A stretch of DNA of 64,000 nucleotides from Verrucomicrobiaceae bacterium (lineage in GTDB: Bacteria; Verrucomicrobiota; Verrucomicrobiia; Verrucomicrobiales; Verrucomicrobiaceae), in NCBI GenBank assembly GCA_016795485.1, contig JAEUHM010000025.1, positions 210,804 through 274,803 of the forward strand, given 5' to 3'. This document shows, one piece after another, positions 1-64,000 of this stretch (positions are counted from its first letter, which is position 1; every line of letters begins with the position of its first letter). The notes below the pieces were generated by a model. The model had not been told where the DNA came from and did not search any database. It worked only from the letters and a program-made list of their open reading frames with translations. The position numbers and the translations under genes were made by a program.

Positions 1-719
1 TAGAAGCGCTGAGAGGCTGCGGCCTCAAACGTGACGTAAGGCCCAAGCCACACAACACCCCAAGGCGCGCGGAACACGGGATCAAAGCGATGTAGCCCAC
101 CCGTGTCATCTTTTCCGGTCAGCGTGAGGAAAACTTCACTGCCTTGGGGCGCGATGACGCTCTGGAAGTCTTTCTCCCGAGGCTCGATCTTGATCTCTCT
201 GGTAAAGAAGTCAGGAGCAAAAGTGGTGATCTCCACGGACTTGAGGTTGCGAATAGGCCGGAAGTCACCAATGAGGCCAAAGTCTTGCTGGAGGCGATTG
301 ATGGCGGCGGAATGAAACACCGGGAGATCGCCAATGAGCAGAAATGGGATCTTCCTGAGGCGCTGGGTGTTCATCCAATCGGCAAGACCCAGTTCCCGGT
401 CTGGATCAATTTGCAGGGTGCCATCCATGATGATGCCGGCGACCTCAGCGCTAGGGCTCGGTGGATCTGCGTGCCCCGCATCAAAGTAGTCCACCTCATA
501 GCCGAGCCATTCCAAGTGCGCCTGAAGCGTGCTGGCCGTGAGGGTATCCACGGGATTGAGCCGCAGGCCTTCGTTAACCTTCGGATCGCGCCCGAAAAGC
601 ACAAGGATGCGTCTGGGCACTAAAGTAGGCTCGGCGGATGGGTCTGCGGCTTGCTCCGCAATAGCATAGAACATCCCCAGCGTGATGGAGATGATCCAGA
701 TGAGCCACTTAGCCTTCAT
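1..719 (-). CDS. Exported protein of unknown function, N-terminal part only
   Basis: The gene runs off the left edge, leaving 239 codons and no stop. It starts at an ATG 30 bp downstream of bioB on the same strand, so the two may be cotranscribed. Residues about 5-20 form a hydrophobic segment that could be a signal peptide or membrane anchor. The following region begins with a strand of the form RRILVLFGRD and reads like a Rossmann-type alpha/beta domain (strands such as GIIMDG and PFLLIGDLPVF). I do not recognise the family. Some exported polysaccharide-modifying proteins have a similar amidotransferase-like N-terminal region, but this is a weak resemblance and the diagnostic C-terminal part lies outside the window. 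Confidence 0.7.
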   Translation of the reverse strand, partial: MKAKWLIWIISITLGMFYAIAEQAADPSAEPTLVPRRILVLFGRDPKVNEGLRLNPVDTLTASTLQAHLEWLGYEVDYFDAGHADPPSPSAEVAGIIMDGTLQIDPDRELGLADWMNTQRLRKIPFLLIGDLPVFHSAAINRLQQDFGLIGDFRPIRNLKSVEITTFAPDFFTREIKIEPREKDFQSVIAPQGSEVFLTLTGKDDTGGLHRFDPVFRAPWGVVWLGPYVTFEAAASQRF

Positions 720-749
720 GAACCCAGGCGTGCGGCGGTGATGATCCTA

Positions 750-1778
750 CTAGGAGCAGGCAGCGGCTTCTGCCTGGGTTGCAGGGGTGCAAGCAGGATA
801 GCAAGCGCGCTCTGGCATGCGACTGGGTGCTTCCAATGAAGGATCTGGCTCCTGGGCGGTGAGTCCCAACTCTCGGAGCAAGGCAAGGTCCTGGGTGCTC
901 TGGGGATTGGAGGTGGTGAGGAGTTTCTCACCATAGAAGATGCTGTTGGCCCCAGCAAAGTAGCAGAGCGCCTGCGTCTCACGGCTCATCTGATTGCGGC
1001 CCGCGCTGAGACGAACCTTGGCCCCAGGGATGGCGATGCGGGTGATGGCGATGACACGGACGAGTTCAAAGGTGTCCACTTGGTTGCTGCCTGCGAGTGG
1101 GGTGCCGGAAATGGGCACCAGGGTGTTGATGGGAACGGATTCAGGTGGCGGATTGAAGTTGCTGAGCACTTCCAGCATCTTGAGGCGGTCCTCAACGTTC
1201 TCACCAAGACCAAGAATGCCGCCGCAGCAGACGCTCATGCCAGCATCCTGAGCATGGCGGATGGTGCTGAGACGATCGTCGAACGTGTGGGTCGTCACGA
1301 CACTAGGGTAATGGTCCGGTGAGGTGTCGATGTTGTGATTGTAAGCCGTGACGCCAGCTTCTTTGAGTTGGCGAGCTTCCTCAGAACCGAGCTCACCGAG
1401 GGTGACGCAGACTTCCATGCCAAGGGTGGACACGTCCCGCACGATATCGAGCACCTGATCAAACTTAGCTGTGCCGGAACGCACGCCCTTCCAGGCCGCG
1501 CCCATGCAAAAGCGAGTCGACCCGTTGTTTTTAGCCGCGCGAGCACGCTCCATGACGTCCTCCTTCTCCATGAGACGCTCTGCCTGCACGCCGGTAGTGT
1601 AACGTGCGCTTTGAGCGCAGTAACCGCAGTCTTCCGAGCATCCGCCGGTCTTGATGGAGAGCAGCGTGCAGAGTTGCACCTTGCCCTCTGGCCAGTTTTC
1701 CTCATGCACAGCACGGGCCTTCTTCAGGAGTTCAAACAGGGGTAGGTGGTAAAGCCTATGGAGTTCAGCAAAAGTCAC
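750..1778 (-). CDS. bioB: Biotin synthase BioB
   Basis: Radical SAM enzyme inserting sulfur into dethiobiotin, the last step of biotin synthesis, in the cytoplasm. Cys47, Cys51 and Cys54 form the CxxxCxxC motif (GGCSEDCGYCAQS) that holds the SAM-binding 4Fe-4S cluster. Motifs such as YNHNIDTS and RLSAGR are typical of BioB, and 342 residues is normal for the family. The start is a GTG (MTFAELHRL); no strong ribosome binding site is visible. The last 20 residues include several cysteines (ACYPACTP and a terminal AAACS), which is unusual. It diverges from plsX across a 132-bp gap. No other bio gene lies nearby, so this is a dispersed biotin gene. Confidence 0.95.
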   Translation of the reverse strand: MTFAELHRLYHLPLFELLKKARAVHEENWPEGKVQLCTLLSIKTGGCSEDCGYCAQSARYTTGVQAERLMEKEDVMERARAAKNNGSTRFCMGAAWKGVRSGTAKFDQVLDIVRDVSTLGMEVCVTLGELGSEEARQLKEAGVTAYNHNIDTSPDHYPSVVTTHTFDDRLSTIRHAQDAGMSVCCGGILGLGENVEDRLKMLEVLSNFNPPPESVPINTLVPISGTPLAGSNQVDTFELVRVIAITRIAIPGAKVRLSAGRNQMSRETQALCYFAGANSIFYGEKLLTTSNPQSTQDLALLRELGLTAQEPDPSLEAPSRMPERACYPACTPATQAEAAACS

Positions 1779-1910
1779 GCGTGGAGGCTAGCCAGCACGC
1801 CGGGGACTTCAAATGCTTACTCCTGATTGCAAAAAGCGCGCGAAAGCCTTTAATCCGCCCTCCAACGCTCAATCCGTGCCACCGCTCCGCAACTACCCGA
1901 AATACTGACC

Positions 1911-2918
1911 ATGAAGATCGCCTTGGACGTGATGGGAGGCGACAACGCCCCCGAGTGCAACATTCTAGGCGCCCGCATGGCCCTGGAAAGCCTGCCCGCG
2001 CTCGAAAAGCTCTACATGGTGGGCACACCTGACATCGTGCAGATGGAAATGGAGAAGCACGGCCTCTCCTCGCCAAAACTGGAGATTGTTCCATCTCAGT
2101 CGGTGATCCATATGGAAGACCCGTCCACGGATGCGATCCGCAAGAAGCGCGACTCGTCGATCACTGTGGCCATGGATTTGGTCAAACAACACGCGGCCCA
2201 GGCCGTGGTGTCGCCCGGACACACTGGGGCCTCGGTAGCTGCCGGAACGTTCGTTCTGGGTCGCTTGGAAGGCGTGGAGCGGCCTGGAATCGCCACACCC
2301 TTCCCCAACGATCACGGCACCTGTCTGCTGATCGATGCCGGAGCAAATACGGCTCCCAAGGCGTCCCACTTGGTTCAATATGCCATCATGGGCACGGTCT
2401 ACAGCAAGTATATCTTTGGCAAACAAGAGCCCGTCGTGGGTCTGATGTCAGTGGGGGAGGAGGAAGGTAAGGGTAATGATCTCACCCGTGAGGCCTATGA
2501 TTTGCTGAAAGCCGCTCCGATCAACTTCAGAGGCAACATCGAGGGCACACACCTCTTTAATACCGCGATCGACGTAGCAGTTTGCGATGGTTTCACCGGC
2601 AACATCATCCTCAAAACTGCCGAAGCGACCGCCAAAGCCATGCGCAAATGGATCGAGCAAGAGATAAAAGCTGGATTGAGCACCAAAATCGGTGGCCTGC
2701 TGGCCAAACCTGCGTTCCGGCGGGTGAAGCAGCGCTCCTCATACGAAACCTACGGCGGAAGTCCGCTGCTCGGCTGCCGAGGCGTGGTAATCATTGGCCA
2801 TGGTTCCAGCCCACCTCTGGCAGTGATGAATGCCATCCGTGTGGCCAGTGAGGCCGTGGAGCATCAGGTCAATCCCCACATCGAGGCCGCGCTCGCTTCC
2901 TGCACAACGAGTGCTTGA
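1911..2918 (+). CDS. plsX: Phosphate acyltransferase PlsX
   Basis: Converts acyl-ACP to acyl-phosphate, the acyl donor for PlsY in phospholipid synthesis; a peripheral membrane enzyme. The N-terminus KIALDVMGGDNAP is the family signature, and 335 residues is the usual length. Other PlsX blocks (SPGHTGAS, GNDLTREA, DGFTGNIILK) are present in order. It starts with ATG at 1911 and is followed after 47 bp by fabH, the common plsX-fabH order. The rpmF gene that precedes plsX in many bacteria is absent, and no acpP or fabD follows, so the lipid cluster is shortened here. Confidence 0.95.
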   Translation: MKIALDVMGGDNAPECNILGARMALESLPALEKLYMVGTPDIVQMEMEKHGLSSPKLEIVPSQSVIHMEDPSTDAIRKKRDSSITVAMDLVKQHAAQAVVSPGHTGASVAAGTFVLGRLEGVERPGIATPFPNDHGTCLLIDAGANTAPKASHLVQYAIMGTVYSKYIFGKQEPVVGLMSVGEEEGKGNDLTREAYDLLKAAPINFRGNIEGTHLFNTAIDVAVCDGFTGNIILKTAEATAKAMRKWIEQEIKAGLSTKIGGLLAKPAFRRVKQRSSYETYGGSPLLGCRGVVIIGHGSSPPLAVMNAIRVASEAVEHQVNPHIEAALASCTTSA

Positions 2919-2965
2919 GTCCCTCAGACGCTATTTCTTCCCCGCAAAGCTTTTTTCCACTTCAG

Positions 2966-3958
2966 ATGTCCGTCACTCACACCCGTATCATTGCTACCGG
3001 CAGCTACATGCCGGAGAAGATCCTGACCAACGATGACCTGTCCAAGATCGTCGACACTTCAGATGAGTGGATCACCACACGCACTGGCATCCAGGAGCGG
3101 CGAATCGCGGCAGAAGGCCAAGCAACGTCTGACCTAGCTTCAAACGCAGCCCTGCGCGCTCTGGAAGCTGCTGGTATGAAGGCGGATGAGCTTGATCTCA
3201 TCATCGTGGCCACAGTAACGCCTGACATGTTCTTCCCCTCCACGGCTTGCGTGGTGCAAAAGAAGATCGGAGCGACCAATGCGGTCTGTTTTGATATCTC
3301 AGCGGCGTGCTCTGGCTTCCTTTATGCGCTACAAGTTGCCCGGCAGTTCATCGGCTCAGGAACTCGCAAGAACGCGTTAGTCATTGGAGCAGAAAAACTG
3401 ACGTCTCTCGTCAACTGGAAGGACCGAAACACCTGCGTGCTCTTCGGTGATGGAGCCGGAGCCGCTATCTTGAAGGGAGTCAATGAATCTTCGACCTCCC
3501 GAATGCTGGGCAGCGTCATGGGCTCAGACGGAACACTCGCAGACCTGCTCAAAGTGCCAGGCGGAGGTTCCGCACTGCCAATCACGCAAGAAAATGCTGC
3601 CAGCCGCCCCAATACCATCCACATGGAAGGGCGCGAGACCTTCAAACATGCGGTCACCCGGATGTGCCAAGCAGCAGAACAGGCCCTGGCCCAAAGCGGC
3701 TACACGGCGAACGATGTTGCTTTGGTCATACCCCACCAAGCCAATGCGCGGATCATCACGGCGATTGCGGATCGACTCGGACTGCCCGAGGAGAAGATGT
3801 TTATGAATGTTCAGCGCTACGGCAACACAAGCGCGGCCACTATTCCAGTAGCGTTGGACGAAGCAGCCCGTGCAGGTCGCCTCAAAGAAGGCGATGTGAT
3901 TCTGCTCGTCGCCTTTGGTGGCGGCTTCACGTGGGCATCTACGGTGATGATCTGGTAA
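2966..3958 (+). CDS. fabH: 3-oxoacyl-ACP synthase III FabH
   Basis: Condenses acetyl-CoA with malonyl-ACP to start fatty acid elongation. The Cys-His-Asn triad is visible: Cys115 in AACSGFLYAL, His257 in IPHQAN and Asn287 in GNTSAATIP. At 330 residues it matches the family. The reading frame is open further upstream, to 2915, overlapping the plsX stop, but the extra 17 residues do not look like FabH and the ATG at 2966 (MSVTHTRIIATGSYMPEK) gives the canonical N-terminus. It is probably cotranscribed with plsX and converges on the membrane sulfatase gene with only 10 bp between stops. Confidence 0.95.
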   Translation: MSVTHTRIIATGSYMPEKILTNDDLSKIVDTSDEWITTRTGIQERRIAAEGQATSDLASNAALRALEAAGMKADELDLIIVATVTPDMFFPSTACVVQKKIGATNAVCFDISAACSGFLYALQVARQFIGSGTRKNALVIGAEKLTSLVNWKDRNTCVLFGDGAGAAILKGVNESSTSRMLGSVMGSDGTLADLLKVPGGGSALPITQENAASRPNTIHMEGRETFKHAVTRMCQAAEQALAQSGYTANDVALVIPHQANARIITAIADRLGLPEEKMFMNVQRYGNTSAATIPVALDEAARAGRLKEGDVILLVAFGGGFTWASTVMIW

Positions 3959-3968
3959 CGAGCCTGAC

Positions 3969-6212
3969 TCAGCGGGTCACGACTTGCTCAAACACCTGCT
4001 CCGCCACATCAGCTAGGTCTGACTGCCAACTCCCCACGGACACACCGTGGACGCGCTCGACCCACAGGATGGACGGCACGTGCGGCGTCCAAAAGTTGTT
4101 CCAACCAAAAGCAACTTCGGTGTCGTTCTGCCTGATGAGAAGAGCCTCACCGTTGCGGCCGCAGAAGTGAGTGCTCATGATGGTTGGCCGATTGCCAGAC
4201 GAAGGCCGCAGAAGCGAAATCCCAGGCAAGTCCCGATAAACCCTCGGCTCACAACCAAGTGCATCCGCGATACTGGGAACGATATCAAGGTGTGACGCCA
4301 CCGCGACATCGGGACCACGACCAAAACCAAGCGAACGTGGCCATTTGATGAGCAATCCCACATTTGTCTGAGGCTCGTTCAGCATTGTCCCATGAAACCA
4401 GCTTCCAAACTCCCTAAACTCCTCACCGTGATCGCCAGCAATGATAATGAGCGCATCATCGTGCCTTCCCTGATCTTTAAGCCACTGGATGAAGCCACCA
4501 ATCTGGGCATCGACCCAAGCGACTGAGTTCCAATAGCGCTTCTTGATGCGATCAATCTCCGTCTCTGTTGGCCGAACAGGAAAAAGCGGATTCGGCTCGT
4601 AGTCAGCATAGGGAACACTGAAGTTGATGCCCCACTTGTAGTTGTAGTGAGTGGAATCCATTCCTGTCAGGGCGAAAAAACCTCCTGCGGAACGAGAAAT
4701 CACGCTCTTCTTCAAGCGCTCAATCATGCGGACCTCCCGCTGAGGCACCTTGAAGAGGTTCTCAGCGCTGCCGGGCGAAACTTGTTCCACCACGTCCGCT
4801 TGAAGCGGCTTGCCGAAGTTGGTGGCTACCATTTCCATGTAGTCGAAGTCATTCACCATGCGCGCCTCTACACGATAGCCCGCCGCCTTGAGCAAGGCCG
4901 GCAACGGTGCCAACGCCTTCTTCTGCTGTCCCTCCAACATAAAGACCGGCAATCGACCACTGAGCACGGAAAACCAACTCTGGTGGGTGACATTGGATGC
5001 CGCACGGGCTGTTTGAATAGGTTGGCACTCTTCGTTGAGATACCGAGTCAAGAAGGGTGCAGTCTGGGGCGTGATGACGTCACCACGAAGTGACTCCACC
5101 AGGAACAAAAACACATCGGGCTTGTGTTTGAGGGTAGCATTCGCGAGCTGGAGCTGTGGGTTCTTGAACTTCACCTCGTAGCTGGCTAAACCGGGTTCGG
5201 GTTCCAGCCATGTCATTCTCCGACGAAACGTTTTTCGCTCCCACCAGGACCAACCCCTTTCTTTGAGTTGCATAGCAATGGCCTGCTCCACTTGCAGGAC
5301 CATCCAAGCAAGAGCCGCCACAGTGCACAATCGCCTAACAGTGACCTGAAATCCGGCTTTCACGGACAACGACCGACAAACGGCAAATACCGCAACGGTA
5401 ACTGCTAGAACCAACAGAACCTGAATCACCACTGCGGGAGTTATTTCCAATCCGCCGGCTGCCCAAACATGAGTGAACTCAATCTTCCCACCGATTTCGA
5501 GCTCGCCAATCATCTCCATGATTCCCTTGCCCCACCAGACCCTTAGCCATGAGTTGACGATCACAATCAGCGGCACCGACATGATTAGAGCCCACATGGC
5601 GATGCGGGCAAATCGCGGAGCCACATGGTCATGGCATAACACGATGGCCCACACGCCACTGGCGATCACGATGTGAGTCAGCAAACGTGCCAACGCAGCG
5701 TCAGCGACCTGAATCGCACCTGGAGGTGCCTCTCGCAGCATAAGCAAGTCACACGTGAGCCAAATGATGATCCAAAGAAAGAAGAAGTAGCCGTTCCAAC
5801 CACGCGCCGTGCCCCAAAACACACGCCATTGTTCGCCGATCCACGCTCTCTGCTGCCAAGCCGCAACGAGCACAGGCAACAGACAAGTCCACCAGCCTAT
5901 CCAGAACGCTAGTTGGTTCATCCAACCCAAAACGGCCAGCAAACTGAGCACAAATAAGACACTGATGCATGTCCGCTGACCATGAGCCGCAATACGCCAC
6001 CACAAACTGCCCAGTAGGCTGCCCAGGACGAGCAACTTAACGAAGTTGGCCACCTCTAGCAAAAGATGCCCCTGAGAAGCACGTCGTCCAATCTCAACAA
6101 AGGGCAACGGCCAAGCGTGCACGAACGCAGCGACCATCGTCAGCATCATTCCAGCCCACGCGAGTCCACGCCAAAGGCGGGACAGCGGTTGTGCTTGAGC
6201 ATGGCTGGTCAT
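3969..6212 (-). CDS. Inner-membrane sulfatase-superfamily enzyme (LtaS/EptA-like)
   Basis: A 747-residue protein with several N-terminal membrane helices (roughly residues 15-320) followed by an alkaline-phosphatase-superfamily domain facing the periplasm. The domain opens with KPDVFLFLVESLRGD. A candidate threonine nucleophile lies in SNVTHQSW, and the metal site IIAGDHGEEFREFGS is clear near the C-terminus. This layout is shared by lipoteichoic acid synthase, phosphoethanolamine transferases and OpgB-type enzymes, which move a head group from a lipid to an envelope glycan or lipid A. The acceptor cannot be predicted from sequence. It starts with ATG at 6212 and stands alone, converging on fabH. 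Confidence 0.85.
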   Translation of the reverse strand: MTSHAQAQPLSRLWRGLAWAGMMLTMVAAFVHAWPLPFVEIGRRASQGHLLLEVANFVKLLVLGSLLGSLWWRIAAHGQRTCISVLFVLSLLAVLGWMNQLAFWIGWWTCLLPVLVAAWQQRAWIGEQWRVFWGTARGWNGYFFFLWIIIWLTCDLLMLREAPPGAIQVADAALARLLTHIVIASGVWAIVLCHDHVAPRFARIAMWALIMSVPLIVIVNSWLRVWWGKGIMEMIGELEIGGKIEFTHVWAAGGLEITPAVVIQVLLVLAVTVAVFAVCRSLSVKAGFQVTVRRLCTVAALAWMVLQVEQAIAMQLKERGWSWWERKTFRRRMTWLEPEPGLASYEVKFKNPQLQLANATLKHKPDVFLFLVESLRGDVITPQTAPFLTRYLNEECQPIQTARAASNVTHQSWFSVLSGRLPVFMLEGQQKKALAPLPALLKAAGYRVEARMVNDFDYMEMVATNFGKPLQADVVEQVSPGSAENLFKVPQREVRMIERLKKSVISRSAGGFFALTGMDSTHYNYKWGINFSVPYADYEPNPLFPVRPTETEIDRIKKRYWNSVAWVDAQIGGFIQWLKDQGRHDDALIIIAGDHGEEFREFGSWFHGTMLNEPQTNVGLLIKWPRSLGFGRGPDVAVASHLDIVPSIADALGCEPRVYRDLPGISLLRPSSGNRPTIMSTHFCGRNGEALLIRQNDTEVAFGWNNFWTPHVPSILWVERVHGVSVGSWQSDLADVAEQVFEQVVTR

Positions 6213-6273
6213 TCTGAGCCATTGAACTGACTCAAGATGGCCCAGGCTGTCAAATCACAGCGCTCGCTTGCTG

Positions 6274-7737
6274 TTAAGCAAAGAGTTGCGTCACGGGTTT
6301 GGCCTTCACCAGTTCACGAGGCTGGTTGAGGTGATTGTAGACAATCGTTTCCGGATCAATGCCCATGGCATGGTAGATCGTGGCGAGAAGTTCCGTCGGG
6401 TGGACGGGGTTCTCGACTGGAGCCGAGCCAGTTTTGTCTGACTTGCCATGGATGTAGCCACGCTTGATGCCAGCACCTGCAACGACGGCGGTGTAGCAAT
6501 AAGGCCAGTGGTCACGGCCATCCGCGCTGTTTCCATTACCAGACGTGGAGACGCCTTTCTCTGGACTGCGACCAAACTCACCCAAAGCAACCACGAGGGT
6601 CTCATCCAGCATCCCACGTTGATCCAGGTCCTCGATCAATGCGGAGAGCCCCTGATCAAGCATTGGACCTGACTGACTCTTCATCCGCGTGGTGAGTCCC
6701 ACATGGTGATCCCAGGAGTGGTTGTCCGAGTTTGCGACTTTTGGCCAAATGAGTTCCACCACGCGGGTGCCAGCCTCCAAAAGACGGCGGGCAAGGAGTG
6801 CGCTCTGACCGAAAGTATTGCGCCCGTAGCGATCACGCAGCTTCTCATTCTCACGATCCAGGGCGAATGCATCACGCGCACGACCGCTGGCGATCAGGTT
6901 GAGAGCTTGATCATAGTATTGATCGAGGCTGAGGTCCTTCACGGCATTTTCGATGACCGGCATCTGGTCATTGATGGCATCACGCAGCTTGGCGCGGCGC
7001 TTCAAACGGAGGGAGAACAAGTCTGGCCGAAGTTGCAGATCGTCGATCTTAATGCGGTCCATTTTGCCCATGTCGAGGTCATCGCCGTCAGGGAAAAGGG
7101 TGTAGGGGTCGTAAGCCTTACCAAGGAAGCCAGCCGTCCCGCCCTTACCGATGACGTTCGACTCTTGAAGAGGACGAGGGAGCATCACGAAAGGCAGCAT
7201 CGGCTCATCCATGGGCTTCAGGCGGATGATGTTAGAGCCGAAGTTTGGGTAATCTTTGGCGTTGGGCGGCTCCAACTGGCCAGAAGGGCTGACTTTGTCT
7301 GTCGTGTAGCCCGTCATGATCTGATAGATCGCCGCAGTGTGATTGAACAACCCATTGGGCGTGTAGCTCATGGAGTTGATCATGGTGAACTTGTCATTCA
7401 CCTTGGCGAGTTGCGGTAGGATCTCGGTAAAATGGTGACCAGGGATCTTCGTGGGGATCGTTTTGAAGGCGGAACGAACGTTATCCGGCACGTTCTCCTT
7501 CGGGTCCCACAAATCCAGATGGCTTGGGCCGCCCTGTAGATAAATCATCAGCACCTGCTTGGCTTTGCCCCATCCGGCACGCCCTGCCCCACCTGAACTT
7601 GCGGCCTGAGCACGAAAGATGTTGTTGAGAGTAAGGCCCAACATGGATGCTCCTCCCACTCGAAGGATGTCACGGCGACTAACACCAAGATGGCTGTCGC
7701 AAAGGTCTTTTCCAGGAACTCCAGGCAGGCGAAACAT
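6274..7737 (-). CDS. DUF1501 domain protein with twin-arginine-like leader
   Basis: A 487-residue member of the DUF1501 family (alkaline-phosphatase-like fold), very abundant in Planctomycetes and Verrucomicrobia. The N-terminus contains [17 protein letters not shown], a twin-arginine-type signal. Family blocks seen include [24 protein letters not shown] spacing around [12 protein letters not shown], and [12 protein letters not shown]1501 genes usually sit beside a DUF1549/DUF1553 or DUF1800 partner; here none is adjacent. It lies 100 bp downstream of the pal-like gene on the same strand and could be transcribed with it. The biochemical role is unknown; a link to extracytoplasmic polysaccharide degradation is proposed for the family generally. 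Confidence 0.9.
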
Positions 7738-7837
7738 AACTTTTGGAGGGGTGAGAGGTTAACTGTAACTGCTTCAAAACGCCTAGATCAGGCTGAAACT
7801 TGCGACCTTTCAGCTTGGACAATCCGGTCGGTCAGAC

Positions 7838-8299
7838 CTACTGCCCAACCAAGACGCGCACCACATCCTTTGAGGACATGGATGGTATGTCACTCCCGTA
7901 GCCCGCTGCATGCAGCAACCCGGAGTCGAGGCCCGCATCCACAAGAATGGTGCGGACAGCTTCTGCACGGCGCTGAGAAACCGATCTCGCGTGATCTGGC
8001 GGGCCGTCCGCAGAGGCAAACCCCGCCAAAATCAGCCGACTTCCGCTGGCTTTCCATTCTTCAGCCCTCTTCTCAATCCTAGTGCGCTGTGCGCTTGAAA
8101 CAAAAAACTGGTCGCGAGGAAACGGGACCTCGAGCAAGATTTGAGAAGGTGCCGAGGCGAGCGGGTTAGGCAAACTACCCTGATCAGACAAAGCATGAAT
8201 GACTTTGGGCGAACCAATTGCGATATCGACAAGAGTTGAGCATGAGGTCAAGCCCCAGCAGGAGAGAGAAACAAGAAGGACGACAGATACTCTCGACAT
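7838..8299 (-). CDS. Pal-like lipoprotein with divergent OmpA domain
   Basis: A 153-residue outer-membrane lipoprotein candidate: signal peptide with lipobox LTSC, lipidated Cys20, then a linker and an OmpA/Pal-type domain from about residue 55. It is last in the eno-ftsB-tolR-tolA-tolB run, 9 bp after tolB, which is the normal place for pal. The domain keeps the double arginine (SQRRAEAVRTIL, Arg110-111). At the position of the GHTDxxG loop it reads GFASADG (93-99), so the Asp that binds diaminopimelate in Pal proteins appears to be replaced by Ser. It may bind peptidoglycan differently. The call as the Tol-Pal lipoprotein rests mainly on position and the Arg-containing helix. Confidence 0.8.
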   Translation of the reverse strand: MSRVSVVLLVSLSCWGLTSCSTLVDIAIGSPKVIHALSDQGSLPNPLASAPSQILLEVPFPRDQFFVSSAQRTRIEKRAEEWKASGSRLILAGFASADGPPDHARSVSQRRAEAVRTILVDAGLDSGLLHAAGYGSDIPSMSSKDVVRVLVGQ

Positions 8300-8308
8300 A
8301 GTTGGCTA

Positions 8309-9544
8309 TCACCGCATCCAGCGGGGTTCTGAAATCTCACCCATACCTCTGACGATGCTCCGGCGGGCATCCGTTTCGAGATCATGGACCCAGAGCTGAC
8401 CGCTCTGCACGTAGGCTATGCTCTTGCCGTCAGGACTCCATGTCGGATGCTGGGCACCACCTCGCCGCAACACACGAGCACGGCCTCCACTATAAGGCTT
8501 GACCACAACAGCCCAGTCTCCCGCCAGTTTTGCCGTGTAAGCGATCTGCTCCCCATCAGGCGACCACTCTGGGTCCGTAACGAACCGGTATCCCGCAGGC
8601 CAAAGTTCTGCTGCACTCTCGCTACCTACATCTACAACATACAATTGGGAACCGGATCCATTTTCGTCAGAAGCAAACATGAGCAACTCACCGCCAGGGT
8701 GCCACGTAGGCGAGGCTGGCGCCCCCGTCGATTCCGTGATGCAAATCGCATTGTGCGTTCCGAGGTCCACCACGAAAATCTCGGGATTTCCGAGAAAACT
8801 CATCGTGAGGGCTGCACGCCTGTCTTCTGGCGCAAACGCCACTCCTGAATTGGCTCCTGGCGTACTCGCAAGCTGACGTTCCATCCCTCCACCAAGGTCA
8901 ACCATCATCACGACGGGAAACCCTGTCTGGTAACTGGTATAGGCAAGTAGTGATCCGTCGGGTGAAATAGCAGGAGAAACAGCACCATTGGGCGAGGAAG
9001 TAACCCGCATCAGCCCAGAGCCATCAGATTTGCAGACGTGAACCTGTTTTGTTCCCCCAACATTACTTACAAATACGATGCGACTACCGGCCGCCCCTGG
9101 GAGGCCCGTAATAGCCATCACCACGTCATCGGCAAGCGCTGCAACGTTATCATCCAGTTCAGGGGCACCGTAAGTCCTCTCAAAGACCACCGCTCCACTT
9201 CGCTCAGTCAACCTAGCTGTGATCCTGCCGCTCACGGAAGTGCCTGAGATGACAAAACGCGCGGATTTCTGATCCACGAGACCAAGTTCTGAGTGCTGAC
9301 CAAACTGCACTGCCAACGACTTTTTGGCTGTGGCTGCGGTGCTTCCCTCAAAGGTGCCAATAGCGATGGACTGCGCCTCTTCCAGTGCGCGCGCCATTTG
9401 TCGTTGTGACGACCCAGAAAAAAGTTTGCGAAACCAGCTACCGTCCTTGGCCAAGAGAGCCCCTGGCAGAAGTAACACCACGAGGATAAGCCCGTGGAGC
9501 TTACTATTCGACGTAGAACTGGATTTGAACTGAGTAGCGATCAC
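8309..9544 (-). CDS. tolB: TolB-like periplasmic beta-propeller protein
   Basis: Periplasmic partner of Pal in the Tol-Pal system. After a signal peptide ending ALLAKDG comes an N-terminal TolB domain (about residues 50-150), then repeated PD40/WD40-like propeller blades of the form SPDGSLLAYTS, WHPGGELLMFAS, WSPDGEQIAYTA and WSPDGKSIAYVQ. The frame is open upstream to 9772, but that region lies inside tolA and gives no sensible N-terminus. A GTG at 9544 yields 411 residues with a good signal peptide (MIATQFKS, then a hydrophobic core), close to the usual TolB length. This start puts a 41-bp overlap with the end of tolA, suggesting translational coupling. Confidence 0.88.
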   Translation of the reverse strand: MIATQFKSSSTSNSKLHGLILVVLLLPGALLAKDGSWFRKLFSGSSQRQMARALEEAQSIAIGTFEGSTAATAKKSLAVQFGQHSELGLVDQKSARFVISGTSVSGRITARLTERSGAVVFERTYGAPELDDNVAALADDVVMAITGLPGAAGSRIVFVSNVGGTKQVHVCKSDGSGLMRVTSSPNGAVSPAISPDGSLLAYTSYQTGFPVVMMVDLGGGMERQLASTPGANSGVAFAPEDRRAALTMSFLGNPEIFVVDLGTHNAICITESTGAPASPTWHPGGELLMFASDENGSGSQLYVVDVGSESAAELWPAGYRFVTDPEWSPDGEQIAYTAKLAGDWAVVVKPYSGGRARVLRRGGAQHPTWSPDGKSIAYVQSGQLWVHDLETDARRSIVRGMGEISEPRWMR

Positions 9545-10439
9545 CTGAAAAACTGGGTGGCAGAACTTTGCCGATAGTTGCGAGACTATTGACAGCTTCA
9601 AGCACAGAAGAACGCAACGATTCATCGACATCCGTCGTGACGGGCCTGAACGACAGAACTTTCCCTTCACGACTAATGGAGACAATGACCTGCATTGACT
9701 GACCACCATCGCGCATTGCCCCACGTTGAGGCGGATGCCAAGCTTCGTGCATAGATTTACGAATCGCATCATCTACCGAGTCCAACGTCTGGATATCCGT
9801 GTGACCTGGGTCAACGCGAGAGATTTTGATGAACTCAGACGCGTCCGAAGTCGACACCTGAGGCGTTGTGGACGTCGACGTTGTCGTTCCTGTCGAGGGG
9901 ACCTGAGCGGCTGGGCTCGGCGGTTGAGGTGCGGTGGAGGTCTGACTGGGCAGGATCGGCTTTAGCGTCACAGGGTCCACCGGGATTGCCCTATAAACTT
10001 TCTTTTCTTCCACGGGCTTGGGCTCAACAGGATTAGGAGTGGTCGTAGGTGCAGGCTGAGCCGCCGAAACCTTCTCATTGGTTGGAAGTGCTGGAGACTG
10101 ACGCACCGTACTGCCCACAGGCTGGGTCACTGACTTTGCCGGGCTCGACTCGGCTAGGGAGCGCTCTTCGGGCATTGATTTCGGCTTGCCCTTAACTTCC
10201 TCAGCCTTGGCTATCGACGCTGCAGGAGCAACACTCAAGGTTCCAGTCACCGCTGCCACGTCTGTGGTAGCGACCCACGGAACATCTTGGGGCGCTACAG
10301 GCTTGGCCGTGCCAAAACGTTTGTATTCCACCCACCACCAGACCAACAAAACGAAAGCCAGATGCCCCATCACCGTCAGAGTGAATGCCCCCTTCACCGG
10401 CTCAAGTCGAGCCACCCTTTCGCGTATATCAGTAGGCAT
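9504..10439 (-). CDS. tolA: TolA/TonB-like energy-transducing protein
   Basis: A 311-residue periplasm-spanning protein anchored by one N-terminal helix (FTLTVMGHLAFVLLVWWWV, about residues 19-37). Residues 50-200 are rich in Pro, Ala, Lys, Ser and Thr and of low complexity, as in the stalk of TolA and TonB. The C-terminal ~95 residues contain IRKSMHEAWHPP and MQVIVSISREGKVLSF, which match the TonB/TolA C-terminal fold. It lies 11 bp after tolR and overlaps tolB, so the Tol role is preferred over a TonB role. The expected function is to connect the inner-membrane motor to TolB and Pal during envelope constriction. Confidence 0.85.
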   Translation of the reverse strand: MPTDIRERVARLEPVKGAFTLTVMGHLAFVLLVWWWVEYKRFGTAKPVAPQDVPWVATTDVAAVTGTLSVAPAASIAKAEEVKGKPKSMPEERSLAESSPAKSVTQPVGSTVRQSPALPTNEKVSAAQPAPTTTPNPVEPKPVEEKKVYRAIPVDPVTLKPILPSQTSTAPQPPSPAAQVPSTGTTTSTSTTPQVSTSDASEFIKISRVDPGHTDIQTLDSVDDAIRKSMHEAWHPPQRGAMRDGGQSMQVIVSISREGKVLSFRPVTTDVDESLRSSVLEAVNSLATIGKVLPPSFSGDRYSVQIQFYVE

Positions 10440-10450
10440 AAGAGTGACCG

Positions 10451-10849
10451 CTAGGGGGCTTGCACGGCCTGAAGAGCCGTTTTGTCGATCCCAGCGGATT
10501 TAAGCACTCCGGCAAATCGCGCAAACTCGGCCACTGGAACTCCAGCGCCGAGCTTAACGATCACTCCCACCCCAGGTCGCGATGCTCTGAGATCTTTGAG
10601 GGCTTGTTCAAGCGCACTTTCCGCCACTTTCTGACCGTTCAGCAGCACCTCAGCGTTAGAAAGAGGCTCAAGCACCACGCTGTGTTCAGGGACAAGCGCA
10701 GGGCGCGCTACTGGCACCCATTCTGACTTCATTAGCGGAGCGAGGATCAAAAACAGAAACAGCAGCATGAACACCAGATCCATGAATGGGACCAAGTAAA
10801 TGTCCGCTATAAAACGCGGCTGGCTGCGGCTGGTCCAACGGTGCATCAC
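10451..10849 (-). CDS. tolR: ExbD/TolR family motor protein
   Basis: A 132-residue ExbD/TolR protein. One membrane helix carries the proton-path aspartate, Asp24 in VPFMDLVFMLLF, followed by a periplasmic domain ending near residue 132. TolR works with a TolQ/ExbB pentamer to convert proton motive force into movement of TolA. It lies 16 bp downstream of ftsB and 11 bp upstream of tolA. No tolQ is adjacent; the only ExbB-like gene in the window is at 42720-43571, in another cluster with its own two ExbDs. The Tol assignment comes from the tolA-tolB-pal neighbours. Confidence 0.88.
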   Translation of the reverse strand: MMHRWTSRSQPRFIADIYLVPFMDLVFMLLFLFLILAPLMKSEWVPVARPALVPEHSVVLEPLSNAEVLLNGQKVAESALEQALKDLRASRPGVGVIVKLGAGVPVAEFARFAGVLKSAGIDKTALQAVQAP

Positions 10850-10865
10850 TTCGAACGCCTCCGCT

Positions 10866-11243
10866 TCACGGCTTGGGCTGATGATCGGGTTGGACCTGGA
10901 CTTTCGGCACTCGAATGATCATTTCACCCTCCTTTTGCCAGTCTAGCCAATCACGAGCCATCAATTCCAGATACTCAGTCTTCTCATCCTGCACCCAAGC
11001 AATCCGACGTGAGATTTTCTCCTTCTCCTCAACCAAAGCCTTCTTTTGTGCATCAAGAGCGCCTACTCGGCTTTGCATCTGCTCCGTACCCGGTAGCGGC
11101 CTGAGGTAATAGTACGAAGCAAAGCCCAGGGCGATGGCAAAAATCATCCACCACTGGGCTTTGATCACCAGCGCCAGTGCTTTCTGAACAGGCGTAGGCT
11201 CGGCCAGTTCAAGCGGTTGGCGATGGTGAGTGCGCGTATTCAT
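10866..11243 (-). CDS. ftsB: FtsB/DivIC-like septum formation protein
   Basis: A 125-residue single-pass membrane protein: short cytoplasmic N-terminus, a membrane helix about residues 31-48, a coiled coil (about 55-90, rich in Glu, Lys and Gln), then a C-terminal block YLELMARDWLDWQKEGEMII. That block matches the FtsB/DivIC pattern in which an aromatic/acidic motif is followed by a short strand. FtsB joins FtsL and FtsQ in the divisome. It starts 6 bp after eno, the same eno-ftsB/divIC neighbourhood seen in several phyla. The sequence is diverged, so context carries much of the weight. Confidence 0.8.
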   Translation of the reverse strand: MNTRTHHRQPLELAEPTPVQKALALVIKAQWWMIFAIALGFASYYYLRPLPGTEQMQSRVGALDAQKKALVEEKEKISRRIAWVQDEKTEYLELMARDWLDWQKEGEMIIRVPKVQVQPDHQPKP

Positions 11244-11249
11244 CAGGCG

Positions 11250-12819
<1,570 letters not shown>

Positions 12820-13752
12820 TTACCAGACGCGTTCTAGGAAGCGCTCCCAACTGCTCTTGGCTGATGCGGGCTTCGTGAAGCGGCGACCTTGGCCACCGCC
12901 TGTCTCACGCATAACGACAAGCGGACCTTTTTGATCCACCACTTTGATCGACTTCACTTCAATGCGTGCTATTGGGCAGTCGTTGGAGTCGGCTGGCGCG
13001 CGAGAAATGGCTTCTAGAACTTCGAGACCTGAGACAACTTGGCCAAATACCGAGTAAGTGCCATCAAGTGAACTGAGATTTCCGAGCGCGAAGTAGAACT
13101 GGAAGCCATTGGAGGCGCGGCTGGGGTTCACTTTATCACTTCGGCGGGCCATAGCTACAGATCCGACACGATGCTTTCCCTTGAGTTCGGCTGGCACAGT
13201 CTTCTCCTCCCCACCTGTGCCCCAGTCGTTGCGCTTGGACTGGTCAGCGGTGAGAGGGTCGCCCGTCTGCACCAAGTAACTGTCAATAGCACGGTGAATG
13301 GCCAAGCCGTTATAAGCTTTATTGGCGCAGTTCTCGATAAAGTTGGCGACATGGGATGGAGCCACATCGTCCATGAGATGGAATACCACCATCTGCTTGT
13401 CACCGCCGAAGTCGACTTCCATAACAGCGAGCTTATGCACGGAATCACGGTCCCACTTGGAAGGATCGTTCCGTGGATCAAGCTTCGGAGCTTCGGGAAC
13501 TGCTGCTTGGGCCTTCTTGGGCAACGGAAGCACTTGCTTTGCTTTCTCGGCAACTGGCTTGGCTTTCTCACCTGCGGCTTCGAGTGCCTTGTTGGCGATT
13601 TTTTGGAGTTCTTCAGACTCCTGAGCTGCTTTCAATGCTTTGGCGGCTGCATCCTCCACTGGAGCGGGGGCTGGTGATGGCTTTGCGTCTTGGGCATTAG
13701 CCACGTATCCACTGATGGCGAGAACAAGCGAGAGAATGAGGGCAGACTTCAT
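12820..13752 (-). CDS. Exported cyclophilin-type peptidyl-prolyl isomerase
   Basis: A 310-residue protein with a signal peptide (ends near YVANAQDA), a Lys/Ala/Pro-rich linker to about residue 100, and a cyclophilin domain to about residue 285. Domain motifs include SHVANFIENCANKAYNG, HRAIDSYLVQTGDP, FQFYFALG, LDGTYSVFGQV and a short C-terminal strand. It should isomerise proline bonds in periplasmic or outer-membrane clients. It ends an apparent operon that also encodes a membrane-anchored parvulin. The last 25 residues are basic and not part of the catalytic domain. Confidence 0.9.
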   Translation of the reverse strand: MKSALILSLVLAISGYVANAQDAKPSPAPAPVEDAAAKALKAAQESEELQKIANKALEAAGEKAKPVAEKAKQVLPLPKKAQAAVPEAPKLDPRNDPSKWDRDSVHKLAVMEVDFGGDKQMVVFHLMDDVAPSHVANFIENCANKAYNGLAIHRAIDSYLVQTGDPLTADQSKRNDWGTGGEEKTVPAELKGKHRVGSVAMARRSDKVNPSRASNGFQFYFALGNLSSLDGTYSVFGQVVSGLEVLEAISRAPADSNDCPIARIEVKSIKVVDQKGPLVVMRETGGGQGRRFTKPASAKSSWERFLERVW

Positions 13753-13784
13753 ATGGAGTTGGGAAGTGAGGGAAACAGTAGGTA

Positions 13785-14132
13785 TTAACGCAGGGTGTTG
13801 ATAACAGAGGGATCCACAGTGTTAGTGGCTGGAGCAGAAGCAGCTGGGTTCGTAGGCATGGTGGCAGCCGCTGGGGCTGGTGCCGAAGGAGCGGCTGATG
13901 CGGGGGGAGATGAGCCACCGTCCGCCGGCGCACCAGTCACGCCTAAAGCTGCGGCAGTCTCAGCATTGAGCAGGCGCTTAGCCCCACCTTTTGGGACACG
14001 ACGTGACAGTCCCCACTGCACGTCGAGCTCATCCATTTGAGAGACAGTGGGGTGCTTCACGTCAAACGAATCACAACTGACGAGGCAAAAGCAAAATGCA
14101 GCCGCGAAGAGAGATAGAAGCAAACGGTTCAT
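13785..14132 (-). CDS. Small lipoprotein of unknown function
   Basis: A 115-residue protein with a signal peptide and lipobox LVSC (Cys about residue 20). A short conserved-looking segment (MDELDVQWGLSRRVPKGGAKRLL) is followed by a tail of Ala, Pro, Ser and Thr that is probably disordered. It overlaps the ygfZ gene by 4 bp and precedes the exported cyclophilin by 32 bp, so it is expressed with them. No family is recognised. Confidence 0.75.
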   Translation of the reverse strand: MNRLLLSLFAAAFCFCLVSCDSFDVKHPTVSQMDELDVQWGLSRRVPKGGAKRLLNAETAAALGVTGAPADGGSSPPASAAPSAPAPAAATMPTNPAASAPATNTVDPSVINTLR

Positions 14133-14950
14133 GATTCAGACGGGACGAGGGATACCGGGACGGCGAGTGTAGGCGCTTCACCGCGAGCTAGCAACCTAGA
14201 ATCCTCCCGTAACGCCCCCTGCTTAACCCAACCCAATGCATGATCGCCACTTGCGGACGTCACCCTCCCTACAGCGGCTTCCGGGCTAGCTTCCAAGATC
14301 AATTCCATGCCCTCAACCAGCCCCAGCCCGACCAAACGCACCATCTCTCTGGGATGCTTCCCTGTGCTTTGTGTGCGGGAGATGACCTCCTGGCCGATAT
14401 AGCAGCCCTTGTTAAATGACACCGCACGTTGCTCCAAACCCACATCAGCTGGAAACATCTCATTGTTGAGCTCATTGGGGTAGCGAGGCACTCCCGCAGC
14501 TACTCGGAAACCTTCAAAGTCGTGCCCAGTCGCAAAAAGACTCTGCCCGGCGGGTAGCCAAACATCCAAGCCGTCTTCTCCAAGTCGATTCGACACGACA
14601 CCACTGAACTCGCCCATCCTGCCGCCTGTAACATGAAATAAAGACCACTCATCCGTGGCGTCAGTCAATGTCACGTCATCGGCGATGATGTAGCGCTCGA
14701 GTCTGGCCGCCACGACTTCACGTAAAGCTGGTTCCACATCCAAAACTAGAGTCTCGCCCATGACGTGGACGAAAAAATCTGCTGTGATATGCGCCTTATG
14801 GTCGGTGATCAGCGCATACTTTGTCCGGCCAGACTCTGCGTGTCTGATGTCATTAGTGCACTGCCCGTTAAGATAACGGACACGATCAGCACCCGTGAGG
14901 TGAAACCGTGCTCTGTCCTTTAGATCAAATACGGCGTCTGGCAGGCTCAT
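14129..14950 (-). CDS. ygfZ: YgfZ/GcvT-like folate-binding Fe-S maintenance protein
   Basis: A 273-residue relative of the glycine cleavage T-protein, in the YgfZ branch. The diagnostic KGCYIGQE lies at residues 181-188, and the N-terminal block FHLTGADRVRYLNGQCTNDI is typical. YgfZ binds folate and supports repair or assembly of Fe-S clusters in a set of enzymes, in the cytoplasm. It overlaps both neighbours by 4 bp, the dehydrogenase upstream and the lipoprotein downstream, suggesting coupled translation. A link to a specific Fe-S client is not visible; bioB, the best candidate in the window, is in a separate transcript. Confidence 0.9.
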   Translation of the reverse strand: MSLPDAVFDLKDRARFHLTGADRVRYLNGQCTNDIRHAESGRTKYALITDHKAHITADFFVHVMGETLVLDVEPALREVVAARLERYIIADDVTLTDATDEWSLFHVTGGRMGEFSGVVSNRLGEDGLDVWLPAGQSLFATGHDFEGFRVAAGVPRYPNELNNEMFPADVGLEQRAVSFNKGCYIGQEVISRTQSTGKHPREMVRLVGLGLVEGMELILEASPEAAVGRVTSASGDHALGWVKQGALREDSRLLARGEAPTLAVPVSLVPSES

Positions 14951-15780
14951 GGGTTTTCAGCGATCACTGAGAAATCTTCTTCACCTCGCCCCGCTGCAAG
15001 AGCCACACGCATCGCATCCGCCATGACACCGAGAGCAGGCACCGATACCTTCTTTTCACAAGCCAACTCCAAAGCGTAATCGGCATCTTTGAGCATGTTC
15101 TTCAGCGAAAAGTGAGCGTCATACTCCTTCTTCATCATTGTGGGTAGTTTCATTCCTATCAACGGCGAGAAGTTGGCGTTGGGCTCCTCCGCTTCCATCA
15201 ATCGAGTTGGGTCAATCCCGTGAGCTCGTGTCAAAGCGAGCGCCTCCTGAACACCCTTCACCGTCACGGCGGTGATGAGGTTAGTAGCGATCTTCAAGAT
15301 GGTGGCATGACCAACCTCACCAACGTGTAAAATCTTGACACTGCTCGCTTCCAAAATGGGCCTTACTCGGTCAAGCAGTGCCTCATTGCCGCCAACGTAA
15401 TAGACAAGCTTAGCATTCTGAGCAGCCATCTTGCTGCCTGTGAATGGGCAATCCAAAAAGCCCGCACCGGCCGCTGCTATCCGTGCAGCCGCCTTCTTTG
15501 TCGCCTCGGCACTCACCGTTGAGTGATTGAGCACCACATGTTGGCTGGTCAAGACAGGTAAAATATCTGTGACCACCTGATCCAGAGCCTCGTCATCTCG
15601 CACGAAAACCTGGACTACACGCACATGGGACGCCACTTCACGGGCACTGGACAAGAAGTTGGGCACCGCACGTGGCGTGCGACTCCAAACGTACACTTGG
15701 TGACCCTTAGCAGCGAGGTTGGAGGCAATCCGTGAGCCGATAATGCCCAGACCGATGACGCCTATGGAAGTTGGATTCAT
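14947..15780 (-). CDS. 3-hydroxyisobutyrate-dehydrogenase-family oxidoreductase
   Basis: A 277-residue NAD(P)-dependent beta-hydroxyacid dehydrogenase. The Rossmann signature is IGVIGLGIIGSRIASNLAAKGHQVYVWSR. The substrate-loop block reads LDCPFTGSKMAAQNAKL, with CPF-T-GSK in place of the usual APVSGG, as in the glyoxylate/succinic semialdehyde reductase branch. The catalytic lysine lies in ILKIATNLI. Substrate could be a small hydroxyacid or aldehyde; the sequence does not decide it. It overlaps the parvulin gene upstream and ygfZ downstream by 4 bp each. Confidence 0.85.
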   Translation of the reverse strand: MNPTSIGVIGLGIIGSRIASNLAAKGHQVYVWSRTPRAVPNFLSSAREVASHVRVVQVFVRDDEALDQVVTDILPVLTSQHVVLNHSTVSAEATKKAAARIAAAGAGFLDCPFTGSKMAAQNAKLVYYVGGNEALLDRVRPILEASSVKILHVGEVGHATILKIATNLITAVTVKGVQEALALTRAHGIDPTRLMEAEEPNANFSPLIGMKLPTMMKKEYDAHFSLKNMLKDADYALELACEKKVSVPALGVMADAMRVALAAGRGEEDFSVIAENP

Positions 15781-16811
15781 AGTGGCTCCAGGCTATCCAG
15801 AGGAATCCGTGGGTTCAAAGTGATTTCCGCTCCTTCCACAGTGCGCAAATCCTCCAGAATCGCCTTCAACGCTTGCGATCGCGCCTCAAGCTCCACGATA
15901 GCTCGTTGCTCCAATGCCATTTCGGACGTCGACAACCGATGCGCTGGCTTGTGATCTATCAGTTCGATGATGTGCCATCCGATTTTGGTTTTGAAGGGCA
16001 CAGAAACCTTGCCTGGAGCCGCCTTTTTTACCTCAGCCATAAACTCGGCTGGCATCCTCCGATCTGAAAACCACCCCAAATCGCCGCCAAGACCCTTGGT
16101 TCGGGCGTCCTCAGAATACAAGCTTATCAACTCCTCCAAACCAGCCACACCTGAGGTGATCTTCTGGTAGTAAGCCTCGATCTCAGCCAACCGATCTGGC
16201 TTGCCCACTTCAAAGGCACTTAGAAACAATTGCCGTACCCGCCACACCTCCGCCGCTTGGGTCTCCAACTTATCCGGCACACCCCGGAGTGAGATCTGGG
16301 CCAACTTCCCTTCGAGCCAAGTCTCCTCATGTTGCCTCATCGCGATCCGCTCCAGGAGTTGAGGCTCAGTCTCCTGCTGAAGCGCCAAACGCCTGCCATA
16401 CTCTGTCTCGGGGTCGAACTCAGCGATAAAGTCTTGGAACTCGCTGTCGACCTTACCACTCCGCACATCCGCCAAAACGCTGCCTGACACCCGACTCAGC
16501 CGCAAACCATCAGCCATAGCATCCAACACCGCTTTCCGATGAGTCGCCTTCTGATCGTCAGAGCAAGTTTGCCAGTCGATACCTCGCCGAAACAAATGCT
16601 GCCGCAACGCCTCGCGGAACTGGGGCACAGAGATCACCTTCCCCGCGACATCAGCAACTCCCTGCTCACGAGAAAACTCATACCACAACCAAAAAGCTCC
16701 TGCATTCAGCAGGGCCAGGGCAATAAGGGTTGGGAGGCGATTCAAATCGGATGCAGTGTCTTGAGTTTGGAATAGACAGGGATCTTGAATCCACATCTCC
16801 ACCAACGGCAC
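15777..16811 (-). CDS. Membrane-anchored parvulin-type peptidyl-prolyl isomerase
   Basis: A 344-residue protein with one membrane segment (LPTLIALALLNAGAFWLWY, about 27-45), a helical SurA/PrsA-like region, and a rotamase domain about residues 215-310. Rotamase motifs include LISLYSEDARTKGLGGDLGWFS, MPAEFM, and VPFKTKIGWHIIELID. It should act in the periplasm on outer-membrane or secreted proteins. The GTG at 16811 gives the full frame; an ATG 15 bp further in is an alternative. It overlaps the dehydrogenase gene and follows the GDYXXLXY gene by 11 bp. Confidence 0.85.
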   Translation of the reverse strand: MPLVEMWIQDPCLFQTQDTASDLNRLPTLIALALLNAGAFWLWYEFSREQGVADVAGKVISVPQFREALRQHLFRRGIDWQTCSDDQKATHRKAVLDAMADGLRLSRVSGSVLADVRSGKVDSEFQDFIAEFDPETEYGRRLALQQETEPQLLERIAMRQHEETWLEGKLAQISLRGVPDKLETQAAEVWRVRQLFLSAFEVGKPDRLAEIEAYYQKITSGVAGLEELISLYSEDARTKGLGGDLGWFSDRRMPAEFMAEVKKAAPGKVSVPFKTKIGWHIIELIDHKPAHRLSTSEMALEQRAIVELEARSQALKAILEDLRTVEGAEITLNPRIPLDSLEPL

Positions 16812-16822
16812 TCGAACTTCAA

Positions 16823-17314
16823 TTACTTCTGCGCCACATCTTCGTGCTTCAGCAACTGGAGATTGCCATCATGTAATGCTACCAGCAGGCATTCGCCGGC
16901 CGGACTGACTTTAAGTTGGGCGTATTTAGCTTGTTCGAAGGTTTTACCTGTCCGCTCCTGAAAAAAGTAGGACTCTGCACCAATCTCAAGACCACCGTAG
17001 TTGCGGTAATCGATCGCAACTTCGTTGCTTGAAGCTGGTTGGTCGGTTCCCAGTCGTGCAAAGGTGCCCACGTTGCGGTCGTCGAGCCTTACGACGACTT
17101 GGCCACGTCTCTGCAATTTGTCTTTGGGTGCATCGGTAGCGATCTTGTAGCGCAAAACCATGTAGTCACCCTGCATGAGTGAACGCGGATCGCGTGGTGC
17201 CAATTCCAAAAAGACAGTGCGACCATCCGTCAGAATAGACTCCTTGTTTCGGATCATCCATGCCCCAGACACAGCGATGAACATCAGACCCAACCAGAAA
17301 AGGGATGTTTTCAT
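16823..17314 (-). CDS. GDYXXLXY-domain membrane protein
   Basis: A 163-residue protein with one N-terminal hydrophobic segment and the eponymous motif in RSLMQGDYMVLRYKI. The frame is open upstream to 17590, but the upstream part lies inside the DUF2157 gene; the ATG at 17314 (MKTSLFWLGLMF) makes a 4-bp ATGA overlap with it. GDYXXLXY proteins are usually encoded beside DUF2157 and DUF4401 membrane proteins, as here. No biochemical activity is known for the family. Confidence 0.88.
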   Translation of the reverse strand: MKTSLFWLGLMFIAVSGAWMIRNKESILTDGRTVFLELAPRDPRSLMQGDYMVLRYKIATDAPKDKLQRRGQVVVRLDDRNVGTFARLGTDQPASSNEVAIDYRNYGGLEIGAESYFFQERTGKTFEQAKYAQLKVSPAGECLLVALHDGNLQLLKHEDVAQK

Positions 17315-19443
17315 GATTCGTGAGAAGTGGAAGCGTAACGAAGAAGCGCGTACCGCATGCATAGGAACGCCAAACCTGAACCACCGATGATCGCTGATTT
17401 CACTGAGAGCGGCACGGCCATGTGGTAGTAGAAGAGAAACAGAAAGCCGGCCAGAAAGACCCAGGCAAACGCCCCCATGAGCTTGTCCCCCCAAGCATAA
17501 GCTGCGGCCGTCAGAAGCATGGCCGTGAGCACGCCCGTCTCGCCTGTAAGGGCCAACGGAAGAGTAAGTAGCACAAGTCCTATGACCCACGGAGATTTGA
17601 GGGATTGAATGCCGCGGTTGAGTGCAGCGACCAATGCGACCAGACAGGTCGCTATGGCTAGCGATGCTGTTCTTGGAGAGCCTGGCAACGCAAGCCAGGC
17701 AAAATCACTCACCAGACTGTAAAACATAACCGTGCTGGCGAGCGAAAACGCCGCTGCATACGCCAGCGGATTCAAACCCTCCGGACGAGTGCGCCATGCC
17801 CAAAGCGCGGCTGAAGCAATCGCCAATACCCCAATGACGAGCGCCACATTGCCACCCGTTTTGTCTCGTTCCGCTACTTGCCAGACGACCACGCTACCAG
17901 TGGCCCAAACAGCTACCAAGAAGCGATACGCACTGTTCTTGTAAAGTGGGTAAGTCACTGCGGCCAGTGTGCACTGAAAGAGGGCGAATATTCCGAGCGA
18001 CTCCGGTCCACGTTGCGTTAGGAAGCCACCATTGAAAAGACTCCATGAGCCAAGAGCCAAAGCCAAGTTCATCTGCTGGACAAAAGTCATACTGGGCAAC
18101 ACACGACTGAGCACCACACTGGCTCCGAGAAAGATTAGCCCACAAGTCATCATTGCGATTGAGCTGTTCTCGTCCCAGAGCACCCCAAGTACGACAAATA
18201 GCATGGGGAGCACTGACCAAGCCGCCACCCAGCCAGATACCGCACTTACAGCTTTAAGCCAAACGGGCTCCCGCGGAGTTTTGGCCAGCGTCTCGATTTT
18301 GCCTTCTAGGTCTTGGCGAGTTCCTTCAGGTAAGCTCCGCAACACGGAACGCCAAGTGGCTTCTTCGGACTCGCTTTTCAAACTCGGCAGTGGCGGCGGC
18401 ACGGCCAAAGATGCCCTTCCTTCCTCCTCTGCCATTTGCTGAGCCAGTCTCCGTAGCAAGGCCACCCAGCCCGCGATTATGACGCCAATGACGCCCGTGT
18501 ACAAAAAGAAGGCACCAAGTATGGCTACACTCTCGTCTACTGCCTCTAGCAGTTCCCAAATCCAACGAATCGCTGCCCAAGTCACGAGGATTCCTGAAGA
18601 GATGACTGGAAGGCTCATGGCCGCAGCATCACGCAGCTTGTAACGATAAATCCAAAAGCTTAACAGGGCTAGCCCCAGCCAAAACAAAAAGCCCGTGGCC
18701 AAGCGGTCATCATCCGCAAGCTCAAATCGTGCAACAAACGCGACTGCCTGCATTGTGGGAAGCGCCAGGGCTAAGATCAACAAGTAACACCTGGACCAAC
18801 GTGCCTTTAGCCATTGCGCTCCTCTTGCCGCGAGCACTTCTTTGATAGCTAGCGCCCCAGCATGAATCAGCGACAGGGATTGCATGAGCGTGGTCCACTT
18901 CCATGTCGCCGGGGGATACATCAAAACCGCACTCCAATAAAGCGAAAGGCCCGTGCAGAATAGCAGCAGCCAGATGATCCAAAGGGGTTCAAAGCACGCA
19001 TACAAAACCCACGGCAAAATCAGAAGCGCCCAGCCAAAGAACAAGCCGTGAGTATCTGCACCGGTTTGATATTCTTGGCCAAACACCGCGAGAAACACAC
19101 CCGTCATGATGCAAGCCGAGAGCAGCAGCAGTTTGCTAACAAGCTCGCCGGCAACTACGAGTCGCGAGCTCAATGCTGGCAGAAGGATACCCACGGCTGC
19201 CAGAGCGAGACGCTGCCACCGGGCCATGCCTTCCCAGTTCCAGGCAAAAAAGAAGATGATGCCACTCAGAAGCAGGCTAGCCCCAAGTATAAGAAAACAC
19301 ATCGCTCCCCACTGCCTCCACGCAGTGACCGAGCGAAGCTGTGACACACAAACAGTGAAGCCGTCGAGCGATAGGCTTCCCTTCTGTCGCCATTCATGAA
19401 GCCGCGAGACGCTGGCAGGCTGATCAAGAGGATGTGTGCTCAT
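17311..19443 (-). CDS. DUF2157/DUF4401-type polytopic membrane protein
   Basis: A 710-residue integral membrane protein. After a cytoplasmic N-terminal segment (SVSRLHEWRQKGSLS), the typical DUF2157 start, many hydrophobic helices follow, interrupted by a charged cytoplasmic loop about residues 335-390. The second half resembles DUF4401. The ATG at 19443 is preferred over one 18 bp upstream because MSTHPLDQP begins the conserved segment closely; either is possible. It is first in a run of seven minus-strand genes ending with the cyclophilin. Its partner GDYXXLXY protein follows with an ATGA overlap. Function is unknown. Confidence 0.85.
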   Translation of the reverse strand: MSTHPLDQPASVSRLHEWRQKGSLSLDGFTVCVSQLRSVTAWRQWGAMCFLILGASLLLSGIIFFFAWNWEGMARWQRLALAAVGILLPALSSRLVVAGELVSKLLLLSACIMTGVFLAVFGQEYQTGADTHGLFFGWALLILPWVLYACFEPLWIIWLLLFCTGLSLYWSAVLMYPPATWKWTTLMQSLSLIHAGALAIKEVLAARGAQWLKARWSRCYLLILALALPTMQAVAFVARFELADDDRLATGFLFWLGLALLSFWIYRYKLRDAAAMSLPVISSGILVTWAAIRWIWELLEAVDESVAILGAFFLYTGVIGVIIAGWVALLRRLAQQMAEEEGRASLAVPPPLPSLKSESEEATWRSVLRSLPEGTRQDLEGKIETLAKTPREPVWLKAVSAVSGWVAAWSVLPMLFVVLGVLWDENSSIAMMTCGLIFLGASVVLSRVLPSMTFVQQMNLALALGSWSLFNGGFLTQRGPESLGIFALFQCTLAAVTYPLYKNSAYRFLVAVWATGSVVVWQVAERDKTGGNVALVIGVLAIASAALWAWRTRPEGLNPLAYAAAFSLASTVMFYSLVSDFAWLALPGSPRTASLAIATCLVALVAALNRGIQSLKSPWVIGLVLLTLPLALTGETGVLTAMLLTAAAYAWGDKLMGAFAWVFLAGFLFLFYYHMAVPLSVKSAIIGGSGLAFLCMRYALLRYASTSHES

Positions 19444-19613
19444 GGGTTCAAAGAATAGCACAGTTTGCGTCCCGCGAGCAGATCATGCTATCCGACTTTG
19501 GTCGTACAACCATGGTCCTATAGGCACCCTGCGAAATCCAGGTGAAGATCAGCCAACAAGTTCGACGAGGAACTTAACAACACACCCGCTTACCAAAGCT
19601 TATCAGTCACGCC

Positions 19614-20060
19614 ATGAAAACACGTTATCTTATCGCCAGCGCCATCGCGCTTACCCTACAAGCAGCAGCCATCACTCCAGAAGCCGAGAAAAACTTTGTG
19701 GAGACCTACAAGAAGGCCTTCGAAACAAATGACGAGAAGACTCTCAGCTCGTTCCTTTACACAGATGGGGCCAGTCAGGATACCATCGAGTTCTTCAAGA
19801 TGATGCAATCTGCCGAGGCGGGCAAAAAAGCCTCCGAAATCAAGTTAGAGGCAGTCTCTGCCGAGGAAGCTGCCAAGAAGAGCAAGCCGATGGAGATGCC
19901 CGATGGCAAAATGTATGTCATGCCCTTCTTGCCCACCCACCAACTGGTCATCGTGATTGAGCAAAATGACGGTTCGGGCAAGTCAACTAGCACCTCCAAG
20001 CTTCCAGTTGCTGAGCATAAAGGCAAAATCGTGATCCCCATCCCAGTCCCTGCAAAGTAA
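19614..20060 (+). CDS. Small exported protein of unknown function
   Basis: A 148-residue protein with a clear signal peptide (MKTRYLIASAIALTLQAAA). The mature part has an amphipathic helix (EKNFVETYKKAFETNDEKTLSSFLY) reminiscent of NTF2-like or DUF4878-type folds, then a charged helical stretch and a beta-rich C-terminus ending IVIPIPVPAK. The first helix suggests a small ligand-binding or scaffold domain, but I recognise no family. It diverges from the DUF2157 operon across 170 bp and precedes another exported protein by 34 bp. Confidence 0.75.
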   Translation: MKTRYLIASAIALTLQAAAITPEAEKNFVETYKKAFETNDEKTLSSFLYTDGASQDTIEFFKMMQSAEAGKKASEIKLEAVSAEEAAKKSKPMEMPDGKMYVMPFLPTHQLVIVIEQNDGSGKSTSTSKLPVAEHKGKIVIPIPVPAK

Positions 20061-20094
20061 GCCAGGACACTACTAGAACAGCAACAGCCCGCCC

Positions 20095-21171
20095 ATGAAA
20101 CCCACGCTCCTGCTTTCGCTATTCACCTCGCTTCTGCTCTCCGCCCGTGAACCCGCCGCCAACCAATCAGACCAACAGCAGAGTCTCGCGCATCAGGCAT
20201 CCTGCCGCTCTACAGCCCAGGCATGCCTCTCCGCGTTGCGTCACCAACCCATCCAAGGCCTGCCGTCTGACAAACAGTTGCAAGATCTGTCCGCGTTCTT
20301 CTCCCCTGGTCTCATCAATGCCCTGCATCACGCAGAGGTGATCCAGAAGCGTGAGCAAAGACGTGCGCCAGACGAGAAGCCACCCTGGATCGAGGGAGAC
20401 TTATTCAGCAGTCTCACCGAAGGCGTCACTTCCTGGTCCATAGAGGAAGTTTACACACCAGACGCAGAAAACGGGTTTGTTACGGTCGCACAAAAATACA
20501 TCGAGAAGAATCAACCAGAACTTCGCTGGGCAGACTTGTTCGTGTTTGTTCGGTCCGGTGACAAATGGTTGCTTGATGACATGCTGATGGGAGGAGATTG
20601 GGCTCAAGGGCACACTTTGCGGGAGAATCTTCCCGGTGGCGAAAAGCAAGACGTGGATCACCTCTCACCAGACGAGTGGTGGGCGGTAAAGTTCACCATG
20701 GAAGGCGATGCCGTGGCTAAAATGACGGTTCAAGCGGCAGACAAGAGCAGCGCTCCTCACGTGATCGTCAACAGGCAGGGTGATGACTGTCTGTCATTCA
20801 AAACATACGCTATTTGGAATCCAGATTCCTCCATGCTAGCGATTCGGCTGGGTGAAGGTCCACGCACATCCGAAACAAAGGTTCTGAGATTAAAGAATGA
20901 GGAATGGACGGAGATCGCCATTCCTGATTGGTTTCAAGAAGAACGCAGGACCTCTACTGGAAACGGATTTCGCGAGGATACTCATCACGTAGACCCACTA
21001 TACTGGCAAGATGACCACACTCTTGTCCTTCTGTATGTCAACACTTGGTCAAAGGACAGTGAAGGAGATGGCATGGTCAAACACGTCACGGTCCGTTTTG
21101 AAAAGGATGGCTCTGTAAAGCTAATCCGCAGCGTGGACGCACCCCCTGAAGCACCTAAACTCAAGCCATAA
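20095..21171 (+). CDS. Exported protein of unknown function
   Basis: A 358-residue protein with a signal peptide (MKPTLLLSLFTSLLLSA). Residues 30-180 are mainly helical with a YTPDAENGFVTVAQKYIEK segment similar in style to NTF2-like domains. Residues 205-350 are beta-rich, with a repeated pattern (SSMLAIRLGEGPRTSETKVLRL; HTLVLLYVNTW) suggesting a small beta-propeller or sandwich. No catalytic motif is visible. It probably shares a transcript with the preceding exported protein, and its last 11 bases overlap the convergent DUF1501 gene. Confidence 0.75.
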   Translation: MKPTLLLSLFTSLLLSAREPAANQSDQQQSLAHQASCRSTAQACLSALRHQPIQGLPSDKQLQDLSAFFSPGLINALHHAEVIQKREQRRAPDEKPPWIEGDLFSSLTEGVTSWSIEEVYTPDAENGFVTVAQKYIEKNQPELRWADLFVFVRSGDKWLLDDMLMGGDWAQGHTLRENLPGGEKQDVDHLSPDEWWAVKFTMEGDAVAKMTVQAADKSSAPHVIVNRQGDDCLSFKTYAIWNPDSSMLAIRLGEGPRTSETKVLRLKNEEWTEIAIPDWFQEERRTSTGNGFREDTHHVDPLYWQDDHTLVLLYVNTWSKDSEGDGMVKHVTVRFEKDGSVKLIRSVDAPPEAPKLKP

Positions 21172-22594
21172 AACCCAATGGGGCTTGTGTCCCAGAGAGG
21201 CTGATAAAGTTGCCAATATTTGGCAGGATCAAAGGCAAGTCAGAGCGCGGGACACCAAGCCAAAGGGCTAGTTCCGCGAAAAATGAATCACAGCTGGTGG
21301 TGGGTATCAGACGCCCGCTACCCGTATCGAGCGGATTGACTTCAGCCCCTGACTGGGGATTAAGCGCGAGGCTCGGATACTGACCGTAGATGCGTTTCCC
21401 CTGCACACTCCCGCCGACCACGATCTGGTTTCCGCCCCACGCATGATCGCTTCCTTGCCCATTGCTAGTGAGGGTGCGGCCAAAGTCCGAGGCGGTAAAC
21501 AGAGTCACCTGATTCTCCATGCCCATTGCTTGTAGCGCCTGATAAAACGACCCGATTGCCGCACTTACCTGCGGAAGCATCGTGGATTGGTAGGTCAAGA
21601 CTCCGCTGTGGTGGTCCCAACCTCCCCAGTTCACAAAAAACGTCTGCCTAACTGCACCAAGAGATGCGTGTGCATGACCCTGGATGGCTTTGGCGATCAT
21701 TTGCAATCTACTGCCAACATAAGTGGACGGAAAGGTCACCCCTCCCGGCAACGCGCCAGCAGAGGCCGTCGTAAACGCGTTGTAGGCATCGAGAGCACCC
21801 TTTTTGCGAGTGTTGAACGTCTGCATGAGAACGTTCGAATACTGCTGTGCCAGTTGGCTATCCACCCCCTGACTCAGTGCCTGGGCGATGGTATCATTTG
21901 CTTGCCAAGCGAAACGGTAGTTACTCAGCGCAACAGCCCCGGATGTTGTGATCGCATACTCGGCCACATCGTCTCCCGTCTGCCAGATGTTACTGCCATC
22001 CAGCGAGATATTCATCGGCACTTTCTGATTGGCATTTAGTCCTTGAAGCAAATCCGCAGTGCGACCTGCCCAACCAATGCCCGACCTTTGATGCGGAAGG
22101 CTCGTCTGCCACTGCTCAATCTGATCCGAGTGTGAATAGAGCCCCAGTGGTAATCTTTTGGTGAGGGTATTGACTTGGGTTCGATTTTGCACCGGCTCGA
22201 TGAGCGTCCCGACATTAGAAACGAATGCGACATTACCAGCCTCAAAGAGCGAAGCAATCTGGGGCATCCCAGAGTGAACGGCAAAGTCTGAGAGACCCAC
22301 CGGATGGATATCAATCAAACTTCCCGGACTGAGGGCTAGATTGGAACGAGTCGTCTGATACTCGGAATAGGCAGATGCCTCCCTAGGTACAAGCATGTTG
22401 AAACTGTCGTTGCCGCCAGATAGAAAGACGCAGACAAGCGCTCGATACTCGCCCGAGGCAGGTGCGGTCACAGCTGACACTTTTTCTGCAAACGAAAGAT
22501 TCAGCAGAGTATTCAGAACGGGTATAGAACTGACCGCCGCACAACTTGTCTGGCCAAGTAAAGCTCTGCGTGAAGTAGGATGAAAGGCAATCAT
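21161..22594 (-). CDS. DUF1501 domain protein paired with DUF1800
   Basis: A 477-residue DUF1501 protein. The longer frame begins at 22642, but MIAFHPTSRRALLGQTS at 22594 gives a sensible export signal with a double arginine. Family blocks include LVCVFLSGGNDSFNMLVP, NWGGWDHHSG and TASDFGRTLTSNGQGSDHAWGG. The last lies at the end of an alkaline-phosphatase-like core. It starts 13 bp after the DUF1800 gene, a common pairing in Verrucomicrobia, Planctomycetes and some Proteobacteria, where both are predicted to be exported. Activity is not known. Confidence 0.9.
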   Translation of the reverse strand: MIAFHPTSRRALLGQTSCAAVSSIPVLNTLLNLSFAEKVSAVTAPASGEYRALVCVFLSGGNDSFNMLVPREASAYSEYQTTRSNLALSPGSLIDIHPVGLSDFAVHSGMPQIASLFEAGNVAFVSNVGTLIEPVQNRTQVNTLTKRLPLGLYSHSDQIEQWQTSLPHQRSGIGWAGRTADLLQGLNANQKVPMNISLDGSNIWQTGDDVAEYAITTSGAVALSNYRFAWQANDTIAQALSQGVDSQLAQQYSNVLMQTFNTRKKGALDAYNAFTTASAGALPGGVTFPSTYVGSRLQMIAKAIQGHAHASLGAVRQTFFVNWGGWDHHSGVLTYQSTMLPQVSAAIGSFYQALQAMGMENQVTLFTASDFGRTLTSNGQGSDHAWGGNQIVVGGSVQGKRIYGQYPSLALNPQSGAEVNPLDTGSGRLIPTTSCDSFFAELALWLGVPRSDLPLILPNIGNFISLSGTQAPLGFMA

Positions 22595-22607
22595 GGCGAT
22601 GAAGTTA

Positions 22608-25202
22608 CTAGCGCAACACGTTGAACTCGGCGGAGGTGACAATCAGAGTAATGAGCAACCGCAAACGCTCACGATGCCACCGCCAAGAGGTGTTAGGCGG
22701 TCTTACGCGATCAATCGACTCGCGAATGGTCTGAAAAAGCCGCGGCGACATCGTTCCGCCGAGCAAACAGAGGTCCAATCGCCTAATGAGTGCATCGCTA
22801 TCCATAAGAAGTGAACTAGATGGCGAATCTTCACTCATATTTGCTGCGGGGACGACCATGCTGAGTTCCGGATCGAGGTTCAGCCGCACCACATAAGCCG
22901 GTGTGCCGTTTCCCCACCGATGCAGGCTGTTGTCGCCTATGGCTGAATAGAAGTAGTTGGCACCAGTGATGGCTGAACTTGCATTTACGATCTGAAACTC
23001 TGGCGCTACGAGTCCCAACTGCGTCACAACCCCAGGTGGGCTGTGACTAGGCAGGAAAAAGTTGAATACGCTGGGTGAGTTCTGCGGGTCTTGAAGGTGA
23101 TCCAGAACAAATTGGTCCAAAGGATAATGCCCAGAAGTCGATGCTGCATTGAAAGCACGGGCAAGGTTAACCACTCGAAGAAATGGCTCTCGCAACTTCC
23201 CGAAGGTTGGTGATTCCATGAATGCGGGATCACGTGCCTCAGGATCTAGCAGGATCTGTTTGATCACGGCTTTCATGTCACCACGCACCCCGATGCCATT
23301 GTCATTAAACTTGGACGCCACCCGCCCAATGTAGTCGTGACTTGGATTCGACGTCACGAATCGCTGAATGAGCAGTCGCCCGATGAAAGGGCCTACGTTC
23401 GCGTGATTGAAAAGATTGGTCACTGCCTCATTGATGTCGAGAGTGCCAGCAGTGCCAGTGTTTCCAGAACTAGGTGTCCTGGCGGGGAGTTGCAGACCTC
23501 CTAGAAGCGTCTTGGGATCACAGTCGTGATACGCATCCCAAATCTTCATCGGTTGCTGGCGGTCGCCATTGATCAAATTGTTGGGATTAAAGCCAGGGCT
23601 ATCTGCCCAAGTAAGTCCAGTGAATACACGCGCCAGTTCCGTGATGTCGGCATTACTGTAAGTCGGAATGAACTGACCTGCGGCAGGATGCCCAACACTA
23701 TAGGTCTTTCTTCGCCCATCATTCTCAAGCTCCCACAGGCCGATGCTGAAAAGCTGCATGATCTCGCGGGCAAAGTTTTCATCAGGATGAATGTTGAGCG
23801 CAGGATTGGCCTTTTGATTTCCCAAATGGCTCAAGTAAACGCCCATAACCGGATGCATGGCCACTTCCTTGAGGATGTCGAGGTAGTTGCCAAACGCATG
23901 CCTCTCAAAGATGTCGTAGTAGTTGGCCATTCCGGCCTGATCCACTGCGAGCGTCTCAGGCCGATCGCTTGTGACGAGAATCTCACTCAGCGCGAATGCC
24001 ACACGTTGCCGTAGCGGGTCTGGCAACTGCGTATCCACTGCATCTGGTCTGAGTTTTGCTACTCCCATCGCCCGCGCCCACCAAGAGTGCTGCTTGTAGT
24101 TGCCAAACAATTGCAGGGCATTGGCGTATTGAGTTGCCCAGTCGACATAAGGCTGAATGTAGCCAACAGGCCTAGTGAACTGTTCGTCAATCCACTCCTC
24201 CAGCCCCATTGACATTATCTCCTCGACGTTTTCGGGAATGGCATCTGCGTCCACCCCATCTTGATCCGGTCCGAAGGCGGCCTGAATCAGGAATCGCGCT
24301 GCTTCTTTGGCAGACGGCAAGGGCGAGGAGTCGCTTAATCTAAGCGTTGTGCCAGCTAACGCGCCCACGGTGTAGCCAGTGCCAGCGCTTATGCTCACAT
24401 TGACCAACTCATCGCCCTCGGCAGACACATCGGCTACAGGCGAGATCTGCACCCACGTTTCGCGCGCACCCAGCGGAAGGACGATTTGTGAACTGATGGC
24501 GTTGTCCGTGTAATCGACACCTCGTGAAGCAGAGCCGCTAAACGATAGATTGATCGTGAGCGGCAGCATTCCGCCTGTTCTTCGGATCGCAACAATGCCT
24601 TTATCTGGCCAATCTTCTCTCATATCGCCATCTACCAACCCAATCGTGACGGTACTCGCCGCGTAGAGATTGCTTTGCACACGGGTCAGATCATTGGCGC
24701 TGTCATTGCGATCTGTGCGAATCAAGGACGGATCAAAGCCCAAGGCGTATTCTTCCCAATCATTCAAACCGTCCAGATCAGAATCGACGTCAGATGCCTG
24801 GATTTTGAAAAAGTAGCGAGTTAAGCCCGTGGTGCTGACTACTTCATCTTGCAGCCCTCCTACACCGGGCACTGAGCGCAGAGGCACAAAGCCAGAGAGC
24901 GTTTCGCTACCCAGAATAGCGTAGCTTTTGCCCAGTTGGCTGAGCCAGCTTAAACTGACCGTCCCGGTGCCGCCCCCAGTCATCGACACCGCGGGCCTGG
25001 AGTCCGGATTAAGTGGGTTTGTTCCAGCTACGGCCTCTGTAAAGTTGGACCAGCCGTCTGAATCATTGTCAGCTGAGGAAGGAAGTCCTTGGGCCGAATA
25101 GAAGATTTCCCAGATGTCGCTCTGCTGATTGCTGTTAGCATCCAACGCAGATGCTGCAGTGGCGGACACCAAGAAGACGACTGTCGAGAGTTTCTTCACC
25201 AT
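22608..25202 (-). CDS. DUF1800 domain protein with N-terminal repeat modules
   Basis: An 864-residue exported protein. A signal peptide is followed by a thrombospondin-type-3-like calcium-binding segment (SSADNDSDGWSNFTEAVAGTNPLNPDS), a second such segment (DVDSDLDGLNDWEEYALGFDP), a Calx-beta-like domain (about residues 195-290) and the DUF1800 domain from about residue 300 to the end. DUF1800 motifs include LRQRVAFALSEILVTS, NPALNIHPDENFAREIMQLFSIG and ELARVFTGLTW. The ATG at 25202 is used; an upstream TTG would add three residues. The Asp-rich repeats imply calcium binding outside the cell. It leads the DUF1800-DUF1501 pair. Confidence 0.9.
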   Translation of the reverse strand: MVKKLSTVVFLVSATAASALDANSNQQSDIWEIFYSAQGLPSSADNDSDGWSNFTEAVAGTNPLNPDSRPAVSMTGGGTGTVSLSWLSQLGKSYAILGSETLSGFVPLRSVPGVGGLQDEVVSTTGLTRYFFKIQASDVDSDLDGLNDWEEYALGFDPSLIRTDRNDSANDLTRVQSNLYAASTVTIGLVDGDMREDWPDKGIVAIRRTGGMLPLTINLSFSGSASRGVDYTDNAISSQIVLPLGARETWVQISPVADVSAEGDELVNVSISAGTGYTVGALAGTTLRLSDSSPLPSAKEAARFLIQAAFGPDQDGVDADAIPENVEEIMSMGLEEWIDEQFTRPVGYIQPYVDWATQYANALQLFGNYKQHSWWARAMGVAKLRPDAVDTQLPDPLRQRVAFALSEILVTSDRPETLAVDQAGMANYYDIFERHAFGNYLDILKEVAMHPVMGVYLSHLGNQKANPALNIHPDENFAREIMQLFSIGLWELENDGRRKTYSVGHPAAGQFIPTYSNADITELARVFTGLTWADSPGFNPNNLINGDRQQPMKIWDAYHDCDPKTLLGGLQLPARTPSSGNTGTAGTLDINEAVTNLFNHANVGPFIGRLLIQRFVTSNPSHDYIGRVASKFNDNGIGVRGDMKAVIKQILLDPEARDPAFMESPTFGKLREPFLRVVNLARAFNAASTSGHYPLDQFVLDHLQDPQNSPSVFNFFLPSHSPPGVVTQLGLVAPEFQIVNASSAITGANYFYSAIGDNSLHRWGNGTPAYVVRLNLDPELSMVVPAANMSEDSPSSSLLMDSDALIRRLDLCLLGGTMSPRLFQTIRESIDRVRPPNTSWRWHRERLRLLITLIVTSAEFNVLR

Positions 25203-25247
25203 GGTCTTCAACTATGCCCTAACCATGTCCTTGTGACCAGAAAGATG

Positions 25248-25871
25248 TTATCTTCCTTCATTCTCAGCAGCAGGACTCTCATAGAGCCGATGTTCATCCC
25301 CTACCTCAATCGGAAGACCGAGATGTGCAGCAATTTCCTGTGCGCTGCTGTCGGCCTCCTGACGCAATGATTCATCCCACGCACCAAGCTCGATGGAAGG
25401 ATCACGGTCCGCATCGTGAGCCAGCAGCCTGATCTGATGACACAACGCTGCCTTGGTCCCAGATCGCTTGGGACTCGGCGAGGAGTCGACTCGTTCCAGT
25501 GCCACCCGAAGGGACCGATAGGGCTCCAGAGAAGTCGTGTGCTCCTTTTGACCGATTAGCCAAGACGCGCCCTCAATGATCACATGCCCTCCTTTCGGTA
25601 AAATGATCCACCTCCTGGCAAACACAATCCACCAACCAAGAGGAACGAGCATGGTCGCAAAGAGCAACAAGAAAACTGAACCCACCAACGCCTCTGGCAA
25701 GCCATAGAAACCATCTTGCTGCCATCTTGGGATCACGGAGTTAACAGATCCGTAAAGCATCACTAGACCCAAGGCCAATATTGGCAGCCCAATTACCAGA
25801 CGAATGACAGAGAGACCATGCTGGCTTAGCCGCAAGGACCCGTCATCGGTTCGCTGGAGGTGCAGGCGCAT
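25248..25871 (-). CDS. Small membrane protein of unknown function
   Basis: A 207-residue protein with two membrane segments (VIRLVIGLPILALGLVMLYG and FLLLFATMLVPLGWWIVF) and a cytoplasmic C-terminal half with beta-strand patterns (HVIIEGASWLIG, RSLRVALERVD) like a PH-type or DUF-style membrane-associated domain. No catalytic residues are evident. It overlaps the small upstream gene by 29 bp. The family is not recognised. Confidence 0.7.
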   Translation of the reverse strand: MRLHLQRTDDGSLRLSQHGLSVIRLVIGLPILALGLVMLYGSVNSVIPRWQQDGFYGLPEALVGSVFLLLFATMLVPLGWWIVFARRWIILPKGGHVIIEGASWLIGQKEHTTSLEPYRSLRVALERVDSSPSPKRSGTKAALCHQIRLLAHDADRDPSIELGAWDESLRQEADSSAQEIAAHLGLPIEVGDEHRLYESPAAENEGR

Positions 25872-26088
25872 CGAGCGATTGGGTCTGAGGGAGATTCAGT
25901 GCGGCCTCCCGCATTGAAGTATGAAGCTCACGTGCCTCGTCCAGAGTTAGCTTTGAGCCGTGAGCCCTGAGAATCTCAGAACTCATGACCAGCACTGCCA
26001 GCGACTCCCGGAGTGCCACAGGATCACACTGCTCGGAAACGGAGGCGAGTGTGTCCTTGGTGGGTGGGAGTTGCTGGGTGTTGTTCAT
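25843..26088 (-). CDS. Short cytoplasmic protein of unknown function
   Basis: An 81-residue, mostly helical protein without signal peptide, cysteines or a known motif. It starts with ATG 19 bp after the DUF4412 gene and overlaps the following membrane-protein gene by 29 bp, so the three probably form one unit. The overlap and consistent codon use support a real gene, but its length keeps confidence moderate. Confidence 0.6.
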   Translation of the reverse strand: MNNTQQLPPTKDTLASVSEQCDPVALRESLAVLVMSSEILRAHGSKLTLDEARELHTSMREAALNLPQTQSLDAPAPPANR

Positions 26089-26107
26089 GATCGACTAAAG
26101 GGCTAAA

Positions 26108-26740
26108 TCACTGACCGGCGGGCTTGTATCCAGCGGGCACTGCAAAGATATCGTCTCCAAGTTTCTTTTCTTCAAGGCTGACCAACTTGGTCACAAACTT
26201 GAGACCAGACTGCTCAAACTCGCTCTTGATCATCATCCCATCGATCTTGGAGCTCTCGGGACCCGCTTTGTCGGACATCTTTTCCATCGTCTTGAGTTCG
26301 TTCTTCAACTTGTCGTAGCCAGGGTATTTCGGATCGACCCACATCTTAACGACCATTCCCTTCAGTTCACTGGTGTAGATATCACAGTTGTGTCCGTCGA
26401 TGGTTTCCTTTTGATCAAGTTTGGTGATCTTTGGCATCATGGACTCACCAGTTCCTGGAATGTCCTTCGGCATTGAGGCCTTGAGAGCTTTCGAATCGAC
26501 CGTCATGACCATCTTTTGCTCATGCATGAGTGTGGTCATCATGCCCGTGGTCGTGTCCATAATCATGGAGGCACTCGTGTCGTTGTCAGTGCGAACTTTG
26601 TCTCCTTTAATATACATCACGGTCTTCATTGGGGTCGTTGCGGCTCCAACAAAGGTGTCTTGTGTCAGAACGATGTCCGCACGTGAGAAAAGGGTGAGAG
26701 CTTGAAGGGTGCCTATGATAATGGCGAGTTTGGTTTTCAT
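26108..26740 (-). CDS. DUF4412-type exported protein
   Basis: A 210-residue protein with a signal peptide (MKTKLAIIIGTLQALTLFSRA) and a beta-rich body with the DUF4412 layout: MYIKGDKVRTDN, then repeated strands (STTGMM-like turns, EQKMVMTVDSKALKA) and IDGHNCDIYTSELKGMVVKMWVDPKYPG. The fold resembles LolA-type open barrels, so lipid or hydrophobic ligand binding in the periplasm is possible, but this is inference. The ATG at 26740 is chosen because it starts the signal peptide; the frame is open upstream to 26848. Confidence 0.8.
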   Translation of the reverse strand: MKTKLAIIIGTLQALTLFSRADIVLTQDTFVGAATTPMKTVMYIKGDKVRTDNDTSASMIMDTTTGMMTTLMHEQKMVMTVDSKALKASMPKDIPGTGESMMPKITKLDQKETIDGHNCDIYTSELKGMVVKMWVDPKYPGYDKLKNELKTMEKMSDKAGPESSKIDGMMIKSEFEQSGLKFVTKLVSLEEKKLGDDIFAVPAGYKPAGQ

Positions 26741-26876
26741 TTGATGAGTGGAGTGAAACTGTCTTTTGACGAAGGGATGATGCTGCACTCCAGCCAGGAG
26801 CGAAATAGGACCATTGGAGTAGGGCCAAAGTCGGATACGGAGACGCAAACTGCGGCCAATCTCCAGGCTAACAGTT

Positions 26877-28043
26877 TCAAGAGCCTTCCATCGACTTGCG
26901 GAAATCCCCAGGCGTCATTCCATGCCTCGACTTAAACGCAGCATGCAGGTAGTGGCTGTGCGTGAAGCCGCACTGGGCAGCAATCGCTTCAACTGTAAGG
27001 TCTGTTTCCAGCAGCAACCGCTCCACCAAGCGGAACTGCATCCGCTGAATCTCTTCTTTGGGCGTCCTGCCTAGAGATGCCTTCATCCTGCGCTCCAAGG
27101 AACTTCGGGAGATATGCAGTTCATCACAAATGCTAGCAACGTTGATTCCCTGAGCCACACGCTCACGAATCAATCTCGCGGCCTTCTGCACGAGCTTGTC
27201 ATGAATAACCAGGTCGTCCGAAGACGCCCGCACCATGATACCCTTTGGCGGAATCAACCACTCACGGCGCTTCGTTGCGCGCTGATGCATGAGACCATCC
27301 AGCACCTCTGCCGCCAAATATCCCACTTGTAGGCCATCCAGTTTCAGACTGGTGAGTGGCGGGTTCGCGAGCGCGCAAAGCGTCTCTTCATTCTCGGTCC
27401 CAACCACCGCCACTTCCTCTGGAACGGCCAGTCCCGCACGCTGACACGCGTCCAGCACTCGCACGCCGAGTTGATCATTTGCAGCAAACACACCAACGGG
27501 TTTGGGAAGAGACTCCAGCCACTTGATGAGTCGATCCTGACTGCGCTCCCAGTCGCTCACCGTTTCGGCTTCGGATTCTGGAAGCACGGTGCACTCGCAA
27601 CCAGCCTCGCGGATGACGCTGACGAAGTTTTGCACCCTCTGCTCGAAAAACCGTTCTGTGTCGAGGCTGTAGGCGGCAAAGTTGCGATAACCTCGCTTCA
27701 GAAAGTGGTCTGCCACGCTCTTGCCCACCAGGCTGTTGTCCATTCCAACGAATGGAAGCTCCGGGCAAAGATAACTGGAGCGCACTTCGACTGCGGGAAT
27801 GCCACATTTCTTGACTGCCGCCGCCATCTCCGAAGTGAATGTCCGGCAAATGATTCCATCGCCATCCCAATCAGCAAGCCACGGAGGTGGGGATGAATCC
27901 AGCGCCCGTAGCTCAATAAAAATGGACCACGGGCCATGCTCTGCCACATACCGGCGAACCCCCGCGAGCATGTCTCGCGTGTAACTGCGAGTAGTCTCGA
28001 TAAGGAGCGCTACCCTGGGAATGCTGGAGCTTGTTCTGGCCAT
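26877..28043 (-). CDS. XylR-type regulator: sugar-binding domain plus AraC helix-turn-helix
   Basis: A 388-residue transcription regulator. Residues about 8-275 form a LacI-like periplasmic-binding fold (RVALLIETTRSYTRDMLAGVRRY, VGVFAANDQLGVRVLDACQRAG, VAVVGTENEETLC, PPLTSLKLDG). Residues about 285-388 form an AraC-type DNA-binding domain (NVASICDELHISRSSLERRMKA, VEAIAAQCGFTHSHYLHAAFKSRHG). The same layout is seen in E. coli XylR. The ATG at 28043 is used; upstream residues in the open frame do not look conserved. It diverges from the PfpI-led operon 75 bp away and is the obvious candidate regulator of it, responding to a sugar or sugar derivative. Confidence 0.9.
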   Translation of the reverse strand: MARTSSSIPRVALLIETTRSYTRDMLAGVRRYVAEHGPWSIFIELRALDSSPPPWLADWDGDGIICRTFTSEMAAAVKKCGIPAVEVRSSYLCPELPFVGMDNSLVGKSVADHFLKRGYRNFAAYSLDTERFFEQRVQNFVSVIREAGCECTVLPESEAETVSDWERSQDRLIKWLESLPKPVGVFAANDQLGVRVLDACQRAGLAVPEEVAVVGTENEETLCALANPPLTSLKLDGLQVGYLAAEVLDGLMHQRATKRREWLIPPKGIMVRASSDDLVIHDKLVQKAARLIRERVAQGINVASICDELHISRSSLERRMKASLGRTPKEEIQRMQFRLVERLLLETDLTVEAIAAQCGFTHSHYLHAAFKSRHGMTPGDFRKSMEGS

Positions 28044-28118
28044 TTGACGCAAAACCTGAGTCGGCTGCTTTAGAAATGCAGAAACAAGCACCTGTCACGC
28101 GCCTTTATTGTCCGCCTC

Positions 28119-28694
28119 ATGTCGAAGCCAAAAGTTCTGATCGTTGTTGGAGATGCCACCGAAACTGTGGACACGCTTTACCCCTACTACCGCCTGATCG
28201 AGGGCGGCTACCAGCCTGTCGTCACGGCTCCAGAGAAGCGGCGCTATCAAATGGTGCTGCACGAAGTAAAACCCGGCTGGACGATCACCAAAGAATGGGA
28301 GGGCTACAGCATTGAGTGCGATGTTCCATTCAAAGACGTGAAGCCTGAGGAATATGCAGGCATCTTTTACAGCGGTGGTCGTGCTCCCGAATACATCCGC
28401 GAAGACGAAGACCTTCTCCGCATCGCCCGCTGGTTTTGGGAGAACAAGAAGCCATGCGCCAGCGTGTGCCACGGCGTGGAGATCCCAGCAAGAGCAGGCA
28501 TCGTGAAAGGATTGCGCATGGCCACTGTGGCGAAGTGCAAGTTTGATCTCGAGGTCTGCGGCGGCATCTACGTCAATGAACCATGCGTCATTGATCAGCA
28601 CATGTTCAGCGGACGCACTTATCACGACAGTGGTCACTTTGTGGGACCATGGATCAAGGCAATGGATGTATCTCTCGGACGCACGTCGGTATGA
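28119..28694 (+). CDS. DJ-1/PfpI family protein
   Basis: A 191-residue cytoplasmic DJ-1/PfpI protein. The nucleophile elbow is CASVCHGVEIPA, with Cys117 and His118, and the N-terminus KVLIVVGDATETVDTLYPYY holds the conserved acidic residue near Glu15. Members act as glyoxalase or deglycase-type enzymes, proteases or chaperones; which applies here cannot be told. It is first in a four-gene operon and overlaps the TIM-barrel gene by an ATGA. Confidence 0.88.
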   Translation: MSKPKVLIVVGDATETVDTLYPYYRLIEGGYQPVVTAPEKRRYQMVLHEVKPGWTITKEWEGYSIECDVPFKDVKPEEYAGIFYSGGRAPEYIREDEDLLRIARWFWENKKPCASVCHGVEIPARAGIVKGLRMATVAKCKFDLEVCGGIYVNEPCVIDQHMFSGRTYHDSGHFVGPWIKAMDVSLGRTSV

Positions 28695-29608
28695 ATCGCC
28701 GCCTCTTTCTGCAATCTGCAACCGCAGCGGCACTGACGCCTAGCATCGTTCGTGCTGCTAACGCCATCCCAAGCATTGGCTTCAGTTTGTATGGGATGAA
28801 GGACATTCCACTCGATACCGCACTAAAGACCTGTGCAGAAATCGGCTACACCCACGTGGAACTGACGCTGAACTCAGGCTACGTCACAGAGCCCTCCAAG
28901 TTCAATAAACAAGCCCGCAATGCTCTTGCGGAGCAATTGAAGTCTCTCAAACTCAGCGTGCCTTGCCTAATGATCAGTGCCAGCCTGACAAACAGCGATG
29001 ACGCACACAAAAGTGCACTCAAACTCATCGCTGATGCTGCGGAACTCGGCAGAGACGTCTCACCCGATGCTCCACCCGTGATGGAAACGGTCCTCGGTGG
29101 AAAACCTGCTACGTGGGAGGAACAGAAAGCCGGGATGCTGGAAAAACTCAGGGACTGGGCTGCCACAGCAGAAAAGGTAAGTGCTACGATCACCATCAAG
29201 GCCCATGTGGGGAGTGCGGTGAACTCCCCGGAGCGTCTTCTGTGGCTTCTCGATCAAGTGAAGTCTCCTGCCATCCAAGCAGCCTACGACTTCAGCCACT
29301 TTGAGGTCCAAGGCATGGACATGGAGGCGACCATGAAGGCGCTTTTGCCGCGCACTAAGTTCATCCATGTAAAAGACACTCAAGGTGAGGCTCCTGCGGG
29401 AAAGAAGCCCAACTTCCAGTTCTTGCTTCCCGGTCAAGGACGCACAGATTACATCAAGTATTTCAAGCTACTCAAAGCCCACAACTACACTGGCCCGGTG
29501 TGTGTGGAAGTCAGTGGACAAGTCTTCAACAAGCCAGGCTATGACCCCATTGCGGCAGCCCGCTCAAGTTTCGCCGCGCTATCCAAAGCGCTCCAAGCTG
29601 CATCTTGA
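28691..29608 (+). CDS. Exported sugar-isomerase-type TIM-barrel protein
   Basis: A 305-residue protein of the AP-endonuclease-2/xylose-isomerase-like TIM-barrel family. The leader MNRRLFLQSATAAALTPSIVRAA is a twin-arginine-like export signal. Barrel motifs include GYTHVELTLNSGYV, ATITIKAHVGSAVNSPERLLWLLDQV, AAYDFSHFEVQG, KFIHVKDTQG and GPVCVEVSG, with metal ligands expected in the Glu, His and Asp of these strands. The start is the ATG overlapping the PfpI stop. Exported relatives are common in PVC bacteria beside Gfo/Idh or cytochrome genes and are linked to 3-keto sugar chemistry. The substrate here is unknown. Confidence 0.88.
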   Translation: MNRRLFLQSATAAALTPSIVRAANAIPSIGFSLYGMKDIPLDTALKTCAEIGYTHVELTLNSGYVTEPSKFNKQARNALAEQLKSLKLSVPCLMISASLTNSDDAHKSALKLIADAAELGRDVSPDAPPVMETVLGGKPATWEEQKAGMLEKLRDWAATAEKVSATITIKAHVGSAVNSPERLLWLLDQVKSPAIQAAYDFSHFEVQGMDMEATMKALLPRTKFIHVKDTQGEAPAGKKPNFQFLLPGQGRTDYIKYFKLLKAHNYTGPVCVEVSGQVFNKPGYDPIAAARSSFAALSKALQAAS

Positions 29609-29619
29609 TTCCTCTGAGT

Positions 29620-31686
29620 ATGCGCCCCATTCTACTGATCGCCTTTGCGTTGTTAGCCAACATCCCAGTGGCCAATTGTGCGCCACTGGTCGTTGGGTTC
29701 GAGCGTTTCCATGCCGCAAAACCCGATGCCATCGGGGGACAACTCCTTTACAACGAACTGGGTTGTATCAATTGCCACGGGGGAGACAAGCAACTTCCTC
29801 TGAGGAATGGACCGGTTCTTCCAGGGATCATGTCCCGATACCAATCAGAGTGGGTCAAGCAGTTCCTGACCAATCCTCATTCATGCAAAGAAGGAACCAA
29901 CATGCCCCACTTGCTCGCTGAGAGCGAAGTGGATGCGGTGATGCACTATTTGGCGTCCATCAAGACCAAGACCAGCAAGCCAAAGTCTGCCAAGTATCTA
30001 AATGCCGAACGCGGTAGCGATGTCTATCACACCGCGGGGTGTGTGGCGTGCCATCAGCCAGGGAAGGATTTCCAACCACCAACCGGCGTGCCAGCACCGG
30101 CATCGTTTTCGCATTCCTCCATCGCGCTGCCAGACCTGAAGGCAAAGTACAGCCTGGGGACACTGATGGACTTCCTGACCGATCCCTTAAAGATCCGAAC
30201 AGACAATCGGATGCCTCATACAAAGCTTGAAGCATCAGACGTCACGGATCTTGCGGCGTTTCTGCTCGATATGCAGCAAAGCGATGGCTCCATCGTGCCT
30301 GGCATCAAGACGTTCAAACTCGACCCATCGCCTGCAAAACAAGGCATCGACATCGTCAAGCGCTCAGGTTGCGCATCATGCCATCAATTGCCCGCAGAAG
30401 TGCGTTCGGAGGTCCGGGACATCGCCAACATTGATGGAGGCTGCATGTCTTCTTCACCGAGAGTACGCTACGACCTTTCCCAAGCACAGAGGGCGGCACT
30501 GAAAGCCTATCTCGGCCAAAGATCCGCTCCAACCTCAACGAAAGTTCAAGCTTCACTCACCTTACAAGCGCTCAACTGTACTCAATGCCACGTGCGAGAT
30601 GGAGTTGGTGGCCCGGATACAGCGCGAAAGGCCTACTTTACTGGCGACCACAACCTCGGTGACACAGGAATGCTGCCGCCACCGCTCGGGGAGGCCGGAA
30701 GGAAGATGCACATCGCATGGATGACTGATGTATTAGCCGGCAAGAAGCGGATCAGGCCCTATTTGCAGACACAGATGCCAGTGTATGCCCAACTAGCCAC
30801 CACTCTGCCGGCATTGCTGAAGAAAGCCGATGAAATCACCGAGAAGCCACTGCCTAAAGGTCAACCCGAAGCGGGACAAAAGCTGCTCGGCACGATGGGG
30901 GGCCTGGGTTGCATCACGTGCCATCGCTGGGGAGATCGCCCGTCACTCGGCATCCAGGCTTTGGACATCCGTTCGCTAGCCACCCGCATCCAGGGCCCAT
31001 GGCTCAGAGATTATCTCATCAACCCAGCCTCCCATCGACCGGGCACCTTGATGCCATCCTTTTGGCCAGGTGGCAAAGCAGCCAATCAGACCATCTTGGG
31101 AGGTGACACGGACGCACAGATTGCCTCCATCCTCGCTTTTTCCGCAACTGGTAATGGCTTACCTGAAGGCTATCCCGCTATGCAAGCCGGGGAGTTTGAG
31201 CTCCTGCCAAAAGATCGGCCTATCATCCAACGGACGTTCATGGAGAGTGTGGGTGCAAAGGCAATCGTCGTGGGTTTCCCTGCGGGAATCCATTTGGCCT
31301 ACGATGCCGATCACTGTCATCCAGCGCTCGTGTGGAAAGGGCGGTTCTTCGATGCTTACAACACGTGGTTCACGCGAGCAGCTCCCTTTGAGAAGCCCTT
31401 GGGTGACGTGATCGGCCGATGGCCTGATGAAAGCTCAGGCGCTGACGCCAAGAGGTTTGGAGGCTACAAGTTGGACTCTTCAGGTGTGCCGACATTCCTC
31501 TTCCAGGTCGGCTCCATTCAGATTCAAGAGCGCCTAGAGCCGAAAGATGGCCAGCTGTATCGCCATCTGTCGTGGGATTCATCGAAGATGGCAAACGTTA
31601 CGATCAGCCACCCGCCTGAAGCCCAGTTCCAGGAGGCCGCTGATAGCAGACCGGGCCAGTTGCACTACATCTACTCGTGGAAATGA
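29620..31686 (+). CDS. Exported five-haem c-type cytochrome
   Basis: A 688-residue protein with a signal peptide and five CXXCH haem c motifs starting at Cys49, Cys141, Cys251, Cys320 and Cys431. Four NMPH/RMPH/QMPV/LMPS segments downstream of haem motifs could supply axial methionines. Residues from about 515 to the end form a haem-free beta-rich domain (RPIIQRTFMESVGAKAIVVGF) common in PVC cytochromes. It should carry electrons in the periplasm, probably from oxidation of a sugar or alcohol. The ATG at 29620 is used, as an upstream TTG at 29605 would lengthen the leader. It overlaps the beta-propeller gene by ATGA. Confidence 0.92.
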   Translation: MRPILLIAFALLANIPVANCAPLVVGFERFHAAKPDAIGGQLLYNELGCINCHGGDKQLPLRNGPVLPGIMSRYQSEWVKQFLTNPHSCKEGTNMPHLLAESEVDAVMHYLASIKTKTSKPKSAKYLNAERGSDVYHTAGCVACHQPGKDFQPPTGVPAPASFSHSSIALPDLKAKYSLGTLMDFLTDPLKIRTDNRMPHTKLEASDVTDLAAFLLDMQQSDGSIVPGIKTFKLDPSPAKQGIDIVKRSGCASCHQLPAEVRSEVRDIANIDGGCMSSSPRVRYDLSQAQRAALKAYLGQRSAPTSTKVQASLTLQALNCTQCHVRDGVGGPDTARKAYFTGDHNLGDTGMLPPPLGEAGRKMHIAWMTDVLAGKKRIRPYLQTQMPVYAQLATTLPALLKKADEITEKPLPKGQPEAGQKLLGTMGGLGCITCHRWGDRPSLGIQALDIRSLATRIQGPWLRDYLINPASHRPGTLMPSFWPGGKAANQTILGGDTDAQIASILAFSATGNGLPEGYPAMQAGEFELLPKDRPIIQRTFMESVGAKAIVVGFPAGIHLAYDADHCHPALVWKGRFFDAYNTWFTRAAPFEKPLGDVIGRWPDESSGADAKRFGGYKLDSSGVPTFLFQVGSIQIQERLEPKDGQLYRHLSWDSSKMANVTISHPPEAQFQEAADSRPGQLHYIYSWK

Positions 31687-33164
31687 AATCACTGATTTTC
31701 CCATTCTTGGCTGTCATAGCCTCTGCGGCTGATCCCTATGTGATTAGCGACATCTTAACCGCGAACACGTTGGCCAACTCGCGGAGTACGGATTGGAAAC
31801 CCGGCCAAGGGATCACTCTCGAAGTCAGCGGTATGGACTGGCTTCCAGACGGCAGGTTAGCCGTAGCTCTCCGCAAGGGAGAAGTTTGGCTACTGGGCAA
31901 TGTCCACACAGAAAAGGCATCGGACGTCACTTACAAACTGTTTGCTTCGGGGTTGCACGAGCCTCTTGGCTTGAGATGTGAGGGCAAAGACCTCCTGATC
32001 ACTCAGAGATCGGAACTCACGCGCCTACGAGATGTAAATGGCGATGACCAAGCCGATGAGTATCTCACCGATGCATCCGGTTGGGGCGTTTCAGGGGCCT
32101 ATCACGGCTATGCCTATGGCCCAAAGCAAGACGGTCAAGGGCAGGACTGGATGGCTCTGAATGTCGATATGGGAGATCACTCCGACAACAAGCGCGGATG
32201 GAGAGGATGGGCTGTCGTAAAGGGCAAAGACGGCAATATCCTGCCCATGGCAGCTGGCTTGCGGAGTCCGTGTGGCCTTGGTGCGAATCGAGAGGGCGAC
32301 ATGTTCTGTGTCGACCAACAAGGCACCTGGGTTCCTGCCACACCCGTGTTTCATCTGCGGAAGGGTATCTTTATGCTCAACCAAGAAGGCCTTCCCTCTC
32401 AGAATCTGCCAGGATCGCCTCTGAAGCTGCCTGAGAAATTGCCAAACGGTGTACCTTACCCCGAAGCGCTCAGGTCCGTGCCGCAAATGGTTCCTCCAGC
32501 CGTGTGGCTGCCTTATAACAAGGCAGGTCGTAGCGGGACAGACATTGTCTTGTGCAACGCTAAAGGAAGGTTCGGGCCCTACGATGGACAGCTATTTGTT
32601 GCTGAGTTCACGGATGCCAAGATCAATCGAGTCTTCCTTGAGAAAGTAGACGGGGAATACCAGGGCGCAGTTTTTCCGTTCGTCGGTGGGTTCGCTTCCG
32701 GAATCGTGAGACTGTCCATGAGCGCCGAAGGTCAACTTTTCGTCGGCATGACAAGTCGCGGGTGGTCCTCTCTCGGCACCCGTGCTTACGGACTCCAACG
32801 GGTCAAATGGAACGGTGTCAGCGACTTCGCCATCAAGGAAATGCGGGCTCTTCCAGACGGCTTTGAACTCACCTTCACTGAGCCGGTAGATGCCAAATCC
32901 GCAACGAACACAAAATCCTACTCCATGACTAGCTACACTTACCTGTACAGCGGTGCGTACGGCAGTGATGAGATTGACACAAAGACGTTGGCCGTCACGA
33001 GCGCCACCATCAATGAAGCTAACACCCAAGTCCGCCTTAAAGTCTCTGGCTTGCGCCCAATCTACGTCCATGAGCTCCAAGCAACCGGTATCCGATCCGC
33101 AAGCGGCCAGCCGCTGAAGTCACCTGCAGCTTATTACACGCTGAATCGGATTCCGACGAAGTAA
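31683..33164 (+). CDS. Exported beta-propeller, PQQ/DUF7133-like dehydrogenase relative
   Basis: A 493-residue secreted protein with a short signal peptide (MKSLIFPFLAVIASAA). Repeated strand blocks (SGMDWLPDGRLAVALRKGEVW, GLHEPLGLRCEGKDLLITQRSELTRLRDVNGDDQADEY, GLRSPCGLGANREGDMFCVDQQG) fit the soluble glucose/sorbosone dehydrogenase-like propeller that PVC bacteria pair with cytochromes. There is no haem motif of its own. Residues from about 395 form a bacterial Ig-like domain (RALPDGFELTFTEPVD). ATGA overlap with the cytochrome gene suggests that the two products work together, with the propeller passing electrons to the cytochrome. Whether it binds PQQ is not shown. Confidence 0.85.
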   Translation: MKSLIFPFLAVIASAADPYVISDILTANTLANSRSTDWKPGQGITLEVSGMDWLPDGRLAVALRKGEVWLLGNVHTEKASDVTYKLFASGLHEPLGLRCEGKDLLITQRSELTRLRDVNGDDQADEYLTDASGWGVSGAYHGYAYGPKQDGQGQDWMALNVDMGDHSDNKRGWRGWAVVKGKDGNILPMAAGLRSPCGLGANREGDMFCVDQQGTWVPATPVFHLRKGIFMLNQEGLPSQNLPGSPLKLPEKLPNGVPYPEALRSVPQMVPPAVWLPYNKAGRSGTDIVLCNAKGRFGPYDGQLFVAEFTDAKINRVFLEKVDGEYQGAVFPFVGGFASGIVRLSMSAEGQLFVGMTSRGWSSLGTRAYGLQRVKWNGVSDFAIKEMRALPDGFELTFTEPVDAKSATNTKSYSMTSYTYLYSGAYGSDEIDTKTLAVTSATINEANTQVRLKVSGLRPIYVHELQATGIRSASGQPLKSPAAYYTLNRIPTK

Positions 33165-33189
33165 CGCCTGTTGACAAAAAGCGAGAAGG

Positions 33190-34083
33190 CTATCCTCTCG
33201 GATGGAACTGACGATGCACGGCCTTGAGACGAGCTTCATCCACGTGGGTGTAAATCTGCGTGGTGGTGATACTTGCATGACCAAGCATTTCCTGGATCAC
33301 GCGCAAGTCAGCGCCGTGTGATAGTAGATGCGTGGCAAAGCTATGTCGAAGGAGATGAGGGTGAAGCTTGTCTGGGGGGAGACCCGCCCGCTCGGCACGT
33401 TCCTTAACAATCTGCTGCACCCTCGAAGGGCTGAGTGCTGTGCCGCGCTCGCTGAGAAAGATCCAGCTCTCCGTTTTCGGGCGCACAAGGCTTGGCCGTC
33501 CATGCTGAAGGTACTCCTCAACTCGGTGTCGCGCCTCGGTTCCTATTGGGGTCAGCCGGGTTTTGTTTCCTTTGCCCGTCACCCGCAACCAGCCAGAGTC
33601 CAAATCAAGGTTCTCCAGTCGCGCACCTAACAACTCCGACAATCGGAGACCCGATGCATAGAATAACTCCAGAATGGCCCGATCACGGCGATCTAGCGGG
33701 CCATTTCCATCCACACTTTCAACCAATCGCTTGATCTCGACCTCGTTCAGCGTGTCTGGTAGGTGCTGTTCGAGTTTGGGGAGCAGAATCGGCTCGGACG
33801 GGTCGGTGACTAGTTTGCCACGCATCCGTTGCCACTTGAGCCAGTGCTTGACGATGATGAGTTCGAGCCTTGCGGTGTTGTGAGCCACTCCATCCGTGCG
33901 CCGTTTGGCGAGGTAGCGAGTGATGTGCTCGGTCTTGAGTTCTCTGGGCGTGGTGATTGCCAACTCGTCCCGACAAAACGAGCCAAAGTGCTCCAAAATG
34001 TCGCCACACATCGTCTGATAGCGCTCCGAGTGGCCGCGCTCCGTGGCAAGATACATGATGAAGGATTCGATGGCGGCGTCCAT
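33190..34083 (-). CDS. xerD: Tyrosine recombinase XerD
   Basis: A 297-residue site-specific recombinase, the length of E. coli XerD (298). Catalytic residues are visible: Arg in YASGLRLSELLG (about 147), Lys in GKGNKTR, His and Arg in HLLRHSFATHLL, His in LGHASI and Tyr in TTQIYTH (about 278). With XerC it resolves chromosome dimers at dif during division. The frame is open upstream to a TTG at 34113, but the ATG at 34083 (MDAAIESFIMYLATERG) gives the family N-terminus. An orphan mobile integrase is possible but nothing mobile surrounds it. It converges on the propeller gene. Confidence 0.9.
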   Translation of the reverse strand: MDAAIESFIMYLATERGHSERYQTMCGDILEHFGSFCRDELAITTPRELKTEHITRYLAKRRTDGVAHNTARLELIIVKHWLKWQRMRGKLVTDPSEPILLPKLEQHLPDTLNEVEIKRLVESVDGNGPLDRRDRAILELFYASGLRLSELLGARLENLDLDSGWLRVTGKGNKTRLTPIGTEARHRVEEYLQHGRPSLVRPKTESWIFLSERGTALSPSRVQQIVKERAERAGLPPDKLHPHLLRHSFATHLLSHGADLRVIQEMLGHASITTTQIYTHVDEARLKAVHRQFHPRG

Positions 34084-34182
34084 GTCGGATTTGCTGAATA
34101 TTAGCAGATCCAAGATTATTTGCCATCTTCAACCGGCCACTTGCATGAACAATCCTGGCAGTCTAGGGTCTGAAAAACTGGA

Positions 34183-34419
34183 ATGAGTGCCCCCGACGAA
34201 TCGAAAGACAGCAGAGCCCGGCAAGCCGAGAAAATCGTCCATCACCCTGATCAATACAAAGTCTGTGAAGGGTGTGGCTCGATCGTTGTAGCCCGTGCAG
34301 TGACCTGCCCGAGTTGCCATGGTTACCGTTTTGACACGTCCGCAGCCCGGATCGTGTCCCAAGCCCAAGCCCTGGCCCTTCGGAATCCTAGTTCAGTGCT
34401 TTCTTCGGACCTTTCGTAA
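34183..34419 (+). CDS. Small zinc-ribbon protein
   Basis: A 78-residue protein with two CxxC knuckles, CEGCGS and CPSCHG, 15 residues apart, forming a zinc ribbon similar to a rubredoxin-like or transcription-factor ribbon. The flanks are short and charged and no other domain is present. It starts 99 bp from the divergent xerD and converges on the gspF-like gene 12 bp away. It could bind nucleic acid or another protein; the sequence does not say which. Confidence 0.75.
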   Translation: MSAPDESKDSRARQAEKIVHHPDQYKVCEGCGSIVVARAVTCPSCHGYRFDTSAARIVSQAQALALRNPSSVLSSDLS

Positions 34420-34431
34420 CGAAGCACCCAG

Positions 34432-35430
34432 TCACAGGCCTCCGGTGCTCATTTTGAGGATTTGCCCGTAGTAGGAGGCAAAAAACGAAATGATGCTCCA
34501 GCCGACATAGGCCACGACGCTGAAATAGAGTACCTTGGGCAGCATTTCGGCCGCTCGTTTTTGGGCACCGATCGCAAACTCGGTCTCGGTCTGGCTCCAG
34601 CGCTTCATTTCGAGATCCACGGTCCCTGCGGCTTCTGCTGCATGAATGGAATCGACGAAGACTTTTGGGAAAGCACTGCTCCCCCCGGCCTCCAGTGCTT
34701 CTGAAAGCGGTTCACCTGCGTCCACCACACTTGCTGCTCTTTCAGAGGCGACTTCCATCAACTTGCTTTGCGCCGCCGAGCCGGCCATGCGCGTGACATC
34801 TGCCACGCGAATACCAGCACTGAGGGCTGCATGAAAAACCTGACAAAACCTGCCCAGGGTCCAGTGATCGCGCACTTTGCCGGCCCAGGGGATGCTGCGG
34901 GCAAGTCGATCCGCAAGCACCGATGAACTCACCTTGGCCCTGATGGTGCGCCAAACCCACCAAGTGACTGCGGTGAGCAACCACAGGATCACGAGGCGAG
35001 TCGCCATAGCCCTCCCCAGTGAAAAGGTCGTCCCGGTAAGGCTGGCTGTTAGATAGTTGCTGAGCACCGGAACAAGAGCACCGGCATTAGCCAAAATGAG
35101 CGGATAGATGAGAGCAGAGCGCGCCGCTGCTTGGCTTGAAGCCTCGGCTTCAAATGCCTCTGCCAAGTGGGTGCATGAATCATCCAAGCGTCCCGTGCGC
35201 TCCCCCGCCCTGAGCATTTGAACTTCCAGAGCAGTCGCACTCGCCTCTTCTAGGGCTGTGGCGAGCCCTCCACCTCGAATCAGGCCGGTCTTCACACGCT
35301 CCAAGAACTGACGAACAGCAGGAGTGGGGTTCTGCGAAAGCAATAGCTCAACGCTCCGATCCAAATGGAATCCGGAACCGATCAACCGCGCCAGTTGACG
35401 ATAGAACTGTGCCTTGGCCTTAAGCGACAT
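34432..35430 (-). CDS. Type II secretion/pilus inner-membrane platform protein (GspF-like)
   Basis: A 332-residue protein with two T2SSF domains: FYRQLARLIGSGFHLDRSVELL near the N-terminus and RFCQVFHAALSAGIRVADVTRMAG in the second half, each with the F-G motif style (MLRAGERTGRLDD; SIHAAEAAGTVD). Three membrane segments are visible, including the last FSVVAYVGWSIISFFASYY. GspF/PilC proteins form the inner-membrane platform for pseudopilus assembly. No gspE, gspG or other secretion gene is adjacent, so it is an orphan here. It follows a gene of unknown function by 47 bp and probably belongs to the comF-accD transcript. Confidence 0.85.
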   Translation of the reverse strand: MSLKAKAQFYRQLARLIGSGFHLDRSVELLLSQNPTPAVRQFLERVKTGLIRGGGLATALEEASATALEVQMLRAGERTGRLDDSCTHLAEAFEAEASSQAAARSALIYPLILANAGALVPVLSNYLTASLTGTTFSLGRAMATRLVILWLLTAVTWWVWRTIRAKVSSSVLADRLARSIPWAGKVRDHWTLGRFCQVFHAALSAGIRVADVTRMAGSAAQSKLMEVASERAASVVDAGEPLSEALEAGGSSAFPKVFVDSIHAAEAAGTVDLEMKRWSQTETEFAIGAQKRAAEMLPKVLYFSVVAYVGWSIISFFASYYGQILKMSTGGL

Positions 35431-35477
35431 GCGTCACTCAAACGGAGGTTACGCGGTCGAGCAATGCAAAGAATGAC

Positions 35478-35927
35478 TCAAGCTGCCAGATCGATGATGC
35501 GGCTCGTGTGGATCGCGGGATTGACCACGTCACGCACGAACGGTGCGGGATCGGCTGCCTTACCAAACACGTAAATGCGCTTCCGGAGCGTTAGTTTGTT
35601 TAACGTGAAGGCTGGTTTATCTAGAGTTCGATAATACTGGAGGATCATCTCCTTTTCCAAATCAAGGGCACCGCCTTTCATGCCATATTCAAGCACGAAC
35701 GAAGCCTTCGGGAAAAGAGGCTGGCCTCCCTCGTGAATGTCTTGGCTAATGGCGTCCTGCAAGACTTTGGAGACAAAGGATTTCAGTGCGGCGGCATCGC
35801 CGTCAAACTCAATGACATAGCATTGGGTCTCGCGATAGGTGAGGGGCTGTGAGGAAGGGGCGTAGAGCAGCTTGTTGCAGTCGCTTTCTTTGTCGAACTT
35901 GCCGGTGATCTCGAAGGTCTGTGTCAT
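35478..35927 (-). CDS. Protein of unknown function after accD
   Basis: A 149-residue soluble protein without signal peptide or membrane helix. It mixes strands and helices (CYVIEFDGDAAALKSFVSKVLQDAIS; LRKRIYVFGKAADPAPFVRDVVNPAIH) and looks like a small alpha/beta fold. Two cysteines (CNKLL, QCYVI) are present. It starts 10 bp after accD, so cotranscription is likely, but no function in lipid synthesis can be inferred from sequence. The family is not recognised. Confidence 0.7.
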   Translation of the reverse strand: MTQTFEITGKFDKESDCNKLLYAPSSQPLTYRETQCYVIEFDGDAAALKSFVSKVLQDAISQDIHEGGQPLFPKASFVLEYGMKGGALDLEKEMILQYYRTLDKPAFTLNKLTLRKRIYVFGKAADPAPFVRDVVNPAIHTSRIIDLAA

Positions 35928-35937
35928 GGAAGGGGGA

Positions 35938-36771
35938 TTAGCCGCGGGTCATGTAACGGAGAAGTGCTGCCAAGGTCGTGCGCATGTCCTTGCGCACCAC
36001 AATGCGGTCCAGCAGCCCGTGTTGAAGCATGAACTCTGCTGTCTGGAAGCCTTTGGGCAGATCAGCGTGAGTGGTTTCCTTCACCACACGTGCACCGGCA
36101 AAGCCGATCATGCATCCTGGCTCAGCGAGGATGACATCTCCGAGTGTTGCAAAGCTAGCCGTGACACCGCCCGTAGTGGGGTGAGTGAGAACAGAGATGA
36201 ACGGAAGACGGGCTTCACTATGCCGTGCCAGTGCACCACTGGTCTTGCCCATCTGCATCAAACTCAAAATGCCTTCATGCATGCGAGCTCCACCTGAGGA
36301 TGAAAAGACGATGACCGCCTTCCCTTCAGCCGTAGCTGCCTCGATGGCTCGGGTGATCTTCTCTCCCACCACGCTGCCCATGCTCCCGCCGAGGAAACGG
36401 AAGTCCATGATGGCCAAAAGGACGGGAATGGACTCAATGGCTCCCCTACCGGTCAGCACAGCTTCTCCAAGACCTGTCTTCTCTTGGTTGGCAGCCACCT
36501 TTTCCACATAGCCTTTGAAGCCCAGGGGATTGACCGAGTTCAATGTAGCATCCATCTCCACGAAGGTGCCGTCATCACACAGGCTGGCCACACGCTCCGG
36601 GGCGCTCATCGTGAAATGGTATCCACAGTGGGTGCAGACGCGGAGGTTCTTCACCAGCGCCTGTTCATAAAGGCTCTCGCCGCAGGACGGACACTTTGTC
36701 CACAGTCCTTCCGGCATGTCTCTTTTCTTCTCGCCGAGGTCATCGACGGTGCGTTTCTTGAAAATAGGCAT
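35938..36771 (-). CDS. accD: Acetyl-CoA carboxylase carboxyltransferase subunit beta
   Basis: The beta subunit of the carboxyltransferase that makes malonyl-CoA with AccA. The N-terminal zinc ribbon has Cys27, Cys30, Cys46 and Cys49 (CPSCGESLYE and CTHCGYHF). The crotonase-like core shows FRFLGGSMGSVVGEKITRAIE and SSSGGARMHEGILSLMQMGKTS. At 277 residues it is typical. The ATG at 36771 (MPIFKKRTVDDLG) is the canonical start; the open frame extends to 36858, inside comF. It lies 17 bp after comF. No accA, accB or accC is nearby. Confidence 0.96.
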   Translation of the reverse strand: MPIFKKRTVDDLGEKKRDMPEGLWTKCPSCGESLYEQALVKNLRVCTHCGYHFTMSAPERVASLCDDGTFVEMDATLNSVNPLGFKGYVEKVAANQEKTGLGEAVLTGRGAIESIPVLLAIMDFRFLGGSMGSVVGEKITRAIEAATAEGKAVIVFSSSGGARMHEGILSLMQMGKTSGALARHSEARLPFISVLTHPTTGGVTASFATLGDVILAEPGCMIGFAGARVVKETTHADLPKGFQTAEFMLQHGLLDRIVVRKDMRTTLAALLRYMTRG

Positions 36772-36788
36772 AGTTTGGCGGGCGCACA

Positions 36789-37589
36789 CTAGCCCCTTGC
36801 TACGGTGATCACAACCACCTTCTCCACCCCTGCGTGACGGGTCAAAACCCGGGCACACGCGTGTGTCGTGGCTCCCGTGGTGAATACATCGTCCACAAGC
36901 AAGACCTTTCGGCCAGCGAGGAGGCCACTTTCGCCACGAAAGGCCTTTTTGACCTCAAATGCTGACTTCAGATTCTCGAGACGCTGTTTCCGGGTGAGCG
37001 ATGCCTGATGCCCGGTGCTTCGAATACGTCGAAGGGCTTCCAAAAACGGAATGTTGCGGGCACGCGACACCTGAAGACAAAGTTCTTCACTTTGGTTGAA
37101 CTCTCGCTCCCTCCGCCGAGCACCATGAAGGGGGACGGGCACCAGAACCCAGTCCTGTAGACGTTCGCTGGCAAAGCGCGGATCATCCAAAGCCGTCAGC
37201 AGCATCGCCCCCAAGCACTCACGCAGCCCCAGATCACCGCCGTACTTGAACTTGTGGATCAACTCACGAACGGCCCCTTCTGCGTGATAACCCGCAATGG
37301 CGAAATCGAAGTCGTAGTCGCGTCCAGCACAGTTGTCGCACTTGAACTCGCCTTGAATGGCTCCGTCATAGGCTTCTCCACAGCGCGCACAAAACGGTGG
37401 TTCAACTCGATGCAGTTGTTTCTCACACGAGGCACAAAACCACTCCCCATACTGGCTGTGAGGCTCCCATTCGGGCAAGAAGACATCACAAACTCGGCAC
37501 ACGCGCGGAAAGCAGACATTGATCAATGCACGTCGTGCCGCAGGCAGCCAATTCACTGCCCCAGCCAAGATGCGCTTCCCTCCTGACAT
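36789..37589 (-). CDS. comF: ComF-family phosphoribosyltransferase-like protein
   Basis: A 266-residue ComF protein: an N-terminal zinc-binding region with six cysteine pairs in CxxC form (CFPRVCRVC, CASC, CARC, CDNC), then a phosphoribosyltransferase domain with the PRPP-type signature VLLVDDVFTTGATTHAC and a SAL-like block GHQASLTRKQRLEN. In competent bacteria ComF supports uptake of single-stranded DNA, but it is widespread in non-competent ones. It starts 29 bp from the divergent CoA-binding gene and leads the comF-accD unit. Confidence 0.92.
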   Translation of the reverse strand: MSGGKRILAGAVNWLPAARRALINVCFPRVCRVCDVFLPEWEPHSQYGEWFCASCEKQLHRVEPPFCARCGEAYDGAIQGEFKCDNCAGRDYDFDFAIAGYHAEGAVRELIHKFKYGGDLGLRECLGAMLLTALDDPRFASERLQDWVLVPVPLHGARRREREFNQSEELCLQVSRARNIPFLEALRRIRSTGHQASLTRKQRLENLKSAFEVKKAFRGESGLLAGRKVLLVDDVFTTGATTHACARVLTRHAGVEKVVVITVARG

Positions 37590-37618
37590 AGCTTGGCTAT
37601 GCTGGACCAGTCATCGTC

Positions 37619-37987
37619 ATGAAGCAAGAGCGCGTCGTCATTCTCGGAGCCAGCAACAAAACAGATCGCTACTCTTATAAAGCCATGAAACTGCTCCAGA
37701 AACACGGGCACCAGACCCTGCTCGTTCATCCGGCGCTCAAAGAAATCGAAGGCACGTCCGTCGTGCCCTCACTCAAGCAAGTAGAAGGTCCGGTGGACAC
37801 CATCACCATCTACACCAACGCATCTGTCTCCTCTGCGGCCTACGACGACATCGTCACGCTCAAACCAGCTCGTGTCATCTTTAACCCCGGTACCGAAAAC
37901 CCTGCCCTGGAGGAAAAACTAGCGAATGCGGGCATTCCGTCAGAAGAGGCCTGCACGCTCGTATTGCTGACTACCGGCCAGTATTGA
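37619..37987 (+). CDS. CoA-binding-domain protein
   Basis: A 122-residue single-domain protein of the CoA_binding_2 type (YccU-like Rossmann fold): VVILGASNKTDRYSYKAMKLLQKHG, the loop LVHPALKEIEG, then VIFNPGTENP. It probably binds CoA or an acyl-CoA. It starts with ATG, diverges from comF and is followed after 9 bp by the aminotransferase gene, so the two are likely cotranscribed. Confidence 0.88.
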   Translation: MKQERVVILGASNKTDRYSYKAMKLLQKHGHQTLLVHPALKEIEGTSVVPSLKQVEGPVDTITIYTNASVSSAAYDDIVTLKPARVIFNPGTENPALEEKLANAGIPSEEACTLVLLTTGQY

Positions 37988-37996
37988 TTTATCGCC

Positions 37997-39325
37997 ATGC
38001 CTTACCAGTTCCAAAAATCCCACGAGCTTTTCCAACGAGCACAGTCCAGCATTGCCGCTGGCGTCAACAGCGGCATCCGCAAAATGGAGGTGCCTGTGCC
38101 CCTCTACTTTGACCACGGGAAAGGCTGCCGGCTGTTTGACGTGGACGGCAACGAATATATCGACTTTCAGATTGGTCAGGGTGCGATCCTCTACGGTCAC
38201 GCACCAGCAGGCATGGCGGATGCGATTGCGGCTCAAGCTAAAAAGGGCACCCATTGGGCAGCGCAATCCGAGTTGGAGATCGAAGTCGCCGAAAGGCTTC
38301 AGAAGATGATCCCCAGTGCCGAGCGCGTTCGCTTTAACAACTCAGCCACCGAAGTCGTGCTCACCGCACTGCGTCTGGCTCGCTCTCACACCGGGCGAAA
38401 GCTGGTCCTCAAGTTTGAAGGCCACTACCATGGCTGGGCGGACGAAGGTCTGGTCGGCTTTGCACCACCTCCCGATAAGTGGGGCAGCGAAGACGAACCA
38501 ACTCGACTGCATCCCAGCCAGGGAGTGATCCCTGAAGTGCTGGACCAGTTTGTAGTGGCTCGCTGGAATGACCCAGACCATCTCCGCCGCAGGGTCGATC
38601 AGTTTCGCGGCCAAATAGCGGCGATTATCTTTGAGCCGGTGCTGTGCAACACAGGATGCATACCGCCAGTGCCTGGAATGATCGAAACCATCCGCGAACT
38701 TTGTAATCGCGACAACATGCTGATGATTTCTGACGAAACGATCTGTGGCTTCCGCTTTGGGCCAGGAGGCGCGCAAGAGTTTCTCGGATTCAGCCCGGAT
38801 CTAACCATTTTGGGTAAGGCTATTGGCGGCGGCGTGCCTTTTGCTGCTCTAGTGGGCAAGGAAAAATCATTCGCCAAGATCATCAGTGGTGAAGTTGTCC
38901 ACGCTGGAACTTTGAACGCCAATCCTCTCTGCCTCGCCGCCGCCAAATGGTGTCTTGATGAAGTGATTGTCCGGGGACAATCGCATCCAGCGGAATGCAT
39001 TCGTCTCGGAAACAAGATGATGGCCGGGCTGAAGGCACTGGCCGACTCGTGCTCAATCCCTCTTCAACCACAAGGCCCAGGTTTGGTATTCCACACCGCC
39101 ATGTTAAAAGAGGGAGCGGCAACCGGGCCAATAAAGGACTACCGGGACTACGTTCAGCGCCATGACGCTCCACGATGGGCAAAACTAAGGCGCTGTCTGC
39201 TTGAGGAAGGTGTTCGTGCTATCGAGCGTGGTCTTTGGTTCGTCAGCTTGGCCCATAGCGAGGCCGACATCGACGAAGCACTGGTTCGCGCGGAACGTGC
39301 CTTTGCACGCTTTGCCGAGGCTTGA
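37997..39325 (+). CDS. Class III aminotransferase, glutamate-1-semialdehyde-aminomutase-like
   Basis: A 442-residue PLP enzyme of the aspartate aminotransferase superfamily, subgroup III. The PLP lysine lies in TILGKAIGGGVPFAALVG and the phosphate and ring-binding blocks are FNNSATEVVLTALRLAR, FEGHYHGW and LMISDETICGFRFG. Like HemL it reads GSA-style (VPVPLYFDHGKGCRLFDVDGNEYIDFQIGQG), but the HemL N-terminal signature is diverged, so this may be a paralogue acting on another amino ketone or omega-amino acid. It follows the CoA-binding gene and converges on the pyrophosphatase gene. Confidence 0.85.
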   Translation: MPYQFQKSHELFQRAQSSIAAGVNSGIRKMEVPVPLYFDHGKGCRLFDVDGNEYIDFQIGQGAILYGHAPAGMADAIAAQAKKGTHWAAQSELEIEVAERLQKMIPSAERVRFNNSATEVVLTALRLARSHTGRKLVLKFEGHYHGWADEGLVGFAPPPDKWGSEDEPTRLHPSQGVIPEVLDQFVVARWNDPDHLRRRVDQFRGQIAAIIFEPVLCNTGCIPPVPGMIETIRELCNRDNMLMISDETICGFRFGPGGAQEFLGFSPDLTILGKAIGGGVPFAALVGKEKSFAKIISGEVVHAGTLNANPLCLAAAKWCLDEVIVRGQSHPAECIRLGNKMMAGLKALADSCSIPLQPQGPGLVFHTAMLKEGAATGPIKDYRDYVQRHDAPRWAKLRRCLLEEGVRAIERGLWFVSLAHSEADIDEALVRAERAFARFAEA

Positions 39326-39337
39326 GCCTCCAGTCCC

Positions 39338-41014
39338 TCAAGCCACTGGTGCCGCCAGTTTTGACATCAAACGACCGAGATACGGGAACAATTGTTTCTT
39401 CCTGCTCACCACTCCAGGCATGTGGAAGAGATGTCGCGCCTTCTTGGGGTAGTCGATGGCTCCAGTGAGTCGCTCATCGCCAACTGTGAGTAGCACGCTG
39501 TTGTGCTCGGTGATGTCAGTAACCATCAAGCACGCAAAGTGAAGCTTGCGTGCCTCGCAAACTGCTTTGAGCGCCGCTTCCAGAGCTTCTTCGCGCTTCC
39601 AGAACTCACCCAGGCCCAACTCCTCAATCTGACTGATACTGATTCGCCATCCGTTCTCGGTGAACTCCTTGCGATCACTTTCAATGGCGGCGGCAGGTGC
39701 CAACTCCTTCAACATGGAGCCTGCGGCAAAGAAATCCTTCACGAACTGCTCGCTGTCGATACCAGCGATGCCGCACAACCAACCAAGGATGTCTCTGTCG
39801 GTGTTAGTCGTCGTGGGTGACGTCAAGTTGAGGGTGTCACTGATGAGCCCCGCACTCAGACACAGCGCCACCGCTCTATCTGGAGTCATAGCGCGCATCC
39901 GATACATCAGCGCCACGATCGTGCTGGTGCTGCCAACAGGTTCATTGATAAAGCGAATCGGCTCCTTGGTCCGCAAGTTGCCACTCAGACGATGGTGATC
40001 AATCACCTCAAGGATCTCTGCCTCATCGGCACCACCCACCGCTTGAGCAAACTCGTTGTGGTCTACCAGCACGAGTTTTACCCGCGGTACATCAATGAGG
40101 TCCGACTTGGAAAACACGCCCATCAACAGGCCCGAATCGTCATCGATGACAGGGAAAAGAGGCTGATGAGACTGCTGAGCCATCGGCAATACCTCAACGA
40201 GCGGCGTGCTTTCACGGAAGGAGATTAATCCGGGCCGGAGGGCATCAGCAATGGGTCGTGAAAAGCGAATCAACTGGGCCGAACTCGCACTGTCGTGGTT
40301 GGTCAGAACGATAGCCACACGCTTCCGCTTTGCTTCCGCCTCCATCTCTTGAGTCATTTCGAACCCACCTGTGATCACCAAGCAGCGCACTCCCATATCG
40401 AGCGCAAGTCGATGAATCTCGGGTCGATCACCGACCAGCAAAATCACTTTGCGCGGGTCAAATTGAGTGGCGCGGGCACGCGTTGTTGCCTCGCTTGAAG
40501 CAGCTACGACCAAAATAAGCTCTTCAACTTGACGCGAAGATTCCGCTTCACCGGCTTTCTCGCCATCCAACGCATGAACGACATTGGCGAGACTTGTCCG
40601 CACTTGACGATGCAAATTGTCCTCACCTGGCTTGGGCGGCATCAGAAGTTCAGCCATCTCGGCCAAAGAGGGCATTCCGACGAGTCGCCCTTCGTCATCC
40701 ACGACAGGGATGCTGCGGAAATCCTTCTCTAGCATCCGCCGATTTACTTCCAGCAGAGTCGCTTCAGGCGTGGCGGTCACAACTTGTCGACGAGCAATGC
40801 TCGCCGCAGTCGGCCGGACATCCAAGAGCAACTTCGGAGGCTCTAGACCGGCTTGTTTCAGAACCCATGCTGTGCGCACACTGATCTCGCCACAACAGGC
40901 GGGACGAGCATCAATCTGCTTCGACTCCCGGAGAAATGAAGCGTAACCAATGGCCGAACAAATGGCATCCGTGTCCGGATTCCTGTGACCAATGACGTAT
41001 ACCGGACCGCTCAC
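39338..41014 (-). CDS. Manganese-dependent inorganic pyrophosphatase with CBS and DRTGG domains
   Basis: A 558-residue family II (DHH) pyrophosphatase. Metal-binding motifs are VIGHRNPDTDAICSAIGYA at the start and VLVDHNEF, then EVIDHHRLSG around residue 330. A regulatory insert lies between them: two CBS regions (FRSIPVVDDEGRLVGMPS and HQPLFPVIDDDSGLLMGVFSKSDL) flanking a DRTGG domain, as in clostridial enzymes regulated by adenine nucleotides. The DHHA2 domain closes the protein. The start is a GTG at 41014, 2 bp after the leuD stop, which gives the canonical N-terminus; the open frame extends into leuD. It removes pyrophosphate made in biosynthesis. Confidence 0.88.
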   Translation of the reverse strand: MSGPVYVIGHRNPDTDAICSAIGYASFLRESKQIDARPACCGEISVRTAWVLKQAGLEPPKLLLDVRPTAASIARRQVVTATPEATLLEVNRRMLEKDFRSIPVVDDEGRLVGMPSLAEMAELLMPPKPGEDNLHRQVRTSLANVVHALDGEKAGEAESSRQVEELILVVAASSEATTRARATQFDPRKVILLVGDRPEIHRLALDMGVRCLVITGGFEMTQEMEAEAKRKRVAIVLTNHDSASSAQLIRFSRPIADALRPGLISFRESTPLVEVLPMAQQSHQPLFPVIDDDSGLLMGVFSKSDLIDVPRVKLVLVDHNEFAQAVGGADEAEILEVIDHHRLSGNLRTKEPIRFINEPVGSTSTIVALMYRMRAMTPDRAVALCLSAGLISDTLNLTSPTTTNTDRDILGWLCGIAGIDSEQFVKDFFAAGSMLKELAPAAAIESDRKEFTENGWRISISQIEELGLGEFWKREEALEAALKAVCEARKLHFACLMVTDITEHNSVLLTVGDERLTGAIDYPKKARHLFHMPGVVSRKKQLFPYLGRLMSKLAAPVA

Positions 41015-41016
41015 GG

Positions 41017-41616
41017 CTAGGCCGCCCAGCCCAGGGCTTTCATCTTTTCCGCCACAGCATCTTTGCCTTCCAGGAGCTCGCCGATGGCATCCCAATGTCC
41101 AGTGGTAAGGGCCTCGTGAGCAGACTTGGGCAAGCCCACTTTGAAGGAGTTGGCACCAAACGTGACCGTGAGTGCTGATACATCAATATTCACTTCGAGC
41201 TTGGGATCAGCTTCGATGGCAGCAGACAAAGCCTTGATATCAGTCGCACTGGCAGTCACGCAAGGAATGCCGAGCGTAGTGCAGTTGCCAAAAAAGATCT
41301 CGGCAAAGCTCTCAGCGATTACCGCGCGGAAACCGAAGCGATACAAAGCCTGAGGTGCGTGCTCACGCGAGCTGCCACAGCCGAAGTTGTTGTCGGAAAT
41401 CAAAACGCTGGCGCCCTTGAATCGTGGGTCGTTCAGTGGATGAGCCCGATCTGTGCCATCCTCATTTTTCCGAACATCGTAGAAAGCAAACTCGCCCAAG
41501 CCGTCAAAGGTAACACACTTCATGAATCGGGCAGGAATGATCCTGTCCGTGTCGATGTCATTGCCAGGAACGTGAACTGCTGTGCCGGAGATCTGGGTGA
41601 TTTTTGCGAGTGCCAT
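41017..41616 (-). CDS. leuD: 3-isopropylmalate dehydratase small subunit
   Basis: The swivel-domain subunit of isopropylmalate isomerase in leucine synthesis. Blocks include GNDIDTDRIIPARFMK, LISDNNFGCGSSREHAPQAL and AVIAESFAEIFFGNC, the aconitase-C pattern. At 199 residues it matches the family. The ATG at 41616 (MALAKITQISGTAVHV) is used; the frame is open to 41643. The large subunit gene leuC, usually adjacent, is not here. The pyrophosphatase gene follows after 2 bp. Confidence 0.94.
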   Translation of the reverse strand: MALAKITQISGTAVHVPGNDIDTDRIIPARFMKCVTFDGLGEFAFYDVRKNEDGTDRAHPLNDPRFKGASVLISDNNFGCGSSREHAPQALYRFGFRAVIAESFAEIFFGNCTTLGIPCVTASATDIKALSAAIEADPKLEVNIDVSALTVTFGANSFKVGLPKSAHEALTTGHWDAIGELLEGKDAVAEKMKALGWAA

Positions 41617-41725
41617 GGGACCGCCGAGTTTACGCGGCAGCACCCAATGAGCAAGACCGGAGACGATTCAAAAAAAGCCAGCAGGCATTCACCCGCCGGC
41701 TTCCAAAGATAGTGAAAAGTCGGTT

Positions 41726-42187
41726 TTACTCTTCGTTGCCCACCGTGAAAGTCACGTTGGTCACCTGGACTCTCGCCATGGCATTGAGCACATCGATCAC
41801 ACGGTCGTAAAGCGCTTGTTCCTCTGCCTGAAGGGTCACAAGCACCTTGGCACCACGGTTTTTGGCCTCCAGGTTGAGACGATTCATTGCTGCTGTAAAG
41901 TTTGGCATCTTCTTGTCATTCGGCGGATCAAGCTCCTCCTCATTGAGCAAAACTGCTCCGTCTTCCATGATGTTCACCGTGATCTCATCGGGCGGTTCAG
42001 GCGGATTGTCGAGGCTTACCGCAGCCAACCCCGGGAGGGTCTGCTTCAGCTCGTGCTCCACTTTCACTGCGCCTGCCATGACCATGAAGAAAAGCATGAT
42101 CACGAACACCACGTCAATCATGGGCGCGATCTGGAATCCCAGGTTCACGGACTCCACTTCCATCGGCTGTCTTTTATGTCCTGCCAT
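41726..42187 (-). CDS. ExbD/TolR family protein (second of pair)
   Basis: A 153-residue ExbD. The membrane helix carries the functional aspartate in IAPMIDVVFVIMLFFMVM, and a periplasmic domain with LLNEEELDPPN and VLVTLQAEEQALYDRVIDVLNAM follows, the usual ExbD end. It lies 11 bp after another exbD and downstream of exbB on one strand. With ExbB it should form a proton-driven motor. The sequence differs clearly from the other ExbD and from TolR at 10451. Confidence 0.9.
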   Translation of the reverse strand: MAGHKRQPMEVESVNLGFQIAPMIDVVFVIMLFFMVMAGAVKVEHELKQTLPGLAAVSLDNPPEPPDEITVNIMEDGAVLLNEEELDPPNDKKMPNFTAAMNRLNLEAKNRGAKVLVTLQAEEQALYDRVIDVLNAMARVQVTNVTFTVGNEE

Positions 42188-42198
42188 GTTGTTGGGTC

Positions 42199-42660
42199 TT
42201 ATTCGTGGTTAAGGGCTGAGAACGAGATTTCGTCCAAGCCTGCCTGAGCGATAAGAGTCATCACTTTCTGGATCTCGATCGCTGGAAGGCGCTGATCTCC
42301 GCGAATGATCACTCGGTACTTCGTCTTGCTGTTGGCCATCGCTTTCTGAGCGCGATCTTGGAGGATCGTGACCAGATCAGGATAGTTCAACTCGTCGTAC
42401 TTCTTGTCCTCGAAGGTGAGCTTGGCTTTCTGCTCAGCAGGAAGCCAGCCCACGTTAAGGGCCGCCTCAAACAAGGCGGTGTTTTTGTCCTTCTTCTTGG
42501 CATCAGGCGCCACGGGCAACTTGATGTCCTTGTCTACCTTGAGCACCTCTGCCGAAGTGATGCTCATAAAGAAAATGAGCAACGTCAGAAGCACGTCAAT
42601 CATCGGAGCAATTTGAAACTCCGGTTCACCGCTTTCGCCACCGCCTCCTCCGCCGCCCAT
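42199..42660 (-). CDS. ExbD/TolR family protein (first of pair)
   Basis: A 153-residue ExbD with an N-terminal glycine run (GGGGGGGESGE), then FQIAPMIDVLLTLLIFFMSI with the conserved Asp, and a periplasmic domain ending DEISFSALNHE. The centre has an extended lysine-rich segment not seen in the second ExbD, so the two are not simple duplicates. It lies 59 bp after exbB. Two ExbDs with one ExbB is the stoichiometry of the AglRQS-type gliding motor as well as of some Ton systems. Confidence 0.9.
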   Translation of the reverse strand: MGGGGGGGESGEPEFQIAPMIDVLLTLLIFFMSITSAEVLKVDKDIKLPVAPDAKKKDKNTALFEAALNVGWLPAEQKAKLTFEDKKYDELNYPDLVTILQDRAQKAMANSKTKYRVIIRGDQRLPAIEIQKVMTLIAQAGLDEISFSALNHE

Positions 42661-42719
42661 AGTCTTAGATTAGGTTCAAGGTTGATCTTGCTGCTGTGTC
42701 TACCGCACAAACGTGCCCA

Positions 42720-43571
42720 TCAATGAGAGGCTTCTCCGCCAGCAGGAGCACCGCCACCTGCTACCCAGTTTGGAGTAGCGGCGTAGAACTCTTCTTCGCC
42801 CACGTGGCAATCTTTGAGGTGAGCCCATGGCATCTTGCGGAACAGGGCCTGCACTTGCTCTTGCAGACCGTGCATGGCTGCCTGGAGCTTGTTGCGGAGC
42901 ACATAGAAGAACATGAACGCAGGAATAGCGATGAACAGACCGGATGCGGTAGCGATAAGCACCTCACCGATAGCTGCTGCGAGACCTGATGGGTCACCGA
43001 TACCCGATGAACCAAGGTTTTCGAAAGCGTTCATCATCCCCGTCACCGTTCCGGTAAGACCGATCATCGGTGTGCAAACCCCGATAACGGAGAGGTAGTT
43101 GATCCGGGTTTGGATAGAAGCATTGATCTTGTTCAGGCCATCCAGAATGTTGTATTCTACAGCATCGTGACCGTCCCCGAGGAAGCTCAGAGCGATACGA
43201 GACACGTCACAAGCTGGGGATGGGTTGTTCTTGGCAAACTGATACGCACCAACGTAGTCTCCAGCGCGGAAGAGATCCTGAAGTTGCTGCATGTGCTCAG
43301 GAGGCGACATTTTCTTCTGAGAAGTACGCATCCACAAGTCAACCGTGAGCCAAACAAGCGCGATGGAACAAGCGGCCAGAGGATACATCACCCATCCGCC
43401 TTCATGCCAGATGTCGAGCATGCTTTTCTTTTTGTGAGTGACGGTCGTCTCACCTGGCTTGGGAGCTGCAGGCTCCTGAGCCATAAGCGGCGCGGTGAAG
43501 GCGAACAGGCCGAAAGCGAGTGCGGCAATCGCTCCGGCGCGGGACATTTTTTGGATGGACGTGTTTTGCAT
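42720..43571 (-). CDS. ExbB/TolQ/MotA-family proton channel with signal peptide
   Basis: A 283-residue ExbB. An N-terminal signal peptide (ALAFGLFAFTAPLMAQE) precedes the usual three membrane helices: WVMYPLAACSIALVWLTVDLW, VIGVCTPMIGLTGTVTGMMNAF and LIATASGLFIAIPAFMFFYVL. The last two carry the small and threonine residues of the family. The signal peptide before the first helix is a PVC/delta-type variant of ExbB. It is followed by two exbDs and preceded by two TPR genes on the same strand. It converts proton flow into force on an unknown periplasmic partner. Confidence 0.92.
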   Translation of the reverse strand: MQNTSIQKMSRAGAIAALAFGLFAFTAPLMAQEPAAPKPGETTVTHKKKSMLDIWHEGGWVMYPLAACSIALVWLTVDLWMRTSQKKMSPPEHMQQLQDLFRAGDYVGAYQFAKNNPSPACDVSRIALSFLGDGHDAVEYNILDGLNKINASIQTRINYLSVIGVCTPMIGLTGTVTGMMNAFENLGSSGIGDPSGLAAAIGEVLIATASGLFIAIPAFMFFYVLRNKLQAAMHGLQEQVQALFRKMPWAHLKDCHVGEEEFYAATPNWVAGGGAPAGGEASH

Positions 43572-43616
43572 GTTGGCTCTTAGGGTAGTGGTGATTGGAA
43601 AATGAGACTGAGTGGA

Positions 43617-44561
43617 TTACTTTTTGGCTTCTTCTGCGGGTTTTGCGCCGTCTGCGGGTGCAGCCGGTGCGGCTTCGGCGCCCTGAGCAGGAGCTGTGGC
43701 TCCATCAGGTGCTGGACTTTCATCATTCTTCATGCCGCCGATGCCTGCTTTCTCTTTGTTAGCAGTCTCAGCGATGCCTGAACCGGTATAAGCCTCAGCA
43801 AGGCGAGTGTAATAGCCGGTAGCATCTTCAAATCGGCGCATTTTGACCAATGTCCTCGCTGCTGCGAGTTCAGCCTCCGGCACTTTTTGAATCTGGGTGC
43901 CGTAGAAGACCGGGACATGAAGATAAGCCATGAGCGCCTTCTCAAAATCCTTCTTCTTCGTGTAAACATCGCCAATGATCATCCAAACCGAAGCGCCGAC
44001 CGAGGAGTCAGTTGATTCAGCCAAGATATTCTCAGCCTGGGCCACAATGCCGGCATAATCGGAGGAAGCCTGCCGGTCGATATTTAGCTTGATGATCTTG
44101 AGGCGGAGTTTCTGCTCGTCTGTCAGCTTGAGCCGCTGGGCTTCTGTTAACGCCTTCAAGGCTGCGGTGAAATCATCGGAGCCGCTCATCGCTTCCAATT
44201 GTGCGAGCGAAAGTTCCGCGAACCAGTTGCCGGGAATCTCCTTAAATGGCTCGAAGAAGGCTTTGCCTTGCGCAATGAGATCAAGGGCTTCCTTGGTCTT
44301 GCCAGAAGCCATCAAGTCGCTCGACTTAATGAGTTCTTCCGGTCGCGGCCATTCCATCCGATCCACAGTGCTCAGTTGGAGAGGCGAAGTGGCAACATTG
44401 TTGCCGACCTTCACCTTTTTAATGGCTTTGCCGTTCTCCACAGCAAACTGCTCCGGCTGCAAACGGGAACCGTCTTTCAACACAAGCGCTTGAGCTGAAG
44501 CACTGTTTTCAAGCGCTCCAAACAATAGCGACAACGTCAATCCTATGACTGCAATCCTCAT
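43617..44561 (-). CDS. Exported TPR-containing protein
   Basis: A 314-residue exported protein: signal peptide (MRIAVIGLTLSLLFGALENSASA), a short beta-rich region (LVLKDGSRLQPEQFAVENGKAI), then TPR-like helical pairs (about residues 75-270: SDLMASGKTKEALDLIAQGK, AQLEAMSGSDDFTAALKALTEAQRL, DVYTKKKDFEKALMAYLHV). The C-terminus is low-complexity Ala/Pro/Glu/Lys. It overlaps the 970-residue TPR gene by ATGA and precedes exbB by 45 bp. It probably docks onto the larger TPR protein or the motor. Confidence 0.85.
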   Translation of the reverse strand: MRIAVIGLTLSLLFGALENSASAQALVLKDGSRLQPEQFAVENGKAIKKVKVGNNVATSPLQLSTVDRMEWPRPEELIKSSDLMASGKTKEALDLIAQGKAFFEPFKEIPGNWFAELSLAQLEAMSGSDDFTAALKALTEAQRLKLTDEQKLRLKIIKLNIDRQASSDYAGIVAQAENILAESTDSSVGASVWMIIGDVYTKKKDFEKALMAYLHVPVFYGTQIQKVPEAELAAARTLVKMRRFEDATGYYTRLAEAYTGSGIAETANKEKAGIGGMKNDESPAPDGATAPAQGAEAAPAAPADGAKPAEEAKK

Positions 44562-47473
44562 CACGGCGGCACAACTCCTCCAAGTTTCCTGATTTCTTCC
44601 TGGCCCAATTTGTATTCGGGCTGATCTCTCACGTCCTGACGACGGAGAAACTCCTCCAGAGTAGCAACGGCCTTCTTCTTGTTTTCCTCGCCACCCAAAA
44701 GCACAAGGCAGCGGGCATTCTGAAGATAGGCTTTGGACATCCAGTCTTTGTATTTCTGGTGAGCGACATACACACGAACATAGAAGGTGATCGCATTGGC
44801 GTACTCTTTCTTGAGTTCCTCGATCTGGCCCAGCATGTAAAGCGCTTCGGCCCAAGCAACACGCCACTCCTTGGTGACGGCGATCTGGTTATATTCCTTC
44901 TTCGCGTCCTCAAGTTTATTGAGCTTCACCATGGTCTTGGCCTTGCCCAGAGTGGCGTCCAACAGGCGGCTTGAGCCTTGATACTTCTCGCTTGTCGCCT
45001 CAGTGAACAACTCCAACGCTTTGTCGAACTCGCCCTTCTCAAACGCGATCTCACCCAAGCCCACGGGAGCGCTGTCAGCGAACTCGCTATTTGGGAAAAT
45101 GGTCAGCAGTCTCTGGTAACAGGCGGCAGCCTTGTCGTTGTCCTTCTTCTTCCGAGCATTGTCACCCACGATGTAGAGCATCATCGGACTGAGGTCTTCA
45201 GGGCGAGCAACTTCGATGATGATGTTGAAGATCCGGTCTGACTTCTCCGTCTCCTTCATCGAACGAGCAAGCCATGCGCGAGCGAACATGATACGGTTAT
45301 TTGCGACAGGCGTGAGGACTTCAGGCTTGAGCAGTTCTTCAATTTTCTTCTCAAGCTCTTCGAAGGTCGGCATCGGCTCTTCCTTCTTCACAGGGGCCGC
45401 TGGAGTGGCTCCATCTGCTGGTTTTGCGGAACCATCGGCAGGCTTGGCAGTTGCAGAGAAACTGGAAGTCCGGCGCTTCTTCGGTGCCATGAGAGCACAC
45501 ATTTGCTGAATCAGAACTTCCACCTGCTCCATGGAGGCATTCCCGAGGGCTGGCTTCACGTTCTCGGCGATGAGTTTGACGGCCTCTTCAGTGTTACCCT
45601 TCTTCCGCGTGGCATTCACGATGTGGAAGATGGCTTTCAGAGAAGCGTCGATATCCTTGTCTTTGACCAAGTCCAAATATCCCCTCCACAGCTTCTCCAG
45701 ATCGTCCCACTTTTGCTCGGCGGAATACAGATCCGTGAGGTTATCCATGACGTATTTGCGGACGTCTTCGCCTTGAGACTTCTTGTAAGCGTTCTCGTAA
45801 GCAGTGAGCGCATTTTTGTAGTGCTCGCTCGCTTTGTCTGGCTCAGTCTCGGCCTTCCGCTTCAATCCATCACCAAGAAGAACATAAACCTGAGCGATGT
45901 TGGGGTCATTGGGTGACTCTTCGATCAACTTCTGAAGATCCTCCATGGCTTCCTGCCACTCCCCGCCTTGGAAGCGAATGAAGGCAAGCCGGTATTTGGC
46001 ATCAATGATAAACTGGCCCTTCGGATGATCCTCAATGTAATCTTCCAGAGCTTTTTTGACGCTCTTGTATTCGTTTTGGTAGAAATAAGCCAACGCAATG
46101 CGGTAGGTCACCTCATCCATGGTGATCGACTGAGGGAAATCCTTCTTCAAGATTTCAAATGTGGTCACCGCGTCTTGGAACCTCTGCTTTTCAAATAGCA
46201 CGTTGCCCTTCAAATAAAGCATCCGCTCTTTGTCCGCCTTCGGGAAACCCATGGCTCGATCCGCAGAAGCAATGGCTCCATCCAAATCTCCAGCCTGATA
46301 AGAAAGCATCACATAGAGTTCTGTGATCTGCCCTAGCTCGGTGCTTTCGGGGAAACTCGAAATGAACTTCTCACACATTTCCTTAGCCACTGTGATGCGT
46401 TTGAGGGTGGCGTTGGCAAAGATCAAGCCATACATCGCCTTGTCGCGCTGAGGGAAGTCTTTGAACTCATCCACCAGAGCACTGAAGGCAAGAATCGCCT
46501 CCCAAGGACGCTGCATTTCAAAGTAGCATCGGCCCAGTCGATAATAGAGAGTCGCGTCGTAGTCGGTGCGCTTCTCGATCTCGTCCAGCATCGCCTTGTC
46601 GCCAGCAATCTTGGCTTCAAGTTGCTCCTTGTCGCCTTGCTTGGAGTCGATCATCGACTGCGTCTTGGCAATGCGATTCTTCATCATGTTTACCACCTCA
46701 GCCTTACGGCGGACAGCTTGATAAGAGCCCAGAGCTTCACGGTAGCGCTTCTCTTCCATCATTTTGTCACCCAGCTTGAAGCTGAGGTTGTTCATTTGGA
46801 TCGCATTCTCACCCGAAGTGCCACCGCCTCCCTTCACGCTCTCCAGCATCGTTGCAGCTTTCTCGGTGTCACCTTTGGCAACGTAAAGATCAGCCGCCAT
46901 CAGGGCAGCCTGGATCTGCTCAGGCGAGCGCACACCGTCTCCGATGATGCTTTCAAGGATCTTGATCGCTTCGTCCGGGGTATTGGCCTTTTTGTAGTGC
47001 TCTGCGAGTAAGAGACCAGCCTCACCTTTCAATGCAGGATCGGCAGCCGCTTCCTTCATCATTTTCACGCCTTCGTCAGCGCGATTCAGCTTCAAATAGG
47101 CGCGGCCAAGGCCAAGCTTCACGGCATTGGCATTCTCTCCGTCCTTGAACTCCTTCAGATAAAGCTCGAACGCCGCCGCTGCGTTTTGATGGTCGTTCAA
47201 GTTAAAGTGGCAGGCGCCTTCGAGGAAGGTCACATGCGGGAAAGGCTTGTTCACCTTGCTCTTGATGAAGTTTACCTTCTCCAAGGCCTCCTTGAACTTG
47301 CCTTCCTGTAGTAACGCGAAACCCGCCTCATAGGCCTTCTGCACGTCCACTTCCAGGCTTACGCCTTCAGGGATGGGCGCGGGCGCTGCTGGGGCTTGTC
47401 CACGCACGAATGTGGGGGTGCAAAGCACCGCTACTGCCACTGGAACAATCAACCTCGTCATACGGACTCTCAT
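44561..47473 (-). CDS. Large exported TPR-repeat protein
   Basis: A 970-residue protein with a signal peptide (MRVRMTRLIVPVAVAVLC) and tetratricopeptide repeats along almost its full length, for example EAGFALLQEGKFKEALEKVNFI, LGRAYLKLNRADEGVKMMKEA, LGRCYFEMQRPWEAILAFSAL and YLKGNVLFEKQRFQDAVTTFEIL. A Pro/Ala-rich linker lies about residues 670-700. It should be a periplasmic or outer-membrane-associated scaffold. It is the first gene of a five-gene set leading to ExbB and two ExbDs. Its size and repeats recall the Glt/Agl and BamD/YbgF-type scaffolds. Confidence 0.88.
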   Translation of the reverse strand: MRVRMTRLIVPVAVAVLCTPTFVRGQAPAAPAPIPEGVSLEVDVQKAYEAGFALLQEGKFKEALEKVNFIKSKVNKPFPHVTFLEGACHFNLNDHQNAAAAFELYLKEFKDGENANAVKLGLGRAYLKLNRADEGVKMMKEAAADPALKGEAGLLLAEHYKKANTPDEAIKILESIIGDGVRSPEQIQAALMAADLYVAKGDTEKAATMLESVKGGGGTSGENAIQMNNLSFKLGDKMMEEKRYREALGSYQAVRRKAEVVNMMKNRIAKTQSMIDSKQGDKEQLEAKIAGDKAMLDEIEKRTDYDATLYYRLGRCYFEMQRPWEAILAFSALVDEFKDFPQRDKAMYGLIFANATLKRITVAKEMCEKFISSFPESTELGQITELYVMLSYQAGDLDGAIASADRAMGFPKADKERMLYLKGNVLFEKQRFQDAVTTFEILKKDFPQSITMDEVTYRIALAYFYQNEYKSVKKALEDYIEDHPKGQFIIDAKYRLAFIRFQGGEWQEAMEDLQKLIEESPNDPNIAQVYVLLGDGLKRKAETEPDKASEHYKNALTAYENAYKKSQGEDVRKYVMDNLTDLYSAEQKWDDLEKLWRGYLDLVKDKDIDASLKAIFHIVNATRKKGNTEEAVKLIAENVKPALGNASMEQVEVLIQQMCALMAPKKRRTSSFSATAKPADGSAKPADGATPAAPVKKEEPMPTFEELEKKIEELLKPEVLTPVANNRIMFARAWLARSMKETEKSDRIFNIIIEVARPEDLSPMMLYIVGDNARKKKDNDKAAACYQRLLTIFPNSEFADSAPVGLGEIAFEKGEFDKALELFTEATSEKYQGSSRLLDATLGKAKTMVKLNKLEDAKKEYNQIAVTKEWRVAWAEALYMLGQIEELKKEYANAITFYVRVYVAHQKYKDWMSKAYLQNARCLVLLGGEENKKKAVATLEEFLRRQDVRDQPEYKLGQEEIRKLGGVVPP

Positions 47474-47519
47474 TGTGACCTCTCCTGGTTCTCCCCTCCG
47501 TGGATTAAATTGGTTTTGT

Positions 47520-47539
47520 CCGCCGAGACAAATCGGCGG
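47520..47539 (-). promoter_or_regulatory. Dyad in the leader of the TPR-exbB-exbD operon
   Basis: A perfect 7-bp inverted repeat, CCGCCGA and TCGGCGG around a 6-base loop, lies 46 bp upstream of the large TPR gene on the strand that would be transcribed. It has no T-run next to it that would make it a terminator, so it may be an operator or a leader hairpin. The rest of the 242-bp gap up to the aat stop is A/T-rich and otherwise unmarked. Confidence 0.3.
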
Positions 47540-47715
47540 CTGATTGACTGAAGGAACTCTTCTGGCTTGGGGTCATTTGAAGAAAAGCGGACGGAGATTA
47601 ACAGGATTGGAAAACTTGTCATTAACAACTTGGGCTTGCTGAGACAAGAAAAAAGCTTCCGATCACGCGATTGCTATTGTCATTATGAAAATATCAATAT
47701 CGCCTTAGCAGACCT

Positions 47716-48294
47716 TCAATCCACGAATCGCGCCTGCTTCCGGATCGCCCTTTGGAGCATTTTTAAATACTGATCGCAGGGAATCTCATGCCCTCCGAAC
47801 ATCGCTAGGTGTTCCGTAGTCCATTGGGTATCGTGCATGACGAATCCCCGGTCCTGCAACCGCCGCTGTAGCATCACCAGCGCCACTTTGGATGCCTGCG
47901 TCTCACGGCTAAACATCGACTCGCCAAAAAACGCAGCCCCGATGGCCACACCATACACGCCGCCAACGAGTCGCCCGGCCCGCCACACTTCCGCAGAATG
48001 CGCATAACCCAACTCGTGCAATCGCTGGTAGCTGTCGAAGATGTCATCCGTGATCCATGTTTGTTCCCGATCCGCACAGCCCTTCATCACGTCCAGAAAG
48101 GCCGTGTTCCAGCGCACTTCGAACGGGTGTGTCTTCAAGTAGCGCTCCAAGCGCCGAGGAACATGGAAGTCTTTAACCGGCAAAATGCCGCGCCACTCGG
48201 GCAAAAACCACCGCAGTTCGCCATTGTCCATTCCCATTGGGAAATAGCCCTGGCAATAAGCGCTGAGGAGCATCTGGGGGTCAAGGATGGCCAC
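47716..48294 (-). CDS. aat: Leucyl/phenylalanyl-tRNA-protein transferase
   Basis: Adds Leu or Phe to proteins with N-terminal Arg or Lys, marking them for ClpS/ClpAP degradation. Motifs: AYCQGYFPMG, the block LPEWRGILPVKDFHVPRRLER, WITDDIFDSYQRLHELGYAHSAEVW and the C-terminal VMHDTQWTTEHLAMFGGHEI. At 192 residues from a GTG it lacks the ~40-residue N-terminal extension of the E. coli enzyme; shorter forms are common. clpP is about 8 kb away on the other strand, not in the same transcript. Confidence 0.93.
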   Translation of the reverse strand: MAILDPQMLLSAYCQGYFPMGMDNGELRWFLPEWRGILPVKDFHVPRRLERYLKTHPFEVRWNTAFLDVMKGCADREQTWITDDIFDSYQRLHELGYAHSAEVWRAGRLVGGVYGVAIGAAFFGESMFSRETQASKVALVMLQRRLQDRGFVMHDTQWTTEHLAMFGGHEIPCDQYLKMLQRAIRKQARFVD

Positions 48295-48365
48295 GAATCA
48301 GGTGATCAGGTAGTTCTGGTGCCCTCAGCATGACAAGTTCCGATGATTTTTCCAGCGGTGGCTAA

Positions 48366-50489
48366 TCAGCGATTAAACAAAAACTGCTGCCCATTGATCA
48401 GGGCGAAAATCACGTCCTCAATCGCAAGCCCATTCGCCCTTGCACGCTCCCAAGTGGCAAACTCGCTGTCGGTTGGCTGGCGGGACAGCACGGTGAGATA
48501 GGCAGCGCGCAGTTGGTCTTTAGGTGTGCCTGCAGCGGCCAGATTGTTCCTGAGTTGCGTGTAAGGCTTCAAGATCGATTCAAAAAGCTCGCTGTTCATC
48601 AAAACGAGAGCCTGTGGCATGGATGCATCGAGATTGGAGTTCTCGATGTAGTCGCGATCACTCTGGCCGAACTCACGCAGGTAGTGCCCGCGCGGTGCTG
48701 GAGATTCTACATCAGCCGCTCTTGGCCAAGCTTTGGCCTGCTCCCGACGAACCTTCAGATAGCTGTCGAGCGCCGTGACGCCACGGCGGCGTGCTTCTTC
48801 GCGAAAAACCTCATCTCTGGCCAACTCGGCGGCTTTTTCTTCACGGATGATGCGTTGATCAATGTCGTAACCCGGCACGTCGATGTAGGCACGTTGCTGC
48901 CCTGCCTTTTTGAGTTCTTCCATGCTCGGTTTGGTCACTGGAATGGGCGGTGGAGCGGATTTTTGAGTTTTCTTTTCGTAAAGGCGGGCCACTGCTGGCA
49001 CCACGACGTTGTCGTGGATGGAAGTGCGCGCGGTAAACTCCAAGGAGCGTATCTCGAGGTTCAGCTTCTCGATCAGTGGTTTATCTTTGGCCTTCTGCGC
49101 GGCGGTGTATTGATCACGCAGGACTTTGGACCGCTCATTGATCGCCTCATAGGCTGCGTTCGCTTTCACTGAGCCGTCGTAAATCTCCTGCGGCGTCATT
49201 AGATCCAGCGCATCGCTCAACTTGCCGCGATAAACCAGCTTTCCAGCCATCTCCGTATCAATGCCATGCCGCACCGGCAGATCGGGTGTCTCTTGAATGA
49301 GCGTAACGAACGAATCGTAAATCTGCTCCGCACTCAATCGCCTCAAAATTGGACCATTGAAGTGACTCACCTCGCCGGGCAGCAGTTCCTTTTGCTGCAC
49401 TTCGCTTTGATAGGCCTTGGTCTGGTAAAGCATCCGCAAAAACGTCTTCAAATCGTAACGCACTGCCTTCATTTGCTGCACCAAGTACTCCATCACCGCT
49501 GGCTGGCTAGGCACGCTTGTGTCCATGATCTCGTCCACCGGCTCGATCAATCCTTGGCCAAACACTCGCTTCCACATGCGGTTCGCAATCACGCCCGTGA
49601 ACCGAGGATTGTCTGGAGAAGTGAGCCAATCCGCGAACGCCTTGACGTCTCCGCCTTTGGCTGGTGCACCGAGCATCGTAGCAGGCTTAATGGGATCAAA
49701 AGGCTTGGCGTCCGTGTAGGCGTAGTCGTGCGGAAGCTGGAGTTTTCTTGAGTCCAATGCGGCTACCTTGCTGTAGCGGACGAAATCACCCAGGTTCTCG
49801 TAAATCCGCCCTAGGTGTTTCGTGTCAGCGGTCTGCTTCGATTTCAAAAGTCCGGTCAGACCCGTGAAGTTCGTCTCTAGCGGATAAGTGAATGCCGCCA
49901 TGCGGTAGAACTGCATCTGTGTCCACTTGTCGAACGGGTGATTGTGACACTGAGCGCACTCAATCCGCGTGCCAAGAAATACACGTGTGGTGTTGGCTAA
50001 GTTATCTAGCGGCATCCCGATGTCCCGCATGTAGTAACCGATCGCCGGATTGTCCCAGACTTTGCCTTGAGCCGTCAGCAGTTCACGAACGAACGTGTCA
50101 TACGGCATGTTCTCGCGGATTCGCCGTTTCACGTGCTCCAGATACGGCTTGGAGGTCATGTCTCCCTGACCGCCGTTGGCCCGCGATTGAACCCGAAGCA
50201 AGTCCGCCCAGAAGTGAAACATGTGTTGGGCAAATCCACCGCTGGCGAGCAGATGATCGATCAACGTGTTTCGGTCCGGCTTTGCCAAAAAGCTCGTGGT
50301 CTCCAGCATCGTCGGCACACGACCCACGATGTCCAAGTAAGCCCGGCGGACGAATGCTTCATCGGTTGCCGGAGCAGGAGCCTGAACACCCGCCCGCTGC
50401 CAATGCTCGCGGAGCAGTTGATCCACCCTCTCATGGGGCTCTGCGGCACTGACTGCCGTTGCGACAAAGAACAACACCGCTGTTTTCAT
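48366..50489 (-). CDS. DUF1549/DUF1553 domain protein
   Basis: A 707-residue exported protein (signal MKTAVLFFVATAVSAAE). The N-terminal DUF1549 domain has RVDQLLREHWQRAG, RRAYLDIVGRVPT and the haem-like motif ECAQCHNHPFDKW, and DUF1553 follows (PRFTGVIANRMWKRVFGQG, LKTFLRMLYQTKAYQS, HFNGPILRRLSAEQIYDS). No separate N-terminal cytochrome c domain is present, as there is in many PVC homologues. It starts by TAATG overlap with the upstream Gfo/Idh gene. The usual DUF1501 partner is not adjacent here. The biochemical role is unknown; exported sugar degradation is suspected for the family. Confidence 0.9.
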   Translation of the reverse strand: MKTAVLFFVATAVSAAEPHERVDQLLREHWQRAGVQAPAPATDEAFVRRAYLDIVGRVPTMLETTSFLAKPDRNTLIDHLLASGGFAQHMFHFWADLLRVQSRANGGQGDMTSKPYLEHVKRRIRENMPYDTFVRELLTAQGKVWDNPAIGYYMRDIGMPLDNLANTTRVFLGTRIECAQCHNHPFDKWTQMQFYRMAAFTYPLETNFTGLTGLLKSKQTADTKHLGRIYENLGDFVRYSKVAALDSRKLQLPHDYAYTDAKPFDPIKPATMLGAPAKGGDVKAFADWLTSPDNPRFTGVIANRMWKRVFGQGLIEPVDEIMDTSVPSQPAVMEYLVQQMKAVRYDLKTFLRMLYQTKAYQSEVQQKELLPGEVSHFNGPILRRLSAEQIYDSFVTLIQETPDLPVRHGIDTEMAGKLVYRGKLSDALDLMTPQEIYDGSVKANAAYEAINERSKVLRDQYTAAQKAKDKPLIEKLNLEIRSLEFTARTSIHDNVVVPAVARLYEKKTQKSAPPPIPVTKPSMEELKKAGQQRAYIDVPGYDIDQRIIREEKAAELARDEVFREEARRRGVTALDSYLKVRREQAKAWPRAADVESPAPRGHYLREFGQSDRDYIENSNLDASMPQALVLMNSELFESILKPYTQLRNNLAAAGTPKDQLRAAYLTVLSRQPTDSEFATWERARANGLAIEDVIFALINGQQFLFNR

Positions 50490-51535
50490 TACTTCATCTC
50501 CCCACATGCCTTCATCACCGTCTCATGCACCGCGATATCGTGTTCTGCGTTCCACGGAAACTTCATTTCGCCGCGGATGCACTTGGCCAAGGTCGTGAAC
50601 TCACCCACGTAGCGATCTTTCGGGACCTTGATCTGAATCGCATGATCTCCCTTGGCATAGCCTTCGTGCGCTGCATTCAGACGCAATACACCTTTCCCGG
50701 ACTCCATGGGCATGATCTCCATGCTGCCCTTCGTTCCTGATACCTGAAACCGCCTTCTTGGCCCACCAAATGGATCGGTGTGATTGACGCGCAAAGTCAC
50801 GGTCGTCTTGGGATACTCGAACACCGCCAATTGGTTGTCTTTTACTCCATCAGCGGCTGAGGGAGTCGAGAAAGAGTGCACAGCGGCAGGTTTACCAACC
50901 AACGTCACTACGGCATCGATCATGTGGCAGCCGAGTTCAAACATTCCGCCGCCTGGAAGCTTACCTATGCTCTCGCGGGTCGATTGGTCTGCGAGTTTGC
51001 CCATCATGGCATCAATCTCGGTGATCTCTCCAAGCCAGCCCTCACGCACCGCTCGGAACAGCAGCTCAAAAGCCGGATTGTGCCTCAGCATGTAGCCCAT
51101 TTGGACGATGACTCCACGCTTCTCTGCCTGGAGTCGCATCTGGCGGAACTCGGCATGGTCCAAGGCTCCGGGTTTGTCCAAGTGGATGTGCTTCCCCGCC
51201 TCAATGACTTTGAGTGCCGTGCTGCATGAGGCCTCCATGGCAGTCTCGACATTCACCACTTCCAGTCCGGGAATAGCGAGCAGCGCCTCCGTACTCATCC
51301 GCGGGATGCCTTCATACGACTTTTCATCGGATGGCTCGCTGTCCGAGATACCCACCACATCATAGAGGTCGGGCAGGGCTCTCACGCTTGTGATCTTGCC
51401 TGCTGCGTGAGCGTGGCGAGTGCCTATCTGGCCAAGGCGAATGCGCTTTGGCTCAGCGCCGGTAAGCGTTTGCAGCGGACCGATAGCTAGACTGGCAGCG
51501 AGCATCGTCCGGCGATTGAATCTGGAAGACTTCAT
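50489..51535 (-). CDS. Exported Gfo/Idh/MocA-family oxidoreductase
   Basis: A 348-residue NAD(P)-dependent oxidoreductase with a twin-arginine-like leader (FNRRTMLAASLAIGPLQ) followed by a Rossmann fold with an altered nucleotide loop, GQIGTRHAHAAGKI, rather than GxGxxG. The conserved EKP-type motif appears as HLDKPGAL. A C-terminal beta-sheet domain closes the protein (IDAMMGKLADQ; GGGMFELGCHMIDAVVTLVG). Exported Gfo/Idh enzymes with internally bound NAD oxidise sugars to 3-keto forms in PVC bacteria; this is inferred. The ATG at 51535 is used; the open frame reaches 51706. It precedes the DUF1549/1553 gene. Confidence 0.88.
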   Translation of the reverse strand: MKSSRFNRRTMLAASLAIGPLQTLTGAEPKRIRLGQIGTRHAHAAGKITSVRALPDLYDVVGISDSEPSDEKSYEGIPRMSTEALLAIPGLEVVNVETAMEASCSTALKVIEAGKHIHLDKPGALDHAEFRQMRLQAEKRGVIVQMGYMLRHNPAFELLFRAVREGWLGEITEIDAMMGKLADQSTRESIGKLPGGGMFELGCHMIDAVVTLVGKPAAVHSFSTPSAADGVKDNQLAVFEYPKTTVTLRVNHTDPFGGPRRRFQVSGTKGSMEIMPMESGKGVLRLNAAHEGYAKGDHAIQIKVPKDRYVGEFTTLAKCIRGEMKFPWNAEHDIAVHETVMKACGEMK

Positions 51536-51628
51536 GTTGGAGGTGAGGTGCACAAGTAACGATGGGCGCGACATTTTCCTTCTGAGAGGTAGCGCTGGAC
51601 GCGGGCGGCATCCTTGGGAGTATCCGCC

Positions 51629-52648
51629 GTGCCGGAAACGCCCGCAGAACCCACTCCAACTGAAATCAAGACTCCCGCGCGAGTCTCGTGGTGGATGTGG
51701 CCGCAAATCTTAGCGCTGGATGCGCCTCTTGTAGCTCTGGTTTGGCAGGAAGTGATGGCGCGAGCGCACAACGTGCGGCTCAGCTGGGAGTTCCGGCTAG
51801 CCTTGTTTCTCTCCACCTGGATCATCTACTTGCTGGACCGGACACTGGACGGCATTCGGGGCGAGACGCAGCAAACGGCACGTCATGCCTTCTGCATTCA
51901 GCATCGTAAGCTCATTCTCGGGCTGTTGCTTCCAGCCTTAGGATGGCTGTTGCTGTGGACGGTGTTGTTCCATCTGCCAGCGGGCGCGCTCTGGCAGGGC
52001 ATGGCTCTTGGCACGCTAGCACTGACTTATCTTGCCATCTTTGCTGCTCCGGGCCGCACCATGGCACAAGCGCTCATGCTCAGCATCGCTGCCGTGGCCG
52101 CCATGGGCTTCATCAGCCAGCTTCCTGTGGTTGCTGAGGTCAAACTCACCTCTTCGGTTCTACTCACGGCGCTTCTTGGTAGTGCCGTGCTGCGGAGAGT
52201 GTCCCATACTGCCGACACATTGGTGCCAAAGCAGTTCCTCGGTGCCCTCATCTTCTCCCAAGCCTGTGTCCTAGCCTCCCACTTCTGGGATTTAGGAGCT
52301 CATCTCCTCATCTGCCGCGAGGCCCTTTTGCTGTTTGGACTCCTGGCCCTCAATCTCGTCTCCATCTCCGCCTTTGAGAAGAATGCCGCAGGCACCGATG
52401 GCCAAAGCGAGCCTTCGGCACGCATGGTGGAGTTCCGCCTTCCTCTTGCCCTTGGTCTCTTGGGCTATTTGCTCGCTGGTTTGTCAGATGGGCCACTTCC
52501 TGCCCTTGATACGCTCGTCATCACCTGCGTGGCAGCCTTGTTGTTCGTTTATCAGCTATGCAAATCGCGCGCCTCGGCGGAGACACACCACCTTTGTGCT
52601 GACCTCTGCCTTATTCTGCCGCCTACAGTCTGGTTTTTGATCCGATGA
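51629..52648 (+). CDS. UbiA-like polytopic membrane protein
   Basis: A 339-residue membrane protein with about eight helices. Between the first helices it has WIIYLLDRTLDGIRGETQ, where DRTLD resembles the first Asp-rich motif of UbiA prenyltransferases. The second motif is not obvious (RRVSHTADTL). The GTG at 51629 is chosen because a GGGAG ribosome site lies about 9 bases upstream; the frame is open 15 bp further. It stands alone, diverging from the Gfo/Idh gene and meeting the beta-helix gene. A prenyl transfer role is a guess. Confidence 0.7.
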   Translation: MPETPAEPTPTEIKTPARVSWWMWPQILALDAPLVALVWQEVMARAHNVRLSWEFRLALFLSTWIIYLLDRTLDGIRGETQQTARHAFCIQHRKLILGLLLPALGWLLLWTVLFHLPAGALWQGMALGTLALTYLAIFAAPGRTMAQALMLSIAAVAAMGFISQLPVVAEVKLTSSVLLTALLGSAVLRRVSHTADTLVPKQFLGALIFSQACVLASHFWDLGAHLLICREALLLFGLLALNLVSISAFEKNAAGTDGQSEPSARMVEFRLPLALGLLGYLLAGLSDGPLPALDTLVITCVAALLFVYQLCKSRASAETHHLCADLCLILPPTVWFLIR

Positions 52649-52655
52649 CCGCGCC

Positions 52656-55600
52656 TTAGTTGCGCGAGGAGAAACCACCTTCGACTTCAAAGTCATACTC
52701 CGGGATGGGAGGCAGGAAGGTCAATGACCGAGCCGTCGTTGGGTTGAGGCGCAACCATGACACGGTGCCGTTGAGCTGATTCCCAAACGGAGGCCAAGTT
52801 CCCATGGGTGTATTGAGTGAAAGCCAGCCTAGCGCGCTGCTGGAGACCGCTGGGACCTCATAGAAGAACGGAATCTGTCCAAAGAAGCTTGTGATGGATG
52901 ACGCCGAAAATGCTGATCCATCAGGAAGCACGCCAGTGACTTGCACCGAGCCCGATGGCAGCACGTTCAACCTCGCCGTGCCATCGCCCTGCGGATAATC
53001 TGGATTGCCCAAGGTGCCTGCAGGTTGCCGCAAGATTACGTTATACACAGCTGCTAGCGGTTTAGCGGCCAAACGATAGCTCTTCCAATCCGAGCGCACG
53101 GCTTCCACATCCACTTCCGCCGAGTTGTTGGTGTCCGCAGAGCGTAGTTTTGCCGTCAATCGGCCAGTTTGATTCGAAATAGAGCCCGCAAGCACCAATC
53201 CTTTGAGTGGAGCCGCTCCGCCAAGCAGCAGATCGAACGTGGTGTCCGCACCCGCCGTGCCCTTCACCCGGGAGTTGATCGTACCGGTCTTCCCTCCTGA
53301 GCGCACGGTGCCAGTGGCGGCTCCTGTGGCAGAAATGTTCAGTTTGAGGTAACCGCCCTGACGATTCTGCTCAAAGGATGAAGTCCTTTCCACCAATCCT
53401 TCAAACGACCCAAGACTCGGACCTGGCAGAGCCTGCACGGGCACCTGTGCCAGGAACGGAGCACTCGTCCCAGCTTCGTTTTTGGCGGTGATCCTGAGTG
53501 AATAGATGCCCGGAAGCGATGCAATGCCAGTGATGACTCCCGTGGTGGTGTTTAACTTCACACCTGATGGCAGTCCGGTGGCACTGAACGATGTCGGGCT
53601 GTTCAGCGCCTGGATTTGATCGTTGATGACACCACTCACGATCCACGGACTGTTCTGCACGAGCGCCTGGACCACTGGCTTCAACCTAACAGCCACGCGC
53701 ATGATGCCGCCAGTACGCGCGGTCACTCCTGGAAGCGTGTAAACGCACTGGTAATCACCAGCATCACCCGCGACCACGGTTTGGATCTTCAACTGGCTGC
53801 TCGTAGCTCCGGATATGCGTCCACCATCGTCCAGAGCTTGAGGCCCCTTCTGCCACCGGAAGCCTAACGCACCGCTTGGGGCAGTGACGTCCGCATTCAG
53901 CGCAAGCAATGAGCTTTCATTGGCCGTGCTGTTCACCGTGGCTGGATTGAATACCGCCAAGACCGCTGCTGCGGATGTCACAGCGCTACCTTCTGCATTC
54001 GCGATCTTCACCGTGTAGCTGCCGCCATGTGTTAGCGCTAAGGTTGGGATAACATAACTGGCTGTTGTCGCACCGGCGATGTTCTTTCCATTCAACCTCC
54101 ACTGAAAGCTATGTGGCTCACCGCCAGTGGCTGCTACCGTGAAAGTCACGCTCTCACCCACTGCGGCTAGTTGGTTGTCTGGCGGGTCCGTGATGCTGGG
54201 TAGTGGCAGCGGCAGCGTGGTGAACGTGCGGTTGGTGCCTGACACCCGCCCACCACTGTCAGAAGCCACCGCTTTGAAGTAATACTTCTTCTTGGCCAGC
54301 AAATTGGTGATGGTCGCATTGAATGTCACCGGTGTGGTTCCTGCGGGGAAGTTCTGTGAGGGTGTCCTCTGGCCGAGCGCGGCAGAAGCGCCGTATTCAA
54401 ACCAAACTTCGGTATCCAAACGAGGTATCACACTGCCAGATAGCGTGGCCGTGGAGTGGGAGATGCCGCTGGCTGCCAAGGTCGTGATGTCCGAGCCTCC
54501 CGCAGGAGGCGCTCCATACTCCGCCATGCCTATGTCCACTTGTGCGCCGAACACGCGCACCCGGTTGAAGTAGTCCACCTCGCCCGTAGCCGCCGCGAAT
54601 GATGGATCGCCGGCATTCACCGCCGCGGAGGTCGCCAGGAGGCTAAAGTCCAGTGCCGTCACATTGGAAAATCCAACGCTGGTGACGAAGAACGAGTGCC
54701 CATCCTGACCCGATGCAGTCTTCCAGTTGGCAAAGCCGTTCTGATTCACATTTCGCCATGAGAACAGCGCGTTCCCGGCAGTGCTGCCGGAGTAGAGATT
54801 CCAGTCGATCTCATTGGTGATGAAGGTGCTCGTGGTATTCTCTTGCAGAATGAATAACGGCACCGCGCTCTGACTGACGATGATGTTGTGGCGGATCTTC
54901 GTGGTGGAGATGTTGTGCTGAAGGGAGATCTGCGCTCCGCCATAGGCCGCCGTGTCATTTTGATACAGCGTGTTGTGTGTGAAGCTGCACCCGGTAGCGC
55001 CGCCGACATTGCGTGAGTAACCGCCAATGAAAATGCCGCCCACGTGATTTCGCCTCACGAGGTTGTTTCTCACGATCACTCCCGTGGCAAAACGTCCACC
55101 GTGCTCACTCCCCACTTCGATACCGAAGTTGCTGCTGTAGACGTGGTTGCGCTCAATGATGATCGACGCACCGCCATCGACGTAGATGCCAGCAGCAGAG
55201 CGCGTGTCGTTGTCTCCACCGGCTATGAAGTCGCCGCCGTAAGCTGGGTTATATTGGGTGTCGATGTTGTAGACGATGTTCTCCGCACAGAGGCCATTGC
55301 GGGCGTAGTCCAGGGACTCGTTATTGTTGGTTCCTTCAAATCCGATGAAGTCGATGCCGATGTTGTTGCAGTCGTGCACCACGTTGCGGATGACCTTGAA
55401 GTCCGTGACGTTGCCGTTGAGCACCAGCGCCTCGCTCGCGCCTAGCCGCAGGTCGTGGATTTTGTTGCCAGTGATTTCTATTCCACTGATGGCCGTGGCA
55501 TTGTTTCCCGCCACGAGAATGCCATGCGCATTCGCGTCAAAGGAGTTCAGCACGGCGTAATTGTGCCAAATGTGGTGGACGTTGTTATCCAGCAACTTCA

Positions 55601-56045
55601 CTCCGACAGACGCACCGCTCACGTAGATGCCCATGGGCACTTTAGCCGCATTCGAGGTCTCGTAGTTTCTCAGTTCCAGGCCCTGGATCGTGACGTAGCT
55701 GCTGTTGTTGATCCTGACCAATGCAGACCCTCCGTTTGGTGGCACGACTCCGGTCTGGTCCAGCACGGCTTGTTCACCGTTGTAACTCTTGAGCGTGATG
55801 CGGGCATTGCTCGTGCCGGAACGGTTGTTAAAGGTCACGCGCTCGCTGTAGACACCTCCCCGCACATGAATCGTATCGCCCGCACGCGCTGCCGTGACGG
55901 CACGCTGCACATTCCGCCAGGGCGCGGCCAGTGAGCCAGCGGCGGTATCACTACCAGTCGTACTGACATAGTAGTCCGCTGCTGATGCAATAGACAACGC
56001 TCCCAGCAACCAACCGGCCGCCAGGACGCTAAGGGTCTTGGGCAT
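52656..56045 (-). CDS. Large secreted right-handed beta-helix protein with Ig-like domains
   Basis: An 1129-residue secreted protein. After the signal peptide (TLSVLAAGWLLGALSIASAA) a DUF1565-type start (YYVSTTGSDTAAGSLAAPWRNVQRAVTAARAGDTI) leads into a parallel beta-helix to about residue 490 with many NxxH/NxIH and Asn-ladder turns. Then come fibronectin-like and Ig-like modules (SHSTATLSGSVIPRLDTEVWFEYG; FTVAATGGEPHSFQWRLNG; FRWQKGPQAL), a putative-Ig segment (ATGLPSGVKLNTTTGVITG) and a beta-rich C-terminal ~230 residues ending EYDFEVEGGFSSRN. The start is an ATG at 56045. Beta-helix domains often bind or cut polysaccharides; no lyase catalytic set was identified. Confidence 0.88.
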   Translation of the reverse strand: MPKTLSVLAAGWLLGALSIASAADYYVSTTGSDTAAGSLAAPWRNVQRAVTAARAGDTIHVRGGVYSERVTFNNRSGTSNARITLKSYNGEQAVLDQTGVVPPNGGSALVRINNSSYVTIQGLELRNYETSNAAKVPMGIYVSGASVGVKLLDNNVHHIWHNYAVLNSFDANAHGILVAGNNATAISGIEITGNKIHDLRLGASEALVLNGNVTDFKVIRNVVHDCNNIGIDFIGFEGTNNNESLDYARNGLCAENIVYNIDTQYNPAYGGDFIAGGDNDTRSAAGIYVDGGASIIIERNHVYSSNFGIEVGSEHGGRFATGVIVRNNLVRRNHVGGIFIGGYSRNVGGATGCSFTHNTLYQNDTAAYGGAQISLQHNISTTKIRHNIIVSQSAVPLFILQENTTSTFITNEIDWNLYSGSTAGNALFSWRNVNQNGFANWKTASGQDGHSFFVTSVGFSNVTALDFSLLATSAAVNAGDPSFAAATGEVDYFNRVRVFGAQVDIGMAEYGAPPAGGSDITTLAASGISHSTATLSGSVIPRLDTEVWFEYGASAALGQRTPSQNFPAGTTPVTFNATITNLLAKKKYYFKAVASDSGGRVSGTNRTFTTLPLPLPSITDPPDNQLAAVGESVTFTVAATGGEPHSFQWRLNGKNIAGATTASYVIPTLALTHGGSYTVKIANAEGSAVTSAAAVLAVFNPATVNSTANESSLLALNADVTAPSGALGFRWQKGPQALDDGGRISGATSSQLKIQTVVAGDAGDYQCVYTLPGVTARTGGIMRVAVRLKPVVQALVQNSPWIVSGVINDQIQALNSPTSFSATGLPSGVKLNTTTGVITGIASLPGIYSLRITAKNEAGTSAPFLAQVPVQALPGPSLGSFEGLVERTSSFEQNRQGGYLKLNISATGAATGTVRSGGKTGTINSRVKGTAGADTTFDLLLGGAAPLKGLVLAGSISNQTGRLTAKLRSADTNNSAEVDVEAVRSDWKSYRLAAKPLAAVYNVILRQPAGTLGNPDYPQGDGTARLNVLPSGSVQVTGVLPDGSAFSASSITSFFGQIPFFYEVPAVSSSALGWLSLNTPMGTWPPFGNQLNGTVSWLRLNPTTARSLTFLPPIPEYDFEVEGGFSSRN

Positions 56046-56238
56046 CAATAATCTCACGTCGGAAGGGAATAGCGGAGTTTTATCCTGGTTTGATGACGCT
56101 TCCAGGACGAAAACGATGCTTCGCTTTCTCTAAAAGGTGAGCATCTCGAATAAAAGCAGCGCCAAATCTCCTTCTGGCGTATTCCCCTTCTCCGACACCC
56201 CTGATTGACAACTGTCCTTTGCCCCCCTTCATTTCCTT

Positions 56239-56886
56239 ATGTCCATGAACGATAGCCCCCTGATCCATACGCCCACCAACTACGTCGTCCCCACCGTCAT
56301 CGAGTCTGACGGTCGCGTGGAGCGCGCCTACGACATCTACTCCCGGCTGCTGAAGGACCGCATCATCTTCCTTGGCACGCCCATTGACGATCAAGTGGCC
56401 AACATCATCATCGCCCAGTTGCTCTTCCTTCAGATGCAGGATCCCAAGAAGGACATCAATATCTACATCAACTCCCCTGGCGGCTCCGTCACCGCAGGTC
56501 TGGCCATCTACGACACCATGCAGTTCCTCACTTGCGATGTCTGCACCTACTCCATCGGCCTTGTGGCTAGCATGGGCGCTGTCCTACTCGCCGCTGGCAC
56601 CAAAGGTAAGCGCTACGCTCTGCCTAACTCCGACATCATGATCCACCAAGTCTCCGGCGGTGCTCGTGGTACTGCCTCCGACGTGGAGCGCACCGTGGAG
56701 TACATGTTTGGTCTGAAGAAGCGCCTCAACCGCATCCTCGCCCACCACACCGGCAAAACTGAAGAGCAAATCGCCAAGGACGCAGACCGCGACAATTACA
56801 TGTCCGCTGCTCAAGCCGCCGAATACGGCCTCGTCGACAAGGTGCTTGAGAACAAAAAGCAGCTCCCTGACGCCAAGGAAGCCTAA
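56239..56886 (+). CDS. clpP: ATP-dependent Clp protease proteolytic subunit
   Basis: Serine protease that forms the double heptamer of Clp proteases. Ser111 in [14 protein letters not shown] and His136 in [10 protein letters not shown] belong to the catalytic triad, and the Asp in [19 protein letters not shown] completes it. The N-terminal [20 protein letters not shown] is standard. At 215 residues it is slightly long. A strong terminator follows after about 20 bp, so the gene ends its own transcript. No clpX or tig is adjacent, unlike in many genomes; recQ follows after the terminator. Confidence 0.97.
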
Positions 56887-56907
56887 TCTCGCCTGCTCGA
56901 TCACTCA

Positions 56908-56940
56908 GGGCTGACGCACTCGCGGCGTCAGCCCTTTTTC
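56908..56940 (+). terminator. Rho-independent terminator after clpP
   Basis: A perfect 10-bp stem (GGGCTGACGC and GCGTCAGCCC, 56908-56917 and 56925-56934) with a 7-base loop is followed by five T residues. It lies 22 bp after the clpP stop and 43 bp before the recQ start, so it should end the clpP message and separate it from recQ. Confidence 0.9.
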
Positions 56941-56982
56941 GTTTCTGCACTCTGCCTTGAGTCCTTGCGCGTGCTGGACACA

Positions 56983-59172
56983 ATGGATTCAACCACCGCC
57001 ACTACCCCTTTGGAACCCGAACTGCCAGACTCCGCACCAGACACTAGCCCGCTCATTCATGATGCACGGGCTGCCTTGCAGCAGTACTTCGGTTTCCGCG
57101 ACTTCCTCGATAACCAAGAGAACGTCATCTCCGGCATCCTCTCCGGGCGCGATACCCTGGTCATCATGCCCACCGGCGGTGGTAAGTCCCTCTGCTACCA
57201 ATTGCCCGCCATGGTCATGGAAGGCGTCACCGTTGTGGTCTCGCCACTCATCGCGCTCATGAAGGACCAAGTCGATGCCCTTCAGGCCAAAGGTATCCCC
57301 GCTACCGTCATCAATAGTACCCTCAGCCCCTCGGAGCAGATGGACCGCATCTCCGCGCTGCGTGCGGGTCATTTCAGGCTCGTCTATGTCGCTCCAGAGC
57401 GCTTCCGCCAGCGCTCCTTCGTGGACAGCTTGCGCTCGGTAGACATCGCCCTCTTTGCTGTAGATGAAGCGCACTGTCTCTCGCAGTGGGGACATGATTT
57501 CCGCCCAGACTACCTTCGGCTGCGTGAAGCTCTGGAGAAGCTAGACCGTCCCCAAGTCGTAGCCCTCACTGCCACCGCCACCGCAGATGTCCGTAGCGAC
57601 ATCCTGAAGCATCTCGACATGCGGGAGCCGTTCGTCACCGTCTCCGGTTTCGCTCGGCCAAACCTCAGCTTCAACATCCTACAGACCAAGTCCCACGACG
57701 ACAAGTATCGCCGCCTGGAGGAGATCGTGAACCTCCACCGCACCGGCATCGTCTACTGCTCCACTCGCAAGCGTGTGGAAGAAGTGTGTGACCAACTCGC
57801 CGAGCGCGACATGAGCGTCATCGCCTACCACGGCGGCATGGATGAAAAGGAGCGCGACCGTGCTCAGGAGCTCTTCATCTCGCGCAAAAAAGACATCGCC
57901 GTGGCTACCAACGCCTTCGGCATGGGCATCGACCGCAGTGATGTGCGCTTCGTCATCCACTTTGATGTTCCAGGCTCCATCGAGGCTTATTATCAGGAAG
58001 CAGGACGCGCTGGACGTGATGGCGAGCCCGGTCACTGCGAGCTCTTCTTCAACTTTGCCGACACACGCACCCAGGAGTTCTTCATTGAAGGCAGCAATCC
58101 CTCCTTTGAAGTCATCCGCGATATCTATCAGACCCTGCTCAACCTCTCTGATGAGAAAAACGAGGTAGAAGCCTCCATCGACGACATCACCAACAAGACC
58201 GGGCTCAAGAATAGCATGGCCGTCTCCTCCGCCCTCTCCCTGCTCAACCGGGAAGGCTACATCGAGCGCTACGACATCCCCGGCAAACGCATCCGCGGCA
58301 CCCGCATGCTCCAGCCCAACGTACGCGCCAGAGACCTCCAGCTCGACAAGCAAGCCCTCCAGGAAAAATACAAACGCGACCTCTCCAAGCTCAAGGCCAC
58401 CATCGACTTCTGTTATGCCAACGAGTGCCGCCAGGCCCAGATCCTCCGCTACTTCGGTGAGGAACATCCAGAGACCTGCGGCTCCTGCGACATCTGCCAA
58501 AAGGACAGCACCGCCCCACCACGCCCCGGCACCGCTGAGGAGATCCTCATGCTCCGTCAGGCGCTCAGCGGCATCGCCCGCATGTCCTGGAAGCGCAAAG
58601 ATGGCAACTACGGCGGCCGCTATGGCAAAGGCCGCATCATCGCCATGCTCACCGGCTCACGATCCAAAGACGTGCTGGATGCACGGCTAGACCAGCTCTC
58701 CACCTACGGCTGCCTCAAGTCCCTCGGAGCCCCCGCCTTGCAAATGCTCTTTCAGGAGCTAGAGCGGCACGAGTTCATCGAGACCAACCCTGGCGAATAC
58801 CCCACCCTCGCCCTAACAGACAAAGGCGTCTTCGCCATGAAGCACGGTACCCAGGAGAAACTCCGCTGGCCCGTAGTATCGTCCGCCTCCCTTCCCTTCA
58901 ATCCCACCACCAGCCCCGAGATCAAGACCCGCGAGCTCGGCTGGGATGACGCCCTCTTCAACAAACTCAAGCGCCTCCGCACCGCCCTAGCAGAGTCCAA
59001 CGGGAAACTCTCTTCCAGAATCCTCAGCAATGCAGTCCTGGAATCCCTCACTCGCCTCCAACCCACCACCGTCGAGAGAGCGCTCAGAATCCGTGGCATT
59101 GGCGTGCGAAAAGCCGCCAACTACCTCCCCGACTTCATTCGCGTCATCCAGCAGCACAAAGACGGAAAGTGA
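56983..59172 (+). CDS. recQ: ATP-dependent DNA helicase RecQ
   Basis: A 729-residue RecQ. The order is helicase core (Walker A MPTGGGKSLCYQLP; DEAH box AVDEAHCLSQWGHDFRPDY; motif VI QEAGRAGRDGEPG), RecQ zinc-binding (CYANECRQ and CGSCDIC), winged helix, and an HRDC domain at the end (LFNKLKRLRTALAES through LRIRGIGVRKAANYLPDF). It unwinds DNA in recombination and replication-fork repair. The ATG at 56983 is used; a TTG at 56965 would add six residues. The sirtuin gene follows after 9 bp and may be cotranscribed. Confidence 0.95.
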   Translation: MDSTTATTPLEPELPDSAPDTSPLIHDARAALQQYFGFRDFLDNQENVISGILSGRDTLVIMPTGGGKSLCYQLPAMVMEGVTVVVSPLIALMKDQVDALQAKGIPATVINSTLSPSEQMDRISALRAGHFRLVYVAPERFRQRSFVDSLRSVDIALFAVDEAHCLSQWGHDFRPDYLRLREALEKLDRPQVVALTATATADVRSDILKHLDMREPFVTVSGFARPNLSFNILQTKSHDDKYRRLEEIVNLHRTGIVYCSTRKRVEEVCDQLAERDMSVIAYHGGMDEKERDRAQELFISRKKDIAVATNAFGMGIDRSDVRFVIHFDVPGSIEAYYQEAGRAGRDGEPGHCELFFNFADTRTQEFFIEGSNPSFEVIRDIYQTLLNLSDEKNEVEASIDDITNKTGLKNSMAVSSALSLLNREGYIERYDIPGKRIRGTRMLQPNVRARDLQLDKQALQEKYKRDLSKLKATIDFCYANECRQAQILRYFGEEHPETCGSCDICQKDSTAPPRPGTAEEILMLRQALSGIARMSWKRKDGNYGGRYGKGRIIAMLTGSRSKDVLDARLDQLSTYGCLKSLGAPALQMLFQELERHEFIETNPGEYPTLALTDKGVFAMKHGTQEKLRWPVVSSASLPFNPTTSPEIKTRELGWDDALFNKLKRLRTALAESNGKLSSRILSNAVLESLTRLQPTTVERALRIRGIGVRKAANYLPDFIRVIQQHKDGK

Positions 59173-59181
59173 TTCACCGCC

Positions 59182-59895
59182 ATGGCCGCCAAACCACGAA
59201 TCGTCATCCTCACCGGAGCCGGAGTCTCCGCCGAGTCAGGCGTACCCACCTTCCGCGGCAGTGACGGGCTATGGGAAGGCCACCGCATCGAAGACGTAGC
59301 CACCCCCAGAGCCTTTGAGCGCAATCCCGCCCTGGTACAGACCTTTTACAACCAACGCCGCGCTGCCCTCAAGAACGTCCAGCCCAACGCCGCCCACCTC
59401 GCCCTCGCCGAGTTAGAGAAAGCCCTCGGAGAACGCCACGTCACGCTCATCACCCAGAACGTCGACGACTTGCATGATCGCGCTGGCTCCCAGAACCTCA
59501 TGCACATGCACGGCGAGCTGCTCAAGGCCCGCTGCGTGGTATGCGAAAACGTCTGTCACTGGGACGAAGACATCCAGCCCACGTCCCCCTGCCCTTTTTG
59601 TCAGCGCACCGGCACCCTCCGCCCCCACATCGTCTGGTTTGGAGAGATGCCCCTCTACATGGAAGAAATCGAGACCGCCCTCTACGGCGCGGATCTCTTT
59701 GTCGCCATCGGCACCTCAGGCAAAGTCTATCCCGCCGCCGGCTTCGTCCGCCTCGCCAAAGCCGCCGGAGCCCACACCATCGAGTTCAACCTAGAGCGAA
59801 GTGACATCTCCCCCGAGTTCAAAGAACACCGCATAGGCCCCGCCGGCCACCTAGTCCCCACCTGGGTAGAAGAAGTCATCCAAGCCCATCCGTGA
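59182..59895 (+). CDS. cobB: NAD-dependent protein deacylase (sirtuin, CobB-type)
   Basis: A 237-residue sirtuin. NAD-binding GAGVSAESGVPTFRGSDGLW, catalytic His110 in LMHMHGELL, TQNVDDLHDRAG and the zinc knuckles CVVC (118-121) and CPFC (137-140) are present. Tyr56 and Arg59 in FYNQRR match the Tyr-x-x-Arg pair of sirtuins that remove succinyl and other acidic acyl groups, so desuccinylation is likely besides deacetylation. It follows recQ by 9 bp, and the composite repeat begins 15 bp after its stop. Confidence 0.94.
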   Translation: MAAKPRIVILTGAGVSAESGVPTFRGSDGLWEGHRIEDVATPRAFERNPALVQTFYNQRRAALKNVQPNAAHLALAELEKALGERHVTLITQNVDDLHDRAGSQNLMHMHGELLKARCVVCENVCHWDEDIQPTSPCPFCQRTGTLRPHIVWFGEMPLYMEEIETALYGADLFVAIGTSGKVYPAAGFVRLAKAAGAHTIEFNLERSDISPEFKEHRIGPAGHLVPTWVEEVIQAHP

Positions 59896-59910
59896 CAACC
59901 CAGCAGGCAA

Positions 59911-60095
59911 TGGCAGAAGAATGAAGGCAAAAGCATAATAAACAGGCCCCAACGGAAAACATTCTACTGCCACCATTCTCCTGCCATCCACTCCCCCGTA
60001 ATAAACCGGCGACATTGGCAGAAGAATGACGACAAAAGAATCACAACCAGGCCCCAACCAAAGAACCCATTCTTCTGCCACCACTCTCCTGCCAT
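59911..60095. repeat. Composite palindromic repeat, copy A
   Basis: Two palindromic units (59911-59986 and 60016-60095) joined by a 29-bp linker. In each unit a left half built on GGCAGAAGAATG faces a right half built on CATTCTACTGCC and CATTCTCCTGCC; the second unit ends in the perfect complement CATTCTTCTGCC. A CAGGCCCCAAC core lies in the middle of each. The linker TCCACTCCCCCGTAATAAAC is also found in copy B at 63133-63288. Copy A sits between cobB and the 3' end of the convergent rhodanese gene. Such elements may act as bidirectional terminators or as REP-like mobile units. Confidence 0.85.
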
Positions 60096-60101
60096 CTAAG
60101 C

Positions 60102-61022
60102 TCACCTCGCGTCACCTGCGGCCGTGCCACCCGTTTCGGCGGGGAGGGACTTATTCTCCAGCCAGACGTATTCCTTCCAGGAGCCCTCATACAGGCGGAC
60201 GTTCGGGTATTTGAGCACATGCTTCAGGGTGAAGTAAATGAGACTGCCTTCACGTGAAGTACCGCAGTAGCAAATGATGCTCTTATCCGCTGTGATACCC
60301 GCGCGCTCCAACTCAGCTTTCATCGCATCCAGCGGCTTGAACTGATGAGTGTTGTCACTCTCCATGAGGCGAGCCCAATGAAAGCTGATGGCTCCAGGGA
60401 TGTGACCCTTGCGCAACCACACGTCATCATTGCCTTGATACTCATTCAGCGGACGCGCATCGATCAGCACATTGCCCGGCTTGCTAACGTGCGCTTGCAC
60501 CGTTTTGACATCGACCCCGATGCTGGGGTCACCTTTCTCGGGGAGTTTGCCCGCTGGATTGCCAAAGTAATCTTTTGCAGGCTGCAGTCCCGCCTTCACC
60601 CATCCCGCAAGGCCGCCATCGACGACCCGGATGTTCTGCACGCCAAACTTCTCCAGCACATACACCACCATGCTGGTGCTCAAGATCTCGTCATTGGGCA
60701 ACTTATCGCCCGTGGCGTAAACAAGATGCAGGCGATCTTTGTCCACCCCGGCACGGACCAGCAGAGCGCGCGTAATGTCGTCTGGAAGGTATTGCACAGG
60801 CACAGCTTCGTTGGTGCCGCGCAAGGTATCGAAGTTGATGTGGTGTGCCGTAGGCAAGTGACCGCGGAAGTAGTCTTTGTAGCCGCCACGTGTATCCAGC
60901 ACGATGGGGCGCTGATCTGCATCCGCGTTCTCGATGAGTTTCTTGGCTTCTAACGGTGAAATGAGGCCAATATCTGCCTGAGCAGCAGTGGCGATGAGAA
61001 GGAGTGTAAGGATGGCTTTCAT
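60102..61022 (-). CDS. Periplasmic two-domain rhodanese (sulfurtransferase)
   Basis: A 306-residue protein with a signal peptide (MKAILTLLLIATAAQA), so it acts in the periplasm. The N-terminal rhodanese domain (PIVLDTRGGYKDYFRGHLPTA) has no catalytic Cys; the C-terminal one has Cys253 in SIICYCGTSREGS. This is the standard arrangement of thiosulfate or mercaptopyruvate sulfurtransferases. The ATG at 61022 is used; upstream codons in the open frame precede the signal peptide. It follows the barrel gene by 43 bp, so with the transporter gene it probably makes one transcript moving away from arsR. The context suggests handling of thiosulfate or a related sulfur compound. Confidence 0.88.
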   Translation of the reverse strand: MKAILTLLLIATAAQADIGLISPLEAKKLIENADADQRPIVLDTRGGYKDYFRGHLPTAHHINFDTLRGTNEAVPVQYLPDDITRALLVRAGVDKDRLHLVYATGDKLPNDEILSTSMVVYVLEKFGVQNIRVVDGGLAGWVKAGLQPAKDYFGNPAGKLPEKGDPSIGVDVKTVQAHVSKPGNVLIDARPLNEYQGNDDVWLRKGHIPGAISFHWARLMESDNTHQFKPLDAMKAELERAGITADKSIICYCGTSREGSLIYFTLKHVLKYPNVRLYEGSWKEYVWLENKSLPAETGGTAAGDAR

Positions 61023-61065
61023 GGTTGAACGGTGATTTGGGTTTATGGAGTGGTGGAGGGATGCG

Positions 61066-61749
61066 TTAGAAGGTGAAAACGAAGTTGATCTTCGCGATGG
61101 CGCTGACCTGGCCTTCATCTGGGAGGTTAACCCAGCTCTCGAGCACGATGTGCTTGGTAAGGTCATACTTGGCTCCGAGGGCGGTCATCGTGCCGTCTCC
61201 ATCACGAGTCTGCACGATGTCGGCATTGAGGTTGAGGTTCCGATCGAAGACCTTGAAGTTGCGGTCGATGCCGAACAAGAAACTGTTGCCATTGGTTTGC
61301 AGCCCGTAGCCCGCATGAAGGCGAAAGAGGCCAAAGTCATGACTCAGCATCGCATAGGTGAACGGATCTCCAGCACGATCCATGTCCGTGACGGCTACTC
61401 CGGCGATCCCGAGCGTGAACATGCCATGCTCCCACGGCGAGAAGCGCGCTTTGGTTTGGAAAAACAGCGGCCCGCTTTGATCCACCCCAATTGGGCTATC
61501 CAGACCCCACTCAAGGTGAAACGGCTCAAAGTCCCAGCCCGTCTTGAACCCCATCCAGAAGGAATGCTTGCCATCGCCATTGGCAGCGAACTGATTCAGC
61601 CCGCCAAAGCTGCTAAAAGCCTGCACGGCCACCGTGCGATGCGGCACCGTATCGGTAGTGGGGATGTTGTTCAGGCCGCTTGGCGTGCCAAAGACGGAGC
61701 CGGCGAGCGCAAATGCGGCCAGGACGAGTTTCTTTGTGTTGGTTCTCAT
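61066..61749 (-). CDS. Predicted outer-membrane beta-barrel protein
   Basis: A 227-residue protein with a signal peptide (LVLAAFALAGSVFGTPSG), alternating beta strands rich in aromatic residues at turns (FWMGFKTGWDFEPFHLEWGLDS; ALGAKYDLTKHIVLESWVNL), and a C-terminal phenylalanine in KINFVFTF, the usual recognition end for BAM. The size fits an 8-10-strand barrel or small porin. It starts by ATGA overlap with the transporter gene. It could give the substrate of that transporter a path through the outer membrane; this is inference. No named family was recognised. Confidence 0.75.
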   Translation of the reverse strand: MRTNTKKLVLAAFALAGSVFGTPSGLNNIPTTDTVPHRTVAVQAFSSFGGLNQFAANGDGKHSFWMGFKTGWDFEPFHLEWGLDSPIGVDQSGPLFFQTKARFSPWEHGMFTLGIAGVAVTDMDRAGDPFTYAMLSHDFGLFRLHAGYGLQTNGNSFLFGIDRNFKVFDRNLNLNADIVQTRDGDGTMTALGAKYDLTKHIVLESWVNLPDEGQVSAIAKINFVFTF

Positions 61750-62693
61750 GGGGAAATGATTTTGAAGACGACTGCGGCGACTAAGGCGGACACCGGCAGC
61801 GTGATGACCCACGCGGCCAGCACCGGGACGACAGTCCGCCACTTCGCCTGATGGGTGGTGATTCCGATCCCTAGCAGCGCCCCAACACTCACGTGCGTGG
61901 TTGAAACCGGCAGTCCATGCACGCTGGCAGTCGTCACGAGCAACGCGGTGGCGAGATTTGCCGCAAATCCCTGGCCGGGGTTCATGTCGGTGATCTTGTG
62001 GGCGAGCGTATCCGCCACATGCCTAGCACTGATGAGTCCACCGAGAGCCATCGCCCCAGCCACGAGGATCATCCCCGCGCTGTTTTGGAACCAACCAATG
62101 CCCAGCAGCAGCGCGGCCATTTTGGGCGTGTCATTCAGCCCGCGAGCAAAGCACACCGCACCCGCACTGAGGAAGTGCACGGCATCCAGCGTGCGCGTGC
62201 GGTGATCTGGTGCGAGGCGCACAGCTTTCAACCCAAGGTAAAGCACCGAGCCCGCAGCCACAGCAATCAGCGGACTCATCAACAGCGGCTGCAAAAACGC
62301 CTCCCACAGTTTCCCCACGTTCACCTCACCCGCCATCCAGCCCGCGCCCAGCAGTCCACCGGTCAGCATGTGCGTCGTAGACACAGGAAATCCAAAGCGC
62401 GTGGCCAACACCCCAGTCAACCCAGCTCCACCCGCCACAGCCAACAGAAAAGCCGGTTGAGCAATCAGGTTATCCGGGACCAACCCCTTCCCCGAGAACG
62501 CCTTCAACATCGTCGCCGCCAACCCCACTGCAGCTAGGCAACCTGCAGCCGTCGTGATCGCAGCCCAATGCACCGCCGTGCGGTAAGTCGTCGTCCCGCT
62601 GCCATACAGAGAGGCCACTCCTTTGAAATTAGCGTTCGCTCCATTGGCATAAGCGACAGCCAGGGCAGCAATGAGAATGGAGGCGGTGAGCAC
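61746..62693 (-). CDS. PiT-family anion permease
   Basis: A 315-residue inner-membrane transporter of the PiT (PF01384) family, which includes phosphate carriers and the CysP-type sulfate permease. The two repeats show NGANANFKG at residue 17 and FARGLNDTPKM in the second half, and each is followed by the conserved PVSTTH block (FGFPVSTTHMLTGG; HGLPVSTTHVSVGALLG). The first repeat has Asn where Pi carriers usually have the Asp of GANDVANA. The GTG at 62693 (MLTASILIAALAVAYANG) is chosen as it starts the first helix; upstream is the promoter region with operator dyads. Phosphate or sulfur oxyanion is the likely cargo. Confidence 0.85.
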   Translation of the reverse strand: MLTASILIAALAVAYANGANANFKGVASLYGSGTTTYRTAVHWAAITTAAGCLAAVGLAATMLKAFSGKGLVPDNLIAQPAFLLAVAGGAGLTGVLATRFGFPVSTTHMLTGGLLGAGWMAGEVNVGKLWEAFLQPLLMSPLIAVAAGSVLYLGLKAVRLAPDHRTRTLDAVHFLSAGAVCFARGLNDTPKMAALLLGIGWFQNSAGMILVAGAMALGGLISARHVADTLAHKITDMNPGQGFAANLATALLVTTASVHGLPVSTTHVSVGALLGIGITTHQAKWRTVVPVLAAWVITLPVSALVAAVVFKIISP

Positions 62694-62710
62694 GAGGCGA
62701 GCGAGAGTTA

Positions 62711-62774
62711 ATATGCTTAGTTCGGCATATAACGAACGAGCGCAAGACCTTATTTGCGCATTTTGGCATATAAT
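62711..62774. promoter_or_regulatory. Divergent promoter with twin dyads, candidate ArsR operators
   Basis: Two inverted repeats with the same layout, 6-bp arms around an 8-base spacer: ATATGC...GCATAT at 62711-62730 and GCGCAA...TTGCGC at 62740-62759. A TATAAT at 62769-62774 fits a -10 element for arsR; the second dyad would lie over its -35 to -10 spacer. GGCATATAA also occurs twice as a direct repeat, at 62724 and 62765. Matched dyads between a divergent arsR and its target are the usual ArsR operator arrangement. The exact binding site is not proven. Confidence 0.6.
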
Positions 62775-62817
62775 GGCTTCGCTTGCCGCCATCCCCTGCC
62801 TCCGCTAGCTATGCAGA

Positions 62818-63123
62818 GTGAAAAAGTTCAACTGCATCCCTGCCATGAAGGCGCTGAGCGACGAGAGTCGCCTGCGTATCATTCGTTTGCTGATGCAAGG
62901 CCAGCACAGCGTGAACGAGATCGGCGAGTCCGCAGGCCTAACCCAATACAACGTCTCCAAACACCTCCGCATCCTCCGGGAGGCAGGCCTTGTGGAGCAA
63001 GAGAAGAGCCGCCAACAAAGACTCTACTCCCTCGCCGCAGCCTTCACCGAGCATCTGGCAGAAAACAAAAACGTCCTCGATCTAGGCTGCTGCCAGTTCG
63101 ACTTCACCAAACTGCCCAAGTAA
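62818..63123 (+). CDS. ArsR/SmtB-family transcription regulator
   Basis: A 101-residue winged-helix repressor (ALSDESRLRIIRLLMQ; VNEIGESAGLTQYNVSKHLRILREAGLVEQEKSRQQRLY). The start is a GTG at 62818. The arsenic CxxC or zinc ligands of classical ArsR/SmtB are missing. Three cysteines remain, Cys6 and the pair Cys91-Cys92 in LDLGCCQFDF at the C-terminus, so a thiol-based or C-terminal metal sensor is plausible. It diverges from the transporter gene and should repress it and itself. The signal could be a metal, persulfide or sulfur species. Confidence 0.9.
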   Translation: MKKFNCIPAMKALSDESRLRIIRLLMQGQHSVNEIGESAGLTQYNVSKHLRILREAGLVEQEKSRQQRLYSLAAAFTEHLAENKNVLDLGCCQFDFTKLPK

Positions 63124-63132
63124 CCCCCAGAC

Positions 63133-63288
63133 TTGGCAACAGAATAGCCAAGAGGCCCAAAAAAACATTCTACTGCCACCATTCTACTGCCATCCACTCC
63201 CCCGTAATAAACCGGCAACATTGGCAACAGAATAACAAATAGGCCCCAACCAACGAAAACATTCTGCTGTCACCCATTCTGTTGCCAA
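63133..63288. repeat. Composite palindromic repeat, copy B
   Basis: The second copy of the composite repeat, in the same orientation as copy A. The first unit spans 63133-63192 and the second 63221-63288, with the same linker (TCCACTCCCCCGTAATAAAC, then CGGCAACAT). Here the arms read TTGGCAACAGAAT and ATTCTGTTGCCAA, a perfect 13-bp palindrome around AGGCCCCAAC. It starts 10 bp after the arsR stop. Copies A and B thus bracket the four genes from rhodanese to arsR. It may end the arsR message or mark a mobile unit. Confidence 0.85.
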
Positions 63289-63304
63289 CCAAACTCCCGT
63301 TCCG

Positions 63305-63562
63305 CTAGCGTCTCATCGCTAGGATCAGCTCATCGAGCTTTTGCAGCACTGCCTGCATCTGATTCTGATCATAGGCAGCGTCAGCGTTCATGTTCAGCGT
63401 GGAGACTTGGTTCGTGTTGGCGCTGGTGCCCTGGATGGCGGTATTTAGCTCATCCGTCGTGGCACGGGTCTGGATGTCGTCGTTGAGGGCATTGAGTTGG
63501 TCCCGCATCACCTGAGAGGAGAGCGAGGAGCCATTGGCGGGTTGGGCAGGGTCAAAGGGCAT
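63305..63562 (-). CDS. Small helical protein of unknown function
   Basis: An 85-residue protein without signal peptide. It has Asn-, Gln- and Ala-rich helices with heptad-like spacing (QVMRDQLNALNDDIQTRATTDELNTAIQGTSANTNQVSTL; QAVLQKLDELILAMRR) that suggest a coiled coil. Similar small proteins occur near phage tail genes, but nothing else phage-like is here. It sits between repeat copy B and the 22-bp tandem array. The family is not recognised. Confidence 0.6.
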   Translation of the reverse strand: MPFDPAQPANGSSLSSQVMRDQLNALNDDIQTRATTDELNTAIQGTSANTNQVSTLNMNADAAYDQNQMQAVLQKLDELILAMRR

Positions 63563-63633
63563 GGATTTGAGGTGGTTAGAGATTGTTAAATAGGAGCGCG
63601 GACACTGCTGTCCGCCTCATCGAGAGTGCTTCC

Positions 63634-64000
63634 AGGGTGGAGCAGCTCGGGGTGCATGGTTCGTTTTGGATGGTTTTCTGGCATCCGGGACCACCTCTCG
63701 GGGTGGTGAGCCGCGCCCTCAGGGGTGGTTCGTCGGAGCCTTTGGGGTGGTGAGTCGATGCCCTGGAGGTGGTTCATCGCACCCCGTGAGCACCCGTGCG
63801 GGACCCCTCGGGCACCCTCGCGGGACCCCTGGAGCACCCTTGCGGGACCTCGGAGGCTGCGGCTCACCACCTTCAGGGGTCCCGGGCACCACCTCCGGGG
63901 GTGCCGTTGACCACCCCCAGGGGTGGTCATCACCAGCCCTCAGGCCCCCGTTGACCACCCTTTGGGGTGGTTATCACCTGCCTTGGGGGTGGTAATACCC
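63634..64000. repeat. Tandem array with exact 22-bp period, GC-rich
   Basis: From 63700 to the window end the octamer GGGGTGGT or a relative recurs exactly every 22 bases: at 63700, 63722, 63744, 63766 (GAGGTGGT), 63788 (GAGCACCC), 63810 (GGGCACCC), 63832, 63854, 63876 (GGGGTCCC), 63898 (GGGGTGCC), 63920, 63942, 63964 and 63986. Units at 63634, 63656 and 63678 are weaker. Facing arms such as ACCACCCC-CA-GGGGTGGT (63910-63927) and ACCACCC-TTT-GGGGTGGT make hairpins across unit joints. Twenty-two is not a multiple of three, so this is not a protein repeat. No gene is convincing here. The array continues beyond the right edge. Confidence 0.85.

Follow-up and report, generated by a model that had tools for sequence, protein, structure and literature searches.

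A candidate arsenic-responsive envelope module of ArsR, PiT permease, barrel and rhodanese genes in Verrucomicrobiaceae

Four genes, coding for an ArsR-type repressor, a PiT-family permease, a predicted exported barrel and a predicted periplasmic rhodanese, belong together, and it is their conserved neighbourhood in related genomes that defines the unit. We interpret them as an envelope module that responds to arsenic and handles a thio-oxyanion, likely a compound of arsenic and sulfur such as monothioarsenate, and assign this reading a probability of roughly 0.4. The genes lie in a 64,000 nt stretch of DNA from a Verrucomicrobiaceae bacterium, called the window in the following, where profile searches and ORF reading place the ArsR-type HTH gene divergent from the other three (Table 1). 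All pieces of this arrangement named in the initial annotation are in place, including the ATGA overlap of the PiT and barrel genes at 61746-61749, the C-terminal Phe of the barrel, and both domains and Cys253 of the rhodanese. The ArsR-PiT-barrel-rhodanese combination was not found in the literature searched on the gene combination, arsenosugar clusters, PiT structure, CysP and ArsR cysteines.

Table 1. Features of the module and its flanks (positions within the window)
Feature	Position	Strand	Description
ArsR-family repressor	62818..63123	+	101 aa, GTG start; PF01022 and NF033788 above cut-off
PiT-family permease	61746..62693	-	315 aa, most likely start GTG 62693; PF01384
Predicted exported barrel	61066..61749	-	227 aa, 12 predicted strands, C-terminal Phe; model and fold matches
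Predicted periplasmic two-domain rhodanese	60102..61022	-	306 aa, loop CGTSREGS; PF00581, conservation, model
Predicted ArsR operator 1	62750..62773	no strand	TTATTTGCGCATTTTGGCATATAA, 0 mismatches to TTATWTGC-N8-GCAWATAA
Predicted ArsR operator 2	62709..62732	no strand	1 mismatch; about 15 nt 5' of the PiT start
Ala21 codon of PiT	62631..62633	-	aligned with Asp of GANDVAN in TmPiT 6l85
Cys253 codon of rhodanese	60264..60266	-	active-site Cys by alignment with solved rhodaneses
Left copies of dispersed palindromic intergenic repeat	59911..60080 (59911-59972, 60016-60080)		outside the module
Right copies of dispersed palindromic intergenic repeat	63134..63287 (63134-63178, 63222-63287)		outside the module

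Conservation of the gene set in relatives

Linkage was surveyed in 288 genomes of the same order. The window PiT carries the sequence GANA in its first signature motif, and PiTs of this GANA type were counted in 37 genomes, that is, 39 strong or near-full matches minus the two GAND genomes G209 and G062; six further genomes with Asp-bearing (D-type) PiTs and weaker two-piece matches were kept out of the 39. In 34 of the 37 genomes, the rhodanese gene shares its contig with the GANA-type PiT gene and lies no more than 2.4 kb from it (Fisher p 9e-32 for the association among the 288 genomes, uncorrected for kinship). Two of the exceptions, G044 and G153, have the locus interrupted by contig ends, and in G011 the rhodanese is present as fragments only; the GANA motif itself was confirmed in G153 and G200. 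The order of the two genes is reversed in 11 of 35 named loci. Conversely, 10 of 44 rhodanese-bearing genomes are without a PiT of this kind, and in at least three (G052, G162 and G184) the genes for ArsR, barrel and rhodanese are adjacent in its absence, so that the PiT is either dispensable there or located past the contig end. The adjoining sirtuin and RecQ genes were rejected as members: the sole find was a 26% RecQ-like helicase, at two of the 40 loci.

The initial annotation had taken the direct repeats on both sides of the four genes as a sign of one unit. The copies are real, with 75 nt at 93% identity spaced 3206 nt apart, and a short core motif occurs 11 times in the window, far more often than by chance (0.64 expected). 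The 75 nt stretch has 17 matches across the 6.5-Mb genome, three of them inside the window, and the palindromic form has nine, two of which overlap (eight places, four in the window). The repeat is a dispersed intergenic element, therefore its bracketing defines no gene unit, and copies scattered over the genome rule it out as a border. Thus, the idea of a single unit is borne out by the linkage in 34 of 37 genomes, which also answers the concern that the neighbourhood might not be conserved in relatives, and not by the repeats.

The permease, the rhodanese and the barrel

The permease is a clear member of the PiT family (PF01384, 184.8 bits, cut-off 33.7). According to a review, both Asp residues of the GANDVANA motifs are essential for phosphate transport and are replaced in CysP (PMC5840216). 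In the window PiT, with GANA in the first and GLND in the second motif, the first Asp is changed to Ala21 (residue 23 in comparisons using the longer start 62699, which adds two residues) and the second is kept. Ala occupies this site in 44 of 44 PiT rows with a linked rhodanese, whereas Asp is kept in 14 of the 16 rows without one (L089, L162 and L163 included); the two with Ala are L063, from G011, and L070, which sits at a contig end. On the 60-row PiT tree the Asp-to-Ala change occurs once, on the same branch as the partnership with the rhodanese. A split by the motif itself (46 Ala vs 7 Asp, without L089, L162 and L163) is circular at this site, since its groups are defined by the same residue; it was not used as evidence, and the rhodanese label was taken instead. 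The first Asp is also kept in the four housekeeping PiTs examined, one of them from this genome.

Judged by these residues, the window PiT would not be an ordinary phosphate carrier. Placed in a tree, as had been suggested at the outset, it stands apart from the phosphate carriers, and no tight clustering with them was seen; close kinship with the housekeeping phosphate PiT is excluded by 27-31% identity and separate positions on the tree. A place in the CysP branch, which the initial annotation had considered, did not hold either. Against the CysP model NF053884, whose cut-off is 400 bits, the window PiT scores 73.8 and this genome's housekeeping PiT 68.8. CysP of Bacillus subtilis is likewise a short PiT protein with loss of GANDVANA Asp, but as described in PMC5840216 it has lost both (Gly, Asn), whereas the window PiT has changed the first only. 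Instead, the window PiT nests in a clade with PiTs of arsenosugar clusters, namely those of Acinetobacter portensis (WP_248103648.1; 39.8% identity over 90%), Cupriavidus KK10, L086 (63% identity), L087 and L163. These PiTs keep GAND, have no rhodanese that we could see and possess a Cys-rich central loop, with CC in Cupriavidus and CxC in the other four, whereas the window PiT has GANA, a rhodanese and no such loop.

Two PF00581 stretches (92.1 bits) and the conserved second-domain Cys assign the rhodanese to its superfamily; a signal peptide was read by eye. Cys253 is kept in 47 of 47 sequences and also in the 42 rows of a second alignment, and His55, 61, 99, 207, 215 and 226 are invariant. 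Its modelled fold is nearest to thiosulfate and mercaptopyruvate sulfurtransferases (TM 0.73 to E. coli 1urh, 0.75 to the T. thermophilus rhodanese 1uar), which share the two rhodanese domains with the active Cys in the second. It differs from them in the signal peptide, the CGTSREGS loop, the invariant His set and a score of 102.2 bits against the 250 of the 3-mercaptopyruvate sulfurtransferase model NF008557. Cyanobacterial cousins with 36-38% identity are plasmid-borne and situated among sulfur-assimilation genes, either YeeE/YedE and an arylsulfatase or cysE, cysK and cysA. No arsenic genes were found beside them, which we count against a connection with arsenic.

For the barrel, a signal peptide was likewise read by eye, and the model (mean pLDDT 83.9, one extra leading residue included) together with its fold matches predicts a 12-stranded channel, in line with the exported barrel described before. 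KdgM, NanC and the COG4313 channel are among the closest known systems. Since several kinds of 12-strand barrels head the fold list, no family was assigned. In the Asp-bearing relative L073 the PiT gene is followed by one for a porin of the Porin_O_P family.

The regulator, its predicted operator and the arsenic genes

The ArsR protein exceeds the cut-offs of PF01022 (52.6 vs 22 bits) and of the ArsR/SmtB metalloregulator model NF033788 (78 vs 55 bits), stays far below that of BigR (NF040642, 43.3 vs 155 bits) and matches CzrA, CadC and CmtR chains by sequence. Cys6, Cys91 and Cys92, the latter two in a C-terminal LGCC, are shared by all 27 orthologs in the alignment, one 11-aa fragment having been removed; a second ArsR in L123 has LGRC instead, a further point against the arsenic reading. 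BigR operons resemble the window module in that they pair an ArsR-family sensor of sulfur with a permease and an enzyme of rhodanese type, but the permease is of another family, the window ArsR scores poorly as BigR and the cysteine positions are different. The As(III) sensors described in PMC11868830 have three cysteines in varied placement, and the window ArsR shares with R773 ArsR, AfArsR, CgArsR and ArArsR the fold and three conserved cysteines, with AfArsR also the C-terminal CC pair. Compared by position and motif, its cysteines match none of these four placements, as the third lies near the N-terminus (Cys6).

The palindrome TTATWTGC-N8-GCAWATAA occurs twice before the window operon and once elsewhere in the genome (L171). 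The latter site is probably due to chance, because a reversed control pattern also yields one. Scanning 43 genomes gave 29 sites, with a pattern derived from some of the same promoters, and in relatives the operator also precedes genes for a COG0523 GTPase and a TonB receptor. With up to two mismatches it was missing from 24 of 53 stretches, among them all five Planctomycetota-type stretches scanned. Four of the 29 sites do not adjoin ArsR, GTPase, PiT or TonB genes. Two of these, L167 and L170, may be real: they come from two related genomes, and each stands some 175-180 nt ahead of the same PQQ-like gene, whose products agree in 178 of their first 200 residues. L165 and L169 make up the rest. 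The GTPase carries a GGCFCC motif (PF02492), and its tail, C-x-PGS-x-CC in 10 of 21 matches, resembles that of the ars-operon protein DUF6428. The GTPase and the TonB receptor are further members that, like the operator, the initial annotation had missed. In this genome, the GTPase (C7; 71% identity to that of a relative) was rejected as a regulon member, as no operator was found near it in a 15-kb stretch with up to three mismatches.

In several arrangements, arsenic genes are repeatedly found near the module. Among 35 GANA-type genomes, 5 carry an ArsC-like gene no more than 5 kb away, where about 0.07 would be expected, and in the other 30, this one included, none was found, some of the contigs being short. 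In L131, ArsD and ArsA, both over cut-off, adjoin the PiT-rhodanese pair. Outside the clade of the window PiT, arsenic genes adjoin 6 of 10 related D-type, non-housekeeping PiTs, of which 7 have a CxC loop. Five (L086, L087, L143, L144 and L163) are accompanied by ArsM-like genes and ArsS, the latter over cut-off in four of these loci and annotated as such in L143, and L162 adjoins an ArsC-like gene; no arsenic gene was present in the stretch read at L073, L085, L088 and L089. The ArsC-like proteins score 133-151 bits, below the family cut-off of 174, and the ArsM-like ones likewise remain below theirs. ArsS is over cut-off in 5 of 43 genomes, three of which have D-type PiTs. In the genome of the window the ars genes sit on a different contig, and no ArsS over cut-off was found. 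An arsenosugar pathway, with ArsM and ArsS beside the PiT, was therefore rejected for this genome.

Possible functions of the module

A PiT without a residue needed for phosphate, joined to a rhodanese predicted to be periplasmic, points to a sulfur-bearing relative of phosphate as substrate rather than phosphate itself. The handling of a sulfur compound, as proposed in the initial annotation, is thus still plausible, although the link to arsenic had been missed. In the arsenic-sulfur reading, ArsR would bind the palindrome and be released by As(III) or methyl-As(III), so that the operon would be switched on, likely by trivalent arsenic. The substrate would cross the outer membrane through the barrel, or in some relatives through the TonB receptor or porin O/P. 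The rhodanese might then transfer sulfane sulfur to or from it, the conversion of monothioarsenate to arsenite being chemically like that of thiosulfate to sulfite, and the PiT may carry the product inward; both directions are guesses. It would be an odd physiology for a repressor that arsenic releases to govern the import of an arsenic compound.

A precedent comes from one Thioalkalivibrio, in which 5 mM As(III) raised the expression of a rhodanese operon next to arx/ars; in a second species it did not. Sox enzymes were proposed to act on thioarsenate (PMC6620896 for both). One may go further and suppose a dedicated thioarsenate system, in which an arsenic PiT carrier switched its substrate by the Asp-to-Ala change on gaining a periplasmic rhodanese, under a new three-Cys ArsR type that has an operator of its own and whose regulon includes a COG0523 GTPase and exchangeable outer-membrane ports. 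Arsenic would enter or leave as a thio-anion whose sulfur is swapped by the rhodanese. We regard this elaborate form as doubtful.

A rival that we hold less probable than the arsenic-sulfur reading is a plain uptake of thiosulfate or sulfate, controlled by an ArsR that senses persulfide or thiols, with arsenic genes nearby through a shared thiol response, a view close to that of the initial annotation. The nearest folds of the rhodanese, its cyanobacterial cousins among sulfur genes and the missing first phosphate Asp, which CysP has lost too (PMC5840216), agree with it. However, the PiT nests among those of arsenosugar clusters, is remote from CysP by score and by its second Asp, the ArsR falls far short of BigR, and the recurrence of arsenic genes near the module in several arrangements also speaks against it.

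That the module serves metal homeostasis is unlikely. Here, an ArsR sensing a thiophilic metal would govern a GTPase metallochaperone, a TonB receptor for a metal complex and a PiT for metal-phosphate, which suits the GGCFCC GTPase and the TonB receptors beside the same operator as well as the ArsR matches to CzrA, CadC and CmtR. The GTPase and the receptors would fit metal uptake too, which counts against the arsenic reading. But the periplasmic rhodanese is left without a role, the phosphate Asp is lost and the PiT clade has an arsenic context. ArsR-family repressors are generally released by metal, which is the wrong sign for uptake. In the least probable reading of all, the PiT would be a phosphate carrier produced under arsenic stress, with the usual one blocked by arsenate. 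Family membership and the porin after the Asp-bearing PiT of L073 would suit such a carrier, as does the rise of pst genes, but not of the Pit gene, under arsenite in a Thioalkalivibrio (PMC6620896). Against it stands the loss of the Asp in all rhodanese-linked PiTs while the housekeeping PiTs keep it, and again the rhodanese finds no place.

No dedicated rhodanese and permease for thioarsenate was found in the open-access literature, in which the pairing of rhodanese and thioarsenate was searched narrowly. The analysis connects PiT permeases with arsenosugar clusters and adds an ArsR cysteine pattern outside the four described in PMC11868830, together with a defined candidate operator. Furthermore, a change of partner is tied to a likely change of substrate by one residue on one branch, which makes the specificity of this PiT directly testable.

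The module and its surroundings

The initial annotation is borne out for all four genes, for the ATGA overlap, for the predicted exported barrel's C-terminal Phe and for the active-site Cys253 of the predicted periplasmic rhodanese. The window terminates at the end of contig C3 of its genome (G000). In some analyses the PiT permease was started two residues and the barrel one residue further upstream than in the table, which affects the numbering alone. The barrel model (12 strands, pLDDT 83.9) is as similar to autotransporter barrels as it is to KdgM-type and COG4313 channels. The rhodanese model (pLDDT 80.4) matches two-domain sulfurtransferases, and a 42-row alignment shows no variation at six histidines or in the loop YCGTSREGS.

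The 75-nt stretches flanking the module, one on each side, share 93% identity. This stretch has 17 matches in the genome, three of them within the window, and the palindromic repeat pattern gave nine matches at eight places on contigs C2, C3, C6 and C40. The flanking repeat is a dispersed element, REP- or MITE-like, and its bracketing of the genes, formerly taken as a sign of one unit, is uninformative about the module. An 85-aa ORF adjoins the repeat; its C-terminal two thirds are near-identical to those of a copy on C40.

Features in the window and at loci (L###, sequence stretches) from relatives
Feature	Position	Size, strand	Remarks
RecQ helicase	56965-59172		over Pfam cut-off; upstream of left repeat
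Sir2 deacetylase gene	59182-59895		9 nt after RecQ; over Pfam cut-off; upstream of left repeat
Palindromic intergenic repeat	59911-60094 and 63134-63287		ends TGGCAGNAGAATG/CATTCTNCTGCCA; also G000 C2, C6, C40, C46
Barrel	start 61749	227 aa	
PiT permease	start 62693	315 aa	GTG, most likely start
ORF	63305-63562	85 aa, (-)	DQLNALNDDIQTRATTDELNTAIQ...
ORF copy	L140:3411-3665	(-)	beside another repeat pair
GC-rich imperfect repeats	63660-64000		up to contig end; ~22-nt units, rich in GGTGGT/ACCACC
PQQ-like gene	L167:1089-3374; L170:3688-5976		related genomes; operator pattern ~175-180 nt before
Porin_O_P family porin	L073:6970-8205		43.2 bits (cut-off 20.9)

A permease altered in its first motif and linked to the rhodanese

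A PiT match of at least 350 bits (at least 58% identity) was found in 38 of 288 genomes of the order, cut by a contig end in G153. In G200 the match is in two pieces, and six genomes with a D-type permease, which keeps Asp in the first signature motif, gave weaker two-piece matches. The window genes were mapped in 40 loci, 36 from the 38 genomes (G000, whose locus is the window, and G153 were left out) and four two-piece ones. The barrel is present in 27 of the 32 rhodanese-bearing loci among L050-L085; in L080 and L084 a TonB receptor adjoins the PiT gene in its place, and L069, L075 and L082 have neither within the stretch. At a distance of up to about 6 kb, 22 of the 40 loci have an ArsR ortholog and 17 a COG0523 GTPase (some truncated where the stretch stops).

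The rhodanese itself was detected in 44 of the 288 genomes (E 1e-60). Conservation of the neighbourhood, posed as a check at the outset, was confirmed: 34 of 37 genomes with a GANA-type permease (Ala for Asp; read directly for G153 and G200) carry the rhodanese on the same contig as the PiT gene. The pairing is not universal, though, and G052, G162 and G184 have ArsR, barrel and rhodanese together with no PiT gene within the stretch. Named rhodanese-bearing records belong to Verrucomicrobiota and Planctomycetota, among them Brevifollis gellanilyticus, Verrucomicrobium sp. and Zavarzinella formosa. The names of some metagenome bins are probably wrong: copies from bins named Klebsiella (L116), Kuenenia (L128), Akkermansia (L131) and Bacteroidales (L133) group with these two phyla, so that naming or binning is probably in error. 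As the PiT gene precedes the rhodanese in 20 of 35 named loci and follows it in 11 (none in 4), the two genes have stayed together despite rearrangement.

All 44 rhodanese-linked PiT rows read GANA, and 14 of the 16 others, four housekeeping PiTs among them, have Asp. The two Ala exceptions are L063, from a genome with rhodanese fragments only, and L070, where the contig ends. No rhodanese was found in any of eight D-type genomes examined. When the rows are grouped by motif, just one other site (Leu/Met) separates the groups. On a 60-row tree (quick search, SH-aLRT support only) Ala/Asp needs one change and the rhodanese label three; the branch uniting the Ala rows has a support of 89, and the long branches of Cupriavidus, Acinetobacter and G161 are uncertainly placed.

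Alignment with the solved TmPiT places the altered site at the Asp of GANDVAN. An excerpt of PMC5840216 states that phosphate transport requires the signature-motif Asp residues and that CysP has other residues at both positions; the window protein keeps the second. Judged by these residues, the permease therefore fits neither CysP nor the standard phosphate carriers. The replacement throughout the rhodanese-linked rows likewise speaks against the possibility, raised with the initial annotation, of an ordinary phosphate carrier.

ArsR and its predicted operator

Cys6 and LGCC are common to 27 of 27 aligned ArsR orthologs; a second ArsR in L123 has LGRC. The As(III) sensors covered in an excerpt of PMC11868830 have three cysteines, located elsewhere than in the module ArsR, and a methyl-As(III) sensor has two; the pattern seen here is absent from the sensors in that excerpt.

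Two palindromes lie between arsR and the PiT gene. With up to two mismatches, TTATWTGC-N8-GCAWATAA has three matches in 6.5 Mb, two of them here (reversed-pattern control: one). In 53 stretches (627 kb) 41 matches were found, none further than 200 nt upstream of a queried gene; PiT, GTPase, ArsR or barrel genes account for 40 and a sugar-dehydrogenase-like gene in L071 for one. Since the pattern was derived from some of these promoters, a whole-genome scan is less biased. Across 43 genomes the exact inner pattern gave 29 sites (reversed: none), 22 at a PiT or GTPase locus, three beside ArsR with a GTPase or TonB receptor, and four elsewhere, two of these before one PQQ-like gene. The operator had no match in 24 of the 53 stretches, nor the inner pattern in 19 of the 43 genomes. 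In G162 a site precedes barrel and rhodanese.

The tail C-x-PGS-x-CC occurs in 10 of 21 GTPase matches, with a similar one in two more (one locus counted twice) and in DUF6428 of the ars operon in L051, L064 and L065; the GTPase of G000 lacks it. In L073 the same ArsR-GTPase-operator setting holds an Asp-bearing PiT followed by a porin in place of barrel and rhodanese. TonB-dependent receptors adjoin this ArsR type or replace the barrel in L164, L168, L080 and L084, two of them with an adjacent operator.

Arsenic genes and the candidate substrate

Among D-type loci, L086 combines PiT with ArsM-like, ArsS and ArsC-like genes; L073, L085, L088 and L089 have no arsenic gene within the stretch read. 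PiT genes accompany ArsS, two arsenosugar glycosyltransferases and an ArsM-like methyltransferase on an Acinetobacter plasmid, an ArsM-like gene and ArsS in Cupriavidus, and ArsM-like, ArsS and ArsC-like genes in L087 and L163; in L162 an ArsC-like gene adjoins PiT. ArsS scores exceed the cut-off in L086, L144, L163 and the genome of L087; no ArsM- or ArsC-like score reaches its own cut-off. A central-loop CxC marks 7 of 10 D-type non-housekeeping PiTs and none of 46 Ala rows. PiTs are found repeatedly within or next to arsenosugar and arsenic clusters (L086, L087, L143, L144, L162, L163), and most of these have a central loop rich in cysteine and similar to ETC[VIL]C[VIL]G; a literature search found no paper on this subject.

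Within the Ala group (35 genomes), an ArsC-like gene lies no more than 5 kb away in G049, G139, G176, G099 and G165; in G033 the distance is 10 kb. G049 and G139 seem to share one arrangement, and G176 and G099 another, so three independent ones were counted, versus 0.07 expected (P about 5e-5, simple Poisson). L131 has a further ArsC-like gene, with ArsD and ArsA. The ars genes of G000 (ArsR-type, DUF6428, aquaporin, ArsC-like) are on C19, not on the window's contig.

The main rival for the substrate is thiosulfate or sulfate; monothioarsenate and thiosulfate are called structurally similar in an excerpt of PMC6620896. The simplest candidate to unite the arsenic and sulfur themes may be an arsenic-sulfur oxyanion. 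In this reading, a carrier lineage associated with arsenic genes lost a phosphate determinant on the branch where it acquired a sulfurtransferase as its partner, under a three-cysteine ArsR.
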